From: Lysinibacillus xylanilyticus
Lineage (GTDB): Bacteria > Bacillota > Bacilli > Bacillales_A > Planococcaceae
Assembly: GCF_001708185.1 (NCBI RefSeq)
Contig: NZ_MDDN01000002.1
Coordinates: 186,001 to 250,000 of the forward strand
Direction of reading: 5' to 3'
Length of the DNA: 64,000 nucleotides
Part shown: positions 1-64,000 of the stretch, one piece after another
How the letters are laid out: the number at the start of each line of letters is the position of its first letter
Position numbering within the stretch: the first letter of the stretch is position 1
Translations under genes and position numbers: made by a program
Notes under the pieces: generated by a model
Seen by the model: only the letters and a program-made list of their open reading frames with translations
What the model was told of the DNA's origin: nothing
Databases searched by the model: none

Positions 1-560
1 GTATTTCCAGTTGCTAATGCAGGCGCTACTTTCCAAGTCTCTAACATGAATGGGGCATTCCATGGAGTAATTAACCCTATAACGCCTAATGGTTTATAAA
101 CTGTATAATTAATGAATTCATCATCCATTGGATAAGATTCGCCATGCAATTTTGTCTCAACCATTCGTGCGTAGAAACGGAAATTTTCTGCAGCACGTGC
201 GGTTTGATTTCTTGTTTGGCTAATTGGCAGACCTGTATCTAGTGATTCTAAGAATGCAATTTCTTCAATCTCCTCATCGATGAGATCTGCAATTCTATTA
301 ATATATTTCATTCTTTCTTTCAATTTCATCTTGCCCCAAGGACCATTCTCAAAGGCTTCTTTTGCTGAAAGAACTGCTTGATTTATATCCGCTTCACGCC
401 CCTCGGCGATATAGTTGTTTATTTCATTGGTAAATGGATTTTTATTTTCAAAAGAAGCACCTGATTTACTGTCGACAAACTGTCCATTAATATAGAGTTT
501 TACATTTGCTACTTGCTTGTGTAAGTGATTTTTTTGAGTCTCAGTTACTTGAACCTGCAT
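1..560 (-). CDS. Aldehyde dehydrogenase, N-terminal part (window edge)
   Basis: The start codon is ATG at 560, with a GAGGAG-type ribosome binding site at about 570-576. The visible 186 codons are the N-terminal NAD-binding part of an aldehyde dehydrogenase: an LYINGQFVDS strand near residue 22, a charged helical region, and a GVIGLITPWNAPF motif near residue 165, which is the family's conserved Pro-Trp-Asn segment. The catalytic Cys and Glu lie beyond the window. It is transcribed after a DapA-family gene. The closest resemblance I can name is to 5-carboxymethyl-2-hydroxymuconate semialdehyde or betaine aldehyde dehydrogenases. With hpaB in the same window (48378-49814), a role in 4-hydroxyphenylacetate catabolism is a reasonable inference, but the substrate is not proven. 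Confidence 0.85.
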   Translation of the reverse strand, partial: MQVQVTETQKNHLHKQVANVKLYINGQFVDSKSGASFENKNPFTNEINNYIAEGREADINQAVLSAKEAFENGPWGKMKLKERMKYINRIADLIDEEIEEIAFLESLDTGLPISQTRNQTARAAENFRFYARMVETKLHGESYPMDDEFINYTVYKPLGVIGLITPWNAPFMLETWKVAPALATGN

Positions 561-580
561 GTTATTACACTCCTCATCCT

Positions 581-610
581 TCTCTTACTCCTGTAACAAG
601 GAGTAAGAGA
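581..610. terminator. Perfect 10-bp hairpin between DapA-like and aldehyde dehydrogenase genes
   Basis: TCTCTTACTC at 581-590 pairs exactly with GAGTAAGAGA at 601-610 around a 10-nt loop. The T-run (ATTTTTT) follows only in the plus direction. On the minus strand, where the flanking genes are read, there is no U-tract, so there it would act as a processing or attenuation hairpin rather than a classical terminator. Confidence 0.5.
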
Positions 611-630
611 ATTTTTTAGATTTTGAATGA

Positions 631-1557
631 TTATTTAGTTACAATCTCATTTGATAAAATTCCATATTGATTTAAAACTTCACGAATCTCGTTTTGAAGT
701 GCCTCAGATGGTAAATCCATTGGCTTGCGTAAAACTGGCGTAATTTTACCCATCATACCCAGCGCTGCTTTTACTGGTCCAGGGTTAGTTTCTTTGAATA
801 ACACATCATTTAATTTCATTAATTCATAATGAAGATTTAAAGCCTTTTCAGCGTCGCCTTCCTCCCAAGCATTGTGCATTTCCGCTACTTTCGCTGGTGC
901 AACGTTTGCTGTGGCGCTAATAGAACCTTTTCCACCGATTGTTAACATTGGGTAGCAAAGAAGTTCAATTCCTGAGAATAGACTAAAATCTCTCCCACAA
1001 TTTAATAGCACACGATTGACATGTTCAAAATCTTTATTTGACTCTTTGGCACCAATAATGTTCGGGCAATCTTCAACAAGTCGAGCCATTGTTGTTACTT
1101 CCATATTCACACCTGTTCTTCCAGGTATATTATATACAAGAATTGGAATATCCACGGCATCTGCAATAGCTTTATAGTGTTTATATAATGCTTGCTGGGA
1201 AGGCTTGTTATAGTATGGAACAATGACCATCGCGGCATCTGCTCCCATTTCTTGAGCAACCTTTGTTAACCGTAGCGCTTCATTATGATTAACTGATCCC
1301 GTTGCTGGTATAAATGGAACTCGTCCGTTAATCGTTTTACTTGCTGTTTCCATCACAAGCTCTCTCTCTTCGATCGTTAGAGAACTAGGTTCTCCAGAAG
1401 TCCCGGTTACCGAAATGCCATGGCTCCCACTCTCTATTTGCCAGTTAATTAAATTTTCAAATGTCTGTAAATCTAAACCTTCATCTTCCTTGAAGGGTGT
1501 AATAACTGGTGCAATCGAACCTTTTATACTTTCTTTAGCTTTTCGAATTCTAGACAT
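631..1557 (-). CDS. DapA/N-acetylneuraminate-lyase family aldolase
   Basis: A 308-aa class I aldolase of the DapA family, a TIM barrel that forms a Schiff base. The Schiff-base lysine is Lys171 in the IIGAKES motif, the proton-relay tyrosine is Tyr142 in VYNIPGRT, and the substrate carboxylate loop TGTSGE lies at 51-56. True DapA makes dihydrodipicolinate for lysine and cell-wall synthesis, but the setting points elsewhere: a divergent LysR regulator, an aldehyde dehydrogenase downstream, and Bacillales dapA normally sitting in other operons. A catabolic 2-keto-acid aldolase, for example in hydroxyphenylacetate breakdown, is more likely. The start is ATG at 1557 with AGGAGAC just upstream. 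Confidence 0.85.
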   Translation of the reverse strand: MSRIRKAKESIKGSIAPVITPFKEDEGLDLQTFENLINWQIESGSHGISVTGTSGEPSSLTIEERELVMETASKTINGRVPFIPATGSVNHNEALRLTKVAQEMGADAAMVIVPYYNKPSQQALYKHYKAIADAVDIPILVYNIPGRTGVNMEVTTMARLVEDCPNIIGAKESNKDFEHVNRVLLNCGRDFSLFSGIELLCYPMLTIGGKGSISATANVAPAKVAEMHNAWEEGDAEKALNLHYELMKLNDVLFKETNPGPVKAALGMMGKITPVLRKPMDLPSEALQNEIREVLNQYGILSNEIVTK

Positions 1558-1689
1558 TTTATCGTCTCCTTTTCTACCTTTTCATGGAATTATTTTCAAG
1601 ATTAATGTATCATTAAGTTTGTAATATTTAAAATATTTAAAATGTTCGCAACGTATATAAAATAAATATGCTTTCTAAGGAGGATTTTC
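1558..1689. promoter_or_regulatory. Divergent promoter region between aldolase and LysR regulator
   Basis: The 132-bp AT-rich spacer separates two outward-reading starts. LysR proteins usually bind such spacers and control the divergent catabolic operon as well as themselves. The stretch at 1627-1651 is rich in A/T repeats (ATATTTAAAATATTTAAAATG), but I cannot assign an exact operator. The LysR ribosome binding site is AAGGAGG at 1678-1684. Confidence 0.5.
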
Positions 1690-2595
1690 ATGGATATAAG
1701 ACAATTGCGATACTTTACCACTATTGTTGAAGAAGGCCAAATTACTAGAGCAGCAAAAAAGTTACATATGGCCCAACCCCCCCTTAGTCAACAGCTAAAA
1801 GCGCTGGAAGAAGAGCTTAGTACTCTTTTGATAGTACGAAATGGAAAAAATCTAGAACTTACAGCAGCAGGAAAAGTGTTATATAAGAGAGCTATCAATC
1901 TTTTAAGTCAGATTGATGAAACAATTATGGAAGTGAAAGAAGTAGGGGAAGGTCTTAAGGGTACATTATCAATTGGATCTGTAAAAACATGCTTTTCTTA
2001 CTTACCTGAACGCATTCGTTTTTTCCGAGAAAAGTATTCAAACGTTACATTTCGTTTATACGAAGGGGATACCTATCGATTATTACAAGATTTAAGAAAT
2101 AGGCATATTGAGGTTGCTATAGTCCGGTTACCTTTAGAGGCAGAATCAGATGACTTGTCCTCACTGCCATTGCCTCCGGACCATTTTGTAGCCGTTATCC
2201 CTGAGACGTGGAATTATGAAAATACATTAAGACTAGATGAACTTTCAAGTATGCCACTAATGTTGCTACAACGTTTTAAGGGTGTTGGTCAATACGAACT
2301 CGTTTTAGAAGCTTGTAGAAAATATCACTATGAACCAAAAATTGTCTGTCAATGTTCAGACGCTGCTATGATTATGTCCCTAGTTAGAGAAGGTGTCGGT
2401 GCTTCCTTACTCCCAAGGTCTGTCTTACGTTCATTTTCTATGAATGGCCTGAAAATATTGGAGCTTGAAGAACTTAGTATTCAATCAGATTCCGCCGTGA
2501 TCTGGTTGAAGGACCGTTACCTTTCAAAAAGTGCTGTTAAATTTATTGAAACTTTTGAGAGGGAATACAGTTTAAGTATCTCACCAGTAGAATGA
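1690..2595 (+). CDS. LysR-family transcriptional regulator
   Basis: A 301-aa LysR-type regulator. Residues 1-60 form the winged helix-turn-helix (MDIRQLRYF, then AAKKLHMAQPPLSQQLKALE), followed by a linker helix and a two-lobed substrate-binding domain beginning near residue 90 (GTLSIGS). The ATG start has a strong AAGGAGG site 6 nt upstream. It is divergent from the aldolase-aldehyde dehydrogenase operon, so control of that operon by a pathway intermediate is the standard expectation for this family. The effector cannot be read from the sequence. Confidence 0.9.
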   Translation: MDIRQLRYFTTIVEEGQITRAAKKLHMAQPPLSQQLKALEEELSTLLIVRNGKNLELTAAGKVLYKRAINLLSQIDETIMEVKEVGEGLKGTLSIGSVKTCFSYLPERIRFFREKYSNVTFRLYEGDTYRLLQDLRNRHIEVAIVRLPLEAESDDLSSLPLPPDHFVAVIPETWNYENTLRLDELSSMPLMLLQRFKGVGQYELVLEACRKYHYEPKIVCQCSDAAMIMSLVREGVGASLLPRSVLRSFSMNGLKILELEELSIQSDSAVIWLKDRYLSKSAVKFIETFEREYSLSISPVE

Positions 2596-2855
2596 CTCGA
2601 ATAATTTTATGATTTTATAAATCATAAGTGTTGAATCAGTTTTTCGGACATTGACGGTGAGATATTGTGCTGCCATATAATTCTCAACAGCTGTGAAAAA
2701 TATGAACAGAGTAAGCTATCCAATTGCTACAGATGTGATACCACGATACTAGGATCACCAAGATTCTGAGAGGTTTACTTTGAAGACATCCTGTAAGACT
2801 AGTAAGTAAAAAAGCTTTGAATGAGGCTACTGAGATAAACCTATAAAAATTAGAT

Positions 2856-3083
2856 TTGAGTATAATGTTAACGATCCTTCAAGGTGCTTATGAATATAAA
2901 GGTTTTACTGAACAAGTTGGCGAGAATATGTATAAGGCTGATTTGAAAGCTTTTCAAAAAACAATAGAAAATGCAAAAGAACCAATTGACGCTAGTAAAG
3001 TTTCAGAGTTATCATCTAATCAAGTTAAAACATTACAAGGTGCTCCAAGTGGTAGTTGGTTAGTTCCTTTATTGCAAGAATAG
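2856..3083 (+). pseudogene. Short unrecognised reading frame, probably a gene fragment
   Basis: About 70 codons are open here, with ATG at 2865 as the best internal start, but no ribosome binding site precedes it. A second short frame (3097-3177, MDLQEGLVNPKLF...) follows without a gap typical of real genes. The amino-acid composition looks protein-like (TLQGAPSGSWLVPLLQE), so this may be the decayed 3' part of a longer gene whose upstream portion lay in 2600-2850. I do not recognise the family. It lies at the left edge of the degraded island and is followed by a terminator. Confidence 0.3.
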
Positions 3084-3197
3084 GACAATTAGGGATGATG
3101 GATTTACAAGAGGGTCTAGTAAACCCTAAATTATTTCAATATACTTCAACAGTAAATGCTTATAAACGATCGATTTAAGACATTTTAACGGAAACAC

Positions 3198-3246
3198 AAA
3201 AAGCTTAGGACTCAAAATTAATTGAGTACCTAGGCTTTGTTTTTTA
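3198..3246 (+). terminator. Rho-independent terminator, copy 1 of a repeated hairpin
   Basis: AAAGCTTAGG...CCTAGGCTTTG forms a stem followed by TTTTTT. The centre, ACTCAAAATTAATTGAGT, is itself an inverted repeat. A near copy occurs at 7224-7266. Confidence 0.75.
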
Positions 3247-3297
3247 AGCATTTGCTATGAATTTAGGTACATTAATGTCTAACTTCCCTACTACGAA

Positions 3298-3453
3298 TTA
3301 AACGCCTAAAGATTCTCTTATTTTGATTACTGCATCTTCTATTTCATAAGATGTTTCAAGTACCTCAGAATTCTCACGGTGATTCGATTGAATGTACCGA
3401 ATGATTGTATATAATTCATCAATCATTTCGTCATCATTTATATATATTTTCAT
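3298..3453 (-). CDS. Small hypothetical protein, 51 aa
   Basis: A 51-codon frame starts with ATG at 3453 behind a strong AAGGAGGG ribosome binding site at about 3459-3466 and stops at TAA 3298-3300. The product begins MKIYINDDEMIDELY and ends VIKIRESLGV. It is acidic and probably helical, with no signal peptide or membrane segment. The strong initiation region is the main reason to call it a gene. It is not an obvious part of any neighbour and I do not recognise it; it may be an island-specific cytosolic protein. Confidence 0.6.
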   Translation of the reverse strand: MKIYINDDEMIDELYTIIRYIQSNHRENSEVLETSYEIEDAVIKIRESLGV

Positions 3454-3550
3454 TTTGTTCCCTCCTTGATGTTATTTAATCATAACAAAAAGGTGGATGA
3501 AGGTATAAAAATAACGCTAGCCTATGCTGTGTTACTCGTTTACTGTTACA

Positions 3551-3559
3551 TGATAATGT
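3551..3559. repeat. 9-bp target-site duplication, left copy
   Basis: TGATAATGT directly abuts the left inverted repeat of the IS4-family element. The identical 9 bases are found at 4964-4972. Confidence 0.9.
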
Positions 3560-4963
3560 CACTAACGTCGCATGAATTTTAATTGAATTTTCTGTTTTCT
3601 AATTCTTCCGTTTTTGAAGAAAATGAAAGACGCTTAAGTAGAGATAGTAAACATCCATTTTTTTACTATAACCTTTGACTAGGGCAACTGCAGTTCAAAA
3701 TCCTTAGGGTACCGTATTTCCTTCGATTTTTCGAAGCTAAATACGTGCTGGTTTCCATAGTGTTGCTTTTAAGTACCTACTAATTTGTAAATATGTCCGT
3801 GAACTGTTTGTGTGAAGCTGTGCTAGCACGTTTAAGCAGTAAACGATCATTGCGATGTATACCTGATTATGCACAGCTTGCTCGCTTTGCCCGTAGAACT
3901 TTTTAATGTTCAGATGCTGTTTCATCCATTTGAAAAACAGTTCGATTGCCCAGCGTGACTTATACAGTTCAGCGATCTCATCTGCACTTAAATCAAAACG
4001 ATTCGTCATCAGATGTAGTTCTTTACCGTTTGGATCCAGTACTTCGATACGGCGAAATACATTTTCAGCGCGATTTTGCGTGTTGCCAATCAGAATCATT
4101 TCATCCGATAACACCGATGACTGTTCAGGTACTTCAAATGATTCAACCACACGTGTTACAGCGTTTTTTCGTAAGCGTGAGACAAAGAAAAATCCGTCAT
4201 CTGTCATGCGATCAAAGCGCTCATAATCTAAGTAACCTCGGTCAAACACGTACATGCACTCCGTGTCATCAATGAGAATTTCAAGCTGACCACGATCATG
4301 TTCTTTCGCATTCGTCAACACCGCTTTATCAGGGTAGGAACAACCTTTTTCTAGGTAAACAAGGCGCAAATGTAACTTCACACCTGATTTTGTTTTACGG
4401 AATTCAGCCCATCTATGGTTGTTTAAGTTTAATGGCAGTGTGCTGGAATCAATGATTTTCAGTGGTGTTGTGGTTTTTCGCCTATGCTCAAAATTCATTT
4501 TCTCATGAATTTGCTCGACTAAGTCTAGAAAAATTCGTTGGAAAAACTCAGTTGGCACTTGGTTTAATCGCCGACCTAACTGCGAAAAGCTGATGGACTC
4601 TAAATACGTTGCTTTTTGTAAGTCGTCTGATAATAGCGCGTCACTAATGGCACGTAGACTTTCGGTTTCATTCAGTTGCGCAAACAGTAATAATTTCAAG
4701 AATGAAGCGATGTGAAGCTTCTTTGTATAGTAATTTAATTGATGAATTTCAACTAATTTCTCCATTTGTGTAGAAGAAATAGGTGAAAACCATTGTTCAA
4801 ATGATGTTTTTCGTGTAAACTTATCCATGCTTATGTCCTTTATTTTGGATTTGGATGGTTTACTATCACCCAACCATTATAAAGGCTTTTTTTATGTATG
4901 GATAATATTACAGAAAATTCGGTTTTTAAAAATGCGTTGAATTATATTAATGCGACGCTAGTG
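3560..4963. mobile_element. Intact IS4-family insertion sequence, 1404 bp
   Basis: The element is bounded by imperfect inverted repeats. Left is CACTAACGTCGCATGAAT (from 3560); right, read inward from 4963, is CACTAGCGTCGCATTAAT. They match at 17 of the first 20 positions. It contains one full transposase gene and is flanked by perfect 9-bp direct repeats (3551-3559, 4964-4972). Length, single gene and duplication size all fit IS4. The sequence outside it (about 3547-3559 joined to 4973-5050) reads continuously as a recombinase-gene fragment, so the element landed in an already mobile region. The perfect duplication suggests a fairly recent insertion. Confidence 0.93.
3737..4828 (-). CDS. IS4-family transposase (DDE)
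   Basis: A 363-aa transposase. The DDE/YREK features are visible: first Asp in KIIDSSTLPL, second Asp in YVFDRGYLDY, and the Y-(2)-R-(3)-E-(6)-K signature in YKSRWAIELFFKWMK, which holds the catalytic Glu. I chose the ATG at 4828, which has AAAGGA 7 nt upstream, over an in-frame TTG at 4873. No stop or frameshift interrupts it and both element ends are present, so it is probably active or recently active. It would catalyse cut-and-paste transposition of its own element. Confidence 0.93.
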   Translation of the reverse strand: MDKFTRKTSFEQWFSPISSTQMEKLVEIHQLNYYTKKLHIASFLKLLLFAQLNETESLRAISDALLSDDLQKATYLESISFSQLGRRLNQVPTEFFQRIFLDLVEQIHEKMNFEHRRKTTTPLKIIDSSTLPLNLNNHRWAEFRKTKSGVKLHLRLVYLEKGCSYPDKAVLTNAKEHDRGQLEILIDDTECMYVFDRGYLDYERFDRMTDDGFFFVSRLRKNAVTRVVESFEVPEQSSVLSDEMILIGNTQNRAENVFRRIEVLDPNGKELHLMTNRFDLSADEIAELYKSRWAIELFFKWMKQHLNIKKFYGQSEQAVHNQVYIAMIVYCLNVLAQLHTNSSRTYLQISRYLKATLWKPARI

Positions 4964-5050
4964 TGATAATGTATGTAAAAAAAGAAAATGGCGAACATTG
5001 TACGCCAAGTGTCTTCAAATATAATACTAGAGAAATTAATTATCAGTTTT
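4964..5050 (+). pseudogene. Tyrosine recombinase fragment, split by the IS4 element
   Basis: The bases at 4964-5047 closely resemble 8592-8670 inside the larger recombinase remnant: both read ATGTATGTAAAAAA, then GAAAATGG, ACATTGTAC and TCAAATATAATACTAGA. The first 9 bases are the IS4 target duplication, and homology continues at the far side of the insertion (to about 3547). Only about 30 codons are left, so this is a relic of a second integrase copy. It shows that the region has taken integrating elements of the same type more than once. Confidence 0.7.
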
Positions 5051-5212
5051 AACTATCATTCCATGCGGGTTGAGCAACAAGCTAGATTCCGAGGGGCGGT
5101 ACCACCGCATACAAATATTGAATACCTAAAACTTAATTCTTAATCCCCTTTTTCTTTTGAGATGAAAGCCCTACGAAGATATGTACCAATTTTAATTGAG
5201 ATTATTGTCAAC

Positions 5213-5248
5213 AAAAACAGATAACTAATATTGGCTGTCTGTTTTTTT
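5213..5248 (+). terminator. Hairpin upstream of the 5306 gene, copy 1 of a duplicated leader
   Basis: AAAACAGATAACTAATATTGG followed by CTGTCTGTTTTTTT forms a terminator-like hairpin. The same hairpin recurs at 5961-5995, each time about 60-90 nt upstream of a gene. Confidence 0.6.
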
Positions 5249-5305
5249 ATACTGTACAAATCTCATTAAATTTCCTATTATAGTTAAAAAAGGAGGAATT
5301 TAAAT

Positions 5306-5911
5306 TTGAAAAAATCAACAGTTATATTTAGTGTATTTATTTTACTTTTAACTTTTAGTATGGGCGCTTACGCTGCAACTAAATACAATTTTACTTTTGA
5401 CGGAAAAAAACAATCTATTGATGTACAGTTAATTAATAATACGGCATATGTACCGTTAAATGCTGTTACAGAGCTTTTTGGTGGGAAAGTAACTTATGAT
5501 AGCAAATCAAAAACATATGCTGTTACATCAAATACTACTGAATCTACTACTCAATCTGAATTGTCAAAAACAATTGATAAAGTAACAGTTAAAATTGATA
5601 AAGTTGTGCAAGATTCTGATTCATTAAAAATTTATGTTACATATGTAAATAACTCTAATGATAAAATTAGCAATGGAAGCGATCTATCTAAGATTGTCGC
5701 AAATGGAAAACAGTACAGTTATGACTCTAAATTCAATTTTGAAAGATGGTATAAAAAAGAAAATGTTCCTCACGCTGATACCTATCTTGAGCCTGGTGTA
5801 ACTGCTGAAGATGTTATTTTCTATGCTCCTATTGATGCTGATTCAATAAATATTTTAATTCGTGCTAACTGGACAGATTACAGATTCAATAATGTAAAGA
5901 TTACAAAATAA
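5306..5911 (+). CDS. Secreted protein with copper-amine-oxidase-type stalk domain
   Basis: A 201-aa exported protein. Residues 1-23 form a signal peptide (MKKSTVIFSVFILLLTFSMGAYA, cleavage after AYA). Residues 25-70 match the stalk or copper amine oxidase N-domain pattern (FDGKKQSIDV, AYVPLNAVTELFGGKV, DSKSKTYAV), which is a surface or stalk module and not an enzyme. The rest is a beta-rich domain of unknown function resembling proteins that sense or bind extracellular ligands. The start is TTG at 5306 with AAGGAGGAA 7 nt upstream. It sits in the island beside another membrane-anchored protein with the same kind of leader hairpin, so the two may be expressed together. Function unknown. Confidence 0.8.
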   Translation: MKKSTVIFSVFILLLTFSMGAYAATKYNFTFDGKKQSIDVQLINNTAYVPLNAVTELFGGKVTYDSKSKTYAVTSNTTESTTQSELSKTIDKVTVKIDKVVQDSDSLKIYVTYVNNSNDKISNGSDLSKIVANGKQYSYDSKFNFERWYKKENVPHADTYLEPGVTAEDVIFYAPIDADSINILIRANWTDYRFNNVKITK

Positions 5912-5960
5912 ACTTTCTTTTATAAAACACGTTTATAGTAATTTTAATTGTTTTAATTAT

Positions 5961-5995
5961 AAAACAGATAACTAATCATGGTTGTCTGTTTTTTA
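5961..5995 (+). terminator. Hairpin downstream of 5306 gene, copy 2 of a duplicated leader
   Basis: AAAACAGATAACTAATCATGG followed by TTGTCTGTTTTTT is a close copy of 5213-5248. It would terminate the 5306 gene and also stands in the leader of the next gene. Confidence 0.65.
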
Positions 5996-6051
5996 TATGT
6001 ACAATTACCTACCATTTCCTTTATGGTAATATATGAAAGGATTTGATATAT

Positions 6052-7185
6052 ATGGGTTATATATTAGTGTTATTAGGTTTCTTAGGTGTTTTTGTAGGTC
6101 TTGCGTTATTAATAATCGGAGTAATAAAAAAGAAAAAGATGAAAGGCGGTCTTGTATTAGGTATCTCCGTTGCGGCGTTCATTGTCGGGTTTATTATGGT
6201 GCCTACAAACAGCACCGATTCAACTAATGACTCAAATGAAAAAGATAAAGTGGAAACAGTAGCAAAATCAAATGATGATAAACCTGCTACAGTTACACCA
6301 GACGAATTTAACAAATTAAAAAATGGAATGAGTTTGGAAGAAGTAGAAAAAATAGTGGGTGGCAAACCGAAAAATCCAGATGCAAAAGAAAATGATAATC
6401 TAATATTAATTTGGGAGTATGACGGGGAAAATGGAATAGAAAAAGATTCTCCTGTATCACTTATCTTTAAAGATGGGAAATTAAACACTATTCAGCAACT
6501 TGGTTTAATAATAGAAAAAGAAACAGAGGAAGAAAAAGCTGCACGTGAAGCTAAAGATGCTGAGGAAAATAAACTTGATTACACTATTCAAGAAGAAAAA
6601 ATTAGCGGAAGTATTTGGTATGTAACTTTATTGACTTCTTTAACAGAAGAAAATGACCTACGCAAATTAGTCGAATTGACTAGTGATTTAGCTAAATCGA
6701 AAAAAGAAAAAATTGATTCAATTTTCGTAAAAGTGAACATAAAGAACAGTTTGGCAAAATCATATGCTGCGACAGGGAAAGTCGCCTTAAGTGATATGGG
6801 TTTAATACAAACAAAATTAAAAATAATTAATAATTATGAATTTAAATACTTAGTAACAGAAGAACACTTAACTTCTAAAGACGATTTAAAACAATCAAAC
6901 GAATCTTATTCTGCAGAAGACATCCTAAAAGCATTTCAGGATGCAGGCCTTCCAACAACAGATTCACGAGACAATAGTCATAACTGCGTTGATTTAGAAT
7001 GCACAACTCTAATTACAACCGAGGATGTTAGTATTTATGAATGGCCAAGTGTTGAAAAAGCTCAAGAGGTTAGAGCAAAAAATTTTGGAGATGCACAAGT
7101 TGGAACAATTATTATTAGAATGAATAACAAATCACTTGATATTCAAAAATATATTGATGTAATGAACAATGTTGTAAATAAATAA
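6052..7185 (+). CDS. Membrane-anchored protein with BamE/SmpA-like domain
   Basis: About 377 aa. Two N-terminal membrane segments (residues about 2-22 and 30-48: YILVLLGFLGVFVGLALLII, then GLVLGISVAAFIVGFIMV) are followed by an acidic, low-complexity linker. A domain near 85-150 (FNKLKNGMSLEEVEKIVGG ... LIWEYDGENG) has the two-helix pattern of BamE/SmpA or DUF3862 proteins. The C-terminal 200 residues are lysine/glutamate rich and unrecognised. I prefer ATG 6052, because the AAAGGA site at 6035-6041 lies 10 nt away, over the TTG at 6043 that is almost on top of it. Probably extracytoplasmic. Role unknown. Confidence 0.75.
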   Translation: MGYILVLLGFLGVFVGLALLIIGVIKKKKMKGGLVLGISVAAFIVGFIMVPTNSTDSTNDSNEKDKVETVAKSNDDKPATVTPDEFNKLKNGMSLEEVEKIVGGKPKNPDAKENDNLILIWEYDGENGIEKDSPVSLIFKDGKLNTIQQLGLIIEKETEEEKAAREAKDAEENKLDYTIQEEKISGSIWYVTLLTSLTEENDLRKLVELTSDLAKSKKEKIDSIFVKVNIKNSLAKSYAATGKVALSDMGLIQTKLKIINNYEFKYLVTEEHLTSKDDLKQSNESYSAEDILKAFQDAGLPTTDSRDNSHNCVDLECTTLITTEDVSIYEWPSVEKAQEVRAKNFGDAQVGTIIIRMNNKSLDIQKYIDVMNNVVNK

Positions 7186-7189
7186 CCTC

Positions 7190-7219
7190 AGTCAACTCAA
7201 ATGAGTGGCTTTTATTTTT
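7190..7219 (+). terminator. Terminator after the 6052 gene
   Basis: AGTCAACTCAAATGAGTGGCT forms a hairpin (ACTCA/TGAGT core) followed by TTTATTTTT, starting 4 nt after the stop codon. Confidence 0.7.
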
Positions 7220-7223
7220 GCCA

Positions 7224-7266
7224 TAAAAAAAGCCCAAGCTCAAAATTAATTGAGTACCTGGGCTTT
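7224..7266. terminator. Bidirectional terminator, copy 2 of a repeated hairpin
   Basis: AAAAAAAGCCCAAGCTCAA...TTGAGTACCTGGGCTTT. It shares the CTCAAAATTAATTGAGTACCT core with 3198-3246. The outer stem differs but still pairs, so structure rather than sequence is kept. In the minus direction it ends in a run of T and would serve the 7288-7744 gene. Confidence 0.7.
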
Positions 7267-7287
7267 ACTGTAATTAAACTTTTTGAT

Positions 7288-7744
7288 TTAGTATAAGACT
7301 CTAAAAGCAAAATCAAAGGATCCTGACCCACCATTTTTTGTAATTACGGAGAATGTACATTTCCCTTTTGGCATATAATGGCAACTTTTTTTCTATAGTA
7401 ACAGTATCATTCTCTCCTGAAGCTAAAGTACCACTTGCAAATATCTTACCATCCGGTCTGAAAATTTTATAATCAAATGTATTAGATCCATTGTTTTTGA
7501 AATTATATCTTACACTATAATCATCTGCAGTATTACTAATAGAAAATGAGTTGTGATACTCTCCATTAGTGAAAGAAGTACCTCTGTAATCAGCTTCTCG
7601 AGCATACAGAATTATTTCATCTTCTGGTGCTTGTTCTGGTGCTTGATAAATTGTTTCATCTACACCAGTATTGACTGGTTCTGCTGCTTTAGCAGTCCCA
7701 AAACTAGTTCCAGCTAAAGCTAAAGTTAAAGCAGATGCAGCCAT
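7288..7744 (-). pseudogene. Broken secreted-protein gene
   Basis: The remaining frame opens in the hydrophobic core of a signal peptide (ASALTLALAGTSFGTAKA) with no positively charged N-region and no ribosome binding site, because an IS21 fragment is joined directly upstream at about 7745. The mature part is a small beta-rich domain (SVRYNFKNNGSNTFDYKIF, then a DGKIFASGTLASGEND stretch). Near 7375-7400 the frame shifts: the current frame ends WWVRIL, while the other frame reads KCTFSVITKNGGSGSFDFAF and stops at 7288-7290, which looks like the true C-terminus. With both ends damaged the gene is most likely dead. Original role unknown. Confidence 0.7.
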
Positions 7745-8301
7745 GTAAAGACACGGAATCGTGAATATCCAAGTACAAGTACACCTACGTTTACTTCTAC
7801 TTTTTCACCATCACTTGTTTCAAACGGAATACTTTCTTTCCAGTCAAATTGAGCCTGTTGACCAGGTGGTGTTTCAAATCTTGTCGTTCCTTTTGGTGAA
7901 GGGATACGTACTTGATCTGTAAAATAAGCTGCGAACTCAGGCGTTTTTGCAATATAGCGACGGAATGTAGAACTACCACACTCTAAGCCATGATTATCCT
8001 TCAAATATTGCCAAAGTACACGACGATAATAAAAGACTTGCTTCGAATCTTCTGATAGTAAAGCTGCAATCACTTCATAATAATCATCTATAATAGATGT
8101 CTTTTCTTTTGTTCCTTTTGGTGTAAATCCATTTAAGTATTTATCAACAGTACGTCGATCTACACCCATTTCTCTTGCCAACTGACTCTTATTAATTTTC
8201 ATCTTTAAATTCTCCATTAGCTGTTTGAATTTTGGTAAGTCTGAAAGACTGTTAATCTCAAAATTCGTTTGAACATCTAGCGTTATGTACACACTAATCA
8301 C
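7726..8301 (-). pseudogene. IS21-family IstA transposase, N-terminal fragment
   Basis: About 185 codons of an IstA transposase. A helix-turn-helix (LAREMGVDRRTVDKYLNG) near residues 40-60 is followed by the start of the catalytic domain (PGQQAQFDWKES, with the first Asp). Normal IstA is about 400-500 aa and is followed by istB. Here the frame leaves homology after YSRFRVF and runs into signal-peptide DNA of the neighbouring gene, ending TWLHLL. The other catalytic residues and istB are missing. The initiation region (GAGGTGATTAGTG) is intact. It is therefore one end of an IS21 element left after a deletion. Confidence 0.8.
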
Positions 8302-8429
8302 CTCATGATTAGTATGCGAGAAAGTGAATCAAAAGTGTACATCTTTAAGTGAGTGCGTTTGTACATGTAGATCTTAGCATTTGTAGACACATTAGAAGTT
8401 GAGCAACAACTAGTTGGTATCAAAGATGA

Positions 8430-8874
8430 AAACAAAAAATACAGTGGCAACCTAGACCACAAAAAACAAAAGCTGGTTATCGAACAATTCCATTTGGTAA
8501 TGCGCTTGCCGAAATCCTAAGACGTGCTAAAAAAAGACAACTTGATAATCGTTTGAAGTTTGGTGAGTTTTATAAACAGGATTCAGAACATGATTATGTA
8601 TGTAAAAAAGAAAATGGAGAACATTGTACACCGAGTGTCGTCAAATATAATACTAGAAAAACTAGCGAAAAATTAAATATTAAATTTAATTATCACTCAT
8701 TACGCCACACACATGCAACAACATTAATAGAGAATGGCTCCCCCGTTAAAGCTGTACAAAAAAAGATTAGGACATAGCAGAGCTGCCGTAACAGAAGATC
8801 GCTATGTCCACCTCACTGAGAAAATGGCCAGAGATGCTGCGAACATCTTTGATTCATTCGCTCAAGATATATAA
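8430..8874 (+). pseudogene. Phage-type tyrosine recombinase (integrase), C-terminal fragment with frameshift
   Basis: Reading from about 8442 gives the catalytic half of a tyrosine recombinase: TKAGYRTIPFGNALAEIL, then FNYHSLRHTHATTLIENG (the H-x-x-R box), then after a frame change in the A7 run near 8757-8763 RLGHSRAAVTEDRYVHLTE with the nucleophile Tyr, ending FAQDI at 8874. The N-terminal SAM-like domain and the first catalytic Arg are absent. It resembles integrases of Gram-positive phages and ICEs. It is inactive as read. Together with 4964-5050 it marks the island boundaries next to lepA. Confidence 0.85.
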
Positions 8875-8895
8875 GAATTGCTAACGTATTTTTTT

Positions 8896-8926
8896 ATGGT
8901 GGGGAATTGGTGGGGAGCCCCACCAT
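8896..8926. terminator. 9-bp GC-rich hairpin downstream of lepA
   Basis: ATGGTGGGG at 8896-8904 pairs with CCCCACCAT at 8918-8926. It could terminate either the recombinase remnant or lepA, which ends 54 bp away. It is also a candidate for an attachment-site relic. Confidence 0.5.
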
Positions 8927-8979
8927 TTAACCCTTTTATAAATTAACTAAATACATCGCAAACCCTTGATATTACTAAA

Positions 8980-10806
8980 TTACTTCGAATCATCCATCTT
9001 CAGAACAGCCATGAACGCTTCTTGTGGTACTTCGACTGAACCTACTTGTTTCATACGTTTTTTACCTTCTTTTTGTTTATCAAGAAGTTTTCGTTTACGA
9101 GAAATATCTCCACCGTAACATTTCGCTAATACGTTTTTACGCATGGCTTTAATTGTTGAACGTGCCACAATTTTTTGACCAACTGCTGCTTGAATTGGCA
9201 CTTCAAATTGTTGACGTGGGATTAATTCTTTCAACTTTTCAACGATGACTTTCCCACGTTCATACGCAAAGTCACGGTGTACGATAAAGCTTAGTGCATC
9301 GACTTGCTCGCCATTTAGTAAAATATCCATCTTCACTAATTTTGAAGCTTGATAGCCAATGAGTTCATAGTCAAATGAAGCGTAGCCCTTCGTATTAGAT
9401 TTTAAATAGTCGAAGAAATCATATACGATCTCTGATAGTGGCATTTCATAAATAATGCTGACACGTGATGTATCAATATAATCCATCGTCATGAAATTAC
9501 CACGCTTCAATTGACAAAGTTCCATAACTGCCCCTACATAATCGTTCGGCACCATAATTGTTGCTTTGACATATGGCTCTTCCACTCGATCAATTTTTTG
9601 TGGATCAGGCATAAATGAAGGGTTGTCAACCTTTATTGATGTACCATCCGTCATATGAACATTGTAAATAACGGAAGGCGCTGTTGTAATTAAATCAATG
9701 TTAAATTCTCGCTCAATACGCTCTTGAATAATTTCCATATGTAGAAGCCCTAAGAAGCCACAACGGAAACCGAAGCCAAGCGCTTGTGATGTCTCTGGTT
9801 CATATTGTAATGCAGAGTCATTCAGCTCTAGCTTTTCTAACGCTTCACGTAAGTCATTGTATTTTGCCGTATCGATTGGGTATAATCCGCAATAAACCAT
9901 TGGATTTAATCGGCGGTAACCTGCTAATGCTTCAGCCGCAGGGCGATTCGCAAATGTAACTGTATCCCCGACACGAGTATCACCAACGTTTTTAATGGAC
10001 GCTGTTAAATAGCCTACGTCACCAACTGTTAGTTCATCCTGTGGTACAACTTTTGGTGTATGTACCCCTACCTCAATAACTTCAAATTCTGCTCCAGTAG
10101 CCATCATACGAATTTTATCGCCTGGTTTTACTGTACCATTGATAATTCGAATGGAAATAATAACACCTTTGTAGGCATCATAGACAGAGTCAAAAATAAG
10201 GGCTTGTAGTGGTGCTTCTGGATCTCCGGTTGGTGCAGGTACCTTCTCTACAATTTGCTCTAAAATATCTTCAATACCGATACCGGCCTTAGCAGAAGCT
10301 AGTACCGCTTCAGAAGCATCTAACCCAATTACGTCTTCAACTTCTTGACGTACGCGTTCTGGATCTGCTGCTGGTAAATCGATTTTATTGATAACAGGTA
10401 AAATTTCTAGGTCGTTATCAAGCGCTAAATAAACGTTTGCTAGTGTTTGTGCTTCAATGCCTTGTGCTGCGTCGACAACTAAAATTGCGCCCTCACAAGC
10501 AGCTAAACTACGTGATACTTCATATGTGAAATCGACGTGTCCTGGTGTGTCGATTAAATGGAATGTATACACTTCGCCATCTCTAGCTTCATACTTCAAT
10601 TGTACCGCATTTAATTTAATCGTTATGCCTCGCTCACGCTCTAAATCCATTGAGTCAAGGAGCTGTGCTTTCATTTCACGAGATGTTAATGACTTCGTTT
10701 GCTCTAAAATACGGTCAGCAAGCGTTGATTTCCCGTGGTCAATATGTGCAATAATAGAGAAATTTCGTATATTCTCTTGTCTTTTTAAACGTGCTTCTCG
10801 GTTCAT
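8980..10806 (-). CDS. lepA: Elongation factor 4 (LepA), back-translocating GTPase
   Basis: 608 aa, the usual LepA length. GTPase motifs: G1 [10 protein letters not shown]3 DTPGHVDF and G4 NKIDLP. These are followed by EF-G-like domains II, III and V and the LepA-specific C-terminal domain ([16 protein letters not shown]). LepA binds stalled or mis-translocated ribosomes and promotes back-translocation; it also helps 30S assembly. ATG 10806 has AGGAG 8 nt upstream and is preferred over GTG 10815, which overlaps that site. The gene follows the spoIIP-gpr block as in B. subtilis, but its downstream neighbour is the integrase relic rather than hemN, so the island inserted on its 3' side. Confidence 0.97.
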
Positions 10807-11007
10807 CTTTTCCACTCCTAATTAAACTATAATGAATTATACTATGAACCTTATACAAACCACAACATTAGAACGGTATAAAGACAGTCAAATCAATGGT
10901 TATTCTGATTGATGTGCCATTTCCTCTGCAAAAACATGTTGAAAAGCGAAAAAGCGTTAGTAATGAGAACTGAGAAAAATGCAAGAGGTTTTCCTTTATT
11001 CTTAACA

Positions 11008-11056
11008 TAAAAATAGCCAGCTACACCTATAGTAAGGTACATGCTGACTATTTTTT
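11008..11056 (-). terminator. Terminator of the acyltransferase gene
   Basis: AAAAATAGCCAGC ... GCTGACTATTTTTT forms an outer stem. T-runs on both sides suggest bidirectional use. Confidence 0.65.
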
Positions 11057-11066
11057 ACTTAATTGA

Positions 11067-12965
11067 TTATTTGTCTATCGATTGTTGAATAAGGTTCGTT
11101 AACGTATCAATACCTTCTTGTTCTAAATGTACTCCATCTGGAGCAAAATACTCTGGATGGTTAATAGCAGCCGAATGCCAATCAATCAATGTAATATTAT
11201 CATGCTCTTGCGCTTTTTGTTGTAAAGAATAATTCACTTTACCTTCCCAAGAACGCGGTACCCGAGTATTTACTAAATAAATATCGGCATTGGAGAAAGC
11301 TGCAAGTAGTGCATCAATCTGATCACTCGAAAAGTAACCATTTGTGCCAAGTTGAATAATAACTGCTTTATCTGGCTGATTAAAGCTTGCATAATTTGGT
11401 GCCAGCTTGACCGCTTGTGAAACTTGACGACCAATTTTTCCATCAATTGTAATGTTAGGATAGACCTGATGTAAGCTTGTAGCAATATCTATCATGACAG
11501 AATCCCCAATGGCTAATATTCCAGTATAAGATTCATTCGTTTCGTCAGCAGTTGAATCATTTTCCTCCTGTTCAGACTCTTTTATGTCCGGTTGAGCACT
11601 AGTTTCACCTTTCTCATCCTCAACATTCGATGAATCACTTTCTGTTGTTCCTTTTTCCGATACGGTATCATCTCGCTTTGCAGCTTGTTCTGCACCATTA
11701 ATTTTAACTTCTGTTATCTGGGACTCTTTTGGTTCCGTTTGTTCTTTTCCTACGACACCTGTCATTCCAGTCAAAAATACTAATAGGACTAGAGGAGTGA
11801 GCACCGTTGAAATTTTTCTAGTAACCGAAAAGCTTCCCCATTTATTTTTATTAAATTTAAGATACTGTCGGTAATAAGAACGGAATCCGTCCTTACGTAT
11901 GGGCATTTCGATAAAACGATACGATAATTCAGCAATTATCAAAATAAGAACTAGTTGTAAAGCAACTCGCCAGAAAACAGGATTACCTATTTCGTGGACT
12001 GGCGTACCTAACACGATAATCGGATAATGCCATAAATAAATTCCATACGATCTTGAACCAATCCAACGCAGAGGCTTCATAGAAAGCACTTTCCCTAAAA
12101 AGCTAATAGGATGACAAACACATGCTATCAATACAGCTGCATTCAAACAAAATAGGAACATCCCACCTCTATATAAGAAAGTTTGATATTCATCTACAAA
12201 AATAATACTTAAAATGAATATAGTAAAAGCAACCAGGCTTATAATATCTAGTTTCTTGGCATGCTCCATAGATAGTTTTTGTGACGATAATCTTTTCATC
12301 GGCCAAACGAGAGCTAGCCAACAGCCAATTAATAATTCAAAGCAACGCGTATCTGTCCCATAATATACACGACTCGGGTCAGCTCCTGGCTCATATAGTA
12401 TGCCCATTAACGTAGCTGAACATAATGCACCGATAAAAATGAAAATGGCTAATTTACTCTGTTTTTTAACAATATAAAGCCCAAGCATTAACAGAATCGG
12501 CCAAATAAGATAAAATTGTTCCTCAATAGCTAAAGACCATAGATTTTTTAAAGGTGAAGGGGATCCAAAACTATCAAAATAAGAAAGTTCATGAAAAATG
12601 AACCACCAATTACTTGAGTAAAAAATAGAGGATATTGCATCTCCGCGCAACGTATTGAGAAGTTCCTGATGAAACAGGGTCGCCCAAGCGAATGAAGTAA
12701 TAATCATTACGTACGCAGCAGGTAGTAAACGTCGAAATCGTCCAATCCAAAATTTCCCTAATCCTACTGTTAACTGATTTCCTTTTAAAGGTAAAATGGT
12801 AGAGGTTATTAAGTAACCTGATAAAACAAAAAAGATATCAACTCCTAGGAACCCACCACTGGCCCAACTGAAGTTAAAATGATAAGCAATAACAGCTAGT
12901 ACTGCTAAAGCCCGAATCCCATCAAGCCCCGGGATATAACGATGATTGAACGTCTTGCCTGACAT
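11067..12965 (-). CDS. OatA-like membrane acyltransferase with SGNH domain
   Basis: 632 aa. The N-terminal 380 residues form an acyltransferase-3 domain with about ten membrane helices; the conserved start YIPGLDGIRALAV and the FFVLSGYLI motif are clear. A Ser/Glu-rich linker (about 420-480) leads to an extracellular SGNH esterase-like domain with block I GDSVMIDIA, block III QLGTNG and the C-terminal Asp/His pair in DGVHLEQEG. This two-domain build is that of OatA, which O-acetylates peptidoglycan muramic acid and gives lysozyme resistance. O-acetylation of another surface polymer is possible. Start ATG 12965 with AGGAAGGAA upstream. It replaces yqxA in the lepA-spoIIP interval. Confidence 0.88.
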   Translation of the reverse strand: MSGKTFNHRYIPGLDGIRALAVLAVIAYHFNFSWASGGFLGVDIFFVLSGYLITSTILPLKGNQLTVGLGKFWIGRFRRLLPAAYVMIITSFAWATLFHQELLNTLRGDAISSIFYSSNWWFIFHELSYFDSFGSPSPLKNLWSLAIEEQFYLIWPILLMLGLYIVKKQSKLAIFIFIGALCSATLMGILYEPGADPSRVYYGTDTRCFELLIGCWLALVWPMKRLSSQKLSMEHAKKLDIISLVAFTIFILSIIFVDEYQTFLYRGGMFLFCLNAAVLIACVCHPISFLGKVLSMKPLRWIGSRSYGIYLWHYPIIVLGTPVHEIGNPVFWRVALQLVLILIIAELSYRFIEMPIRKDGFRSYYRQYLKFNKNKWGSFSVTRKISTVLTPLVLLVFLTGMTGVVGKEQTEPKESQITEVKINGAEQAAKRDDTVSEKGTTESDSSNVEDEKGETSAQPDIKESEQEENDSTADETNESYTGILAIGDSVMIDIATSLHQVYPNITIDGKIGRQVSQAVKLAPNYASFNQPDKAVIIQLGTNGYFSSDQIDALLAAFSNADIYLVNTRVPRSWEGKVNYSLQQKAQEHDNITLIDWHSAAINHPEYFAPDGVHLEQEGIDTLTNLIQQSIDK

Positions 12966-13148
12966 AATATTCCTTCCTCTTCTTAAAATAATCTAGTTCA
13001 TCACCATAACGTGTGGTTGATTTCCGTTCCGACTGGGCGCTTTGTCCCTGTCGCTTCGCTTTCGCACAGATAAAACATTTGGCGCTGTCGCTTCGCTTTC
13101 GCACAGAGCTTCCTGGGGCGTCCAGTCTTCACTCCAATCAACCCATAT

Positions 13149-13531
13149 CAATTTCGCCTTGGCGTAATTGCGTCCGGATTTTGAATTGTGCCCAGGCCTG
13201 CATATGTTTTTTGTGCGAAAGCGTAGTGTTAACGTAGCGGCAGCAACAGATGTTTTTTGTGCGAAAGCGTAGTGTTAACGTAGCGGCAGCAACAGATGTT
13301 TTTTGCTCGAAAGCGTAGCGACAGCAGCACCGATGCAGGTCAGTTAGCCGTTTTCGCAGGATGCGAAGATTTTAGGCTAACATCCTAAATTCATTCCTTT
13401 GAAAATCCGTGACATCCGCCGGAGGCTTTATCTTCATTCAGTAGGGGGTATGGAACCTATTGACAGGGAACCACATCCGTATTTATCTCACTACCTTCAG
13501 AGGTGGGAGTCTTCTACTGAATGAAGATAAA
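13149..13531. repeat. Structured intergenic repeat (palindrome family), copy A
   Basis: It starts with the palindrome CAATTTCGCC/GGCGTAATTG (13149-13170) and GCGTCCGG. It contains a 46-bp tandem repeat, a nested-hairpin module (13343-13381) and the signature GTGACATCCGCCGGAGG (13409-13425), and ends TGAATGAAGATAAA. The same parts in the same order occur at 44497 and 47526. Confidence 0.75.
13204..13325. repeat. 46-bp tandem repeat, 2.6 units
   Basis: Units begin ATGTTTTTTGTGCGAAAGCG at 13204 and 13250 and are identical over 46 bp. A third, partial unit from 13296 has TGCTCGAAAGCG. Related units occur singly at 54764-54850 and, inverted, at 56290-56358. Confidence 0.8.
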
Positions 13532-13585
13532 AGGCATACGTTTTACAAATGTCACCCTCAATTTTTGGTGTGAGCCAATTATCTA

Positions 13586-14144
13586 TAAATATTTTACATT
13601 TTTTAATAGCGCAAACTTTAGTATAAAGCCAAACATCGTCCCCTTTTAACTAAATTCAGTGCACTCACTTATGAATGACGGGTGAGTAACTATAAAAGTT
13701 TATATAAAATGATATCTTAGAAAATTTTTGTCCCTTTCAGACAGCTAATAGTTCTAGAAAAATAACTTGGTTCTTCACAACTAACACCCCAATATTTCCC
13801 CAATCAATTCGCATGAATATTTTAAATCTTCCTTCGATAACATAAACAACACAATTAAGCTCTTCATATGTATAGTTGTACTTTATTCCATTTAAAATAA
13901 TCGCTTATCTTCCCACATTCTTTCCGTCAAAAAAGCATCTCCAAAAATGGTAGATGCTTTAAAAGCGTGTTTCGCCTATTGCATATGCCGTTGTTCAAAT
14001 CAAATCTTTATAAACTGCCTTGAAAATTATAAGCCAAGAAATGAACAATTTAAAGGTCTAACAACTATTTTTTTAAAAAAATTTCATGGTAATTTTACTA
14101 ACAATAGGCATCATAATTCCGCATGACATTTTGTAAAAAAAATG
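13586..14144. other. Gene-free AT-rich interval
   Basis: No frame with a convincing start and ribosome binding site was found. The only structure noted is a weak hairpin AAGCATCTCC...GGTAGATGCTTT near 13932-13961. Confidence 0.5.
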
Positions 14145-14184
14145 GGCAAAAAGATGGTCATCTTAAACAGTCCATCTTTTTGCC
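14145..14184 (-). terminator. Strong terminator downstream of spoIIP
   Basis: GGCAAAAAGATGG pairs perfectly with CCATCTTTTTGCC (13-bp stem, 14-nt loop). Confidence 0.75.
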
Positions 14185-14248
14185 AATTCCAATATATAAT
14201 TTATAGTAATCTTTTACTAGTTTTAAAATAAGAGATCTACGAGATCTA

Positions 14249-15097
14249 CTATTCTTGTTTTTCTGTAATAAAGGATTTTGCAATGGCTTTTCCTATGACG
14301 GCAATTGAACGATTCAATTCTTCTTCTGTATTATCAATTCCACCTAATTCGATTAAAATCATTTCTTTTGTTAAATCCTGATTATAGCGTCCATCTACAT
14401 TGTCTCCACTTTTAGAGATAACACCTCTAGAAATCTTTGGCACAATTTCATTCATAGAAGCAGATAAACTTTCTGCATAAGCCGTATTCCAACGATAATT
14501 CTTATGCTCTGCACCCACGACAATGGCAATCCGTGCATAGGATTCGTTGTTATGTGTGATCGTTGTTGCATTTCTCTTAGCAGAATCTCGATGCAAATCA
14601 ATAACTAAGTCATAGGACTGCTCTTGTAAACGTTTTGATAAATAAGGACGTACAGTATTGTATGAATCCGGAAAACTTTTTCCCTTAAGTTTCAGTTCCT
14701 TCATAACATCAACCTCTAATACATCCGTCTGTATACCGTTCATGCTAAAATGCTTAGAAATTGCATCTTGTAAATTATAAATATTTGTTTTTTCATCATA
14801 ATTGGCTGCTTTCCCGCTAACAGCTTTTACCATCGGTTGATATGATTCTTGTGAATGCGTAAATAATAATAATACTTTAAATGGATCTTTTGTCTCCTCT
14901 TTTGTTTCCTCTTTTGTCTCCTCGAGCACACTTTGTTCAGTTAAATTAGTAGCGGCATACACGACTGGTTGATCCTCTGGTTGTTTAATCGGAGTCGATG
15001 CTTGCTTGTTGAACGGAAGTTGCCCAGCAATGACAGGTAATACGAAGAAGAACAATAATAAACCAAATGACCACTGTAGTTTTTTTAGCAAAGTCAC
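14249..15097 (-). CDS. spoIIP: Stage II sporulation protein P, peptidoglycan amidase/endopeptidase
   Basis: 282 aa. An N-terminal membrane anchor (residues 8-27) is followed by a linker with ETKEETKEETK repeats and the SpoIIP amidase domain. Zinc-ligand candidates are the His in LLFTHSQESY, the His in DLHRDSAKR, and the Glu in ILIELGGIDN. During engulfment SpoIIP works with SpoIID and SpoIIM to cut septal peptidoglycan. The start is GTG 15097 behind GGAGGAGGG. At 282 aa it is shorter than the roughly 400-aa B. subtilis protein, mainly in the linker. It lies directly after gpr, the usual order, under forespore or mother-cell control that I cannot read from the sequence. Confidence 0.93.
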   Translation of the reverse strand: MTLLKKLQWSFGLLLFFFVLPVIAGQLPFNKQASTPIKQPEDQPVVYAATNLTEQSVLEETKEETKEETKDPFKVLLLFTHSQESYQPMVKAVSGKAANYDEKTNIYNLQDAISKHFSMNGIQTDVLEVDVMKELKLKGKSFPDSYNTVRPYLSKRLQEQSYDLVIDLHRDSAKRNATTITHNNESYARIAIVVGAEHKNYRWNTAYAESLSASMNEIVPKISRGVISKSGDNVDGRYNQDLTKEMILIELGGIDNTEEELNRSIAVIGKAIAKSFITEKQE

Positions 15098-15150
15098 ACC
15101 CTCCTCCCCTTATCGTATGGAGGGGATGTGCCTTTTAGAACGAAAAAAAA

Positions 15151-16167
15151 TTACAGATTATTTGCCCATTTCATAAGCATAGATGATACGATTTTAGCAT
15201 ATTTATCTATCCAGTAATCGGCTTCCTTTGGCGTAACCATCAGCTGTGTATGCGAGCCCGAAAATGTTTCAGCAAACAATTGCTGACGTTCTTCTTTGGT
15301 CCAGGTAGCCCATTCACCGAATATTGGTTTTATTAAAGACATATCAAGCTCTTTATTTATATCTGGTTGCCAAGATGATAATGACAATTTTGATGAAGGC
15401 TTACTCCGTTCTGCAACTCGTGCCGCTAAAGAACGTAGCATGAACTCTACAGCATCTGCAATTAATACAGGGGCATCAACTACTGTTGGGATACCAATTG
15501 CGGTAACAGGAATGCCAAGCATCTCATATGAAATTTCCTTACGCTGATTTCCTACGCCTGAACCGGGATGTATCCCTGTATTCGTTAATTGAATTGTTTT
15601 ACATAAACGATCACTAGCCCTTGTTGCAAGTGCGTCTACGACAATAATTAATTTTGGCTGCAGTCGTTCAGCCAATGCCGCAACAAAATCACCAGTTTCA
15701 TATCCTGTTTGTCCTGTTACACCAGGCGCATACATGACAAATTTTTCATTAATTACATCTAAACTATGCAAATGATCAATAAGATACGGTCCTATAGCAT
15801 CGGGTGTAATGGTACGATTACCTAGACCAATAATTAAAATTTTGTCATCCTCATTCCACGACATTGCTTCATGCATTTTATTAAAATTTGCAAGCAACTC
15901 TTTCTCAAGTTGTTCAAATCCATCCTGATCATCAAGCGTCAAAGTAGGTACGGAAAGTGTAATGTACTGTCCTTTCTTCTTACCAATCTGCTTCTCACCT
16001 TCTGCATTAACGAGCACATCAGTGATTTTTACCCGACCAGTATTCCGATCTTCAATTTGGATACCACTCTTTTCTTCAAGCGTTTCCTTTTGCTCTTTCG
16101 TTTGATGTAAAACAACTTCTTCCGACTCATCGATTAAATCCGTACGTTGCCAATTTAAATTTTGCAT
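15151..16167 (-). CDS. gpr: Germination protease (GPR)
   Basis: 338 aa, a spore-specific aspartic-like endopeptidase that degrades small acid-soluble proteins at germination. The zymogen propeptide is at the N-terminus (LIDESEEVVLHQ). Family motifs include IGLGNRTITPDAIGPYLIDH near 115-135, with the Asp of the active site, and VVDALATRASDRL. I chose ATG 16167, because the GAGGTG site fits it with 6-7 nt spacing, over the upstream GTG at 16176 that lies inside the site. It is followed by spoIIP after a 53-bp gap, and the two probably form one sporulation operon. It is divergent from rpsT. Confidence 0.96.
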   Translation of the reverse strand: MQNLNWQRTDLIDESEEVVLHQTKEQKETLEEKSGIQIEDRNTGRVKITDVLVNAEGEKQIGKKKGQYITLSVPTLTLDDQDGFEQLEKELLANFNKMHEAMSWNEDDKILIIGLGNRTITPDAIGPYLIDHLHSLDVINEKFVMYAPGVTGQTGYETGDFVAALAERLQPKLIIVVDALATRASDRLCKTIQLTNTGIHPGSGVGNQRKEISYEMLGIPVTAIGIPTVVDAPVLIADAVEFMLRSLAARVAERSKPSSKLSLSSWQPDINKELDMSLIKPIFGEWATWTKEERQQLFAETFSGSHTQLMVTPKEADYWIDKYAKIVSSMLMKWANNL

Positions 16168-16329
16168 ACAGTTCACCTCAAAAGTAGTTTGTTCAAACTG
16201 TCAAGTAAATATTCTTTGCATTTATCTATTGCAATTTAGCCTAGCGTTTGTTAAAATGATTTTTGTTGTATTGACACAAGAAATCAATGAGAAGATATCA
16301 TCTCGTACCTATTTTAGGAGGTGAAACAT

Positions 16330-16578
16330 ATGCCAAACATTAAATCTGCGATTAAACGCGTAAAAGTTAACGAAAAAGCTAACGCTGCTAACACTCAAGC
16401 TAAATCTGCAATGCGTACTACAGTGAAAAAAGCTGAAAACGCTGTTGCTGCTAATGCTGAGAACGCACAAGAACTTTTACAAGCAGCTTTCAAATCTTTA
16501 GATAAAGCAGCTTCAAAAGGACTTATTCACAAAAACGCGGCGGCTCGTAAAAAGTCTCGCCTTGCTAAAAAAGCATAA
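16330..16578 (+). CDS. rpsT: 30S ribosomal protein S20
   Basis: 82 aa, Lys/Ala rich ([20 protein letters not shown], then [16 protein letters not shown] at the C-terminus). It binds 16S rRNA early in 30S assembly. Start ATG 16330 with AGGAGG at 16317-16322. It stands alone on the plus strand between holA and gpr, as in other Bacillales. A TTGACA at about 16272 is followed 17 nt later by GATATC, a weak promoter candidate. Confidence 0.98.
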
Positions 16579-16585
16579 TTGTTAT

Positions 16586-16628
16586 AAAGGATCAGTATAC
16601 TCTATTCAGAGTAGCTGATCTTTTTATT
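16586..16628 (+). terminator. rpsT terminator
   Basis: AAAGGATCAG...CTGATCTTTTT with an inner ACTCT/AGAGT stem. Confidence 0.9.
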
Positions 16629-16711
16629 TTTCAAAGATCATTAATTATGACCTTAATTGCTGTGCTATCGCACAACATGCGTCTTGTTTTTGATTGTGCT
16701 AACTGTATAAA

Positions 16712-16746
16712 GATAAAGAGCTGCCCATATTGCTTAGGACAGCTCA
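16712..16746 (-). terminator. holA terminator
   Basis: On the minus strand GAGCTGTCC...GGGCAGCTC is followed by TTTATCTTT. Confidence 0.8.
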
Positions 16747-16764
16747 CCAAAAGTTGATTTCTTA

Positions 16765-17775
16765 TTAAAATTGACGCAGTAAAAAGAGTTCTAAATAACG
16801 CTCACGATTGCCACCCGCTGTTTTCAGCTGTAAATCGACCTTTGCTAGTTGATACAACGCCTTCAATAAACTTTCCTCTGATGGACGATTACGCTGCTCA
16901 ACCATCAATTTGACACGATAAGGATGTACTTTTAAATTTTTGGCAATTTGCTGTGGATGGTAGCCTTTTTTTAATAAATAAAACACATTAGACATCGTAC
17001 GAACATTGGATGCAAGCAATCCAACAAGCATGATGGGCTCTTGCTTTTGACGTAGTAAATCGTGATAAATAGACAATGCCCCTACTGAGTCATTCGCAAA
17101 ATAAGCATTTAACATTTTAAAGGCATCCTGCTCTAATGTTTTTGCCACTAAATCCTCAACTAACGTAGCAGTAATCTCGCCTCCATCACCTAAATAGAGA
17201 GTTAGCTTCTCAATTTCCATTTGCAACTGTAACATATTCGGCCCAACCATTGCGACAAGCTGCTCAATCGCATTTTGCGTAATACTGTTACCCTCTGCTT
17301 TAACAACACTTTGAATCCAGACAGCTAAATCCTGCTCTTTGGGCGTTTCAGTTTGGACTAATAATGCATGCTCCTTCATTATCTTTGTCACTTTTTTACG
17401 CTCGTCTAATTTCTCATAAGGTGCGATAAAAACGGTTACTGAAAAATCGGAAGGGTTCGCAAGCCATGCCTCAAGGCGTTTTACATCATGGTCGATTTTC
17501 TCTTTACCCTTTTCAGTTGCCTTTAAAAAAGATGCGTTTTTTGCAATGATCAGCTTCCGCTCAGAGAAAAAAGGAATTGTATCCGCTTCATCCATAACAA
17601 CATCTACTGGCAATTCTTCTAAATCAAATGTTGACATTTCTATCTCTTCTTCAGGTCCTATAGCCTCTTTTAAACGTTTAACTGTTTCATCTATAAAATA
17701 GCTTTCCTCACCAACAAGTAAATAAACTGGTGCAAGCTCTCCTCTTTTGATATTATTCCAAACCGTTGAAATCAT
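16765..17775 (-). CDS. holA: DNA polymerase III delta subunit
   Basis: 336 aa. This is the clamp-loader delta subunit, which opens the beta clamp. It has the AAA+-like fold without a full Walker A, as usual for delta (GELAPVYLLVGEESYFIDET at the N-terminus and the helical collar domain at the C-terminus). ATG 17775 follows GGAGGGG and gives the usual length; the longer open frame upstream overlaps yqzM and lacks a site. It lies next to comEC and yqzM as in B. subtilis. Confidence 0.95.
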   Translation of the reverse strand: MISTVWNNIKRGELAPVYLLVGEESYFIDETVKRLKEAIGPEEEIEMSTFDLEELPVDVVMDEADTIPFFSERKLIIAKNASFLKATEKGKEKIDHDVKRLEAWLANPSDFSVTVFIAPYEKLDERKKVTKIMKEHALLVQTETPKEQDLAVWIQSVVKAEGNSITQNAIEQLVAMVGPNMLQLQMEIEKLTLYLGDGGEITATLVEDLVAKTLEQDAFKMLNAYFANDSVGALSIYHDLLRQKQEPIMLVGLLASNVRTMSNVFYLLKKGYHPQQIAKNLKVHPYRVKLMVEQRNRPSEESLLKALYQLAKVDLQLKTAGGNRERYLELFLLRQF

Positions 17776-17939
17776 AATTTCCCCTCCATCTAGCAATACT
17801 ACTAGTATACATGATTTGAATTCCTTTGTGACTTTGACCGAATTGTGTCGATTCCTTGCCACAGGGCGAATTCTCCTTTTCGATATAGCTTTTATGAAAA
17901 TGATGTCTTATAATAAATAACAGAATTGGAGGGATAACA

Positions 17940-18077
17940 ATGAATCCATTTGAAGGAAAAAACATACAATGTCGCCGTAACGATGCAATCGATTCTGGAG
18001 TTGGTTTCGGTGTATCATTTGGAGCTTTCACAGTTATGTTTTTCATCGCAATTATAGTAGAATTCGTATCTAGATAA
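17940..18077 (+). CDS. yqzM: YqzM family small membrane protein
   Basis: 45 aa. It starts MNPFEGKNIQCRRNDAIDSG and continues as a single membrane helix (FGVSFGAFTVMFFIAIIVEF). The RRNDAIDSGVGF motif is the mark of the YqzM family found between comEC and holA in Bacilli. Start ATG 17940 with GGAGGGA 6 nt upstream. The function of the family is unknown to me. It shares a bidirectional terminator with comEC. Confidence 0.9.
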   Translation: MNPFEGKNIQCRRNDAIDSGVGFGVSFGAFTVMFFIAIIVEFVSR

Positions 18078-18094
18078 TTATTAATGTACGATTG

Positions 18095-18127
18095 AAAAGG
18101 ACCTTGCTCATTGGACAAGGTCTTTTT
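18095..18127. terminator. Bidirectional terminator between yqzM and comEC
   Basis: AAAAGGACCTTG...CAAGGTCTTTTT, 12-bp stem. It overlaps the last codons of comEC. Confidence 0.85.
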
Positions 18128-20406
18128 CGATTTGCACTGACCATGTTTCCCCCCGAATTCGCACCTCAATCGTGCCGTCTATTCCAGTTGTTACTGTCGG
18201 TAAATTGCGACTTGCGAAACGCTCCACTACCTCATCATGCGGATGACGATAGCGATTATTGAGCCCCGCGCTAAAAATGGTTAATTCAGGCCGTAACAGC
18301 TCTACAAAAGGCTCAATACTTGATGTTTTACTGCCATGGTGTCCAGCCTTCAACAATGTCATCTCCGCTAATTGTTTGTTGTAAAGACGAATAATCTCCT
18401 GTTCACCATGCTCCTCTAAGTCACCCGTTAACAATGCTCGAAATGCCCCCTGTTGTAAATACAAAACAATTGAATCATTATTCCCCTCATAAACGGTCTC
18501 AAGGGGCCATAAATATTGAAAGCTTGTCTCTCCTATACGCCACGTTGTACCATGCATCTTTTCTTTCACTTGAACCATTTGCTTCTTCGCTTCCATCAGT
18601 AAATCTTGCATAATAGGTTTATCCATTGAGCCCGGAGTGAGATGAATTTCATGCATATTAATCTCCTGCAAAATCTCCTCAGCTCCCTCAACATGATCAG
18701 CGTCTGCATGGGTGACGATAAAAATATCAATGTCTCGAATCCCTTTTCCTTTTAAAAACGGTACAACAACCTGTCTTCCAACCTCATAGGGGCTTTCTGA
18801 AGTCTTCCATAGTTCCTGCTCAAAGCGCAGTAAGCCTCCTGAATCAATAACGTATACGGCCCTTCTAAACGGCAGTTCAATAACTGTACAATCACCTTGA
18901 CCAACGTTTAAAAACGTAAGCTTCGTTTCATTAAATAACATCGGCAATAAATGAATACAGATTGCAGGAATGAAAATCACAACTGCAAATTTACCATAAT
19001 GTTTGATTTCTATAAAATAGAAGCCCGCTAACACACTTATCAACGCCACGCAAATAAGCCAAATAGCAGGTTTTCCCGGCGACCACAGCTGAAAAGGCAA
19101 TTCCTGGACATATAAAATGAATGTCGTAAGCCAAATACGAAGCGGCTCGTATCCAGCAAATAAAACCTTTGCTACCGGCATCGATATAATCGTTATGACA
19201 AACATAGCAATATTTAAGGGCAAAATAACAAAGGAAAACAGTGGTACGAAAATAATATTTGCCAAAAATGATGAAATAGAAATTTCATAAAAATGATGGA
19301 GTAATAATGGATAAACAAGAAGCTGGCATACAAATGTAATGAGAAATGAACGGATTAACCAGTTCGTGGATAGTCTTAAAATGACGCCAGAATAGACAAG
19401 ACTAACCGTTGCTAAATATGACAATTGAAAACCAATCTGATAAATGACACCTGGTTCTAGTAAGACAAAGCAAAGAAAGCTAATTGCTAGGGCATCATCA
19501 ATCGATATTTGCCACCTAGCGTAACGCATCAGCATGATTAATTCTACGACAGATACCGCACGGAGCACCGCCAGCTAGCACTCCATAGATAGGTAAGATG
19601 ATGAGTAAAACTATAGTCGCCATTTCCTTCCGTACGCCTATACGTAGAAGACCTTCAAAAAACAACCATGAGACAAGTGCCACATGCAGACCAGAGATAG
19701 CAAATAGATGTGTGATGCCAAGCTTTTGATAGGCTCTTTGAAGCTCATGATCGACTTGATCCTGTGATCCTATTAGAAGTGCTTGTGCTTCTGCAACTAG
19801 TGACTCCGGGAATGTTGTTTCAATATGTTTTTTCATAGAGTGTCTCTGTTTAGCAAGAAACGAACGAATAGATTTTTTCTCTTCTATAAAGGTCCAGTTT
19901 GTAACTTCAAATATTCCTCTTGCACCTTTACTGATCAAATATTTTTCCATAGAAAATGCATACGCATGTGCAGATGGAAGAGGTGCTATAAGTTCTCCAT
20001 GCACTAGATAGGTCCTCCCAGTCAATGAAGTAGTTTCATAAAAGCTTTTCTCTTGTTCTGAGGAGAAAGTATATACGACATATAACTTCTCACCTGTTTC
20101 AGTTTTTACAAAGCCTCTGAGTTTTTGACCATTTATTTTATATTCACTCGACCAAGTTATTTGGAATGTTGACGGTAGAGGGGGAGATTCCGTCAATTGA
20201 AATGTAATGATGAAGAAATAGGAAAGAAATCCACTGACGATAACAAGCGCTGAAATTAAACGTGTTTCATCTTTCAATTTAAGCCATAATGCGACAAGCA
20301 GAAGAATAGCGAGTAGCCAAGCTGACTTGTGTGCCGCTATTGAAGCAACAAGTACAGCTAGTGCTACGTATATCCATTTATGCTTTAAAGCTTTTTGCCA
20401 AATAAT
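18108..20406 (-). pseudogene. comEC: ComEC DNA-uptake channel gene, frameshifted
   Basis: Two overlapping frames together make one ComEC. Upstream part (to about 19540): two N-terminal membrane helices, the OB-fold extracellular domain, and the start of the competence domain (TPQ-free ITHLFAISGLHVALVSW). Downstream part (from 19568): the remaining helices plus the metallo-beta-lactamase domain with THADADHVEG and LKAGHHGSKTS. The break is at about 19560-19575, after LAGGAP; family members continue PSVLRA there. No ATG, GTG or TTG exists in frame before residue 44. The natural start is probably ATT at 20406 or 20403 behind GAAGGTGAG, overlapping comEB by about 20 nt. Without repair of the frame, DNA transport would fail. 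Confidence 0.85.
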
Positions 20407-20954
20407 GCACTCACCTTCTGTTCATATGGGAGCAATTTTTCTGCAGGCATACCACTCTCGCGAAGCTCATTTAGCATGTCTATGTACAAGGCTAATTTGT
20501 CGTCGCTTAAAAAGTCGATTTTACGTTCATCAAACGGAACGTGTACAACCTCCACACCTGCTTTTTCGAATAATTCTTGTGCATAAGGATTATTTTTATA
20601 ATCAGTGGCGTAATAAACGCGTTCGATACCTGCTTGAATAATAGATTTCGTACATGGTAGACACGGGAAATGTGTAACATATAAGTCTGCACCTTTTGTA
20701 GGTGTACCATATTTAGCACATTGTAGAAGTGCATTCATCTCAGCATGCACTGTACGCACACAATGATTATCAACAACATAGCAGCCTTTTTCAATACAAT
20801 GTTCATCACCTGTAATTGAACCATTATAGCCACCTGCAATAATTCGCTTATCCCTAACGACAGTTGCTCCTACTGCCAGTCTTGTACATGTACTACGTAA
20901 TGCGAGTAAATGGCTTTGCGCCATGAAAAATTGATCCCAAGTAATTCGCTCCAT
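20385..20954 (-). CDS. comEB: ComEB, dCMP deaminase family
   Basis: 189 aa, identical in length to the B. subtilis protein. The zinc deaminase signature is complete: VHAEMNALL (His and catalytic Glu) and PCLPC (two Cys ligands), plus extra Cys residues at the N-terminal side typical of dCMP deaminases. The family converts dCMP to dUMP; in B. subtilis ComEB is also needed for polar localisation of competence proteins and not strictly for transformation. ATG 20954 has GGAGGTAG 5 nt upstream. It lies between comEA and comEC and overlaps the latter. Confidence 0.95.
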   Translation of the reverse strand: MERITWDQFFMAQSHLLALRSTCTRLAVGATVVRDKRIIAGGYNGSITGDEHCIEKGCYVVDNHCVRTVHAEMNALLQCAKYGTPTKGADLYVTHFPCLPCTKSIIQAGIERVYYATDYKNNPYAQELFEKAGVEVVHVPFDERKIDFLSDDKLALYIDMLNELRESGMPAEKLLPYEQKVSALFGKKL

Positions 20955-21079
20955 ATGACTACCTCCAAAAAAATTCGATGACAATTTTTTATAAACTGTG
21001 CCTACATTGCAACAGTCAATTTTCTACTATAGTGTAGCCCTTTTTGAAAAGGGTCGTCAATATCACAAAACTTGCCGCC

Positions 21080-21691
21080 TCACTTTACTGTAATAGAATC
21101 TTTCAGTTTTTCATACGTCTTTTCACCAATACCGGTCACTTTTTTTAAATCCTCAATTGTTTTAAAGCCTCCATTTTCCTCACGATAGGAGATAATACTT
21201 TGAGCCTTTGATGGACCAATACCTGACAATGTCGTTAGTGCAGCTTCATCCGCTTTATTTAAATTGACCTTTTGATCCTCCATGCCATTGTTGCCTTGTG
21301 AAGTACCACTAGTAGGCATCGTCAACATATTAGAGGTGATTTCGTCTAGCTTTTCATCCTTTCTAGGGATATAAATAACCATTTCATCCTGAACTTTTTG
21401 GGCATGATTAATAAGTTGCGTATTAGCATCTTGCGTATAGCCACCCGCAAGCTGTACGGCATCTATAATTCGTTGGTCTGGCTGTAACTCATAAACACCT
21501 GGATACAGTACAGCACCCTTTATATCAACAAACACCTGTTGTATGACCGCTTCATCCACAGGCTCTTTCATTTCTAGTTGTTCAATAGGTTGGATTGTTT
21601 CGATGAGCTCTTCTTGGGGAGGTGAAGAGTCAGAACTCGAAAAAAAGAAGTAACAAAGTCCACCGATTACAAGTATGCCGGGAAGCAACAT
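21080..21691 (-). CDS. comEA: ComEA, DNA receptor for uptake (start in doubt)
   Basis: 203 aa from the only in-frame ATG. There is a membrane anchor at residues 3-17, an acidic spacer, an SLBB-type domain (VFVDIKGAVLYPGVYEL) and two helix-hairpin-helix motifs at the C-terminus (LSGIGPSKAQSIISYREENG, VTGIGEKTYEKLK) that bind double-stranded DNA. No ribosome binding site precedes ATG 21691. A good site (GAAAGGATG) instead precedes ATG 21732, but that frame is off by one across an A8 run (minus strand, 21694-21701). With one more A it would read MNDPIFLAKVQKKSMLLPG, a normal cytosolic lead-in. Confidence 0.88.
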   Translation of the reverse strand: MLLPGILVIGGLCYFFFSSSDSSPPQEELIETIQPIEQLEMKEPVDEAVIQQVFVDIKGAVLYPGVYELQPDQRIIDAVQLAGGYTQDANTQLINHAQKVQDEMVIYIPRKDEKLDEITSNMLTMPTSGTSQGNNGMEDQKVNLNKADEAALTTLSGIGPSKAQSIISYREENGGFKTIEDLKKVTGIGEKTYEKLKDSITVK

Positions 21692-21897
21692 ACTTTTTTT
21701 TGTACTTTTGCCAAAAAGATTGGATCATTCATAACATCCTTTCTTTGCAAAAGGTAATCATATGGAGTCTCCTTCATCTTACAATATCATTCTTACATTG
21801 AAAAGATAATTTATCTATTAAAACAAAAAGACATCCCTGGCTTTGCTTTTATGACACTGACATAATGATGTAAAATTATGTTATGCTTTGAATAATA

Positions 21898-22011
21898 GCC
21901 CATCACCGTATCTTGTGGTTGATCCCCATGAGTCGCCCAGTCGGAACGAAGATCAACCTATATACATAGCATACGTTTTAACAATTGTCATCTACAACTA
22001 CTCATTATGCC
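21898..22011. mobile_element. MITE-like element, copy B (short form)
   Basis: About 114 bp with the same ends as copies A and C: CCCATCACCGTATCTTGTGG on the left, and GCATACGTTTTAACAATTGTC then CATTATGCC on the right. It has an internal hairpin GGTTGATC...GATCAACC and the shared CGCCCAGTCGGAACG. It ends only 13 bp before the hen1 ribosome binding site, so the hen1-pnkp transcript must start in or before it. Confidence 0.6.
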
Positions 22012-22036
22012 TTTGTGTACTGATTGGAGGAAGAAT

Positions 22037-23331
22037 ATGCAGCTAACAATACAGGCAAAGGGAGAAAATGTGAAAGCTATCTCCTACTTACTATCAAAAA
22101 ATCCGAATAATTTATATGAACGGCGTGTAAAAGATCATTTAGTTCGACTTGTCTATCACGAGCTTTCTGAAACAAGTCTTGCTGTGACAATATTTGTTAC
22201 ACCAAATGCACTCGCACTTGTTCAAAATGACAACGCGCTTGATATTACACACTATATTAATGACCGTGAATTCGCCGCTAGTAGTATTTTTTTATCCCTA
22301 ATCCGTTCTGCTTTAGGTACAGCGTTAAATGGCAAACCAAAAGAGCAGTATTTAGAATGGGTAGCTCAGACATTTTCATTCTCATTTGAAGTCGGTCCTG
22401 TTGCTTCAGCTATGACAAATGATGAGATAAATGGATTGTTTGAGCCACTCGGTTACGCTGTTACCATCGAAGCTATGAATAACCATAATCGTGCCCGTTT
22501 TCTAACATTATCAGCGGACATTACGCTCCAACGAGCACTACAGCATCTTTTTGTACTCATCCCTGTTTTAGATGATTATAAGCATTACTTTATCGATGAG
22601 TTGGAAGTTGATAAACTCAAACGATACGGTGGAGGCTGGTTAGATACACATCCTATGAAGGAGTATATTTATAAAAAGCCCTTCGCTTTTCCCATTTATA
22701 TGATGGTACTACTACGATACAAAATACAACACGTTCACTCAATACATTACGCTACGAAAAAATTGTTGAAACGATTAAAGATCTACCTCGAAAATCAACT
22801 ATTGTTGATCTTGGTTCTGGTGAAGGAAAGCTTTCAAGTTTACTTGCCTACGTTAAAGGAATTGACGAGCTGCTTGCGGTTGAACCTAGTGAAGCTGCCA
22901 TGAAAAAGGCGATAAAACGTTTTGAAACATTAGAGAAAGCATATGTAATACCCAAACCTACATGGGGCTCCCTTTTCTATTATGATGCACGATTACAGCA
23001 TAAGGATGTCATCGTTTTATGTGAAGTCATTGAACATATTAATGAGGAACGACTTCCTAAAATAATGTCATTACTATTATCTCAATATAGTCCTCAAACA
23101 TTAATCGTGACAACACCTAATGCTGAATACAACGCCGTATACGAATTAGATGAAATGCGGCACGATGACCACCGCTTTGAATGGACACGGAGTCAATTTC
23201 AAAAATGGTGTCATGTAATGAATAGCCATGAACAATATGAGCTTTTATTTACAGGCATCGGTAATGAACATAATCTTTATGGACAACCTACCCAAATGTG
23301 CGTCTTTACAAAAAAGGAGGTAAGTGTATGA
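22037..23331 (+). pseudogene. hen1: Bacterial Hen1, RNA 3'-terminal ribose 2'-O-methyltransferase, frameshifted
   Basis: The first frame holds the Hen1 N-terminal domain (about 215 codons, e.g. YLLSKNPNNLYERRVKDHLV), which in known systems activates the Pnkp ligase. At the A5 run 22673-22677 the frame is lost. One extra A would give YKKALRF and then DGTTTIQNTTRSLNTLRYEK, the SAM-binding motif VDLGSGEGKLSSLL, and the metal motif CEVIEHI with a later HDDHRFEW. Corrected length is about 431 aa, near the family size. Start ATG 22037 has GGAGGAAG 4 nt upstream. The stop overlaps the pnkp start (ATGA). The enzyme methylates the repaired 3' end so that the same toxin cannot cut again. Confidence 0.88.
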
Positions 23332-25913
23332 ACATAACAGTTCCACACACAGGGATTGTTCTGCTAATTGGTCCATCCAATAGTGGGAAATCTACGCTTT
23401 TACAAAATTGGGTTAATGTAGGTATGCTTTCTCCTTCTGAAATCATTAGCTCTGATAGTTATCGCACACTTGTTGCTGATACGAATTATATTGATTTTCA
23501 AAACTATTCAAAGGAAGTAGCAGATTTATTGTATGATGAATATTTCGCTATCTCTGCACAAGCCTTCGCTGTTATGGAACGCGTCTTAGAGGCCAGATGT
23601 ACATTAAATAAGTGTACATTTGTCGACGCTACTCATTTACAATCCGAAGAACGTCAAAAATACATCTTGCTTGGGAAGAAACTACATGTTCCTGTAAGTG
23701 CGATCGTATTGGACGTTCCTCTTGAAGAATTGTTACGACGAGATACTTTACGCCAAGATCCAAGAGGAAGTAAACGTATCAAACAACAGGCACGCCTATT
23801 GAAAACAGAAAAACGATTGATTAAAAAAGAGGCATTTACTAAAACCTATATGGTGAAAGAAACAGAGGAGCTAACATTATCAAGACAGAAATCATCATTA
23901 CACTTAGATGTAGATGCTGGGCTTGATGTTATTGGAGATATCCACGCTTGCTTTGATGAATTTATCGAATTACTGGGTAAGCTAGGCTACGAAGAAAACA
24001 AGGAAGGTTACTATATTCATCCACAAGGTCGACGTTTTGTTTCAGTTGGTGATATTATGAGCCGAGGACCAAAATCTATTGAAACGATGGCCTTTTTTGA
24101 ACGTCATATAGAGCGCGGACTTGCCTATATGACCGATAGTAATCATGGTTGGAAAATCGCTCGTTGGCTAGATGGACGTAAAGTAACGCTACATCATGGA
24201 GATGAGCTAGTTGAAGCTGAATTTATCGATTATGAAAATGTTTATGGGGTGGAGCAAACAAAAGAATTTAAAGCTCGTCTCGCCAAATGTTTACTGGCCG
24301 CTCCATCTCACTATATTTTAATGAACAACGGCATTTCTTCCGCTGTTGTTACACATGCTGGTATCCGTGACCGTTATATAGGCAAACAATCGGCAAGAAT
24401 TTCTGATTTTTGTCGATATGGTGATGTACTGGGACAAGATCCATCCGGAAAACCTATTCGTAATGATTGGTTTACAGAGCATCAATCATCACAGCTTATT
24501 ATTTGGGGACATGATCCTAAATTATATCCCTTAAAGCAAAATAATACGCTGAATATTGACCAAGGGGTTGTTTTTGGTGGTCAGCTAACTGCCTTTCGTT
24601 ATCCTGAAAAGACCATTGAGTTTGTGAAAGCTTATAAAAACTATGCAGGTATTGAACGGAATCCTTTACTTGAAGCGAAAGCTCAACGTTTTGACCCGCC
24701 AAATATCGGTGCATTTTTAGAAGGTTTCACAGTGGAAACTGCTTACTTTGGCAATGTACAAATAGGTGGTGCTCATGCAAAGGCTGCCATAGACAGTGTT
24801 TCTCATTATGCATTGCCATTAGAGCAGCTCGTTTATATTCCACCAACGATGAGCCCAACTCCTAAAACATCTGCTTTAGAAAACACATTAGAGCACCCTA
24901 CAGAGGCATTTGCCTATTATAAAAAGAATGGTGTCCAAACAATGATTGCCGAAAAGAAACATATGGGCAGTCGTGCTGTACTGCTGCTGTTTAAAGATTC
25001 ACTCATTGCAAAAGAATATATCGATATAGAAACACTTGGCATTATGACATCTAGAACAGGAAGACGTTTTTTCGATCAAGAGACAGAGCAAAAAATTCTT
25101 CAACAACTTCATTGTGAATTAACGGAGAAAAACTATTTCGAACAGTTTAATACAAATTTCGTACTACTTGATGCCGAAATTTTACCTTGGAACTTAAAAG
25201 CGCAGCAGCTAATCGATCAGCAATATGCACATGTAGCTGAGCAAGCATTAATGGACCGTACAAAGCTTATGGAGAAACTATGTGACACAACACAAATCGA
25301 CGTTTCAGAATGGCTTCAGGAGTATAAGGGGTTACTTGAAAATGCACAACGATTTTCAACTGTTTTTCAAAACTATTGTTGGGATGTCCAGGATACTTCA
25401 GCTATTCAAATTGCCCCCTTCCATGTATTAGCACATAGTTCAGAAACTTTTTTCCATAAACCACATACATGGCATATGGAAATGAATCGACTGTTTGCAA
25501 AAAATTCAGCGCTATTCATTGAAACAGAATTTAAGGTAATTACAGATGAAGCTTCTGAACAGGAAGCCATTACATGGTGGGAGGAAATGACTGCAGCTGG
25601 TCATGAAGGAATTGTTATTAAACCTGAAACCTTTGTAACCAACTATCAGGGGAAACTACTTCAGCCTGCTATCAAAGTACGCGGACGCGAATATTTACGG
25701 ATCATCTATGGTATGGACTACTTACAGCCTTCAAATTTAACGAAGCTAAAAGAACGCAATCCAAATAAAAAAATGAAGCATGCATTGCGTGAATTCGCAC
25801 TCGGACTGGAAGGGATAGAACGTTTTGTAAAAGGTGAATCGACTGCTCGTATTCATGAATGTGTACTCGGCACACTAGCACTCGAAAGTGACCCTGTCGA
25901 TCCTAGACTTTAG
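23328..25913 (+). CDS. pnkp: Bacterial Pnkp: RNA 5' kinase, 2',3' phosphatase and ligase
   Basis: 861 aa, three domains. Kinase: P-loop GPSNSGKST at 15-23. Phosphatase of the metallophosphoesterase type: DVIGDIH (Asp204, His206), GDIMSRGP (Asp242, Arg246), NH at 272-273, THAG, WGHDP and DQGVVFGGQLTA. Ligase: EKKHMGSR with nucleophile Lys544, and EGIVIKPE plus IKVRGREYL further on. All metal and nucleotide ligands I could check are kept; the usual second Asp in the phosphatase DRGP box is Ser here. ATG 23328 follows AAAGGAGG. It is translationally coupled to hen1. Together they heal and seal tRNAs cut by anticodon nucleases. Confidence 0.95.
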   Translation: MNITVPHTGIVLLIGPSNSGKSTLLQNWVNVGMLSPSEIISSDSYRTLVADTNYIDFQNYSKEVADLLYDEYFAISAQAFAVMERVLEARCTLNKCTFVDATHLQSEERQKYILLGKKLHVPVSAIVLDVPLEELLRRDTLRQDPRGSKRIKQQARLLKTEKRLIKKEAFTKTYMVKETEELTLSRQKSSLHLDVDAGLDVIGDIHACFDEFIELLGKLGYEENKEGYYIHPQGRRFVSVGDIMSRGPKSIETMAFFERHIERGLAYMTDSNHGWKIARWLDGRKVTLHHGDELVEAEFIDYENVYGVEQTKEFKARLAKCLLAAPSHYILMNNGISSAVVTHAGIRDRYIGKQSARISDFCRYGDVLGQDPSGKPIRNDWFTEHQSSQLIIWGHDPKLYPLKQNNTLNIDQGVVFGGQLTAFRYPEKTIEFVKAYKNYAGIERNPLLEAKAQRFDPPNIGAFLEGFTVETAYFGNVQIGGAHAKAAIDSVSHYALPLEQLVYIPPTMSPTPKTSALENTLEHPTEAFAYYKKNGVQTMIAEKKHMGSRAVLLLFKDSLIAKEYIDIETLGIMTSRTGRRFFDQETEQKILQQLHCELTEKNYFEQFNTNFVLLDAEILPWNLKAQQLIDQQYAHVAEQALMDRTKLMEKLCDTTQIDVSEWLQEYKGLLENAQRFSTVFQNYCWDVQDTSAIQIAPFHVLAHSSETFFHKPHTWHMEMNRLFAKNSALFIETEFKVITDEASEQEAITWWEEMTAAGHEGIVIKPETFVTNYQGKLLQPAIKVRGREYLRIIYGMDYLQPSNLTKLKERNPNKKMKHALREFALGLEGIERFVKGESTARIHECVLGTLALESDPVDPRL

Positions 25914-26000
25914 TAACGCAGGACATATATCAAAAAGTAGAGGTGAGCAAAATGTGTTGCTTCCTCAAACGTTTTTGCGACCGACCTTCCTTTTTGACAT

Positions 26001-26080
26001 TCTATCCCTCGCTTCAATGAATCTATCCGTTACTGTGGCTTTCTATCCGCCACTTCGGTGATTCTATCCATTGCTTCGGC
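26001..26080. repeat. Four degenerate 20-21-bp tandem repeats
   Basis: Units start with TCTATCC at 26001, 26022, 26042 and 26063, with the loose consensus TCTATCCNYNNCTTCGGTGA. They lie between pnkp and the yqeM terminator. Confidence 0.6.
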
Positions 26081-26091
26081 TCTCAAAAAGC

Positions 26092-26132
26092 AAAAACAGC
26101 TTGTTAGTTTTATTCTACTAACAAGCTGTTTT
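26092..26132. terminator. Bidirectional terminator between pnkp and yqeM
   Basis: AAAACAGCTTGTTAG...CTAACAAGCTGTTTTA, a near-perfect 15-bp stem with A and T runs on either side. Confidence 0.9.
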
Positions 26133-26133
26133 A

Positions 26134-26874
26134 CTATTTCACCGCACGGATAAAAATGCGTTCACTTTCGTATTCAGGGGCTTCATCTGTAAAATCTGCC
26201 GTTACTTCCACATGTGTAAAGCCAATTGCACGAAGCCATGCCATATATTGCTCAATTGAGAATGTGCGCTGGATATGCTCCTCATCAAAGCGTTCATACA
26301 GCTCACTCACAGCGTCGCGCACATAAAACGTCATTTGATGAACAACGGAATGGTCAAAATCGCCTGGTTCCGTATGCCATACATAGCTAATGTCGCCATC
26401 GTCATACGTAAATGGTCCATCTAAAAAAATATCATTCATTTTAAATAACGAATGCACGTCAAAAAACAATTGACCTCCATCACGTAATGCATCAAAAATA
26501 CGTTGTAACGTTGAATAAACTGCCTTTTCCTCCACTACATAATTCAGTGAATCAATAGCAATCGTTACAACGTCAAGTGCCTCAAAGCCTTCTAATTCAT
26601 CCATTGACATACAATAGAGTGGCACTTGTAAATCAGCCTCAGCAAAGCGCTCAGCGGCAATTGAGAGCATATCTTCAGATAAATCAATTCCACTCACCTT
26701 ATAACCAGCCTGCGCAAACAACAGGCCAAGTACACCTGTACCACAGCCGATATCTAAAAGATTTGGGAATTGACTGCTTGGTGCATGCTGCAAAACCCAT
26801 TCCACATAAAGACTGTAAGGGATATCTGTTTGGAGCTCATCATACACATGTGCAAATCGTTCGTAACTACTCAC
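26134..26874 (-). CDS. yqeM: Class I SAM-dependent methyltransferase YqeM
   Basis: 246 aa. Motif I is LLDIGCGTGVLGLLFA near residue 43, the acidic loop is VSGIDLSEDML, and motif IV is VVTIAIDSLNYV. The substrate is unknown; the family is grouped with small-molecule methyltransferases. It starts at GTG 26874, one base after the rsfS stop, and closes the yqeG-to-yqeM operon as in B. subtilis. Confidence 0.9.
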   Translation of the reverse strand: MSSYERFAHVYDELQTDIPYSLYVEWVLQHAPSSQFPNLLDIGCGTGVLGLLFAQAGYKVSGIDLSEDMLSIAAERFAEADLQVPLYCMSMDELEGFEALDVVTIAIDSLNYVVEEKAVYSTLQRIFDALRDGGQLFFDVHSLFKMNDIFLDGPFTYDDGDISYVWHTEPGDFDHSVVHQMTFYVRDAVSELYERFDEEHIQRTFSIEQYMAWLRAIGFTHVEVTADFTDEAPEYESERIFIRAVK

Positions 26875-27219
26875 TTAAGCCTCAGGCATGTCTAGTTGCG
26901 GTGCGTCACCCCATAGACGTTCTAAGTTATAATAAGCACGTTCATCTTTATGGAATACATGCGCCACAACATCTCCAAGGTCTACAAGAACCCAGCGTGC
27001 GGCATCGAAGCCTTCTACACGACGAATTTCATACCCCTCTTTTACTGCTACCTCTTGTAATTCACGCGCAATTGCTTGCACTTGGCGATCTGAATTACCA
27101 TGAGAAATAATAAAGTAATCCGCTAAAAGTGAAATGCCCTGCATATTTAATACGACAATATCCTCACCGTGTTTGTCGTCAATTGCTTTGTAAGCTGCTT
27201 GTAATAAAGTTGAAGTCAT
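26875..27219 (-). CDS. rsfS: Ribosomal silencing factor RsfS
   Basis: 114 aa, DUF143/Iojap family. RsfS binds ribosomal protein L14 (uL14) and blocks 30S-50S joining when nutrients are short. Typical segments: DIVVLNMQGISLLADYFIIS, GNSDRQVQAIA and WVLVDLGDVVAHVF. It starts 4 nt inside the yqeK end, so translation is probably coupled. Confidence 0.95.
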   Translation of the reverse strand: MTSTLLQAAYKAIDDKHGEDIVVLNMQGISLLADYFIISHGNSDRQVQAIARELQEVAVKEGYEIRRVEGFDAARWVLVDLGDVVAHVFHKDERAYYNLERLWGDAPQLDMPEA

Positions 27220-27788
27220 CCTTCACTTTCCTCTCTTTTCATCGTATCGTTATAACATTCTATGGATAATGGATAAATTGGCTGCTTTGTGTCAATTAAA
27301 AATGCCAATGTATGGCGCACACAAGCACTCATCGCTTTATCCAAATTGTTCTTTGCTTTTTTTCGCAGATGCTCCACCCCATCAAATTTACGATTTGGTT
27401 CAATCATATCTGCAACAAAAATTATTTTTTCTAAACGACTCATACCCACGCGTCCTGTTGTATGAAAACGAATAGCATTTAACATATCCTCATCTGTAAT
27501 GTAAAATTCACTTGCTGCAATATATGCACCTACTGGACCATGCAGTAATTCACTGCCCCAGCCGATTAGTCGAGCATCTAATTTTTCATCACGGACGATT
27601 TGCTCCATCCACTCAATATCTGCATATTTCGCAATATCATGGAGTATGGCTGCTGTCTCAGCTTTTTTTTCGTCTTCACCATATAATTTTGCTAGCTCAA
27701 TGGCGGTTTCCATTACGCCATTGGTATGGATATAGCGTTTCTCTGGCATGCGTGGCTTAATCGCCGCTAAGTACTGTTCGCGTTCCAT
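27216..27788 (-). CDS. yqeK: HD-domain hydrolase YqeK (Ap4A-type)
   Basis: 190 aa. HD metal motif AAILHDIAKYADI near 46-58, upstream His in YIHTNGVMETA, and downstream HGPVGAY and RFHTTGR. The family hydrolyses diadenosine tetraphosphate symmetrically to ADP, relieving stress damage to RNA. ATG 27788 has AAGGAAGG upstream and lies 32 nt inside nadD, an unusually long overlap that implies coupled translation. Confidence 0.92.
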   Translation of the reverse strand: MEREQYLAAIKPRMPEKRYIHTNGVMETAIELAKLYGEDEKKAETAAILHDIAKYADIEWMEQIVRDEKLDARLIGWGSELLHGPVGAYIAASEFYITDEDMLNAIRFHTTGRVGMSRLEKIIFVADMIEPNRKFDGVEHLRKKAKNNLDKAMSACVRHTLAFLIDTKQPIYPLSIECYNDTMKREESEG

Positions 27789-28347
27789 AAAGACCTTCCT
27801 TTCGTATGAACGTCTCTACCGCTTTAGGTAGTAAAAAAGTAACCGTTCCTCCAGTGGCCAGGCGTTCACGAATCAGTGTGGACGATAGATCGATTTGGGG
27901 AGCTTCCACCATTAGTATAGGATACTTTGTGAAGGCTTCTGTTCCTGGACGCTTTACTCCTACAAATTGCACAAGCTTCACTAATTCATCAATACAGTAC
28001 CATGTATGAAGCGAATCAATCATATCGCCTCCAATGATAAAGTAAAATTTCACATTAGGTTCTCTTATACACATCGAAGTAAGCGTCTTATAAGAATAGG
28101 ATACGCCACCCTTCTCTACCTCATACGACTCCACAGAAAAATGCGGATATGGACTTATTGCATGCTTTACCATTTCAAGGCGCTCCACGTCGCTAGCATC
28201 ATGGCGTGCAAACTTATGTGGTGGTAAGGCATTTGGCATAAAGCGAACTTCATCTAAATCCAAGGCATGAAGTACTTCATTAGCCATCATTAAATGTCCA
28301 TTATGTGGTGGATTAAATGTGCCTCCCAATAAACCGACCTTTTTCAT
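27757..28347 (-). CDS. nadD: Nicotinate-nucleotide adenylyltransferase
   Basis: 196 aa. The enzyme joins nicotinate mononucleotide and ATP to make deamido-NAD. Nucleotidyltransferase motifs: GGTFNPPHNGHL (T/HxGH) at the N-terminus and LSSTLIRERL near the C-terminus, matching ISSTxIR. It is in the yhbY-nadD-yqeK order of Bacilli. Confidence 0.96.
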   Translation of the reverse strand: MKKVGLLGGTFNPPHNGHLMMANEVLHALDLDEVRFMPNALPPHKFARHDASDVERLEMVKHAISPYPHFSVESYEVEKGGVSYSYKTLTSMCIREPNVKFYFIIGGDMIDSLHTWYCIDELVKLVQFVGVKRPGTEAFTKYPILMVEAPQIDLSSTLIRERLATGGTVTFLLPKAVETFIRKEGLYGTRTVLSGD

Positions 28348-28356
28348 CGTCTCACC

Positions 28357-28659
28357 TTACTTCGCTGCTTTTGGTAATACAATCTTTTTATGATTACGTG
28401 ATTCTTTATATAAAACAACTGTCAGACCAATTAATTGAACGAGCTCTGCATGAGCACCCTTTGCAAGTGCTTCTGCCACTTCATGCTTGTCCTCCTCACA
28501 GTTATCTAAAATACGTACCTTAATCAACTCTCTTACTTCTAATGCTTCACGAATTTGCTTTGTCATCTCGTCATTAACGCCGCCTTTTCCTACTTGGAAA
28601 ATCGGTGTTAAATGATGTGCTTCCGCACGTAAAAAACGTTTTTGTTTACCTGTTAACAT
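28357..28659 (-). CDS. yhbY: YhbY family RNA-binding protein (CRM domain)
   Basis: 100 aa, a single CRM domain with the GxxG loop GKGGVND near 24-30 and the opening MLTGKQKRFLRAEAH. The family binds pre-50S particles and assists ribosome assembly. It lies 9 bp upstream of nadD. Confidence 0.94.
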   Translation of the reverse strand: MLTGKQKRFLRAEAHHLTPIFQVGKGGVNDEMTKQIREALEVRELIKVRILDNCEEDKHEVAEALAKGAHAELVQLIGLTVVLYKESRNHKKIVLPKAAK

Positions 28660-28664
28660 AAAAA

Positions 28665-29495
28665 TTAATATCCTCCTAATTGCACCTTCAGATGCGCAAT
28701 CATTGAATTTGTATTTGGGTATTCACTAAGCCAGTGCTCAAAAGCAATGGCTCCTTGGTGAACGAACATTCCAAGACCCGTAACGACGGTTGCTCCTTTT
28801 TCTTCAGCCGCTTGTAGAAAAGGCGTCATTAATGGATTATACACAATATCGGCCACAATTGCGCCTTTTGCAAGTCTTTCTAATGAAAATGGCATTGAAA
28901 AATTGCCCGTAGCAAGTCCAGCCGATGTCATTTGCACTAAAATGCCGAAATCAGCTAATGATTCCTCAGCCTCTGTTAAAGAAATAGCGTTGCCTATACC
29001 CATTTCATCAACAATTGCTTGAGCATTTGCCACTGTGCGGTTTGCAATGGTTAAATTCGTATAACCTTGCTGTTGCATAGCAAAAGCAATACCACGAGCA
29101 GCACCGCCCGCACCAATAAGAAGAACTGGCTTGTCTTTATGTGACTTACCAACCGCTTCTTCTAGCGAGCGGACAAAACCAACACCGTCCGTATTGTAGC
29201 CCTTTAATTTGCCTTCTTTTGTTCGGACAACCGTATTGACAGCTCCCATTTTTTCTGCCAACTCATCTAACTCATCTAAATAGGGAATGATTGCTGTTTT
29301 ATGTGGAATTGTAATGTTCCAGCCACTTGCACCTAAAGTTTTCAAGCCCGCAACTGCCGACTCTAGATTTTCAGAAGATACATGTACAGGAATATAAGTA
29401 GCATCTATCGACATTTCCTCAAACCAAGCGTTATGCATCGCTGGGGATTTTGAATGCTCAATCGGATCGCCAATAACCGCAAACCATTTCTTCAT
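28665..29495 (-). CDS. aroE: Shikimate dehydrogenase (NADP)
   Basis: 276 aa. The substrate site is GDPIEHSKSPAMHN at the N-terminus, the catalytic Lys/Asp pair is in NITIPHK and NTDGVGF, and the NADP loop is GAGGAARGIA followed by NRT. It catalyses the fourth step of the aromatic amino-acid pathway. It is co-transcribed with yqeH and yhbY. Confidence 0.97.
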   Translation of the reverse strand: MKKWFAVIGDPIEHSKSPAMHNAWFEEMSIDATYIPVHVSSENLESAVAGLKTLGASGWNITIPHKTAIIPYLDELDELAEKMGAVNTVVRTKEGKLKGYNTDGVGFVRSLEEAVGKSHKDKPVLLIGAGGAARGIAFAMQQQGYTNLTIANRTVANAQAIVDEMGIGNAISLTEAEESLADFGILVQMTSAGLATGNFSMPFSLERLAKGAIVADIVYNPLMTPFLQAAEEKGATVVTGLGMFVHQGAIAFEHWLSEYPNTNSMIAHLKVQLGGY

Positions 29496-29525
29496 TTCCT
29501 AGTCCCTCTTCTCTACTTGTACAAC

Positions 29526-30629
29526 TTAAATTAGTGATGGGCGAATTGAAACTTGTACACCCTTTGGTGCATAAGCTGCTACAACTACATCAGCATGCTG
29601 CACTGTAATCCACCCAAGGCCTGAGAATACAACATCTGTTTTCGCTTCTTTGATGGAGAACTCATGACGCACTAATGGCGGTAGTTGTTCTATAAATTCA
29701 GCAGTTGGAGGTGCAAGCAACTCACCCTTATGTTCTGCATACAATGTATCTGCCTTCTCAAGCTTTGTACGGTGAATTGGTAAGTCATTTGCCACATGAA
29801 CCGTAAATGCGGAACGATCTCCTTGAATAAAGTCAAAACGAGCAAGGGCACCAATAAATAATGTTTGTCCTGCATTTTGTTGATATACTTTTGGCTTTAT
29901 TTCTTTTTTAGGCATAATATATTTTAATTCGCTAGCGTCAATATGGTGTGCCATCTGATGATGATTAATTATTCCTGGTGTGTCATATAATGCACTACCA
30001 TCATCTAATGGAATTTCAATCATATCTAAAGTTGTACCTGGGAAATGAGAAGTTGTAATAACCTCACCTTCACCTGTAGCCTGCTTGATAATACGATTAA
30101 TGAACGTGGATTTCCCAACATTTGTACAACCTACAACGTACACATTTTGTCCATTACGGTACTCATCAATAGCTTCCATCGCTTCAGCCATTCCTTTACC
30201 TTTATGGGCACTCACTAAAAGTACATCAACAGGTTGTAGACCAAGAGCCTTTGCTTCACGTTTTAGCCAATTAATTACTTTTTTCGGTTTCACAGATTTC
30301 GGTAATAAATCGGCTTTATTCGCAATTAATAACACTGGATTTTTACCAACGAAGCGGTGAAGCCCTGGTAACCAGCTCCCATTGAAGTCAAAAATATCAA
30401 CAATTTTTACGATTAGGCCTTGCTGTGTTCCAAGACCGTTTAATATACGTAAAAAGTCATCATCTGTTAATGACACTGGTTGAATTTCATTATAATTTTT
30501 CAAACGGAAGCAACGTTGGCAAATGACCACGTCTTTTTCTAATGATGATGGGGGTGCATACCCAACTGCTGTTTTATCTTCTGTTTGAATTGTTGTACCA
30601 CAGCCAATACAATTTGGCATTTCGTTCAT
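29526..30629 (-). CDS. yqeH: YqeH, circularly permuted GTPase for 30S assembly
   Basis: 367 aa. A zinc finger (CIGCG...CQRC) is at the N-terminus. The G motifs are permuted: NKADLLPKS (G4) comes before the P-loop GCTNVGKST (G1), then TTLDMI and DTPG (G3). YqeH is needed for 16S rRNA maturation. ATG 30629 has GGGAGG upstream and overlaps the yqeG stop as ATGA. Confidence 0.96.
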   Translation of the reverse strand: MNEMPNCIGCGTTIQTEDKTAVGYAPPSSLEKDVVICQRCFRLKNYNEIQPVSLTDDDFLRILNGLGTQQGLIVKIVDIFDFNGSWLPGLHRFVGKNPVLLIANKADLLPKSVKPKKVINWLKREAKALGLQPVDVLLVSAHKGKGMAEAMEAIDEYRNGQNVYVVGCTNVGKSTFINRIIKQATGEGEVITTSHFPGTTLDMIEIPLDDGSALYDTPGIINHHQMAHHIDASELKYIMPKKEIKPKVYQQNAGQTLFIGALARFDFIQGDRSAFTVHVANDLPIHRTKLEKADTLYAEHKGELLAPPTAEFIEQLPPLVRHEFSIKEAKTDVVFSGLGWITVQHADVVVAAYAPKGVQVSIRPSLI

Positions 30630-31147
30630 TCTTTTTCCTCCCAAGTAATAATTCCTTTTCGTTCTAAATCACTGAACACACGACGTTCAATGAATCGATT
30701 AAATTTTGTTACGAATCCATCTGATTGCGCAACTGGTTTTACTAGTACCGTATGCAAGCCTAAGCGATTTGCCCCCATTACATCCGTTAGTAATTGGTCA
30801 CCTACCATTACTACTTCGTGTGGTCGTAGCCCTAATTGAATAATTGCACTATAAAAGGCATTACGAAATGGCTTTCTAGCTTTATGAATATACGGAATAC
30901 CTAGTGGATCGGCAAAATGCTTTACACGCGCTTCATTGTTATTCGACGCAATAATAACACGAATACCTGACTCTTTCATAATACGTAGCCAAATAATAAG
31001 CTCTTCTGTTGCATCTGCACGGTCCCATTCTACAAGCGTATTATCTAAATCCGTAATGATTCCTTTAATGCCTAAGTCTTGAAGCTTTTCCGGTGTAATT
31101 TCAAAAATACTCGTCACAAATTCATCTGGTAATAAAAAATTATACAA
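30626..31147 (-). CDS. yqeG: YqeG, HAD-family phosphatase (IIIA)
   Basis: 173 aa. HAD motif I is ITDLDNTLVEWD, motif II is IIASNNNEAR, and motif III/IV is GDQLLTDVMGAN. The family is close to phosphatidylglycerophosphatase GEP4 but its substrate in Bacilli is unclear. It starts at TTG 31147 with AGGGG about 10 nt upstream. It is first in the yqeG-yqeM operon. Confidence 0.92.
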   Translation of the reverse strand: MYNFLLPDEFVTSIFEITPEKLQDLGIKGIITDLDNTLVEWDRADATEELIIWLRIMKESGIRVIIASNNNEARVKHFADPLGIPYIHKARKPFRNAFYSAIIQLGLRPHEVVMVGDQLLTDVMGANRLGLHTVLVKPVAQSDGFVTKFNRFIERRVFSDLERKGIITWEEKE

Positions 31148-31183
31148 AATAGCGACCCCTAATCTAAATGTATTATTCGACCA

Positions 31184-31966
31184 TTATAGCATATTTGCGA
31201 AGGCTTCACCCATTCGAATTGGGCTTCCTTGCACAACATTATCCGTAAATTTAATTGCATCCTTTTCAAATAGCATGACTACTGTTGAGCCGAATGAAAA
31301 ATATCCGACTTCATCACCCTTACGCCACTGAGTTGTAGTATTAGTGAGTACGATCGAGTTAACAAATGTAGCCCCAACTTTAATAAACGCTACCTGCTGA
31401 TTATTTGCCACTTTCAGCTCCGTTACTGAACGATAATTGTGTGAAATTGGTTTTTTACCATATGAAAGACCTAGCTGATTAACAGGGTATGATTTTTGAC
31501 CAAGCGTATATTGTCTTAGTACTCTCCCATCAATCGGGCTATGAATTCGGTGATAATCTGCAGGACTCAAGTAAAACACGATAAAATGGCCATCTGCATA
31601 TTGCGCAGCACGCTCTGAATTACCAAGTAAATCTTGTAATGCATAAGGCTTACCCTTTACAAGAAACGTCATATCCCATTCGATCCGTCCAAATGATTCC
31701 ACTTTCGCATCCACTGGACTTACATAGGTAGTAGGATTTTGTTCAATTGGACGTGCGTTTTCTAAAAGCTCTCTTGTAAAAAAGTCATGTAAACTTGAAA
31801 ATTGTTGTCGTTTTTTTGAAACCTCTTCAAGGTTAATATCGTATACCTTCATATAACTAGGAATCATACGTTTACTCCACTTTGCTTTTGCAATGGTTTG
31901 CAAAAGCTGGGAGGATTGCTTGCCATTTGTTAATTCAATCAAGCGTTGATATAGTTTTTCTTTCAT
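31184..31966 (-). CDS. psd: Phosphatidylserine decarboxylase proenzyme
   Basis: 260 aa. The enzyme self-cleaves at FGST (Ser227 becomes the pyruvoyl group), within GYFSFGSTVVMLFEK; the HRIHSPIDG motif holds the catalytic His. It makes phosphatidylethanolamine at the membrane. It is divergent from pssA across a 94-bp spacer, so the two steps of PE synthesis sit back to back. Confidence 0.95.
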   Translation of the reverse strand: MKEKLYQRLIELTNGKQSSQLLQTIAKAKWSKRMIPSYMKVYDINLEEVSKKRQQFSSLHDFFTRELLENARPIEQNPTTYVSPVDAKVESFGRIEWDMTFLVKGKPYALQDLLGNSERAAQYADGHFIVFYLSPADYHRIHSPIDGRVLRQYTLGQKSYPVNQLGLSYGKKPISHNYRSVTELKVANNQQVAFIKVGATFVNSIVLTNTTTQWRKGDEVGYFSFGSTVVMLFEKDAIKFTDNVVQGSPIRMGEAFANML

Positions 31967-32060
31967 AAAACAAAACCCCTATCGATTAATTTAGACTGTC
32001 AATTTTTTCGTATTCGAAGTATAATGGTACAATATCTTAAGTGCAAAGGAGTGATCCCCC

Positions 32061-32603
32061 TTGTTTCTATATCACAAGTTGGTGGATACCACGGTTAAGA
32101 AAATGAAATCGCAAGCAGCAAACTTCATTACAATCAGTAATATGTCCTTTGGTGGCGCGGCCATAATGGCTACACTACATGAATATTATAGCTACAGTGT
32201 CTTGTTTATCTTTATCGCAGCCCTTCTTGATCGCTATGACGGGAAGGTAGCTAGAGCCCTCGGACAAGTGTCTGATTTAGGTAAACAATTAGACTCTATG
32301 AGTGATATTATATCATTTGGTGTGGCACCTGCATTATTAATGTACAAAGTTGTTTTAGTCGACTTTGGTTTTGTCGGCATGACGATGACTGTACTGTATA
32401 TCGTCTGTGGTGCAATGCGATTAGCTCGCTTCAATATTAGTGAAGCAAACGGCTACTTCACAGGGTTACCAATAACAGCGGCAGGTACGCTCTTAACTTT
32501 AACGTATTTCGCATCTAATACGTTCCACCCAGCGTTTTATCTTTTCCTATTCCCAATACTAGCATTACTAATGATTAGTACAATCACGTTAAAAAAAGTG
32601 TAA
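32061..32603 (+). CDS. pssA: CDP-diacylglycerol-serine phosphatidyltransferase
   Basis: 180 aa integral membrane enzyme. The CDP-alcohol phosphotransferase signature is exact: D-x2-DG-x2-AR-x8-G-x3-D-x3-D in LLDRYDGKVARALG...GKQLDSMSD. It makes phosphatidylserine, the substrate of Psd encoded divergently. TTG 32061 is the best start, with AAAGGAGTG about 8 nt upstream. Confidence 0.94.
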   Translation: MFLYHKLVDTTVKKMKSQAANFITISNMSFGGAAIMATLHEYYSYSVLFIFIAALLDRYDGKVARALGQVSDLGKQLDSMSDIISFGVAPALLMYKVVLVDFGFVGMTMTVLYIVCGAMRLARFNISEANGYFTGLPITAAGTLLTLTYFASNTFHPAFYLFLFPILALLMISTITLKKV

Positions 32604-32631
32604 CAGCACATTTGCTGTTGCACTTTTTTTC
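32592..32631 (+). terminator. pssA terminator
   Basis: AAAAAGTGTAACAGCA...TGCTGTTGCACTTTTTTT. Confidence 0.9.
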
Positions 32632-32690
32632 ATTTAACGCAGCTTCTTAACATATACTGTCGAAAAATGGGGAAAGGATGAAATCATTCA

Positions 32691-33398
32691 ATGAGCGGAA
32701 TTTTCACATCCATGTTGCAGTTATGGCTTGAGATCCCTGCGTTACTTGGCTATTTAAAGGGGCAAACATTCCATAAACCCTTTTCAAAAGAAGAGGAAGC
32801 TGCTTGTATTGAACGATTTTTAGGCGGTGATGAGCAAGCGCGTCTTGATTTAATTGAGCGCAATATGCGACTCGTTGCACACGTTGTAAAAAAATTTCAC
32901 CCGAAACACGAACAACTAGACGACTATATTTCCATTGGTACTATAGGGCTTATGAAAGCTGTAGAGAGTTACACTCCTGACAAAAAAACACGCCTTGCCA
33001 CTTACGCTGCCCGCTGTATCGAAAATGAAATTTTAATGCATCTGCGTACTCAGAAAAAAGTGCAAAAAGATGTTTCCTTATTCGAGCCAATTGGTACAGA
33101 TAAAGATGGTAACGCCTTACAGATCCGAGATCTCTTACAATGTGATGAAGAGAGCGCAACTGAAAAAATTGAACATAAAGAACATGTTGCACAACTATAT
33201 CATTATTTGCATATGCTCGACGATCGTGAACTCGAAATAGTAACCCTTCGCTATGGTTTAAACCAACATGATGCCCTTACTCAAAAAGAAATCGCTGCTC
33301 GTTTAAATATTTCTCGTAGCTATGTTTCTCGCATTGAAAAGCGGGCACTTATTAAACTCTATCAATTATATAAACGAGACCAAAAGTCTACTGAGTAA
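32691..33398 (+). CDS. sigK: RNA polymerase sigma factor sigma-K, uninterrupted
   Basis: 235 aa with all conserved regions: N-terminal pro-sequence (about 20 residues, MSGIFTSMLQLWLEIPALLG) removed by SpoIVFB in known systems, region 2 (LRLVAHVVKKF-like RNMRLVAHV, DDYISIGTIGLMKA) and region 4 helix-turn-helix (TQKEIAARLNISRSYVSRIEKR). It drives late mother-cell genes for coat and cortex. In B. subtilis the gene is split by the skin element; here it is continuous. Start ATG 32691 with GGAAAGGATG upstream. Confidence 0.96.
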   Translation: MSGIFTSMLQLWLEIPALLGYLKGQTFHKPFSKEEEAACIERFLGGDEQARLDLIERNMRLVAHVVKKFHPKHEQLDDYISIGTIGLMKAVESYTPDKKTRLATYAARCIENEILMHLRTQKKVQKDVSLFEPIGTDKDGNALQIRDLLQCDEESATEKIEHKEHVAQLYHYLHMLDDRELEIVTLRYGLNQHDALTQKEIAARLNISRSYVSRIEKRALIKLYQLYKRDQKSTE

Positions 33399-33648
33399 TA
33401 TATTGTAAATTGATAATTGAAAAATTTCAATGGATCCTTAACATTAACATACCATGAATCACGCATTTTTTGTTACAAAAGGCTCTAAAGAAAGAATTCT
33501 CATCTACCGAAAGCTTTAGATAAATTATGTGTACAGCATAGTGAATACTATTCATTTTTCTTTTATTTGACGCACAAAATAGTAATTATCTTAATCCCAC
33601 TAACTTTTAAAGAGATAAACGTAGTTGTTGATGAAGCAATGAAGCTAT

Positions 33649-33688
33649 AAAAAAAGCTCCCTTGCGACCTGAATGTCGCAAAGGAGCG
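33649..33688 (-). terminator. Terminator of the small membrane peptide gene
   Basis: On the minus strand GCTCCTTTGCGAC...GTCGCAAGGGAGC then TTTTTTT. Confidence 0.9.
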
Positions 33689-33694
33689 TTTCCC

Positions 33695-33790
33695 TCAATG
33701 AAATTCTACAGTTTCTGAAAGTTCTGCTGAAATGAGTGTACCGAGTAACGTCGTTATAATGACTACACCTGCTGTTAAAAATAGCATCAT
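33695..33790 (-). CDS. 31-aa hydrophobic peptide
   Basis: ATG 33790 (or the next ATG, 33787) lies 6-7 nt after TGGGAGGC, and a strong terminator begins 7 nt after the TGA stop. The peptide is one membrane helix (MMLFLTAGVVIITTLLGTLI) with a short acidic tail (SAELSETVEFH). Having its own start site and terminator makes it a likely real small gene. It lies between sigK and mtnN. I do not recognise it; a membrane regulator or sporulation peptide, or a type I toxin, are possibilities with no direct support. Confidence 0.6.
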   Translation of the reverse strand: MMLFLTAGVVIITTLLGTLISAELSETVEFH

Positions 33791-33944
33791 GAATGCCTCC
33801 CATCCAAATATGAAGAGATTTAATTAATAACAGTTTAGCATTAGCAAGACTTTTTAACTGTGATTTTTCTCACACTACAGATCACTCATTTTGACCATTC
33901 TGTGTACTTTATCCCTATTAACGGGCAGTAAAAGTACGATTGGT

Positions 33945-33998
33945 GAAAACTACTAATCAGCGAGGTGGTAAAAAAACTCCCCACCGATTATAGTTTTA
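33945..33998 (-). terminator. mtnN terminator
   Basis: AAAACTA...TAGTTTT outer and GGTGG/CCACC inner stems on the minus strand, just after the stop codon. Confidence 0.6.
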
Positions 33999-34000
33999 CT

Positions 34001-34693
34001 TTATAGCGTTTCAATAGCTTTTAATACTATTTGCGTCGAATGCTTTGCAGCTACTGGTAAAAACTCATCAAAACTAATATTCGATTCTTTCCCAGCAATA
34101 TCTGATAAAGCACGAATAACAACAAACGGAGTACCAAATTGATAACATACTTGCGCAACTGCTGCCGCTTCCATCTCAACTGCCTTCATTTGTGGGAAAT
34201 GTTGACGGACTGCTTCTACACGAACAGGATCATTCATAAAAGCATCTCCTGAGCAAATTAAACCAATACCAAATTGGTGCTCTCCAACAGCCTTCACTGC
34301 CTCTTCAGCCACTTTCATAAGTCTTTCATCTGATTTGTAAGCTGCTGGCATACCAGCCATCTGACCAATCTCATAACCGAAAATCGTAACATCTACATCA
34401 TGATGACGGACTTCATCTGAAATAACAACTGCGCCTACTTCAAGTGTTTCGTCATAACCTCCGGCAGAGCCCGTATTAATAACTACATCAGGCTTAAATT
34501 CATGTAATAGAATGGTAGTTGACATTGCAGCATTTACTTTACCAATACCACTTTTTAATAAAACTACATCTTTCCCTTCATAAGTTCCAGTTGTATATTC
34601 ACTGCCTGCGATTGTTGTGCTTTTTGCATTGTCTAATGCTGCTCGTAAAAGCTCTACTTCTTCTTCCATTGCGCCGATTACTGCAATTTTCAT
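34001..34693 (-). CDS. mtnN: MTA/SAH nucleosidase
   Basis: 230 aa. It hydrolyses methylthioadenosine and S-adenosylhomocysteine. Motifs: [11 protein letters not shown] at the N-terminus, [18 protein letters not shown] (substrate site with catalytic Glu side) and RALSDIAG with the catalytic Asp. ATG 34693 gives the normal family N-terminus (MKIAVIGAM); an upstream ATG at 34714 would add seven residues. It is co-directional with yrrS and greA. Confidence 0.96.
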
Positions 34694-34754
34694 GTCTCTG
34701 TTACTTCCCTTCATTGTTTAACTCTATTAAAAATACTCAATCAAGTTATTTTCG

Positions 34755-35408
34755 TCAATAGGCGCCATTTAATGTATTTAGTTGCTCAAGTTTCACTGGT
34801 AACCAGCCCTCATTGTCAACCCACTCCATGTTGACGCGATACATTTTTGTCTTATCATTCGTTGAAACTGTCGCTACGGCCGTATTAGCACTGCCGTTAT
34901 TTTGAATACGCCAAATAATCATATTGTCCTTTTCTATGCCTGTAACAGCTGTAACTGTTGCAACCTTTTCAGCCCAGTCAACTGATGTATCATCGTAAGA
35001 AGACACGTGCTGACCTGTTTGAGTTGTAGGCGTTGGCTTCCAATCTTTATTTGTTATAACCTTGTCAACAATTGGGTCATCGGATGTAGTTTCAATAGCA
35101 GCGTCCTTTTCAGATGATGGCTGTTCTTCTTTAGGCTCTTCTTTTGTAGATTCATTATCTTTTACTGAAACATCATTATTTTCCTCTTTAGAAGGCTTTT
35201 CTTTCCCATCTCCATCATCGTTCTTTTGCTCTTGTGCTGGTTCGTCTTTCACGGCATTTCCTACATCATCCTGCCATTTAAACACGTATGTTGCAGTTAT
35301 AATAATCAATATCACGACAATACCAATTAAAACATTCAAAAGTTTATCTAGCTTTTTATTACGAGATGGCTGCAAATGACGACTGCTTCTAGTTTGTCGT
35401 TCACTCAT
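34755..35408 (-). CDS. yrrS: YrrS family membrane protein (DUF1510)
   Basis: 217 aa. A basic N-terminus is followed by one membrane helix (residues 25-45, LNVLIGIVVILIIITATYVF), a long acidic Lys/Glu/Asp linker, and a C-terminal DUF1510 domain (WRIQNNGSANTAVATVSTND). The domain faces outside. In B. subtilis yrrS lies beside the PBP gene yrrR (pbpI) in the same locus; here no PBP accompanies it. Function unknown. Confidence 0.85.
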   Translation of the reverse strand: MSERQTRSSRHLQPSRNKKLDKLLNVLIGIVVILIIITATYVFKWQDDVGNAVKDEPAQEQKNDDGDGKEKPSKEENNDVSVKDNESTKEEPKEEQPSSEKDAAIETTSDDPIVDKVITNKDWKPTPTTQTGQHVSSYDDTSVDWAEKVATVTAVTGIEKDNMIIWRIQNNGSANTAVATVSTNDKTKMYRVNMEWVDNEGWLPVKLEQLNTLNGAY

Positions 35409-35571
35409 GAATTCTCCCCCTCTCTAGCCAATATTCTATCAAGTTCAACGGGACTTGCAAAATAATTGTGCTCATGTATTTAATCAAAGATAAAATAAAA
35501 GCTCTCTTGACGTTCATTTCAATGGATGCTGTCCCTTGATGTAAAAACTTTCATAAAAGAGGAAATTAAGA

Positions 35572-35615
35572 TAAAAGCAGCTAGCTCTCCTTAAAAAGAT
35601 AAGCTAACTGCTTGT
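35572..35615 (-). terminator. greA terminator
   Basis: AAGCAGTTAGCT...AGCTAGCTGCTTTTATCTT on the minus strand. Confidence 0.75.
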
Positions 35616-35621
35616 ACAAAA

Positions 35622-36110
35622 TTATTTGATTGAAATAATTTTAACTTTCATTTCGCCACCAGGTGTTTGTACGACAACCTCTTCGCCTTCAGCACGACCT
35701 AGCAAGCCTTTAGCAATTGGTGATTCATTAGAAATACGGAATTCCATTGGATCTGCCTCAGCAGAACCAACAATCGTATACGATTCCTCATCTGTTGATG
35801 GTTTACCATTAATAATTTCTACAAATGTAACCGTTTTCCCTAGTGAAACTACACTGTTGTCTGTTTCATCCTCAGAAATAATAACTGCGTTACGAATCAT
35901 TGATTTTAATGTAGAAATACGACCTTCTAAAAAGGCTTGTTCTTCTTTAGCTGAATCATACTCAGCGTTTTCAGAAAGATCTCCGAAGTCGCGAGCGATT
36001 TTAATACGTTCAACAATTTCTTTACGTGTTTCTGTTTCTAATTTTACTAATTCTTCTTCTAATTTTCTTTTACCTTCAGCTGTCATTGGGTATTGTTTTT
36101 CGTTTGCCAA
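35622..36110 (-). CDS. greA: Transcription elongation factor GreA
   Basis: 162 aa. An N-terminal coiled coil ([24 protein letters not shown], with the acidic tip [18 protein letters not shown]) inserts into the RNA polymerase secondary channel and stimulates cleavage of backtracked RNA. A C-terminal FKBP-like domain ([17 protein letters not shown]) follows. It is downstream of udk as in other Bacilli. Confidence 0.97.
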
Positions 36111-36296
36111 AGTCCTTCACTCCTTATTTCATCAATACAAAAACATAAAACTCGACCAAATGCCATGTGTGATGCATTTAATCGAATTTTATTGTTTTTA
36201 ATCGGTTTCAAAATTCTCTTTGACCTAATAGTATGCATGCTTTTCAAAAATATGCAATGATTCGCATGTAAATATTGTCAATACCACTCTATCTTA

Positions 36297-36935
36297 TTAC
36301 AATACGTTGTCAGTTTCAAGAATAGTTTTAATTTTCGTGACCATCAAATCAATTGCAACTTCATTATCCCCACCCTCAGGGATAATAATATCAGCATATC
36401 GTTTCGTCGGCTCAATAAATAAGTTATGCATTGGACGCACTGCAGATAAATATTGTTCGATTACAGAATCTGTTGTACGTCCACGTTCTTTTATATCACG
36501 CATAATACGACGAATAATACGTAAATCTGAGTCCGTATCTACAAATAATTTAATGTCCATTAAATCACGTAAATCTGCATCCTCTAACACTAAAATACCT
36601 TCTAGTATAATAACATCTACAGGTTCTACATGAACAACTTCTTCTGCTCTTGTATGCTGTACATAATCATAGACAGGCTTGTCAATTGGTTGACGTACCA
36701 ATAATTTTTTTATGTGCTTAATTAATAAATCATTATCAAACGCTAACGGATGGTCATAGTTTGTACCTAAACGCTCCTCAAACGTTAAATGACTTTGATC
36801 TTTATAGTAAAAATCTTGTTCAATTACAACTACTGAATGATCACGGAAAACATCATAAATAGCACGGGTCACACTCGTTTTTCCTGAGCATGAGCCACCA
36901 GCGATTCCGATGACAACTGGACGCTTCACTGCCAT
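36297..36935 (-). CDS. udk: Uridine kinase
   Basis: 212 aa. P-loop [21 protein letters not shown] and the NYDHPLAFD substrate motif. It phosphorylates uridine and cytidine in pyrimidine salvage. Its start overlaps the yrrO stop by 1 base, so the genes are coupled. Confidence 0.97.
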
Positions 36936-38215
36936 TAATTATTCTCCTTTCGCATCATGTTATGCGGTTTTAATAGTGTGTCGCATTTAAATTTAACAAT
37001 TTGTAGTGGATGACGGGCAGCATCTAAGCTATTGCCATCCTCATCCCAAATTTCACCCATTGTAAAACGGAAATTTTCGATTTCTGGTCCAAAGAATTCT
37101 ACCTCATCGCCAGGTTTAAAATAGTTACGTTGTTGCATTGTCACAATTTTCGTTTCTGGATCATGTTCTAAAATAAGTCCAGCAAACTCATACGTCGTTT
37201 TACGGCCATGTACACCAAACATTTGCTCCTCGTGGCCAGGTGCATCGTGGAAGAATGCTTCAGCCGTATCACGGTTAGCACATTTATCTAGTTCTTCAAG
37301 CCATTCACGTTTAATCTTGAAATTGTCAGGGTCAGCACAATAAGCATCAATCACTTTACGGTACACTGAAACAACTGTAGCAACATAGTGAATGGACTTC
37401 ATACGCCCCTCTACTTTCAATGAATCAATACCAAGTTCAATCATATGTGGAATAGCTTCAATTAGCTTTAAGTCTTTTGGACTCATCGCAAAAGGTGCGT
37501 GATTATCATCGAAAAGTGCCTTTTCTTCATCATCTTCTAACTCATACAAATCATAGTCCCAGCGACAAGATTGACAGCAACCACCACGGTTAGAGTCACG
37601 AGCAGTCATGTGATTTGAAAGTACACAGCGACCAGAATAAGCGATACACATTGCTCCATGAACAAATGCTTCAATTTCAATATCGACTTTTTCCTTCATC
37701 AGCTTCATTTCTTCTCCGCCAACTTCGCGGGCCAACACTACACGATGTAACCCTTCTTCTTTCCAATACTGTACTGCCTTCCAGTTTGATAAAGATTGCT
37801 GTGTAGATAGGTGAATTTCAAGCTTCGGTGCAGCTGTACGGCATGTTTCGATGATCAGAGGGTCCGCTACAATAATGCCTGTAACACCTGCAGATTCAAT
37901 ATCTTTTAAGTATTGCTCTAAGCCGTCCATATTTTCATTGTGTGCGAAAATATTTGTCGTAACATAGATTTTTGCACCGTATTTATTGGCAAATTCAACA
38001 CCTTCGCGCATTTCTTCAATTGAGAAGTTATCTGCGTTTGAACGTAGGCCGAACTCTTGTCCACCGATAAATACAGCATCTGCACCGTAATGAACGGCAA
38101 CTTTTAATTTTTCTAAACTACCCGCAGGGGCAAGTAGCTCTGGTTTTTTTGTAATGACACGTTTACCGTCGACAATCTCACGGATTTTGTCATTTTGTTC
38201 TAATGCTAACGCCAT
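36935..38215 (-). CDS. yrrO: Peptidase U32 family, tRNA U34 hydroxylation protein (TrhP2 type)
   Basis: 426 aa. The U32 signature is intact: [20 protein letters not shown], then [10 protein letters not shown], giving the iron-sulfur Cys set. In B. subtilis YrrN and YrrO are required for prephenate-dependent 5-hydroxyuridine formation at tRNA position 34. It follows yrrN by 14 bp. It was once annotated as a protease or collagenase. Confidence 0.93.
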
Positions 38216-38229
38216 GTTCTTGCCACCTC

Positions 38230-39162
38230 CTAGTAAACTGTTTCCTTGAAGATAAAGCCAGTATCAAGAGGTCTGATGGCAGGCTGAATGTCTTCAATTT
38301 TTGCTAATAAATCATCTTTAATATCTTCATACGCATCTTCTGATTCGTCAAAATATGTGTCAATTGCTTGACGATAAGCTTCTGTAACTGTGATTACATA
38401 TTCTGGTGTTTGAAGGACACCCTCAATTTTCAATGCATCAATACCACCTTCGAATAATTCACCAAGCTCATCAATAATGCACATATCGTTTGGACTGAAA
38501 ATATGCGTACCGTTAGCATCCTCATAAATTGGATATTTATTATTACGTTCATCATCATGAAGGAACATATTGCGATTTTCCTTACGATTCTCAATTTCCA
38601 TTACTTTATCCTGATACAAGAAATAATGGCCAAGTAATGCACGCTTTGATTGGAACATACATGTCATCCCATGTACTTGAACTTCAATCTCTACTTCCGC
38701 ATTTTCTTTAATTTCAAGCACTTCATCTAAAGAAAGTTCACGAGCAAGTACTGCGCGAGTTGCTCCACGTTTCCCCCAATAATTTACCGTAAACCAGTTT
38801 GTGGCAATCGTTTCTGGACTCCAATGTAACGGTATTGTTACACCTTGCTCACGACGGATGATTACTACTGCTGGATCACCGTAAATTAAACGGTCAACGC
38901 CAATACGTTGCATTTCTTTTAAATACTCGGCAAGTGCATCCAATTTTTCATTATGGAATAACGCATTTACCGCAACATAAACTTTTTTACCCGCTGCATG
39001 AATCAGCTTTGTAGCTTCTTCCACTTCATTAACAGAAAATTCTCCTGCTAGGCGAAGACCAAATTGTTGTTCACCAATGACAAAAGCATCTGCTCCAGCC
39101 TGTAAAAGTTCTTTTACATGGTCCACTGATTGCGGTGTAACAAGCAATTCAGGTTTTTTCAT
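38230..39162 (-). CDS. yrrN: Peptidase U32 family, tRNA U34 hydroxylation protein (TrhP1 type)
   Basis: 310 aa. It parallels YrrO in its N-terminal TIM-barrel part (KKPELLVTPQSVDHVKELLQ, ADAFVIGEQQFGLR) but its signature is reduced (VQVHGMTCMFQSKRALLGHY), lacking most Cys. It probably acts as partner of YrrO. ATG 39162 with GAGGTGA 6 nt upstream was chosen over an upstream ATG at 39183. Confidence 0.92.
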   Translation of the reverse strand: MKKPELLVTPQSVDHVKELLQAGADAFVIGEQQFGLRLAGEFSVNEVEEATKLIHAAGKKVYVAVNALFHNEKLDALAEYLKEMQRIGVDRLIYGDPAVVIIRREQGVTIPLHWSPETIATNWFTVNYWGKRGATRAVLARELSLDEVLEIKENAEVEIEVQVHGMTCMFQSKRALLGHYFLYQDKVMEIENRKENRNMFLHDDERNNKYPIYEDANGTHIFSPNDMCIIDELGELFEGGIDALKIEGVLQTPEYVITVTEAYRQAIDTYFDESEDAYEDIKDDLLAKIEDIQPAIRPLDTGFIFKETVY

Positions 39163-39167
39163 AATAG

Positions 39168-39800
39168 TCACCTCTTCAAACATAGTAATAAACCATCACC
39201 GACTGGTAAAAATGCACTTGTATAATCAGGGTGCTCCATAATCCATTCGGTAAAGTTTTTTAAATTGCGAATCATTGTACGCTTGCGACGTGGTACATCT
39301 TTTAAATCCAAATCTGATAAGCCATGCATATACATATTATCGATATACAGAACTCCACCAGATTTTACAAGAGGTGCATACTTTTCGAAAAAGCGTTGAT
39401 ATTGTCCTTTTGCAGCATCAATAAACACCGCATCGAATGTTGTATGAATGGCCTCATCGTTCACCTCTAAGGCATCTCCTTCAATGACCGTAATCCGATC
39501 TGATACTGTAGAACGTTCAATATAGGCCTTCGCTCTTGCAACACGCTCTGGATCTCGCTCGATTGTAACGATTTGCACATCCGGTAAAGCCTCCGCCATT
39601 CTTATTGCAGAATAACCAATTGCTGTACCAATCTCTAAAATTTTCGACGGATTTTGAATACGTAGCAGTTGGTTTAGTGCATCAATGCCTGCAAGTTGCA
39701 TAATCGGCACATGATTCTCCTCCGCAAATGCTTCCATTTCTAAAAGCAAATCATTACGTGGTTGAATAAATGATTGTATATATGCATCTGATAATTCCAT
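39168..39800 (-). CDS. yrrM: tRNA 5-hydroxyuridine O-methyltransferase (TrmR)
   Basis: 210 aa class I methyltransferase of the COMT/CCoAMT type: motif I LEIGTAIGYSAIRMA, IERDPERVARA, and the metal site DAVFIDAAKGQYQRF and DNMYMHG. In B. subtilis YrrM (TrmR) methylates 5-hydroxyuridine to 5-methoxyuridine at tRNA position 34, the step after YrrN/YrrO. ATG 39800 has GAGGGTG 9 nt upstream; the long N-terminal extension upstream is repeat DNA. Confidence 0.93.
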   Translation of the reverse strand: MELSDAYIQSFIQPRNDLLLEMEAFAEENHVPIMQLAGIDALNQLLRIQNPSKILEIGTAIGYSAIRMAEALPDVQIVTIERDPERVARAKAYIERSTVSDRITVIEGDALEVNDEAIHTTFDAVFIDAAKGQYQRFFEKYAPLVKSGGVLYIDNMYMHGLSDLDLKDVPRRKRTMIRNLKNFTEWIMEHPDYTSAFLPVGDGLLLCLKR

Positions 39801-39820
39801 TTTTAAGTTCACCCTCATAT

Positions 39821-39900
39821 CAATTATGCCTCGGCATAATTGCGTCCGGAACGGGCTTTGTGCTTGCACAAAGCCCACTCTGTGACATCCGCCAGAGGCT
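39821..39900. repeat. Structured intergenic repeat (palindrome family), copy C (short)
   Basis: Palindrome CAATTATGCC/GGCATAATTG at 39821-39842, then GCGTCCGG, a hairpin GGGCTTTGTGC/GCACAAAGCCC, and GTGACATCCGCCAGAGG at 39882-39898. It lies in the yrrM leader. Confidence 0.8.
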
Positions 39901-40085
39901 TCATCATTTAGCACCAAAAAGAAAAAGACCAAACGCGATGTCTTGGTACTTCGTCATATAAAAATGAGCAATTGTTTTTTATCAGCTCAAAACAATTGCC
40001 ACCACGTATATTATCCCGCATTAACGGACTGCTTGAATTATTCCATGCGGATTGATTAAAAATCACATTTTATAATAGCACGAAA

Positions 40086-40117
40086 ATAGAAGGAAAGCTA
40101 TTTTTCTTTCCTTCTAT
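40086..40117. terminator. 12-bp perfect hairpin downstream of mltG
   Basis: ATAGAAGGAAAG pairs with CTTTCCTTCTAT around an 8-nt loop. Confidence 0.6.
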
Positions 40118-40149
40118 CCACATTATTGCTATATATTTTTTAATAATTT

Positions 40150-40349
40150 CAATTATTCCTCGGCTAAATGCGTCTCGAAACGACTGAAAAATAACTTAAA
40201 CTCGCATTCATGTCATCACCTATAAGATGGAGAACTTTTGTAACTGACGTTACAAAAAACATCTGTAGCTGTCGTTTCACTTTCGCTACAAAAAACATCT
40301 GTAATTGACGTTGCACTTTCGTACGTAAACATTTGTTGAAAGAAGTTAA
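40150..40349. repeat. Structured intergenic repeat (palindrome family), diverged copy D
   Basis: A degenerate palindrome (CAATTATTCC/CGGCTAAATG) at one end and GTTGAAAGAAGTTAA at the other. Between them, repeated units of the form ACAAAAAACATCTGTA lie at about 40254 and 40291. It ends 6 bp from the mltG stop codon. Confidence 0.6.
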
Positions 40350-40355
40350 AAGTAA

Positions 40356-41483
40356 TTACTCTGCCTTACGCAAGTATTTTTCTACTTTCTGTAAATGTTC
40401 ATCATATGTTTTCGAGAAGTGGTTGACACCTTGTTTATCCGCTAAGAAGTAGAGGTAATCTGTTTTACTTGGATTTAGCGTTGCTTCAATTGAAGATTTT
40501 CCAGCACCCGCAATCGGACCAGGTGGTAAGCCTTTATTTTTATAAGTATTATAGACGTTATCTACTTCTAAATCTTTGTACATCACACGATCTTTGTGAG
40601 AGCCAAGTGCATATAAAACGGTTGGGTCTGTTTGTAGTGGCATCCCTTGATCTATACGGTTATAGAATACGCTCGCAATCGTTTCTCGATCTGTTTGGGC
40701 AGTAGCTTCTTCTTCCAGTAATGAAGCAAATGTTAACAATTGATGGACGGATATTTTCTTTTCAGCTAAAACATCGCTGTAACTCTTCACAAGCTTGTCC
40801 ATAGCCCCTACCATTTCGTCTACAATTGATTCTAATGAAGGTTTTTCTTCAAAGTAAGAATAAGTTGCAGGGAATAAATAGCCCTCTAAATCATAGCGAA
40901 TATTATCAGCTAAAACTGCATCTGTCACAAGCTCAGGGTATTTAGCCTTCATTTTTTGCACAAATTCATCGCTTGTTACTAGGTCCATAAATTCTTTTTG
41001 AGTGTATGGCGTTTTCTTTTCCACAATATTACCAATTTGTTCAAGTGTTAAACCTTCAGGAATTGTCATTGTAAACACTGGCTTACGGTAGACTTTCCCA
41101 GTTTTCAAACTCTCTATGATCTCATCAAATGTCATCGCCTGTGTCAAATCATATTTCCCGGCTTGGAACTGGGATTCATTTTTAAACTTAGCGTAGTATT
41201 TAAAAACACGAGCATCTTTAATAATGCCCTCTTTTTCTAGTAAAGTCGAAATAGAGCTTAAGCCAGAGCCAATTGGTACTTCAACCGCTATTGTTTTAGT
41301 CGCATCCGGATCGACTGGTTTTAAAGCACTCTTTACATAATTATAGCCAAATAAACCGATGACCCCTAATAGTAGAACAATAGAAATTGCAACAATAGCC
41401 ACTATTTTTCTCACAATTTTTACCTCTGATTTTCTTTCTTGCATTTTTGAAAACATTTCTTGTTTTTTTGAACCGTTATTCAC
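40356..41483 (-). CDS. mltG: Endolytic transglycosylase MltG (YceG)
   Basis: 375 aa. A cytosolic basic N-terminus and one membrane helix (about 28-48) precede a LysM-like and YceG domain. The catalytic Glu lies in LLTFASLLEEEA, and the family end PPGPIAGAGKSSIEATLNP is clear. MltG cuts nascent glycan strands and sets their length. GTG 41483 follows GGGGGGAAA. Confidence 0.95.
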   Translation of the reverse strand: MNNGSKKQEMFSKMQERKSEVKIVRKIVAIVAISIVLLLGVIGLFGYNYVKSALKPVDPDATKTIAVEVPIGSGLSSISTLLEKEGIIKDARVFKYYAKFKNESQFQAGKYDLTQAMTFDEIIESLKTGKVYRKPVFTMTIPEGLTLEQIGNIVEKKTPYTQKEFMDLVTSDEFVQKMKAKYPELVTDAVLADNIRYDLEGYLFPATYSYFEEKPSLESIVDEMVGAMDKLVKSYSDVLAEKKISVHQLLTFASLLEEEATAQTDRETIASVFYNRIDQGMPLQTDPTVLYALGSHKDRVMYKDLEVDNVYNTYKNKGLPPGPIAGAGKSSIEATLNPSKTDYLYFLADKQGVNHFSKTYDEHLQKVEKYLRKAE

Positions 41484-41572
41484 GGGTTTCCCCCCTATCA
41501 CTTCATTATCATACTAGAAATCAACTATAACGACAAACAGAAATAGATAATTCAGTAAAAATAGCACACATA

Positions 41573-41608
41573 AAAAACTCTGAGTAGCAATTTACTACTC
41601 AGAGTTTT
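41573..41608 (-). terminator. Terminator of DUF1292 gene 1
   Basis: AAAACTCTGAGTAG...CTACTCAGAGTTTTTT on the minus strand. Confidence 0.9.
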
Positions 41609-41610
41609 AA

Positions 41611-41931
41611 TTATAAATCATTTAAGATATCTTCAACAAATTCCCATTCTTCATCTGTTTCAATTGGTAATAATTCTTCAATCGTTCCGTCATTTCCAGC
41701 TACATATTGGGCAGCAAAAATATCTCGTTCCTCCATTGGCTCGTCCGTTGCCAAAACATATAGTACATAGGATTTACCAAATTGTTCTGATGAAAATGTA
41801 TGAATAACCTCGCATACCTGATCTGTTCCATCCTCATCTGTTACTGTAATTAACTGTGGCCCCTCTTCAAATTCATCTAGAAGTGTTAGGACTACCTCGT
41901 TAATCATTTCCGATACGAAAAACATATACAT
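41611..41931 (-). CDS. DUF1292 (YrzB-family) protein, paralogue 1
   Basis: Up to 106 aa. The DUF1292 core is ITVTDEDGTDQVCEVIHTF, then GKSYVLYVLA and the C-terminal ETDEEWEFVEDIL. It is highly acidic. No good ribosome binding site precedes the ATGs at 41931 or 41925; ATG 41907 (MINEVV) is another candidate start. The family occurs next to mltG and ruvX in Bacilli; the function is unknown. Confidence 0.82.
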   Translation of the reverse strand: MYMFFVSEMINEVVLTLLDEFEEGPQLITVTDEDGTDQVCEVIHTFSSEQFGKSYVLYVLATDEPMEERDIFAAQYVAGNDGTIEELLPIETDEEWEFVEDILNDL

Positions 41932-42095
41932 TCTAAAAAAATGTAGACACTCTACTATGACACAACTTTTGACTTTCGTTTTGTGTCTTCCTTATTCTCC
42001 GAGTCTGGTTTCGCCGAAGCTACTGCCATTTTGTATGACTCTCCAAAGGCTTAAATTCCACAGTATCGTTGCGTACACATCTAAGGCTTAGTTTT

Positions 42096-42222
42096 TTGAC
42101 ATCCGCCGGAGGATTTAGGCCAGCACGATGCTGGTCACTCAGGCGTTTTCACAGGATGTGAAGTTCTTAGCCTGAGTTCCTCTATTTCAGCGGATGTTTA
42201 GACACCTGCTGAAAGAAGTTAA
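42096..42222. repeat. Structured intergenic repeat (palindrome family), copy E (right half)
   Basis: It contains TTGACATCCGCCGGAGG, CCAGCACGATGCTGG, the nested hairpin at 42137-42177 and the terminal hairpin ending GCTGAAAGAAGTTAA. From 42097 on it is nearly identical to 44690-44815. It ends 5 bp from the tnpB remnant stop. Confidence 0.85.
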
Positions 42223-42227
42223 GCTCC

Positions 42228-42356
42228 TTAGATTGAATAATTTGCTAAGTTAATGCTTGTGTTCAAATCTCTATCCATCTTTAATCCGCAAGAGCAGATA
42301 AATAATCTGTCTTTCAGTCTCGAATCGGATTTGATTTGTCCACAACTAGAACAAGT
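42228..42356 (-). pseudogene. TnpB (IS200/IS605 family) C-terminal remnant
   Basis: About 42 codons in one frame read TCSSCGQIKSDSRLKDRLFI, then CSCGLKMDRDLNTSINLANY. This is the TnpB zinc finger (C-x2-C, C-x-C) and the third RuvC motif (DRDLNxSxN), followed by a stop. An in-frame stop precedes it at 42357 and no more of the nuclease is found upstream, so it is a relic. It lies immediately 3' of a group I intron core on the same strand. Confidence 0.88.
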
Positions 42357-42379
42357 TTAGCAAATTTCCCAATGGACAT

Positions 42380-42946
42380 TAATTCCATGCGTACCATCTC
42401 TCTTTCACTAAGATAAAATACTTTACCCTATTTAGAGAGGTTGTTAACATTTTTATAGTTGTATCTATTTTTCTTGTTCACACGAGGGCGCAACCCTTCA
42501 TGCAGTCTTTCTCTCACGAGTAGACCTCTTATGCTTTCACATAAGCGCAGACTATATCTTCATCTTATCTTTTAATAAGAGCCACATTTTTCTTCCGCCA
42601 TTCGCTTGCGGTTTTACTCTCCCTCAAGGAGATAGTCGTTGAACGTCTTCCTTGTCTCATAAGAGATTTAGGAGTTCGCTGCTAAACATCCATTGCCAAA
42701 GCACTTAGCGCTACCGTTTTCCGTTGTCACGATGATCCTTTACGGACACTGAGTAATTTTTTTCAGCCTATGCCATCCTTGTTGTTTTTTCTGCTTTCGC
42801 ACCGTTACGTCTGCCGTTTCCAGCTCCGCTTTGGTCACAAGGCTTTAGGAGTTAAAAGCAATTAACGTGGAGTTCGCACCAATCGCTTGATACGAAGGGT
42901 ATTCTGTTATAAATCTATACTTCTATACAGGTTTGTATAGTTTTAT
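42380..42946 (-). ncRNA. Group I intron core, probable IStron remnant
   Basis: The minus strand carries the group I core signatures in order: a P-like element GCTGGAAACGGCAG near 42810-42825, R element GTTCAACGACTATC at 42631-42644, and S element GAAGATATAGTC at 42550-42561. R and S supply the two sides of P7 (GACTA/TAGTC), the guanosine-binding helix. The 5' edge follows the stop of the DUF1292 gene and shows a hairpin CTATACA/TGTATAG at about 42923-42940. Group I core followed by tnpB is the plan of IStrons known in Clostridium and the B. cereus group. Extent of the intron is approximate. Confidence 0.75.
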
Positions 42947-43201
42947 CTAAAATTTCTGCAACAGTTTAGTTACCCATTCCGCCTCTGTTTCAACAGGCTG
43001 CAAATTTGTCATTTCCCCATTATTATCATCATAATCGAAAGTCATAGCAGAAATGTCTCCAGGAATTTCATTACCATCTTCGTCGATTAACGAAAACAAT
43101 ACATATGATTTTTCTTCTGCATCAAAGGTGAAGACAACACGGCATTTTTGCTCCTTGCCATTCTCTCCAATGATCAGAAATTCTTGCGTTTCTTCGTTCA
43201 T
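42947..43201 (-). CDS. DUF1292 (YrzB-family) protein, paralogue 2
   Basis: 84 aa, acidic: FLIIGENGKEQKCRVVFTF, SYVLFSLIDEDGNEI and ETEAEWVTKLLQKF. The start ATG 43201 has a strong AAGGAGGAG site. It shares the conserved Cys-x-V segment and the C-terminal E-x-EW motif with the copies at 41611 and 43397. The IStron remnant begins just after its stop codon. Confidence 0.88.
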   Translation of the reverse strand: MNEETQEFLIIGENGKEQKCRVVFTFDAEEKSYVLFSLIDEDGNEIPGDISAMTFDYDDNNGEMTNLQPVETEAEWVTKLLQKF

Positions 43202-43324
43202 ATAATCTCCTCCTTAATTAAGCTTAACTTTAATATGAGTCTTTAAATATCCAGTATCTTCCATCGATACTGAAACTATCTCAACATAGACTCTTCTTAC
43301 AACCTCTTAGCTTCATTCTTCCTA

Positions 43325-43367
43325 AAGTAAAAAAGGAACAAGGAGTGCTTGTTGCCATCCTTGTTCC
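43325..43367 (-). terminator. Terminator of DUF1292 gene 3
   Basis: GGAACAAGGA...TCCTTGTTCCTTTTTTAC on the minus strand. Confidence 0.9.
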
Positions 43368-43396
43368 ACACTTTTAAAGATTACGAATTACGATGA

Positions 43397-43705
43397 TTAT
43401 TCTTCGTTTTCATCTTCTAAAGCGTTTAATACGTCTTCTACCATATCCCACTCTGCTTCAGTTTCGATTGGTGTTAATTCACCATCTTCACCATTTTCAG
43501 ATGGTACAAATGAAGATACGAAGATTTCTACTGAGCCATCTTCATCTTCTTCTGCGCCTATCATAGAGTAAAATACGTATGATTTACCAAATTCAGCTGA
43601 TTCATGTACGTGAATCACTTCACAAAGCTGTTCATTTCCGTTCTCGTCAATCACTGTAATGTGTTGTACGTGTAGTTCTTCTTCATGGTTATGTTCGTGC
43701 GCCAT
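43397..43705 (-). CDS. yrzB: DUF1292 protein YrzB, paralogue 3 (syntenic copy)
   Basis: 102 aa. A His-rich N-terminus ([15 protein letters not shown]) precedes the DUF1292 core [29 protein letters not shown] and [16 protein letters not shown]. It is directly downstream of ruvX, the place of yrzB in B. subtilis, so it is the likely orthologue. The other two copies are probably local duplicates. Function unknown. Confidence 0.92.
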
Positions 43706-43723
43706 GTCTTGTCACCTCATCAA

Positions 43724-44140
43724 TTAATTTTTGCTATCCAAGTAGCCTTGTAAAATCATCACAGCAGCCATTTTATCTATGACTTGCTTACGCTTTTTGC
43801 GACTTACGTCCGCTTCGATTAGCATACGCTCGGCAGCCATCGTTGTTAAACGTTCATCCCAAAGTTTGACCGGTAGTGAAAATGTTTCTTCTAAAAGCTT
43901 TTTATAGTTTTCAGAAGCCTCTCCACGTGGTCCCACCGTATTATTCATGTTTTTTGGGTATCCTACGACAAATTCTGTTATAGCATACTCCTTCACTAGC
44001 TCGGCTATACGCTTAATGCCGAACTCGCCAATAGCTTCATCAATTTTTACGGTTTCAATACCTTGGGCTGTCCACCCTAGAGCATCACTTACAGCAACGC
44101 CCACGGTTTTAGACCCAACGTCTAATCCCATAATTCTCAT
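43724..44140 (-). CDS. ruvX: RuvX/YqgF family putative pre-16S rRNA nuclease
   Basis: 138 aa RNase H-fold protein. [20 protein letters not shown] supplies the first acidic residue, [12 protein letters not shown] the second element and [13 protein letters not shown] the third. The E. coli homologue processes the 5' end of 16S rRNA. It lies between yrzL and yrzB as in B. subtilis (yrrK). Confidence 0.95.
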
Positions 44141-44142
44141 TT

Positions 44143-44409
44143 CTAGTCCTCGTTATTCTTTTTAATATAAAACTTAACAAGCTCTTCTAGAATTTCGTCA
44201 CGCTCAAGCTTGCGGATTAAATTACGAGCATCCTGATGGCGAGGAATATACGCCGGATCACCAGAAAGTAAATAACCGACAATCTGATTGATAGGGTTAT
44301 ATCCCTTTTCCTCTAATGAAGAATGTACTTTCAACATTACCTGCTTGACTTCCTGTTCCATTGATTCTTCTGGAAAATTAAATTTCATCGTTTGATCAAA
44401 TGAACTCAT
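44143..44409 (-). CDS. yrzL: YrzL, IreB-family regulatory phosphoprotein
   Basis: 88 aa, the exact length of the B. subtilis protein (UPF0297/DUF965). [15 protein letters not shown] at the N-terminus, and [20 protein letters not shown] in the middle. In Enterococcus IreB is phosphorylated by the PASTA kinase IreK. ATG 44409 has GAGGTG upstream; a longer frame from 44418 is less likely. Confidence 0.94.
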
Positions 44410-44496
44410 GACCAGCACCTCGCTTTCAGAAATAAGGAGATGTGCAAAAAGCTCATCTCCAATTTCTCTTTATTATAACATGTTTTGGCGTATTAT

Positions 44497-44815
44497 CAAT
44501 TATGCCTCGGCATAATTGCGCCCGAAATCGGCTTTGTGTTTAGGCCTGCACGAGGGCCGACACGATGTCGGTCATTTCGGTAATGCCACAGGACGTGGCG
44601 TTTTTACCGATGCAGGTCAGTTAGCCGTTATCGCATGGATGCGATGATCTTAGGCTAACATCCCCTAAGAACTCCTTTTTCCGATACCGTGACATCCGCC
44701 GGAGGATTTAGGCCAGCACGATGCTGGTCACTCAGGCGTTTTCACAGGATGTGAAGTTCTTAGCCTGAGTTCCTCTATTTCAGCGGGTGTTTGGACACCC
44801 GCTGAAAGAAGTTAA
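44497..44815. repeat. Structured intergenic repeat (palindrome family), copy F (longest)
   Basis: 319 bp between yrzL and alaS. Palindrome CAATTATGCC/GGCATAATTG (44497-44518); three nested-hairpin modules (44577-44610, 44620-44659, 44730-44770); GTGACATCCGCCGGAGG (44689-44705); CCAGCA/TGCTGG; and a perfect 13-bp hairpin TTTCAGCGGGTGT (44778-44807), ending GCTGAAAGAAGTTAA. The last bases include the alaS stop codon. Confidence 0.85.
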
Positions 44816-47472
44816 ATGGATTTAACATAATCATACACAGAAAGTAGTGCTTCATCAAGTTTTGACGCTTCTTTTGCACCCGCCATCGCCATATCTGGAC
44901 GACCGCCACCTTTACCACCACATGCCTCTGCTACCATTTTTACGATATTTCCTGCATGGTAATTGCCACCAACTAAATCTTTCGTTACCCCAGCGCAAAG
45001 CATAACTTTGTCGCCATCGACAGCACCTAAAACAAGAACAGCTTTAGGCATTTTAACCTTCAAGTCATCCATCATTTGACGCAGTTGATTATTGTCCTTC
45101 GCCTCAACTTTAGTAGAAAGAACTGTTACATCACCAAAAGTCTGAGCAGCGTCTATAATAGCACCAGCTTGAGCATTAGCGATTTTTTGTGATAACGCCT
45201 CATTTTCACGTTGTAATTCTTTGTAGTCAGCTTGTAACGCATGTACTTTTGTCACAATATCTTTTGAATTTGCTTTTAATAAAGCTGCTGCATCGTTTAA
45301 TAAAGCTTCTTCTTCTTTTACTGCTTCATATGCAACTTTACCTGTAACAGCCTCGATACGACGAGTACCTGCACCGATACCACCTTCTGAAACAATTTTG
45401 AAGAAGCCAATTTCAGAAGAACGTTTTACGTGAAGACCACCACAAAGCTCAATAGAATAGTCACCAATTGAAACAACGCGAACAACATCGCCATATTTCT
45501 CACCGAATAATGCCATTGCCCCCATAGCTTTCGCTTCATCGATGCCTTTTTCTTCAATTACGACCTCTATATCATCCCACACTTTTTCATTTACGATACG
45601 TTCAATTTGTTGTAATTCCTCTTTTGTCACTTGGCCGAAATGAGAGAAGTCGAAACGTAAACGATCGGGTCCTACATATGAACCTGCTTGATTTACATGA
45701 TCGCCCAGCACGTCTTTTAATGCACGTTGCATGATATGTGTAGCTGTATGGTTTTTAATAATCAAATTACGTTCATCACGGTTCACTACTGCCTTCACCG
45801 CATCTTCAACATGCATTTCGCCAGATTCTACAAGTACTGTATGAAGGGGTTGACCATTAGGTGCTTTTTGTACATCTTTTACAATAGCAGTAAAGCTATC
45901 ATTTGAGATAACACCACTATCCGCAATTTGACCACCCATTTCAGCATAGAATGGTGTTTTAGCTAAAACAACTAGTGCTTCTTGACCTTCAGATGCTCCC
46001 TTTGATACTTGACCATTGACAATGATCGCCGCAATTTCTGTGTTTGTCGTCAATGTATCATAGCCTACAAATTCACTTGCAACAGTCAAGTTGGCTAGTA
46101 CTTCATTTTGTACTTGCATAGAATCTACATCTTGACGAGCTGCACGTGCACGTTCACGTTGTTCTTCCATCGCTACTTCAAAACCTTTATGATCTACCTT
46201 CATGCCTACTTCTTCTGCATACTCTTCTGTTAATTCAATTGGGAAACCGTAAGTATCATATAAACGGAATGCATCTGCACCTGGAATATAGTCATGTCCA
46301 GCTGCTTTTTGGGCTTCTACTACTTCGTTAAAGATTGCAAGACCTCCGTCTAATGTTTCATGGAAGCGAAGTTCTTCATTTTTAATAACACGTTGGATAA
46401 ATTCACATTTTTCCGTTACCTCTGGGTAGAAATCATTCATAATTTCACCAACAGTTGGTACTAATTCAAACATAAATGGCTTTTCAATGCCAATTTGTTT
46501 TGCATAACGCACAGCACGACGTAGTAAACGACGTAATACATAACCACGACCTTCATTTGAAGGAAGCGCGCCATCACCAATAGCAAACGCCACTGTACGG
46601 ATATGGTCCGCGATAACTTTAAATGGTGTATTAACATCTTCTTCTGAACCAAAGATTTCGCTTAACGCTACTTCACCTGGACGTTTGTACTTACGATTTG
46701 CAAACTGTTCGATTTTTTCAATAATAGGCATGAACAAATCAGTATCAAAGTTAGTTGGCACATTTTGAATAACTGATACGATACGCTCTAGACCCATACC
46801 TGTATCAATGTTTTGCTTTGGAAGTGGCGTATATGTGCCATCAGGATTATGATTGAATTGAGAGAACACTAAGTTCCAAATTTCAAGATAGCGTTCATTT
46901 TCACCACCTGGATACATTTCCGGATCATTTTCATCTGAACCGTATTCTTCCCCACGGTCATAGAAAATTTCCGAGTTAGGACCAGATGGACCTTCACCAA
47001 TATCCCAGAAGTTCCCCTCTAGTCGGATTAAACGTTCTTCAGGAATACCAATTTCGTTATGCCAAACATCATATGCTTCTTGATCTTCAGGATGGATAGT
47101 AATCGATAAAAGCTCTGGATCAAAGCCCATCCATTTTTTATCCGTTAAGAACTCCCAAGCGTAATGAATAGCTTCTTTTTTGAAGTAATCCCCAATTGAG
47201 AAGTTCCCTAACATTTCAAAGAACGTATGGTGACGAGCTGTTTTACCTACGTTTTCAATATCATTTGTACGAATTGATTTTTGAGCATTTGTAATGCGTG
47301 GATTTTCAGGAATAATACGACCATCAAAATATGGTTTAAGTGTCGCTACACCTGAGTTGATCCAAAGTAATGACGGGTCATTAATTGGCACAAGTGGTGC
47401 TGATGGTTCATGGTGATGACCTTTTTCTTTAAAGAATTCTAAATACATGCGGCGAATTTCTACTGCTTTCAT
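44812..47472 (-). CDS. alaS: Alanyl-tRNA synthetase
   Basis: 886 aa, full length. Class II catalytic domain at the N-terminus ([32 protein letters not shown]), then the editing domain with zinc ligands in [12 protein letters not shown] and ELCGGLHV, the oligomerisation coiled coil, and a C-Ala domain ending [17 protein letters not shown]. It charges tRNA-Ala. ATG 47472 follows GGGAGG. Expression is controlled by the T-box leader upstream. Confidence 0.98.
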
Positions 47473-47525
47473 ATGAAAAGTTCCTCCCTATATGTTTTGT
47501 AAAATTACGATATGAATCCACAAGT

Positions 47526-47720
47526 CAATTTCGCCTTGGCGTAATTACGTCCGGATTTTGAATTGTGCACGCACAATTCATTCCTTCGAAAATCCGTGAG
47601 GTCCGCCGGAGGCATTATCTTTATTCAGTAGGTGTTTGGTACACCCATTGAAAAGGAACCTCAACCGCATTGAATCTCCTCTCCTTCAGGAGTGAGAGTC
47701 ATTTGCTGAATGAAGATAAA
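47526..47720. repeat. Structured intergenic repeat, copy G, inside the alaS leader
   Basis: Palindrome CAATTTCGCC/GGCGTAATTA, then TTGAATTGTGC/GCACAATTCA, GTGAGGTCCGCCGGAGG and the end GCTGAATGAAGATAAA, closely matching copy A. It lies between the T-box terminator and the alaS ribosome binding site. Confidence 0.8.
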
Positions 47721-47966
47721 CAAAAAAAGCCCTCATCCCATAAAAGGGACGAGGACTTGTAATTGATCTCGCGGTACCACCCTAGTTGTAAGTAATAGTA
47801 TACTTACCTCTTTAGCACTTGTAACGTCAGTGAACGGCAGTGATTAACTGCACTCTGGAGTAGCTTTCTGAATTTGCTATTGTGAGGATTTTTTCAGCCT
47901 AGAAATCCCTTTCTTTTACACGCACAAATACGTACTTGTTCCATCATCGTTTTTTACTATTTTCTA
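47721..47966 (-). promoter_or_regulatory. T-box riboswitch for alaS
   Basis: The minus strand has the T-box core AGGGTGGTACCGCG (47770-47783), followed by the terminator AAGTCCTCGTCCC...GGGATGAGGGCTTTTTTT (47721-47757). The upstream 180 nt hold stem I, and a GCT in AGAAAGCTACTCC is a plausible Ala specifier. Uncharged tRNA-Ala would stabilise the antiterminator and switch alaS on. Confidence 0.92.
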
Positions 47967-47972
47967 ACGAGA

Positions 47973-48001
47973 ATTATAAAAAAAATATTTTCTTCTGTCA
48001 A
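47973..48001 (-). promoter_or_regulatory. Sigma-A promoter of alaS
   Basis: TTGACA (47996-48001) and TATAAT (47973-47978) on the minus strand, separated by exactly 17 nt: a consensus promoter just upstream of the T-box leader. Confidence 0.92.
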
Positions 48002-48016
48002 TTACCACTATAATTG

Positions 48017-48308
48017 CTAATCGCAACTAAGCAACCATTTTTTTGAAATAAACCTATATACCACAAGAAATACGACTAAAAAATAAACTAATGGTCATTG
48101 TCGCAATTAGAGAATCATGGTATGGCAATGGTACATTCATTCCGAAAAAGCTTGTAATCACTGATAATGGCAACATAATTGTTGAAATTACTGTTAATAG
48201 ATTACGAAAGGTGTGTTGATTAACCATTTTTATCCCTTCTAATTTAAGTGAGAAGGATTGAACAATACTGTAGTTATATGCATACAAATCAGCGCATGAC
48301 AAATCCAC
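48017..48308 (-). pseudogene. CorA-type ion transporter, C-terminal remnant
   Basis: The frame reads LLTVISTIMLPLSVITSFFG followed by MNVPLP, which is the first pore helix of CorA with its GMN signature. After MTIS the frame must shift in the T-rich run near 48080-48090 to continue as LVYFLVVFLVVYRFISKKWL, the second helix, ending at 48017. The large cytosolic domain (about 250 residues) is missing. It is therefore a relic of a CorA/MgtE-like Mg or divalent cation channel, with a fair ribosome binding site at an internal ATG (48227) that may still give a short peptide. Confidence 0.72.
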
Positions 48309-48377
48309 CGCATATGCAAAATAAAGAAACCGTCAAAAAAAGAATACTAACATTTTTAAACGATTTCTTTTTCAAAG

Positions 48378-49814
48378 CTAATTATCATTTTTTAAAAAGG
48401 TTTCCACTCTATTAACTAGTGATTCCCTATCATAAGTTTTATAAAGTACAGTTGCTACACGAACTGGGTCACCAAAGAAAAAGCGCTCATACAGTGTTTG
48501 TCTTGTACCAAAGCTACTCATCGTTAAATCCCAAGCTAAGCGGAATTTTTTGACGCGCGCCTCTCCACCCTCCTGAGAAGACTGTAAATAATGTTCAAGA
48601 TCACCATCATCCGCTGCAAATGCTTTTTCACTCGGAATAGACATTAACCCACTCGCACCAAGTAACTGAATTATTTCTGTGAAGGTCGGATATACTTTAG
48701 GGAAAATCTGAATAGCTACTAGTAATGTTGGATGATCAGGTCTGATAAAGCCAAAAACATCTTTTTTTGCCTCAATTTCAGACTTTAACAGTAAAGCCTT
48801 CATCGTTTCAAGTGACACAATAATATCAACAACTTTTTGCTGCACATGTTGGTAATCGCCGATACTGATTGTATCAACAATTGATTGTACAACACCTAAG
48901 ACAAATTCTGTTTTGGCAATTTGACGTGAAAGAACTTGATGTAAACCATATGTTTGAAATCCACTTACGTTCATAAAGTTATTGGCAACTTCTACATTCC
49001 CATAATAAAAAACGCGTTCCCACGGGACAACAACATTATCAAATACTACAATTGCATCCATTTCCTCGAAACGACTACTTAATGGATGGTCAAAAACTGA
49101 TTCGCCTCCAACAAATGACTGTCTACATAAAAACTTTAAACCTTTTGTATTACTTGGTATCGAGAAACCAAAGCCTTTTCCTTCATCATAGCCATTCGTT
49201 GATAAAACAAGGAGTTCATCTGTTATTCCTCCCTGCGTCGCAAGTAGTCTGGCCCCTTTAATTACTAATCCCTCATTTGTATTATCTACAATTTTAGCGG
49301 CAATTGTAACTTCGTCATCCTCAAAATAAAATCGGTTGCGATTTACTTGTGGCTCTATGAAAGTATGTGTCATTGTCAAATCATTCTCACGTGCATACTC
49401 ATAAAAATTCAGTAAATGGTTAGGAAAACAGTTTGGCTTATCTTTTAAAAAATCTGCTGCTGATGCTAAAGCCATTAATGTTGTATTCATGTAATCAGGA
49501 CATCTTCCCATAAAACCATGAGTAGATAATGCCCATTCCCGTGCTGCATTACGCCTTTTCACAAGATCTTCGACTGTTGCCACTTGAAGGAAAGACATAC
49601 CTACACGCTTATTGCTTGTTGGCGACACATATGTCATTTTCTCAAGCAATTCCGTTTCATTTTGTAAATCAAAAAGCCTTGCTTGACTCTTCATAACTCC
49701 CTTAAATGCTGGATGCTCCGACACCTTCCCTGTGACAACTTTCCCATCAATATAAATATACGTTTGTAAAGCGTCAATACGATCAATATATTGCTGCCCT
49801 GTAATTACTGGCAT
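48378..49814 (-). CDS. hpaB: 4-hydroxyphenylacetate 3-monooxygenase, oxygenase component
   Basis: 478 aa, HpaB/acyl-CoA dehydrogenase fold. It hydroxylates 4-hydroxyphenylacetate to homoprotocatechuate using FADH2 from a separate reductase (HpaC, not in the window). Typical segments: ITGQQYIDRID, RCPDYMNTTLMAL, TFIEPQVNRNRFYFE and FDNVVVPWERVFYYGN. ATG 49814 follows AGGGGTGA. It stands alone between alaS and recD2, far from the aldolase-dehydrogenase cluster at the left edge. It may feed the same pathway. Confidence 0.92.
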   Translation of the reverse strand: MPVITGQQYIDRIDALQTYIYIDGKVVTGKVSEHPAFKGVMKSQARLFDLQNETELLEKMTYVSPTSNKRVGMSFLQVATVEDLVKRRNAAREWALSTHGFMGRCPDYMNTTLMALASAADFLKDKPNCFPNHLLNFYEYARENDLTMTHTFIEPQVNRNRFYFEDDEVTIAAKIVDNTNEGLVIKGARLLATQGGITDELLVLSTNGYDEGKGFGFSIPSNTKGLKFLCRQSFVGGESVFDHPLSSRFEEMDAIVVFDNVVVPWERVFYYGNVEVANNFMNVSGFQTYGLHQVLSRQIAKTEFVLGVVQSIVDTISIGDYQHVQQKVVDIIVSLETMKALLLKSEIEAKKDVFGFIRPDHPTLLVAIQIFPKVYPTFTEIIQLLGASGLMSIPSEKAFAADDGDLEHYLQSSQEGGEARVKKFRLAWDLTMSSFGTRQTLYERFFFGDPVRVATVLYKTYDRESLVNRVETFLKNDN

Positions 49815-50158
49815 GAAAGTCACCCCTAAACGTTACAAATGTTATACTCATTTAGTATATGAAATTGCCTAATATTAGGTTCCTCCGCAGACAACTGTAC
49901 TATATTAAATCATCGATTTCACCAAACTGTACTACTTTGCAAATACAGATAGAAACCCTCCTTCATTGCACGATTTTTCAGTTATTTTAGATAAAAACGC
50001 TTTCAATTAGCACTTTTCTAACGAGTTCAATTTTATGTCACATTCATAAAAAAGCCTTCTTCGACTAGTACAGAATTGCTAGATTTTTCATATAAGTAGG
50101 TGTAAGATAGCTTCGTAACCAAAACAAGTACATCTTTTTATTAAAGGAGAACATATAT

Positions 50159-50347
50159 ATGAATCATCAAATCATCTCGTACGTAGCGAAAATGGAAGCT
50201 GCTTTAATGAGTAAAATGGAAGATCATACTGAAGAAAATCTTTTATTTTCTATTGCTTCAGAAATGATTGCCAAAGAAAAAGATCAATTTAAAAATGTTT
50301 GCCAAGCATATGAAGTCGTTAAACATCACCTAGTTGGCATCCACTAA
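50159..50347 (+). CDS. Small hypothetical protein, 62 aa
   Basis: MNHQIISYVAKMEAALMSKM, helical and charged, with no membrane segment. ATG 50159 has AAAGGAGA 9 nt upstream and the gene ends in a strong terminator. I do not recognise the family. It lies opposite the polysaccharide deacetylase gene. Confidence 0.72.
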   Translation: MNHQIISYVAKMEAALMSKMEDHTEENLLFSIASEMIAKEKDQFKNVCQAYEVVKHHLVGIH

Positions 50348-50369
50348 TCAAAATAGGTATAATCAAAAC

Positions 50370-50401
50370 AAAACCCGATCAATTCAAATTGATCGGGTTT
50401 T
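50370..50401. terminator. Bidirectional terminator, 15-bp perfect stem
   Basis: AAAACCCGATCAATT pairs with AATTGATCGGGTTTT around CA. It serves both the 62-aa gene and the deacetylase gene. Confidence 0.92.
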
Positions 50402-50406
50402 GTCTT

Positions 50407-52131
50407 TTATTGCGCATATGGTAGAACCATCTTTTGGAATTGCTCAAATGTTGTTGTTTGATTACTGGACAAGCGTTTAATTTGATACACATCATCGTAC
50501 GGATTGTTGTAGCCAAGCGCTGTTGAAAACGCCATTGTGAATCCCGCTTCCTTTACCGCATTTATGATGTTGGCATTATATTGCCCAAACGGATAAGCAA
50601 AAGCCTTTGCCTCAGGAATATATAATAAACTGCGCTGTAAATCCTGAGCAACCTCATGATATGGAATCAGGAGCATTTTGCCTTTATTCCCCACTAAATC
50701 GTGTAAATTGTAAGTGTGTGATCCATACGTATAGACATCTTGCATATTTGTCATATCCTGACGTGAAAGTGACTGTAAATCATTATAATTAAATATTTGG
50801 TCATCTTTAGAATTTTCATTGCGGTACGTAATTAAAAACTGTGTAGCTTTAAAGCCATTTTCTTTGAGCACCGGATATGCATATTCACGTGTCGATAATA
50901 AACCATCATCAAAAGTCAAAACAATTGAATACGCAGGCAATGTAATTTCATCGCGCATGAAACGTAATAATTCGTCCGCACTAACAGTTTCATAGTTCAT
51001 ACTTTTCAAAAACTGCATTTCTTTCGTAAATTGAACATCTGTCATTGTAGTACTTACATTTTTAAAACGTCCAAGCTCATCCTCTTTTAGAAAATGATGA
51101 TACATCATTACTGGGACACCGCGATCTAGCGCTACTTTAGAGCTATGGATATATCCTTCACGGCCACCAAGCACCGTTACGTACCAACTACCTTCTTTGC
51201 GTAAAATCGGATAACGGCGATTTAAATCTAGCTTGGCAAATGGCTTTAACGGTTTTGCTGTGTAATCATAAATCTCACTGTTCGCAGAAATAGGGATAAG
51301 ATACTCATTTTTCATGGCATTGTCCTTACCCATATTTTTATAAGCAGGAGTATTTATAAATTTCACTTTTGATTTTTCTGCATAAATATAGGATTTCCCC
51401 CAACGAACTTTTACATATGTTGGATCTTGTGCATCTACAACCTCTAGCTGTTGCCCTTTCAACAACGTAGCAATAGCCATTGGTTTTTCACGGCGGAAAT
51501 CATAAAGAGTTACGTTTTCTAAAGCTTCGATGTAACCGTTTTGCTTACTAGGTGGCGGGGTTGGTTTTTCAGTAGGATTTGTAGGATTTGTAGGATTTGT
51601 AGGCTTTTCGGGCTTTGTATTTATTGGATCCTGGCCTTTTTCTTCTTTAACAAATTTACTATGTACAAATCCTAATCGTCCATTTACAGTAATACCGTAC
51701 CAATTCCCCATTCTACTATAAATAGGAAAACGCACGCCTTCTGCCAATGTTGCAAATTGTACTAGCTCATCACCTGTATTATCATAAATTGGTGCATCAC
51801 TTGTAGCGACAATATAATCCTTTATCTTTACAGTTGTTGGGACTGTATTTTTATAAGTTGTTACTGGTACAACCGTTGTGTAACGTTTATCAACATAACC
51901 GTAATAACCACCCCAACGAATTTGCCACCAATTTGCTCCGTAATCTTTTGTTACTTCAAAAGTTTGCTCTGCTGATAATGTTCCCACCGGTACTAGTGAG
52001 CCTGAACGATTATCAAAGACAGTTGCTTCCTCATTCACTTGGATGACGGTATTTTTTGCATATGCTTTTTCTGCAAAAGGTAATAGCATCATGAATAGAA
52101 GCAATAATAATATGCGTTTCAATATATTCAC
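50407..52131 (-). CDS. Secreted polysaccharide deacetylase with SH3b domains
   Basis: 574 aa. The signal peptide is residues 1-25 (MNILKRILLLLLFMMLLPFA...). Two SH3b-like domains (about 30-160) bind the wall, a Pro/Thr linker (KPTNPTNPTNPTEKPTPPPS) follows, then another SH3b pair and a C-terminal NodB deacetylase domain. Its active site shows VPVMMYHHF, VLTFDDGLLS (metal Asp) and SHTYNLHDL (metal His pair). It probably removes acetyl groups from peptidoglycan or another glycan. Confidence 0.93.
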   Translation of the reverse strand: MNILKRILLLLLFMMLLPFAEKAYAKNTVIQVNEEATVFDNRSGSLVPVGTLSAEQTFEVTKDYGANWWQIRWGGYYGYVDKRYTTVVPVTTYKNTVPTTVKIKDYIVATSDAPIYDNTGDELVQFATLAEGVRFPIYSRMGNWYGITVNGRLGFVHSKFVKEEKGQDPINTKPEKPTNPTNPTNPTEKPTPPPSKQNGYIEALENVTLYDFRREKPMAIATLLKGQQLEVVDAQDPTYVKVRWGKSYIYAEKSKVKFINTPAYKNMGKDNAMKNEYLIPISANSEIYDYTAKPLKPFAKLDLNRRYPILRKEGSWYVTVLGGREGYIHSSKVALDRGVPVMMYHHFLKEDELGRFKNVSTTMTDVQFTKEMQFLKSMNYETVSADELLRFMRDEITLPAYSIVLTFDDGLLSTREYAYPVLKENGFKATQFLITYRNENSKDDQIFNYNDLQSLSRQDMTNMQDVYTYGSHTYNLHDLVGNKGKMLLIPYHEVAQDLQRSLLYIPEAKAFAYPFGQYNANIINAVKEAGFTMAFSTALGYNNPYDDVYQIKRLSSNQTTTFEQFQKMVLPYAQ

Positions 52132-52154
52132 CTCATAAAAATTTTCATCACCAT

Positions 52155-54587
52155 TTACTCATCTAAATAATCATACGGCGAGATACCATCCATTCCAATT
52201 AATGGATGGATATATGGTTCCGTTTCGACCGTTAGTTTACTGTCAATGGATGGTTTTTCTTTCTGTAAATCGTCTTTCAAAGGAATCGTTTCTTCTTCCG
52301 CAACTTCCTCTGCTATATTCATTGGATTGAGTCTTGCACGTAAGGACGTAAAGCGCTGTAAATCATCCGTACGTTGTAAGCCATCTGCTAGCACATCTGA
52401 CTCACCACATAAAATCAAGAAATTTTTTGCACGCGTAATACCTGTATATAATAAATTACGACGCAACATTTTAGAATAGCCTCGTACAACTGGCATAATA
52501 ACTGTTTGGAACTCAGAGCCTTGCGATTTATGAATAGAGCAACAATAAGCAAGTGTCAATTGATTGAGATCACTACGCTGATAAGTTACTTCTATACCAT
52601 CGAATGACACAACAAGCAAATCTTGTTTCTCAATTGTTTCCTTCGCCTTGATAATACTGATGACTTCACCCATATCACCATTAAAAACATTGCTTTCAGG
52701 TTGATTGACAAGTTGTAAGACTTTATCCTTTATGCGATATGTGACATCACCAAAGACAAGCTCTTTTCTAGTACCAGTATCGTTTGGATTAATTAGCTCC
52801 TGAATCATTTTATTTAAATTGTCAATTCCTGCTGGACCTTTGTACATTGGTGCTAACACTTGGATATTACGAATTTCTTGACCTTTCGCAACCGCACTTT
52901 TCACAACCTGTGTAACAACGCTTGCTACTTGATCTGAGGAGGCTTTAATAAATGAACGGTCAGTGGTTTTTACAGTTAAATCATTAGTGATCTGACCACG
53001 TTTAATTTGATGAGCAAGTTCAATAATTGTTGAGCCCTCTGCTTGTCGATAAACCTCTGTTAATTCCACAGTAGGTATTTGCTTGGAAGCTAACAAATCC
53101 TTTAATACCTGCCCTGGACCTACTGGTGGGAGCTGATCCTGATCACCAACAAATACAACTTGCACATCCTCATGCAAGGATTTTAATAATTGATGCGCGA
53201 GCCAAGTATCGACCATCGACATTTCATCTACAATAATGAGTTTCCCTGTAACTTCACGTTCAGTTTCTTCCTCTTTCTCCTGACCAGTAAAGCCTAGCAG
53301 TCGATGAATTGTCATTGCTGGAAGTTCTGTTGATTCCGATAAACGCTTGGCAGCACGTCCTGTTGGAGCACATAAAATAATCGGAAATGGCTCTTCTTTT
53401 TGTGCGTATTCCTTCGGGTTTAATGATAGTCCGTGTAACTTTGCATACACTTCTACTACACCCCGAACAACAGTTGTTTTACCAGTACCAGGACCACCAG
53501 TTAAAATCATAACAGCTGAGTTTAAAGCTTGCTCAATAGCATTCGCTTGTGTTTCAGCATATGTGACATTGAGCATTTCTTCTGTTTCGCCAATCGCTTT
53601 ACGTATTTCGTCTTTGCTAAAATGTTCAGCTTTATTGTTACGTTCGATTAAAGCTAATATTTTTGATGCAATTCCGACTTCTGAGAAATATAGAGATGGT
53701 AAATATAATCTCGTCTCTTCCCCACAAATTTTACTTTCCTCACGCAATTCGATGCAAGCTTTAGAAATGGTCTCAAAAGGAATTTCTTCTCGTTGGCTTT
53801 GCTCAAGAATATCTTTTACTAGCGGTAAAACATGTTCTGCATCTAAATACACATGCCCGTCCGATAAAGCTGCTGTATTTAGAGTATGTAAAATCGCCGC
53901 TTTAATACGGTCTGGATGATTGCCAGTAATCCCTAATTTTGCACCTAGCTCGTCGGCACGAAAGAAACCCACACCCTCTACATCTTCAATAAGGCGGTAT
54001 GGATTTTCAGTTAATAATTCAACTGCCTCTGTTCGATATGTTTGGTAAATTTTCATGCCGAGCTGTGGTCCGAAACCCCATTCATTAAGTTGAATCATCA
54101 CTCGTTCTAAGCCTAGATTTTGTTCAATTGTACGATGGATAACCTCTTTTTTTTCAGCAGATAGTCGAGGTACAGCATCAAGCGCATTTGGATCCTCTAA
54201 AATAAGACGTAACGCATTCGCCCCGAGTTTCTCTACGATTGTTTCAGCAGTTTTTTTTCCTATCCCAACAAACAAATCACTCGATAAGTAATGAATAATC
54301 CCTTGCTCTGTTGCCGGCACTTCTTTTGTAAACGTCTCAATTTGAAATTGCACACCATATTTTGGATGTTGTTTCATTATACCTGTAAAACGATATTGTT
54401 CATCCATTTGTAACGGCGGAAAATATCCAACAACAATTATTTCCTTATCCTCATACTGTAAGTTGGTCTCTTGAATTTTCACACGAACTATCGAATACAT
54501 ATTTTGTGCATTATGAAAGATAGAGACGATTGGACGTCCGAGTATAAAAAATTTATTTAGTTCAAATAAATCAAGATTCTCTGCCAT
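52155..54587 (-). CDS. recD2: ATP-dependent 5'-3' DNA helicase RecD2
   Basis: 810 aa SF1B helicase (YrrC). A long N-terminal domain with helix-hairpin-helix repeats (GIGKKTAETIVEKLG, VEGVGFFRADELGAKLG) is typical of RecD2 and absent from RecD. Helicase motifs: GGPGTGKTT (I), VDEMSMVD (II), GDQDQLPPVG (III), and YCCSIHKSQGSEF (V), ending YTGITRAKNFLILCGE (VI). It acts in replication-fork and mismatch repair. It lies between alaS and yrrB. Confidence 0.97.
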   Translation of the reverse strand: MAENLDLFELNKFFILGRPIVSIFHNAQNMYSIVRVKIQETNLQYEDKEIIVVGYFPPLQMDEQYRFTGIMKQHPKYGVQFQIETFTKEVPATEQGIIHYLSSDLFVGIGKKTAETIVEKLGANALRLILEDPNALDAVPRLSAEKKEVIHRTIEQNLGLERVMIQLNEWGFGPQLGMKIYQTYRTEAVELLTENPYRLIEDVEGVGFFRADELGAKLGITGNHPDRIKAAILHTLNTAALSDGHVYLDAEHVLPLVKDILEQSQREEIPFETISKACIELREESKICGEETRLYLPSLYFSEVGIASKILALIERNNKAEHFSKDEIRKAIGETEEMLNVTYAETQANAIEQALNSAVMILTGGPGTGKTTVVRGVVEVYAKLHGLSLNPKEYAQKEEPFPIILCAPTGRAAKRLSESTELPAMTIHRLLGFTGQEKEEETEREVTGKLIIVDEMSMVDTWLAHQLLKSLHEDVQVVFVGDQDQLPPVGPGQVLKDLLASKQIPTVELTEVYRQAEGSTIIELAHQIKRGQITNDLTVKTTDRSFIKASSDQVASVVTQVVKSAVAKGQEIRNIQVLAPMYKGPAGIDNLNKMIQELINPNDTGTRKELVFGDVTYRIKDKVLQLVNQPESNVFNGDMGEVISIIKAKETIEKQDLLVVSFDGIEVTYQRSDLNQLTLAYCCSIHKSQGSEFQTVIMPVVRGYSKMLRRNLLYTGITRAKNFLILCGESDVLADGLQRTDDLQRFTSLRARLNPMNIAEEVAEEETIPLKDDLQKEKPSIDSKLTVETEPYIHPLIGMDGISPYDYLDE

Positions 54588-54682
54588 TTGCGATTCGTCC
54601 TTTCGTGTTCATTTCAATCATTATATTTTACCACAGCATAATGAGAAAAATCGTGTAAAAAGACAATTCACTATATTTAAAT

Positions 54683-54925
54683 CAATAATGCCTCGGCATA
54701 ATTGCGTACCGGGAACTCCTTTCCGATTCCGTGACATCTGGCAAAGGCTTTAGACCAACAAATGCTTTTTGTGCGAAAGCGCAGTGCCACCGTAGCGGCA
54801 GCGGCAGATGTTTTTTGTACCGAAAGCGTAGCGACAGGTACAGATGTTTGGTTATTCGATGAAGAAGCGGCAGACTTCTATTAGCTGGCATTTTGCATTA
54901 GCTATCAGAATATTCGCTGAATGAA
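54683..54925. repeat. Structured intergenic repeat (palindrome family), copy H
   Basis: Palindrome CAATAATGCC/GGCATAATTG (54683-54704), GTGACATCTGGCAAAGG, units TTTTTGTGCGAAAGCG and GTACCGAAAGCGTAGCGACA, and the end CGCTGAATGAA. It precedes hisA. Confidence 0.75.
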
Positions 54926-55012
54926 TTCAACATTATTTTGACAAATGACATTTCGCCGCTATTATCAGCCTTTCCATGCTATGATATAGATAATTTGTTG
55001 CACGGAAGGATA

Positions 55013-55789
55013 GTGAAGCTATTGGAATTTAGACCTTGCATCGATTTACACGATGGCAAAGTAAAACAAATTGTTGGCAGCACTCTTGGTCATACGGATC
55101 AAGAAGTCATCGAAAACTTTATTTCAAACCATGACTCTAGTTATTATGCAAAAATGTTTGCCAAAGATCATTTAACAGGTGGTCACGTCATTATGCTAGG
55201 TGATGGAAACGAAGACGCCGCATTAGCAGCGCTTGCAGCATATCCTCAAGGTTTACAGGTTGGTGGCGGCATTACGACGGAAAATGCAAAAAAGTATATT
55301 GATGCGGGCGCTTCCCACGTTATTGTCACATCATTTATATTCTATGATGGTAAGCTCCATTTAGATCGACTAAAGCAATTAGTACAGACTATCGGTAAAG
55401 AGCATCTTGTCATCGACTTAAGCTGCCGTATGCGTGATGGAAAGTGGTTTGTTGTTACTGATAAATGGACAAAGTTTAGTGATTTTGAAGTAAATGCTGA
55501 GTCTGTTGCGTATATCGAAAATTTCTGTGACGAACTACTTATTCACGCTGTTGATGTAGAAGGAAAAAAAGGCGGTATGCAGGAAAGCTTAGTGCACGAT
55601 TTAGCCGCTTGGACAACAATTCCAACAACATATGCTGGTGGCGTCCGATCTCTAGACGACTTAAAGAAATTTAAAAAAATCGCAAATGGTAAGCTTCATG
55701 TTACAATTGGTAGCGCTCTTTCAATTTTCGGTGGAGACTTGCCGTATTCAGAAGTGGTAAATCATTGTAAAAAAGGCGGGGTATTGTGA
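55013..55789 (+). CDS. hisA: HisA-like isomerase of the eukaryotic (HIS6) type
   Basis: 258 aa TIM barrel. LLEFRPCIDLHDGKVKQIVG carries the first Asp (ACIDIxxG pattern), GGGITTENAKKYIDAGASHV a phosphate loop, and TYAGGVRSLDDL the second phosphate loop. The length and the segments HAVDVEGKKGG and LVIDLSCRMRDGKW match the HIS6 group of fungi and plants better than bacterial HisA. The usual role is ProFAR isomerisation in histidine synthesis. No other his gene is present. GTG 55013 with GGAAGG is preferred; the open frame upstream lacks a site. Confidence 0.82.
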   Translation: MKLLEFRPCIDLHDGKVKQIVGSTLGHTDQEVIENFISNHDSSYYAKMFAKDHLTGGHVIMLGDGNEDAALAALAAYPQGLQVGGGITTENAKKYIDAGASHVIVTSFIFYDGKLHLDRLKQLVQTIGKEHLVIDLSCRMRDGKWFVVTDKWTKFSDFEVNAESVAYIENFCDELLIHAVDVEGKKGGMQESLVHDLAAWTTIPTTYAGGVRSLDDLKKFKKIANGKLHVTIGSALSIFGGDLPYSEVVNHCKKGGVL

Positions 55790-56073
55790 AATTAATATAT
55801 AAAGATTTTGTATTTCCTTTTCGAGAAACAAATTTAGAGCGCATTGTAGATGGTAAATATTTCAAGGTAAATACAAAGGATGCTTCACTTTCGTTGCATA
55901 TACAGCTAGATAATGAACAAATGCTGCTTGAGTTTTCAAAATCTTTAAAGGCAACATGCGGCTTCCTACGAGATCAAGAAACAGAAGCGTATATTGGTAC
56001 TTATATCGATTTACAAATATTTGTGGATGAATTTAATAAACGATACAACTTAAATACTGAAATTATCGTTTAA
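55786..56073 (+). CDS. Hypothetical protein coupled to hisA, 95 aa
   Basis: It starts at GTG 55786 inside the hisA stop (GTGA overlap), which indicates coupled translation. The sequence MKLIYKDFVFPFRETNLERI and GFLRDQETEAYIGTYIDLQ is soluble and mixed alpha/beta. I do not recognise the family. Its tight coupling suggests that it works with the HisA-like protein. Confidence 0.8.
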   Translation: MKLIYKDFVFPFRETNLERIVDGKYFKVNTKDASLSLHIQLDNEQMLLEFSKSLKATCGFLRDQETEAYIGTYIDLQIFVDEFNKRYNLNTEIIV

Positions 56074-56075
56074 TA

Positions 56076-56107
56076 ACTAAGGGGACTAAAAATCCCCTTT
56101 TTTAGTT
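56076..56107 (+). terminator. Terminator of the hisA operon
   Basis: AACTAAGGGG...CCCCTTTTTTAGTT. Its tail overlaps the left target duplication of the next element. Confidence 0.85.
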
Positions 56108-56115
56108 GAAACAAG

Positions 56116-56527
56116 GCTCATCACCAAAAGTTGTGGATGACATTTGTTAAAACATATACTATGTAAATAAGTTGATTGGAGTGGAGGCTGGGTGACTCCT
56201 TGGGGATCAGCGGTAGAGGAACGAAAGCTAAGAGCATCACGTCCTGTGATAACGCCTTCGTAACCTACATCGGTGCTGTTGCTGTCGCTGCGCTTTCGCA
56301 CAAACAAAACCCTCTGCTGCCGCTTCGTTACACTACGCTTTCGCGCAAAAAACATCTGTAGGCCCGAGACCCTGGAGCGAGCAAACAGAGGAACGAAGGC
56401 TAAAAGCATCACGTCCTGTGATAACGCCTTCGTGACCAACATCGTGTTGCCCCAAGCGGCTCATCGGACGCCCTCAGGGAAGCGCCCAGTCGGAACGGAA
56501 ATCAACCACACGTTTTGGTGATGAACC
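56116..56527. mobile_element. MITE-like element, copy C, with perfect 9-bp target duplication
   Basis: 412 bp, no gene. Termini are inverted: GCTCATCACCAAAA on the left and TTTTGGTGATGAACC on the right. TGAAACAAG occurs on both sides (56107-56115 and 56528-56536). It contains two inverted copies of the nested-hairpin module (56221-56261 and 56393-56433) and GTGCGAAAGCG-type units. It is oriented opposite to copies A and B. Confidence 0.85.
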
Positions 56528-56657
56528 TGAAACAAGAATACTACACATAGTTTAGAGCACAAATTTCTATTTAGTAGCTATTTTTGCTATTATTAATGAC
56601 ATCACAACAAGAGAATTTCATTCATGTTACTTGGTAAAAGAAAGGATTCAATGAAGT

Positions 56658-57398
56658 ATGAAAAATGAACTCGAAGCAACCACTTTAAAAAATCTACAAG
56701 CAGAATTAAAACGTTTCTTTTTATCCTATAGATTTGCCTTACAAGAAATTGAAACGAAAATAAATATTTTACAAGAAGAGTTTAAGTTAATTCATGAATA
56801 TAACCCAATAGAACATATATCAACTCGAGTAAAATCACCAAAAAGTATATTGTTGAAGATCAAGAAAAAGAACCTTGAGCCTTCTGTCGAAGCGATTCGT
56901 GAAAACATTCGTGATATTGCAGGTGTGCGAATCACATGCTCCTTTGTAGAGGATATTTATAAAGTGAGTGCGATGCTACAGGCACAAAATGATATTGAAG
57001 TTGTGGATGTAAAGGATTATATTAAATTCCCAAAGGAAAACGGCTATCAAAGCTTGCATCTTATAATAAAAATCCCAATTTTCATGTCCGACCGTGTAGA
57101 GAATGTGTACACCGAAATTCAAATCCGTACAATCGCAATGGACTTCTGGGCTAGTCTTGAACATAAAATCTATTACAAATACAACAAGGAAGTACCTGAA
57201 CATATCCGTTTCGAATTGAAAGAAGCTGCTCTTCAAGCAGCAGAACTGGATCGAAAAATGGAACGACTTAATGAAGAAATAAATATTTTAAAAGCGAACG
57301 AAGCAGAGGCGTCATTAGATGCAATGCCTATTGTACAATTAGCACAATATTTATCTCAACTACCACTTGATTTTTCTTCCGAAGATGATCGAGATTAA
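56658..57398 (+). CDS. ywaC: Small alarmone synthetase, YwaC/RelP type
   Basis: 246 aa, a single (p)ppGpp synthetase domain with no hydrolase domain. Motifs: HISTRVKSPKSILLKIKKK, IRDIAGVRITCSFVEDIYKV, YIKFPKENGYQSLHLI, EIQIRTIAMDFWASLEHKIY. The last two and the HNPIEH-like YNPIEH segment match YwaC (SasA) better than YjbM. It transfers pyrophosphate from ATP to GDP or GTP. ATG 56658 follows an AAAGGA site. The C-terminus is about 30 residues longer than in B. subtilis. Confidence 0.93.
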   Translation: MKNELEATTLKNLQAELKRFFLSYRFALQEIETKINILQEEFKLIHEYNPIEHISTRVKSPKSILLKIKKKNLEPSVEAIRENIRDIAGVRITCSFVEDIYKVSAMLQAQNDIEVVDVKDYIKFPKENGYQSLHLIIKIPIFMSDRVENVYTEIQIRTIAMDFWASLEHKIYYKYNKEVPEHIRFELKEAALQAAELDRKMERLNEEINILKANEAEASLDAMPIVQLAQYLSQLPLDFSSEDDRD

Positions 57399-57407
57399 TC
57401 TCACGAT

Positions 57408-57442
57408 AAAAAAGGATGCCGAATTACTTCGGCATCCTTTTT
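57408..57442. terminator. Bidirectional terminator between ywaC and yrrB
   Basis: AAAAAAGGATGCCGAA...TTCGGCATCCTTTTT. Confidence 0.93.
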
Positions 57443-57457
57443 CAACTATTCGCTATT

Positions 57458-58117
57458 TTAGTTAAATCTCTGTGCAATCATATCATAAATATAACGCGCT
57501 TGGTCGTATTCTGGCTGTAATGTAAAGGCTTGTTTCAAGTGGTACATGGCATCTTCTGATTGTTCAGTGGACACCGCATAAAGTACACCTAAATTATAAT
57601 GTGCATCTGCGTTATTCCAATCCTGCTCGATTAAATAGTCTAATTCTTTCTTACCCTCTTCAAACATTTCTAACGCACATAGCACAATTGCATATGCTAA
57701 ACGAATTTGTGTGTCTTCTGGGGCAAGCTCTGAAGCTCGTTGTAAATATGGCAGTGCAAGCTTGGGATTTTCCATTCGCTCAAAGCATTTGCCCATCATA
57801 TAATAGACATCTGCACCCTCAATGTTATGCTTTAACGCTTGCTCATAAAGCTTTACTGCTTCCGCATATCGTTCCGCATTATAATATAAATTTGCTAAGC
57901 CATAATAAGCAGTTGCTGCTGTTTCATCAACAGTGATTGCTTTTTGAAAGAAACGCTCTGCACGTTCAGTATCCTCCAACACCGCCAAGAGATTTCCAAA
58001 ATTCACATAACCAATTGCGTTTTCAGGCTCTGCTTCAATTGCTTGTGTAAAAAGTTGTGCAGCATCCTCATAACGCTTTTCTTGAAATGCTTGTATGCCC
58101 TGCTCGTTAAAATTCAT
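57458..58117 (-). CDS. yrrB: TPR-repeat protein YrrB
   Basis: 219 aa made of about six tetratricopeptide repeats (e.g. AIGYVNFGNLLAVLEDTERA, ATAYYGLANLYYNAERYAEA, ADVYYMMGKCFERMENPKLA). The repeats form a binding surface and no catalytic part is present. In B. subtilis yrrB lies between recD2 (yrrC) and mnmA, the same place as here apart from the inserted genes. Confidence 0.93.
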   Translation of the reverse strand: MNFNEQGIQAFQEKRYEDAAQLFTQAIEAEPENAIGYVNFGNLLAVLEDTERAERFFQKAITVDETAATAYYGLANLYYNAERYAEAVKLYEQALKHNIEGADVYYMMGKCFERMENPKLALPYLQRASELAPEDTQIRLAYAIVLCALEMFEEGKKELDYLIEQDWNNADAHYNLGVLYAVSTEQSEDAMYHLKQAFTLQPEYDQARYIYDMIAQRFN

Positions 58118-58139
58118 TGTTTTTGTTCACCTCTATGTA

Positions 58140-58199
58140 GCGAAAGACTGCCTAAATTCTATACGCCTTAGGAAAGGCAATATAAGCAGTCTTTTCGCG
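58140..58199 (-). terminator. mnmA terminator
   Basis: CGCGAAAAGACTGC...GCAGTCTTTCGC with an inner TTGCC/GGCGTA stem. Confidence 0.75.
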
Positions 58200-58201
58200 A
58201 A

Positions 58202-59347
<1,146 letters not shown>

Positions 59348-59370
59348 TCAAATATACAATTTTTAACAAA

Positions 59371-60519
59371 TTATTTTTTCGCTAGTCTTTTCACAATCGC
59401 TGCTGTTTTTTCAGCCGCATGTTGTACATCAGTTTCCGTTAAACCTTGACCGAAGCTAAAGCGGATCGAGTTACGTAATTCCTCTGTCCCTTGTCCAAAC
59501 ATCGCAACTAAAACGTGTGATGGATCAATGGAGCCAGCAGTGCACGCCGAACCACTTGAAACGCAAATACCTGCCATATCAAGATTCACTAGAAATGACT
59601 CTACTTCCATACCAGAAAAACTTACATTTAAAACGTGTGGAAGTGTATTTTCTATATCTCCATTCACATGAAATGCTAGCTTTTCATGCATGAACACATC
59701 AAGCATTATTTTCTTAAAGCGATTGTATAGCGCACGCTTCTCTTCGCGCAACTCATTTGCAATTCGCACCGCAGTCGCAAAGCCAATCACTGCAGGTACA
59801 TTTTCAGTACCAGCACGGCGCTTTTTCTCATGCGCTCCACCTAATGCATAACTAGTGAATGGTGTTCCTGCCTTTTGGTAAAGGAAGCCAATTCCCTTAG
59901 GACCATTAATTTTATGTGCGGAAACACTTAGTAAATCAACATGTAAATCAGTAACATTAATTGACTCTAAGCCATATGCCTGAACTGCATCCGTATGGAA
60001 AGTAGCCGTATGTTCACGTAATAAATCACCAATTTCAGCAATCGGTTGAATCGTACCAACTTCATTATTGCCGTACATAATCGTAACTAAAATCGTATCC
60101 TTACGTAATGCATTGCGCACATCTTCTACAGATACACGTCCATTTTCATCAACTGGCAAATATGTCACATCAAAGCCATCCCGTTCAAGCTTCTCACACG
60201 TATGTAACACTGCGTGATGTTCAATTTGTGTGGTAATTATGTGCTTTCCTTCAGCAGCACGTGCATATACAGTGCCAAAAATAGCCGTATTATCCGCCTC
60301 GGTTCCGCCACTTGTTATAATAATTTCCCCAGGTTGAGCACCAATTGATTTGGCTAATTCTTCACGAGCATCATCTAAATATTTGCGCGCCTCTCGACCT
60401 GCCCCATGAATACTTGAAGCATTTCCATAAACCTTTTGCATTGCGGTAGTCATAGCTTCTATTACTTGGTCATTCATTGGTGAAGACGCTGCATGATCGA
60501 GATAAATATATGAATTCAT
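59371..60519 (-). CDS. iscS: Cysteine desulfurase (IscS-like, YrvO)
   Basis: 382 aa PLP enzyme. The PLP lysine is in SVSAHKINGPKG and the active-site Cys loop is SSGSACTAGS; the N-terminus is YLDHAASSPM. It is next to mnmA, so it most likely supplies sulfur for tRNA thiolation, like YrvO in B. subtilis. It is downstream of cymR. Confidence 0.96.
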   Translation of the reverse strand: MNSYIYLDHAASSPMNDQVIEAMTTAMQKVYGNASSIHGAGREARKYLDDAREELAKSIGAQPGEIIITSGGTEADNTAIFGTVYARAAEGKHIITTQIEHHAVLHTCEKLERDGFDVTYLPVDENGRVSVEDVRNALRKDTILVTIMYGNNEVGTIQPIAEIGDLLREHTATFHTDAVQAYGLESINVTDLHVDLLSVSAHKINGPKGIGFLYQKAGTPFTSYALGGAHEKKRRAGTENVPAVIGFATAVRIANELREEKRALYNRFKKIMLDVFMHEKLAFHVNGDIENTLPHVLNVSFSGMEVESFLVNLDMAGICVSSGSACTAGSIDPSHVLVAMFGQGTEELRNSIRFSFGQGLTETDVQHAAEKTAAIVKRLAKK

Positions 60520-60614
60520 GTTGAAAACTCCTTTGTACGAAAAGCGCTAAAGATCCGTTTCCCTGCCATACGACATTGCGTTGACTTAGGTAGCGGTGCT
60601 TTAGCCTAAACATT

Positions 60615-61034
60615 TTAAATGTAGAACATATAGCCTTCTGCTACATTTTCCTCAGTATATTGTGCTAGATCCTCAATTGTCGTTGTATCCAATACATTTT
60701 TCACAGCATCACGAATGCGGAGCCACAACTCTCGCTGAGGTGCTTCTTCATTTTCAATTCCTTCTACTGGTTGAATTGGACCCTCTAACACACTAATAAC
60801 ATTAGCCGCTGAAATTTCACTTGGTGGATTCGCTAGCATATATCCACCATATGCACCGCGTACACTCTTCACTAAGCCTGAATTACGTAATGGTGATACT
60901 AATTGCTCTAAGTATGCTTCAGAAAGCTCCTTTTCAGCAGCAATTTTGCGTAATGGAATAGGTCCTTCTCCATAATGCTTTGCTAGTTCAATCATAATCG
61001 TTAGCCCATAGCGGCCCTTTGTAGAAATTTTCAT
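60615..61034 (-). CDS. cymR: Rrf2-family cysteine metabolism repressor CymR
   Basis: 139 aa, winged helix (MKISTKGRYGLTIMIELAKH, ELSEAYLEQLVSPLRNSGLV, SVRGAYGGYML). It lacks the three-Cys iron-sulfur cluster of IscR, as CymR does. In B. subtilis it works with CysK to repress cysteine uptake and synthesis genes. ATG 61034 has GAGGGTGA upstream. The long upstream extension is non-coding. Confidence 0.95.
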   Translation of the reverse strand: MKISTKGRYGLTIMIELAKHYGEGPIPLRKIAAEKELSEAYLEQLVSPLRNSGLVKSVRGAYGGYMLANPPSEISAANVISVLEGPIQPVEGIENEEAPQRELWLRIRDAVKNVLDTTTIEDLAQYTEENVAEGYMFYI

Positions 61035-61228
61035 TTTATCACCCTCAAATAGTCTAGTCAAAAATACTACAAACAGTATATCATAATCTCCTCTTGAAGA
61101 ACTCGGAAATACTCTTAGGAGGTTATGATATACTATTAATTGCGCCTTGGTATAGTTAGGCAAAATACTATTATCGCTTCATTTTAGCGCAAAAAATCAT
61201 TGAAAACTGTTGAAAGGGGGAATTATTC

Positions 61229-62518
61229 ATGCAAAATGAACCACTCGCTTATCGCATGCGCCCTTTAACCCTTGATGAAGTTGTTGGACACCAAGATTTT
61301 ATCGGTCCTACTACTGCTCTTTATAAAATGATTCAAAATGAACATATTCCATCTATGCTACTATACGGTGAGCCAGGTATTGGTAAAACGTCAATAGCGA
61401 ATGCCATAGCAGGAAGCTCGAAGCACCCCTTTTTCGCACTTAATGCTACTCGTGCTGGTAAAAAGGACGTTGAGGATATTGTTCAGGAAGCACGAATCTC
61501 AGGGAAAGTCCTACTTTTTTTGGATGAAATTCATCGTTTTAATAAATTACAGCAGGATACTTTGTTGCCACATGTTGAAAATGGCTCAATCGTATTAATT
61601 GGGGCAACAACAGAAAATCCGTACCATGATGTAAATCCCGCTATCCGCTCGCGTTGCGGAGAAATATATCAACTAAAACGTTTAACGAAAGAGAATTTAA
61701 TCGAGCTTATTAGAAAAGCACTTTCTGATGAAAAACGTGGGCTAGGTAAACATCATTTTGTATTAACAGATGATCAAATTGATCAAATTGCTGGAGCCGC
61801 TAATGGAGATGCACGGAAAGCATTGACTTTGCTTGAATCGATTTATTATGCAAGTGATGAAGTTGACGGTCAAACAATTGCAGCTGATCATATCATTAAG
61901 CATCTTATAGGTAGAATTGGTGTTTACGGTGATAAAAAAGGGTCTCATTTTTATAATTTACTGTCTGCATTGCAAAAATCTGTTCGTGGAAGTGATACGA
62001 ATGCAGCATTGTATTACCTAGCACATTTATTGGAAACAGGTGATCTAGTAGCTGTCAGCAGACGCTTACTAGTTATGGCTTATGAGGATATAGGCCTTGC
62101 CAATCCTGATGTAGGTCCGCATATGCTTGCAGCCGTACAAGCGGCAGAGCGTTTAGGGTTACCCGAGGCGCGAATTCCGCTTGCAGGTGCTGTTATTGAA
62201 ATGTGTCTTGCATCTAAATCCAATTCTGCAATAGCAGCTATTGATGCCGCAATTGTCAGCATTCATGATGGAAAAACAGGCGATATTCCACATCATTTAC
62301 GCGATGCTCATTATGAAGGGGCAAAAGATTTAGGTCATACAGGCTATCAATATCCCCACAACAGCCCGATTGGAACATTTGGTGGCTGGGTTGATCAGCA
62401 ATATTTACCCAATGAGCTTGTCGGTACAGAATTTTACAAGCCTGTCATTGCAGGTGAAGAAAAACGAATGGCCGGAATCTACGAAAAGCTAAAATCTTTT
62501 CATAAAGATAAAAAATAA
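61229..62518 (+). CDS. rarA: Replication-associated recombination protein RarA
   Basis: 429 aa AAA+ ATPase (MgsA/YrvN). The Walker A is GEPGIGKTS, Walker B is [12 protein letters not shown], sensor 1 is [11 protein letters not shown], and a C-terminal tetramer domain ([20 protein letters not shown]) follows. It acts at stalled forks. ATG 61229 with AAAGGGGGA upstream. It is divergent from cymR. Confidence 0.97.
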
Positions 62519-62567
62519 TATCCTACAAGATTATATTACTGGAAAATATCCGCTATTAATTTTCATA

Positions 62568-62610
62568 AAAATAAGGCACTTCAAATTTTAAACAAGAAGC
62601 GCCTTATTTT
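62568..62610 (+). terminator. rarA terminator
   Basis: AAAATAAGGCACTTC...GAAGCGCCTTATTTT. Confidence 0.85.
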
Positions 62611-62760
62611 AAATTAAATACTATATCTCTTACTGTTTAACGCATATCTCATCGTTTAATTAATTCTCCTTAAAGTGATACTTTAACCAGTGGGGTTTCT
62701 CCATCTACCATTGATTATAATTTTCACCAATCGGGCTTTTATGGGCTGTTAATATGAGAT

Positions 62761-62796
62761 AAAAAAACAGGATAGACTGCTAGGCAATCATCCTGT
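62761..62796 (-). terminator. Terminator of the 62788 gene
   Basis: ACAGGATGATTGCC...ATCCTGTTTTTTT on the minus strand, overlapping the last codons. Confidence 0.8.
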
Positions 62797-63507
62797 AAAG
62801 GTTGCTTTATTCGTTGTATACCGCTTACTGTAAAAGAGGTTCAATGTCTCTTCCTCATTTCTCATCGATGGTAACTTAGTCGTTTCTTTCTCATCTGTTT
62901 CATTTTCTTTGCCATATAAATAATTAACAAAATTGTAGGTTTGATTGAGTAAACTAGCAAACTCCTCGGAATTCTCCCGTACTTCAAAACGAATCGCTTT
63001 TACAGCTATTGCTTGGCCAATCGATCGCTCCCTTGATGGCGAGGTTTGATCATCATCTACATTATCATCTGTTGCTCTGTATAATACTTTTAATGCCTCA
63101 TAAACTTCTTTGTTATCACTAAATCGTTCCTTTATCCACTGCAAGACAAATTGTAATAGGACAACGGCATAAATAAGTGACAACCATTCATCTTTAAAAG
63201 CTTTTTTCGACAAACGTTTAAAGTATTCCACTTGTGTCACGAGCTCGAATATGATTAAACGAATTGGATATAGGAGCGCATGTCCACTGTTGATATATAA
63301 TTTTTCTTGATCTTTATACATTGCCAACCAAAAATCCCTTACGATCGAGATAGATTTTCTTGTCGAGAAAGCTAATGGACATTGGATAAGCCCCTGTTCA
63401 AGTGTTGGTTGTATAAGCCTAAGAAATAAAAGTTCTTCATCTTCACTTACTAATAAAAGTGGTTTTTCTAAGTTCGACAAATCAATATCGTTACCGTTTA
63501 TTAACAC
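62788..63507 (-). CDS. Hypothetical protein, 239 aa
   Basis: Starts at ATG 63507 with GGAAGGAGG upstream. A soluble, mostly helical protein (EKPLLLVSEDEELLFLRLIQ at the N-terminus, then helical stretches such as LSLIYAVVLLQFVLQWIKER) with a charged C-terminal tail. No family is recognised. A similar charged, helical partial gene follows upstream (63820-64000), so they may be one operon. Confidence 0.75.
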   Translation of the reverse strand: MLINGNDIDLSNLEKPLLLVSEDEELLFLRLIQPTLEQGLIQCPLAFSTRKSISIVRDFWLAMYKDQEKLYINSGHALLYPIRLIIFELVTQVEYFKRLSKKAFKDEWLSLIYAVVLLQFVLQWIKERFSDNKEVYEALKVLYRATDDNVDDDQTSPSRERSIGQAIAVKAIRFEVRENSEEFASLLNQTYNFVNYLYGKENETDEKETTKLPSMRNEEETLNLFYSKRYTTNKATFTG

Positions 63508-63819
63508 TGCACAGCCTCCTTCCTACAAACCTTACTCATAGTTTTCAATTTTTTAACTATATTTCGACAAAAATCTATAAATACCTTTTAAGAAAAAAGT
63601 CCTTTTTTCATTTCCTTACAATAAAATTTTGACACTACCCTGACGATATTTCCATAATACCCCAATGATATTCAAAAAAAAAATCTGCAAAACTTTAAAA
63701 ATGGAAACCCAACCATCCTCTCATCAAGCCCGAACGCTGTAAGGAATGGAGGTTAAACCACAAAAAGTAAGCAGATTCTAAATTGTTATTCTATTTTCTG
63801 AAAAGTGTTGAAAAATCAA
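63508..63819. other. Gene-free interval
   Basis: AT-rich; no frame with a ribosome binding site and no clear hairpin was seen. It probably holds the promoter of the 62788 gene. Confidence 0.4.
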
Positions 63820-64000
63820 TTATACCGTAATTTCTTTATCAACAAATAGTTTAAATTGTTGCAAGCATTGTTTAACTGCACCTTTTTGTTCAAGTACTAC
63901 ATTTCGTAGTGATGTTGTTTTCTCTTCATCCTCTACTACTTCACTATAAAGTGTAAAAATAGCCAATAATAATTGTTCATTTTCTTCCTGTTCAATACTA
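63820..64000 (-). CDS. Hypothetical protein, C-terminal part (window edge)
   Basis: The last 59 codons are open and end at TAA 63820-63822: LLLAIFTLYSEVVEDEEKTT, then LRNVVLEQKGAVKQCLQQFK and FVDKEITV. It is helical and charged. The start lies outside the window and I do not recognise the family. Confidence 0.6.
   Translation of the reverse strand, partial: SIEQEENEQLLLAIFTLYSEVVEDEEKTTSLRNVVLEQKGAVKQCLQQFKLFVDKEITV

Follow-up and report, generated by a model that had tools for sequence, protein, structure and literature searches.

Genomic context and architecture of the hen1-pnkp operon

In the stretch of the Lysinibacillus xylanilyticus genome analyzed here (the window, 64,000 nucleotides of contig NZ_MDDN01000002.1), an operon consisting of hen1 and pnkp is flanked by comEA and yqeM, as an initial sequence-only reading of the window had placed it. 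The features considered below are listed in window coordinates; comparison genomes are denoted by G and a number.

19550..19562, minus strand: comEC 11-bp deletion site, which splits comEC into two frames
21694..21701, minus strand: comEA run of T8, A8 in the coding sense, with one base more than in G018 and G020; breaks the usual start frame
21920..22000, plus strand: dispersed intergenic repeat immediately upstream of hen1
22037..22903, plus strand: hen1 5′ reading frame (Hen1_L, the ligase-activating domain, plus 75 out-of-frame residues)
22658..22663, plus strand: Shine-Dalgarno (SD)-like AAGGAG, lying 9 nt before the A run; at this place AAAGAA, AAAGAG or CAAGAA occurs in the five relatives
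22673..22677, plus strand: A5 run, the site of the frame break; zero frame AAA_AAG; A6 in five genus relatives with the operon
22678..23331, plus strand: hen1 3′ part, read in the -1 frame and encoding the methyltransferase domain; SAM motif from 22804, EVIEH at 23023 and HDDH at 23161
23313..23320, plus strand: strong SD-like site of pnkp, AAAGGAGG, 7 nt ahead of the pnkp ATG, as read from the sequence
23328..25913, plus strand: pnkp, with kinase, phosphatase and ligase domains, intact
26093..26132, no strand assigned: perfect palindrome of 16 bp in the pnkp-yqeM spacer, which the scan reads as terminator-like for the minus strand

The hen1 gene starts with the ATG at 22037 (+), and its zero frame runs open to a TGA at 22901-22903, yielding a product of 288 aa composed of 213 native and 75 out-of-frame residues. 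The native frame is lost within the A5 run at 22673-22677, where the zero frame reads TAT AAA AAG, and the second hen1 frame occupies 22678-23331. This break, reported in the sequence-only reading, was seen directly; the comparison with relatives proposed there found hen1 in frame at the site, with A6, in all five genus relatives carrying the operon (G014, G018, G020, G022, and G025). The pnkp gene (23328-25913, 861 aa) is intact and overlaps hen1 by an ATGA at 23328-23331, in agreement with the coupling previously noted for the pair. The repeat ahead of hen1 has at least 41 matches in its own genome (with 40 of 182 candidates scored), and no RNA family came near its gathering score within the operon.

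The earlier proposal that the operon stands in place of comER, which in Bacillus subtilis presumably lies between comEA and yqeM, did not survive comparison: comEA is close to yqeM in all 24 of the operon-less genus genomes examined (26 such genomes exist in the set). Seventeen of these 24 spacers are shorter than 0.5 kb and thus too short for a gene of the length of comER, and no reading frame of comER size occurs in the seven longer ones. Compared with G018 and G020, comEC and comEA likewise have broken frames, which had passed unremarked: comEC by an 11-bp deletion near 19556 and comEA by one extra base in the run at 21694-21701.

Domain integrity of Hen1 and Pnkp

The first piece of Hen1 matches the Pfam family Hen1_L (PF12623; 150.6 bits over residues 1-214, cut-off 23), and the second matches positions 259-462 of the NCBIfam family TIGR04074 (180.4 bits). 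Rather than as one continuous two-domain protein, Hen1 was recovered by TIGR04074 as two pieces in two frames (151.4 + 180.4 bits); the 340-bit cut-off of this family is not diagnostic in this genus, since none of 32 genomes passes it and the intact Hen1 of G022 scores 320.3. The motifs of the 2′-O-methyltransferase (the SAM motif, EVIEH, and HDDH, whose roles are assigned here by assumption) were found in the second frame only. The 213 in-frame residues correspond to the Hen1-N chain crystallized in 4dqz/4drf/4e6n (query 12-211 aligned to chain 12-222 of 230) and stop at the edge of that chain. The assertion that exactly the N-terminal half remains in frame therefore holds in that these residues match the crystallized domain almost end to end, and fails in that a foreign 75-residue tail is attached; the tail is non-native, mildly hydrophobic, of charge +9 and of low AlphaFold confidence. 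Residues 1-210 are predicted to fold, with AlphaFold block pLDDT means averaging about 82. PMC4411300 describes the Hen1-N domain as an activator of the Pnkp ligase, which accords with the role first ascribed to this half.

Pnkp matches TIGR04075 along residues 1-861 with 759.8 bits (cut-off 750) and has zero deviations at columns at least 97% identical in an alignment of 35 sequences, confirming that it is intact. Its motifs GPSNSGKST, GDIHACFDE, DSNHG, WGHDP, EKKHMGSR, EGIVIKP, and KVRGREYL are all present, and their assignment to the kinase P-loop, phosphatase, and ligase is presumed. The pair had been correctly recognized as the Hen1-Pnkp pathway, and the operon is a genuine Hen1-Pnkp RNA-repair module.

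Near-invariant residues are unchanged in Hen1-N, Hen1-C, and Pnkp, suggesting that the break, if real, is young. An E199G substitution, considered as the loss of a conserved Hen1-N residue, was dismissed because D, Q, A, and K occur in the same column. On the branch leading to the source genome, N/S substitution counts are 4/13 for hen1-C, 4/10 for hen1-N, and 24/59 for pnkp; the count test gave no difference between the Hen1 halves and did not single out the methyltransferase half. The three-point NG86 method, a cruder estimate, placed omega for hen1-C at 0.17-0.26 on this branch versus 0.07-0.15 on sister branches. Relaxed selection on the methyltransferase half, hinted at by the latter method and without any sign in the counts, was not adopted.

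Distribution and damage of the operon in relatives

The operon (Pnkp plus Hen1) is present in 6 of 32 genus genomes, in each case between comEA and yqeM. In a yqeM+rsfS tree covering 30 of these genomes (the two left out both lack the operon), all six carriers fall within one clade of ten, with the other 20 genomes outside it. Four of the ten clade members have no operon, and hen1 is broken in two of the six carriers by unrelated lesions: the frameshift in the source genome (G000) and, in G025, a dispersed repeat of 136 nt that brings two stops into the N-terminal half (net +132 nt). The clade thus comprises four intact operons, two with a broken hen1, and four genomes without the operon.

In an order-wide survey of 38 operons read as DNA, five were damaged, affecting hen1 alone (two), pnkp alone (one), or both genes (one), or leaving a remnant (one). 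The pnkp break in G102 is, as is the hen1 break considered here, a frameshift in one genome and could itself be an error. None of the other operons among these 38 pairs an intact Pnkp with a Hen1 truncated after its N domain. The occurrence of damage in either gene and in either half of Hen1 favors ordinary loss of function over a selected form capable of sealing without methylation.

Interpretation of the hen1 frame break

These results suggest that a standard Hen1-Pnkp operon was probably inherited at this site by one Lysinibacillus clade and is now decaying, with a recent one-base contraction of the A run having broken hen1 and Pnkp remaining intact. The genes, the break, the domain boundary, and the parallel losses are shown by the sequences, whereas every activity, and the status of the lesion as a true mutation, is inferred. 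Because close relatives lost or damaged the module independently, the process resembles ordinary gene decay and not a new type of repair system. In such a dispensable module, Pnkp would still heal RNA ends, as it is the ligase whose dependence on Hen1 is known; RNA methylation would be lost or very low, and sealing would hinge on the 288-residue product being stable enough for ligase activation. Two routes around the break were considered and set aside. Reinitiation at the ATG at 22900, whose ATGA overlaps the zero-frame stop, would yield only 143 aa lacking the SAM motif at 22804, and hence no active methyltransferase is expected; for transcriptional slippage, an A5 run is, from general knowledge, too short.

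There is a minor though real chance that hen1 is intact with a true run of A6, the A5 reflecting a sequencing or assembly error. The genome is a 48-contig draft, hen1 differs by a single base in a homopolymer that reads A6 in all five operon-bearing relatives of the genus, a one-base difference in a run also affects comEA, 1 kb away, and constraint downstream of the break is not relaxed by counts; indeed, unchanged conserved residues and ordinary N/S on both sides of the break would also be expected for an intact or still expressed hen1. However, the A5 run is short, and comparison of 400 kb of the source contig with 400 kb of G018 flagged frame breaks in only 6 ORFs out of 220, intact and flagged taken together, the reverse comparison giving two besides hen1. 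One of the six is doubtful, and another is an insertion that includes a group I intron; of the plain frame breaks, which number four, three are of a kind other than a one-base change in a run of six or more, comEC having lost 11 bp. Lesions this few and mixed argue against an assembly noisy with homopolymer errors. The least probable of the readings considered is that proposed at the outset, in which the short Hen1 would keep the Pnkp ligase active and methylation would have been dropped with benefit. In its favor, the native residues reach just to the edge of the crystallized Hen1-N, which is predicted to fold (pLDDT about 82, residues 1-210) with its near-invariant residues unchanged, and pnkp is preceded by a strong SD-like site of its own. 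The raised NG86 omega in hen1-C would fit selection for losing only the methyltransferase half, yet the counts show no difference between the halves. Against a kept separation of function, moreover, the G025 lesion destroys the N half, other genomes have pnkp or both genes broken, four close relatives lack the operon, the short Hen1 bears a low-confidence tail of 75 residues, and the 38 operons of the order include no second case of Hen1 cut after its N domain with Pnkp intact.

An improbable alternative is leaky recoding, in which a -1 slip at the zero-frame AAA_AAG, aided by the AAGGAG, might yield some full-length Hen1 beside the short form, as in Escherichia coli dnaX, which also has an upstream SD. 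Less probable again is that hen1 is now recoded such that a minority of ribosomes would make full-length Hen1 and the majority the ligase-activating domain alone, one mRNA thereby setting the ratio of sealing to sealing plus methylation. A -1 slip at A_AAG enters the methyltransferase frame exactly, but this tetramer arises automatically from any one-A loss in AAA AAA G. The AAGGAG is found at this spot only in the source genome among six compared, and the hen1 site is the one in-frame AAA_AAG pair of 85 in long ORFs of the source genome's 400 kb that has an SD 5-16 nt upstream; on the other hand, the hexamer encodes Lys-Glu and has a chance of about 7% from codon use (AAG 25.6%, GAG 28.9%), and in comparison genomes an SD accompanies 1 of 96 and 1 of 21 AAA_AAG pairs. 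The segment 22640-22760 folds somewhat better than shuffled sequences (z -1.30; 21 of 200 did as well), and a small hairpin covers the slip site, whereas no structure was detected downstream of that site (z -0.30 for 62 nt and +0.50 for 102 nt) in a test that covers structures other than pseudoknots. According to PMC4066793, A_AA.G tops the tetramer ranking in E. coli, with six active members shifting 0.26-5.6% in the presence of a pseudoknot, but motifs without a stimulator averaged 0.147% versus a background of 0.112%. Slipping at A_AAG is described for Bacillus cytidine deaminase in PMC5009743. The hen1 site resembles frameshifting of the dnaX/cdd type, as portrayed in PMC5009743 and PMC4066793, in having an A-site AAG preceded by A and an upstream SD-like element; it differs in that the heptamer does not begin with A, no structure was found downstream, and the site is not conserved. 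Both slip site and SD are absent in the relatives, where the five operon carriers are in frame with A6.

Relation to known RNA-repair systems

The reference Pnkp-Hen1 complex is of the Clostridium thermocellum type. The operon shares with the bacterial Pnkp-Hen1 complex (TIGR04075/TIGR04074; 4dqz, 4drf, 4e6n, 3ty5) its two-gene layout, a Pnkp with kinase, phosphatase, and ligase, and a Hen1 composed of a ligase-activating N domain and a 2′-O-methyltransferase C domain; unlike in that complex, hen1 in the source genome is split by a frameshift. In a second known system of repair with methylation, the Hen1 N domain is likewise thought to activate the ligase, which there is a separate protein and here is part of Pnkp. 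Literature searches returned no paper that brings together Hen1, RNA repair, bacteria, a methyltransferase, and a frameshift, and none linking Hen1 with Lysinibacillus.

Taken singly, the finding is for the most part one of ordinary gene decay. Four intact operons, two with broken hen1, and four genomes without the operon nevertheless form a natural series within one clade of one genus, in which one can ask when cells can forgo Hen1 methylation or the whole repair module, a question out of reach for in vitro work on the complex. Since the lesions of G000 and G025 lie in different halves of Hen1, they lead to opposite predictions for the ligases of the two strains.

The hen1-pnkp operon and its distribution

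The operon in the window is a known system carrying a broken gene. Its coordinates, as given by the sequence-only reading, are correct when read from the window sequence:

22037 (start) to 22901-22903 (stop), plus strand: first frame of hen1
22673-22677, plus strand: A5 run in hen1
22678-23331, plus strand: methyltransferase part of hen1, in the -1 frame
23328-23331, plus strand: ATGA, hen1 stop overlapping pnkp start
23328-25913, plus strand: pnkp

In family searches, the first hen1 piece was identified as Hen1_L (150.6 bits), the second matched TIGR04074 positions 259-462 (180.4 bits), and Pnkp matched TIGR04075 at 759.8 bits, over the cut-off of 750. Solved structures match Hen1-N, the half 5′ of the break (4dqz, 4drf, and 4e6n), as well as Pnkp's ligase, phosphatase, and kinase regions. 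At near-invariant columns, no deviations were found in the window's Hen1-N (44 sequences), Hen1-C (64), or Pnkp (35).

A protein search using one genome per species returned 31 loci with this Pnkp. Hen1 adjoins it in a single uninterrupted frame at 30 of them, including L029, which is cut by a contig end; the remaining locus, L031, begins within pnkp. Within the genus, Pnkp is present in 6 of 32 genomes and Hen1 in the same six; the Hen1 search gave some match in 28 of 32, those in non-carriers (≤31.3 bits) being generic methyltransferase matches. All six carriers have the operon between comEA and yqeM; at loci outside the genus, read over flanks of ≤6 kb, comEA/yqeM-type neighbors were not found, save two weak matches (22% and 28% identity). 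Where the window has A5, the five other carriers (G014, G018, G020, G022, and G025) have A6. Hen1_L occurs in 57 of 261 genomes of the wider order, and 11 of 398 genomes in a phylum sample matched at table level.

The suggestion that the operon occupies the place of comER does not hold for the genus, since comEA is close to yqeM in all 24 operon-free genomes inspected (of 26), at a distance of 0.23-2.65 kb and with a spacer of <0.5 kb in 17. The seven longer spacers contain a DUF4085-type gene (assigned by family search on loci L002 and L186 alone), genes that we read as acetyltransferase-like, and small frames; none holds a frame of about 270 codons, the size that comER would presumably need.

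Probable parallel decay in relatives

In a midpoint-rooted yqeM + rsfS tree covering 30 of the genus's 32 genomes, in which some inner nodes are weakly supported, all six carriers fall in one clade of ten, and the 20 genomes outside carry no operon; the same clade was recovered by a four-gene tree of 14 genomes. Four members of this clade (G001, G023, G024, and G031) lack the operon, implying at least 2-3 clean losses, the number depending on the tree. In G025, hen1 carries an independent lesion, an inserted dispersed repeat of 136 nt (net change +132 nt) that lies after about codon 95 and introduces two in-frame stops; pnkp there is undamaged. The clade therefore contains four operons that look intact, two with hen1 broken, and four that are gone. 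Across the order, 38 of the 57 Hen1_L operons were read as DNA, the stretch covering the first ~280 codons of pnkp in 30 of them; 33 were undamaged in the stretch read and five damaged: hen1 is hit in the window's own genome (G000) and in G025, pnkp in G102, and both genes in G246, and G128 has a hen1 remnant with no pnkp match found in 16 kb. For the other 19 genomes, the search table gives open frames of 426-512 aa, a value that is wrong for G025. The likeliest reading of the broken hen1 is that a dispensable repair module is undergoing ordinary decay.

In G102 (locus L128), pnkp is frameshifted near codon 168 and hen1 is intact; in G246 (L148), both genes are broken. The element inserted in G025 hen1 (L071 9536-9671) contains two palindromes and differs from the repeat at window 21920-22000; pieces matching it number 29 in 400 kb of G000 and 24 in 400 kb of G018, several of which may share one copy, and no Rfam family was found for it at gathering score. 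Downstream of pnkp, G025 has a gene for a TumE-like toxin (33.6 bits against a cut-off of 23.4) next to an HTH gene (L071 14746-15964); the window shows no such pair beside its pnkp. By eye, a frame at L026 10618-11190 resembles the HTH gene.

Alternatives to ordinary decay

The main rival is an assembly error behind the hen1 break, on which a frameshift survey of 400 kb of the own contig against 400 kb of G018 bears. Among 237 G018 ORFs with matches in the own contig, 214 were intact, six flagged as frameshifted, and 17 unclear; the reverse direction (232 with matches) gave 218 intact, 11 unclear, and three flagged, hen1 itself among them. Against a 99-kb contig of G020 (60 with matches), 54 were intact, three unclear, and three flagged, the latter being three of the same six. 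Four of these six, comEC and hen1 among them, are plain frame breaks; the others are an insertion bearing a group I intron and a doubtful case with the break upstream of the likely start. Of the four, two are single-base changes away from long runs, and comEC has an 11-bp deletion. The breaks are few and mixed, and they look more like ordinary mutation than a homopolymer-noisy assembly. Because the close relative G025 has its independent lesion in the opposite half of Hen1, the idea of a selected separation of function, in which truncated Hen1 supports sealing without methylation, loses weight.

Leaky rescue, in which a -1 slip at AAA_AAG yields some full-length Hen1, is improbable, and a regulated recoding switch in hen1 would be more improbable still. 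A -1 slip at the zero-frame AAA_AAG pair would lead into the frame of the methyltransferase. An SD-like AAGGAG precedes the pair by 9 nt; at that spot, the hexamer in the five relatives is AAAGAA, AAAGAG, or CAAGAA. SD-like sequences are known to stimulate such slip sites, and in E. coli A_AA.G ranks top among tetramers, of which the six active members shift 0.26-5.6% when a pseudoknot is present; without one, motifs averaged 0.147% versus a background of 0.112% (PMC4066793). A_AAG slipping is also reported for Bacillus cytidine deaminase (PMC5009743). Among the 85 in-frame AAA_AAG pairs that ORFs of roughly ≥200 codons hold in 400 kb of the own contig, the one in hen1 alone has an SD-like hexamer 5-16 nt upstream (1/96 in G018, 1/21 in G020). 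However, loss of one A makes the slip site automatically, and codon use alone gives AAGGAG a chance of about 7%. Downstream structure was not found at the slip site (z -0.30 and +0.50); a 121-nt stretch across it folds slightly better than shuffles (z -1.30, 21/200).

Own-branch unique changes (N/S) did not differ between hen1-N (4/10), hen1-C (4/13), and pnkp (24/59; hen1-C versus pnkp, Fisher p 0.77). Three-point NG86 gave hen1-C an omega of 0.17-0.26 on the own branch versus 0.07-0.15 on sister branches, with 0.08-0.10 for pnkp and 0.09-0.22 for hen1-N; the two methods conflict on hen1-C, and numbers are small. We take the break to be a young lesion, or no lesion, with relaxed constraint demonstrated by neither method.

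Expected working of truncated Hen1

In the two-protein complex, an insertion domain keeps the Pnkp ligase shut off until the Hen1 N domain locks it open, giving Hen1 a chance to methylate (PMC4411300). The 213 in-frame Hen1 residues align to nearly the whole crystallized Hen1-N chain. For residues 1-210, AlphaFold block means (44-row alignment) average about 82, two blocks at 61-80 being near 50; from residue 221 on, the means are 37-50. The out-of-frame tail is mildly hydrophobic (GRAVY 0.41), with a charge of +9. Since a strong SD-like site of its own precedes pnkp, lost hen1-pnkp coupling need not silence the gene. Healing of RNA ends by Pnkp would be expected to continue and methylation to fail, while sealing would depend on the stability of the short Hen1 protein. 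In G025, the ligase should be off because the Hen1 N domain itself is broken. A search table reports two RtcB matches in the own genome, in one 412-aa frame; RtcB is another RNA ligase, and its presence may make the module less needed.

Other elements in the window

Three frame breaks, in comEC, comEA, and hen1, lie within about 3.2 kb. An 11-bp deletion splits comEC (19550-19562), and one extra base in a run, missed by the survey filter, shifts the comEA start frame (21694-21701). The strain may be competence-defective, which would explain the comEC and comEA breaks but not that in hen1.

On the minus strand, a ~1.06-kb insertion (41911-42973) splits a gene that runs unbroken in G018 and G020 and whose family, DUF1292, was assigned from the G018 copy. 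The insertion may be a group I intron lying within a protein gene, and it contains:

42528-42920: group I intron core (RF00028)
42120-42186: Bacillaceae-1 RNA
41988-42049: RAGATH-18 RNA

Elsewhere in the window are:

13324-13391, 44605-44669, 44713-44779, 56212-56282, 56384-56450: further Bacillaceae-1 RNAs
47742-47956: T-box leader

The intergenic dispersed repeat at 21920-22000 (about 80 bp) has 41 matches across the own genome, and related copies lie upstream of hen1 in G018, G020, and G025.
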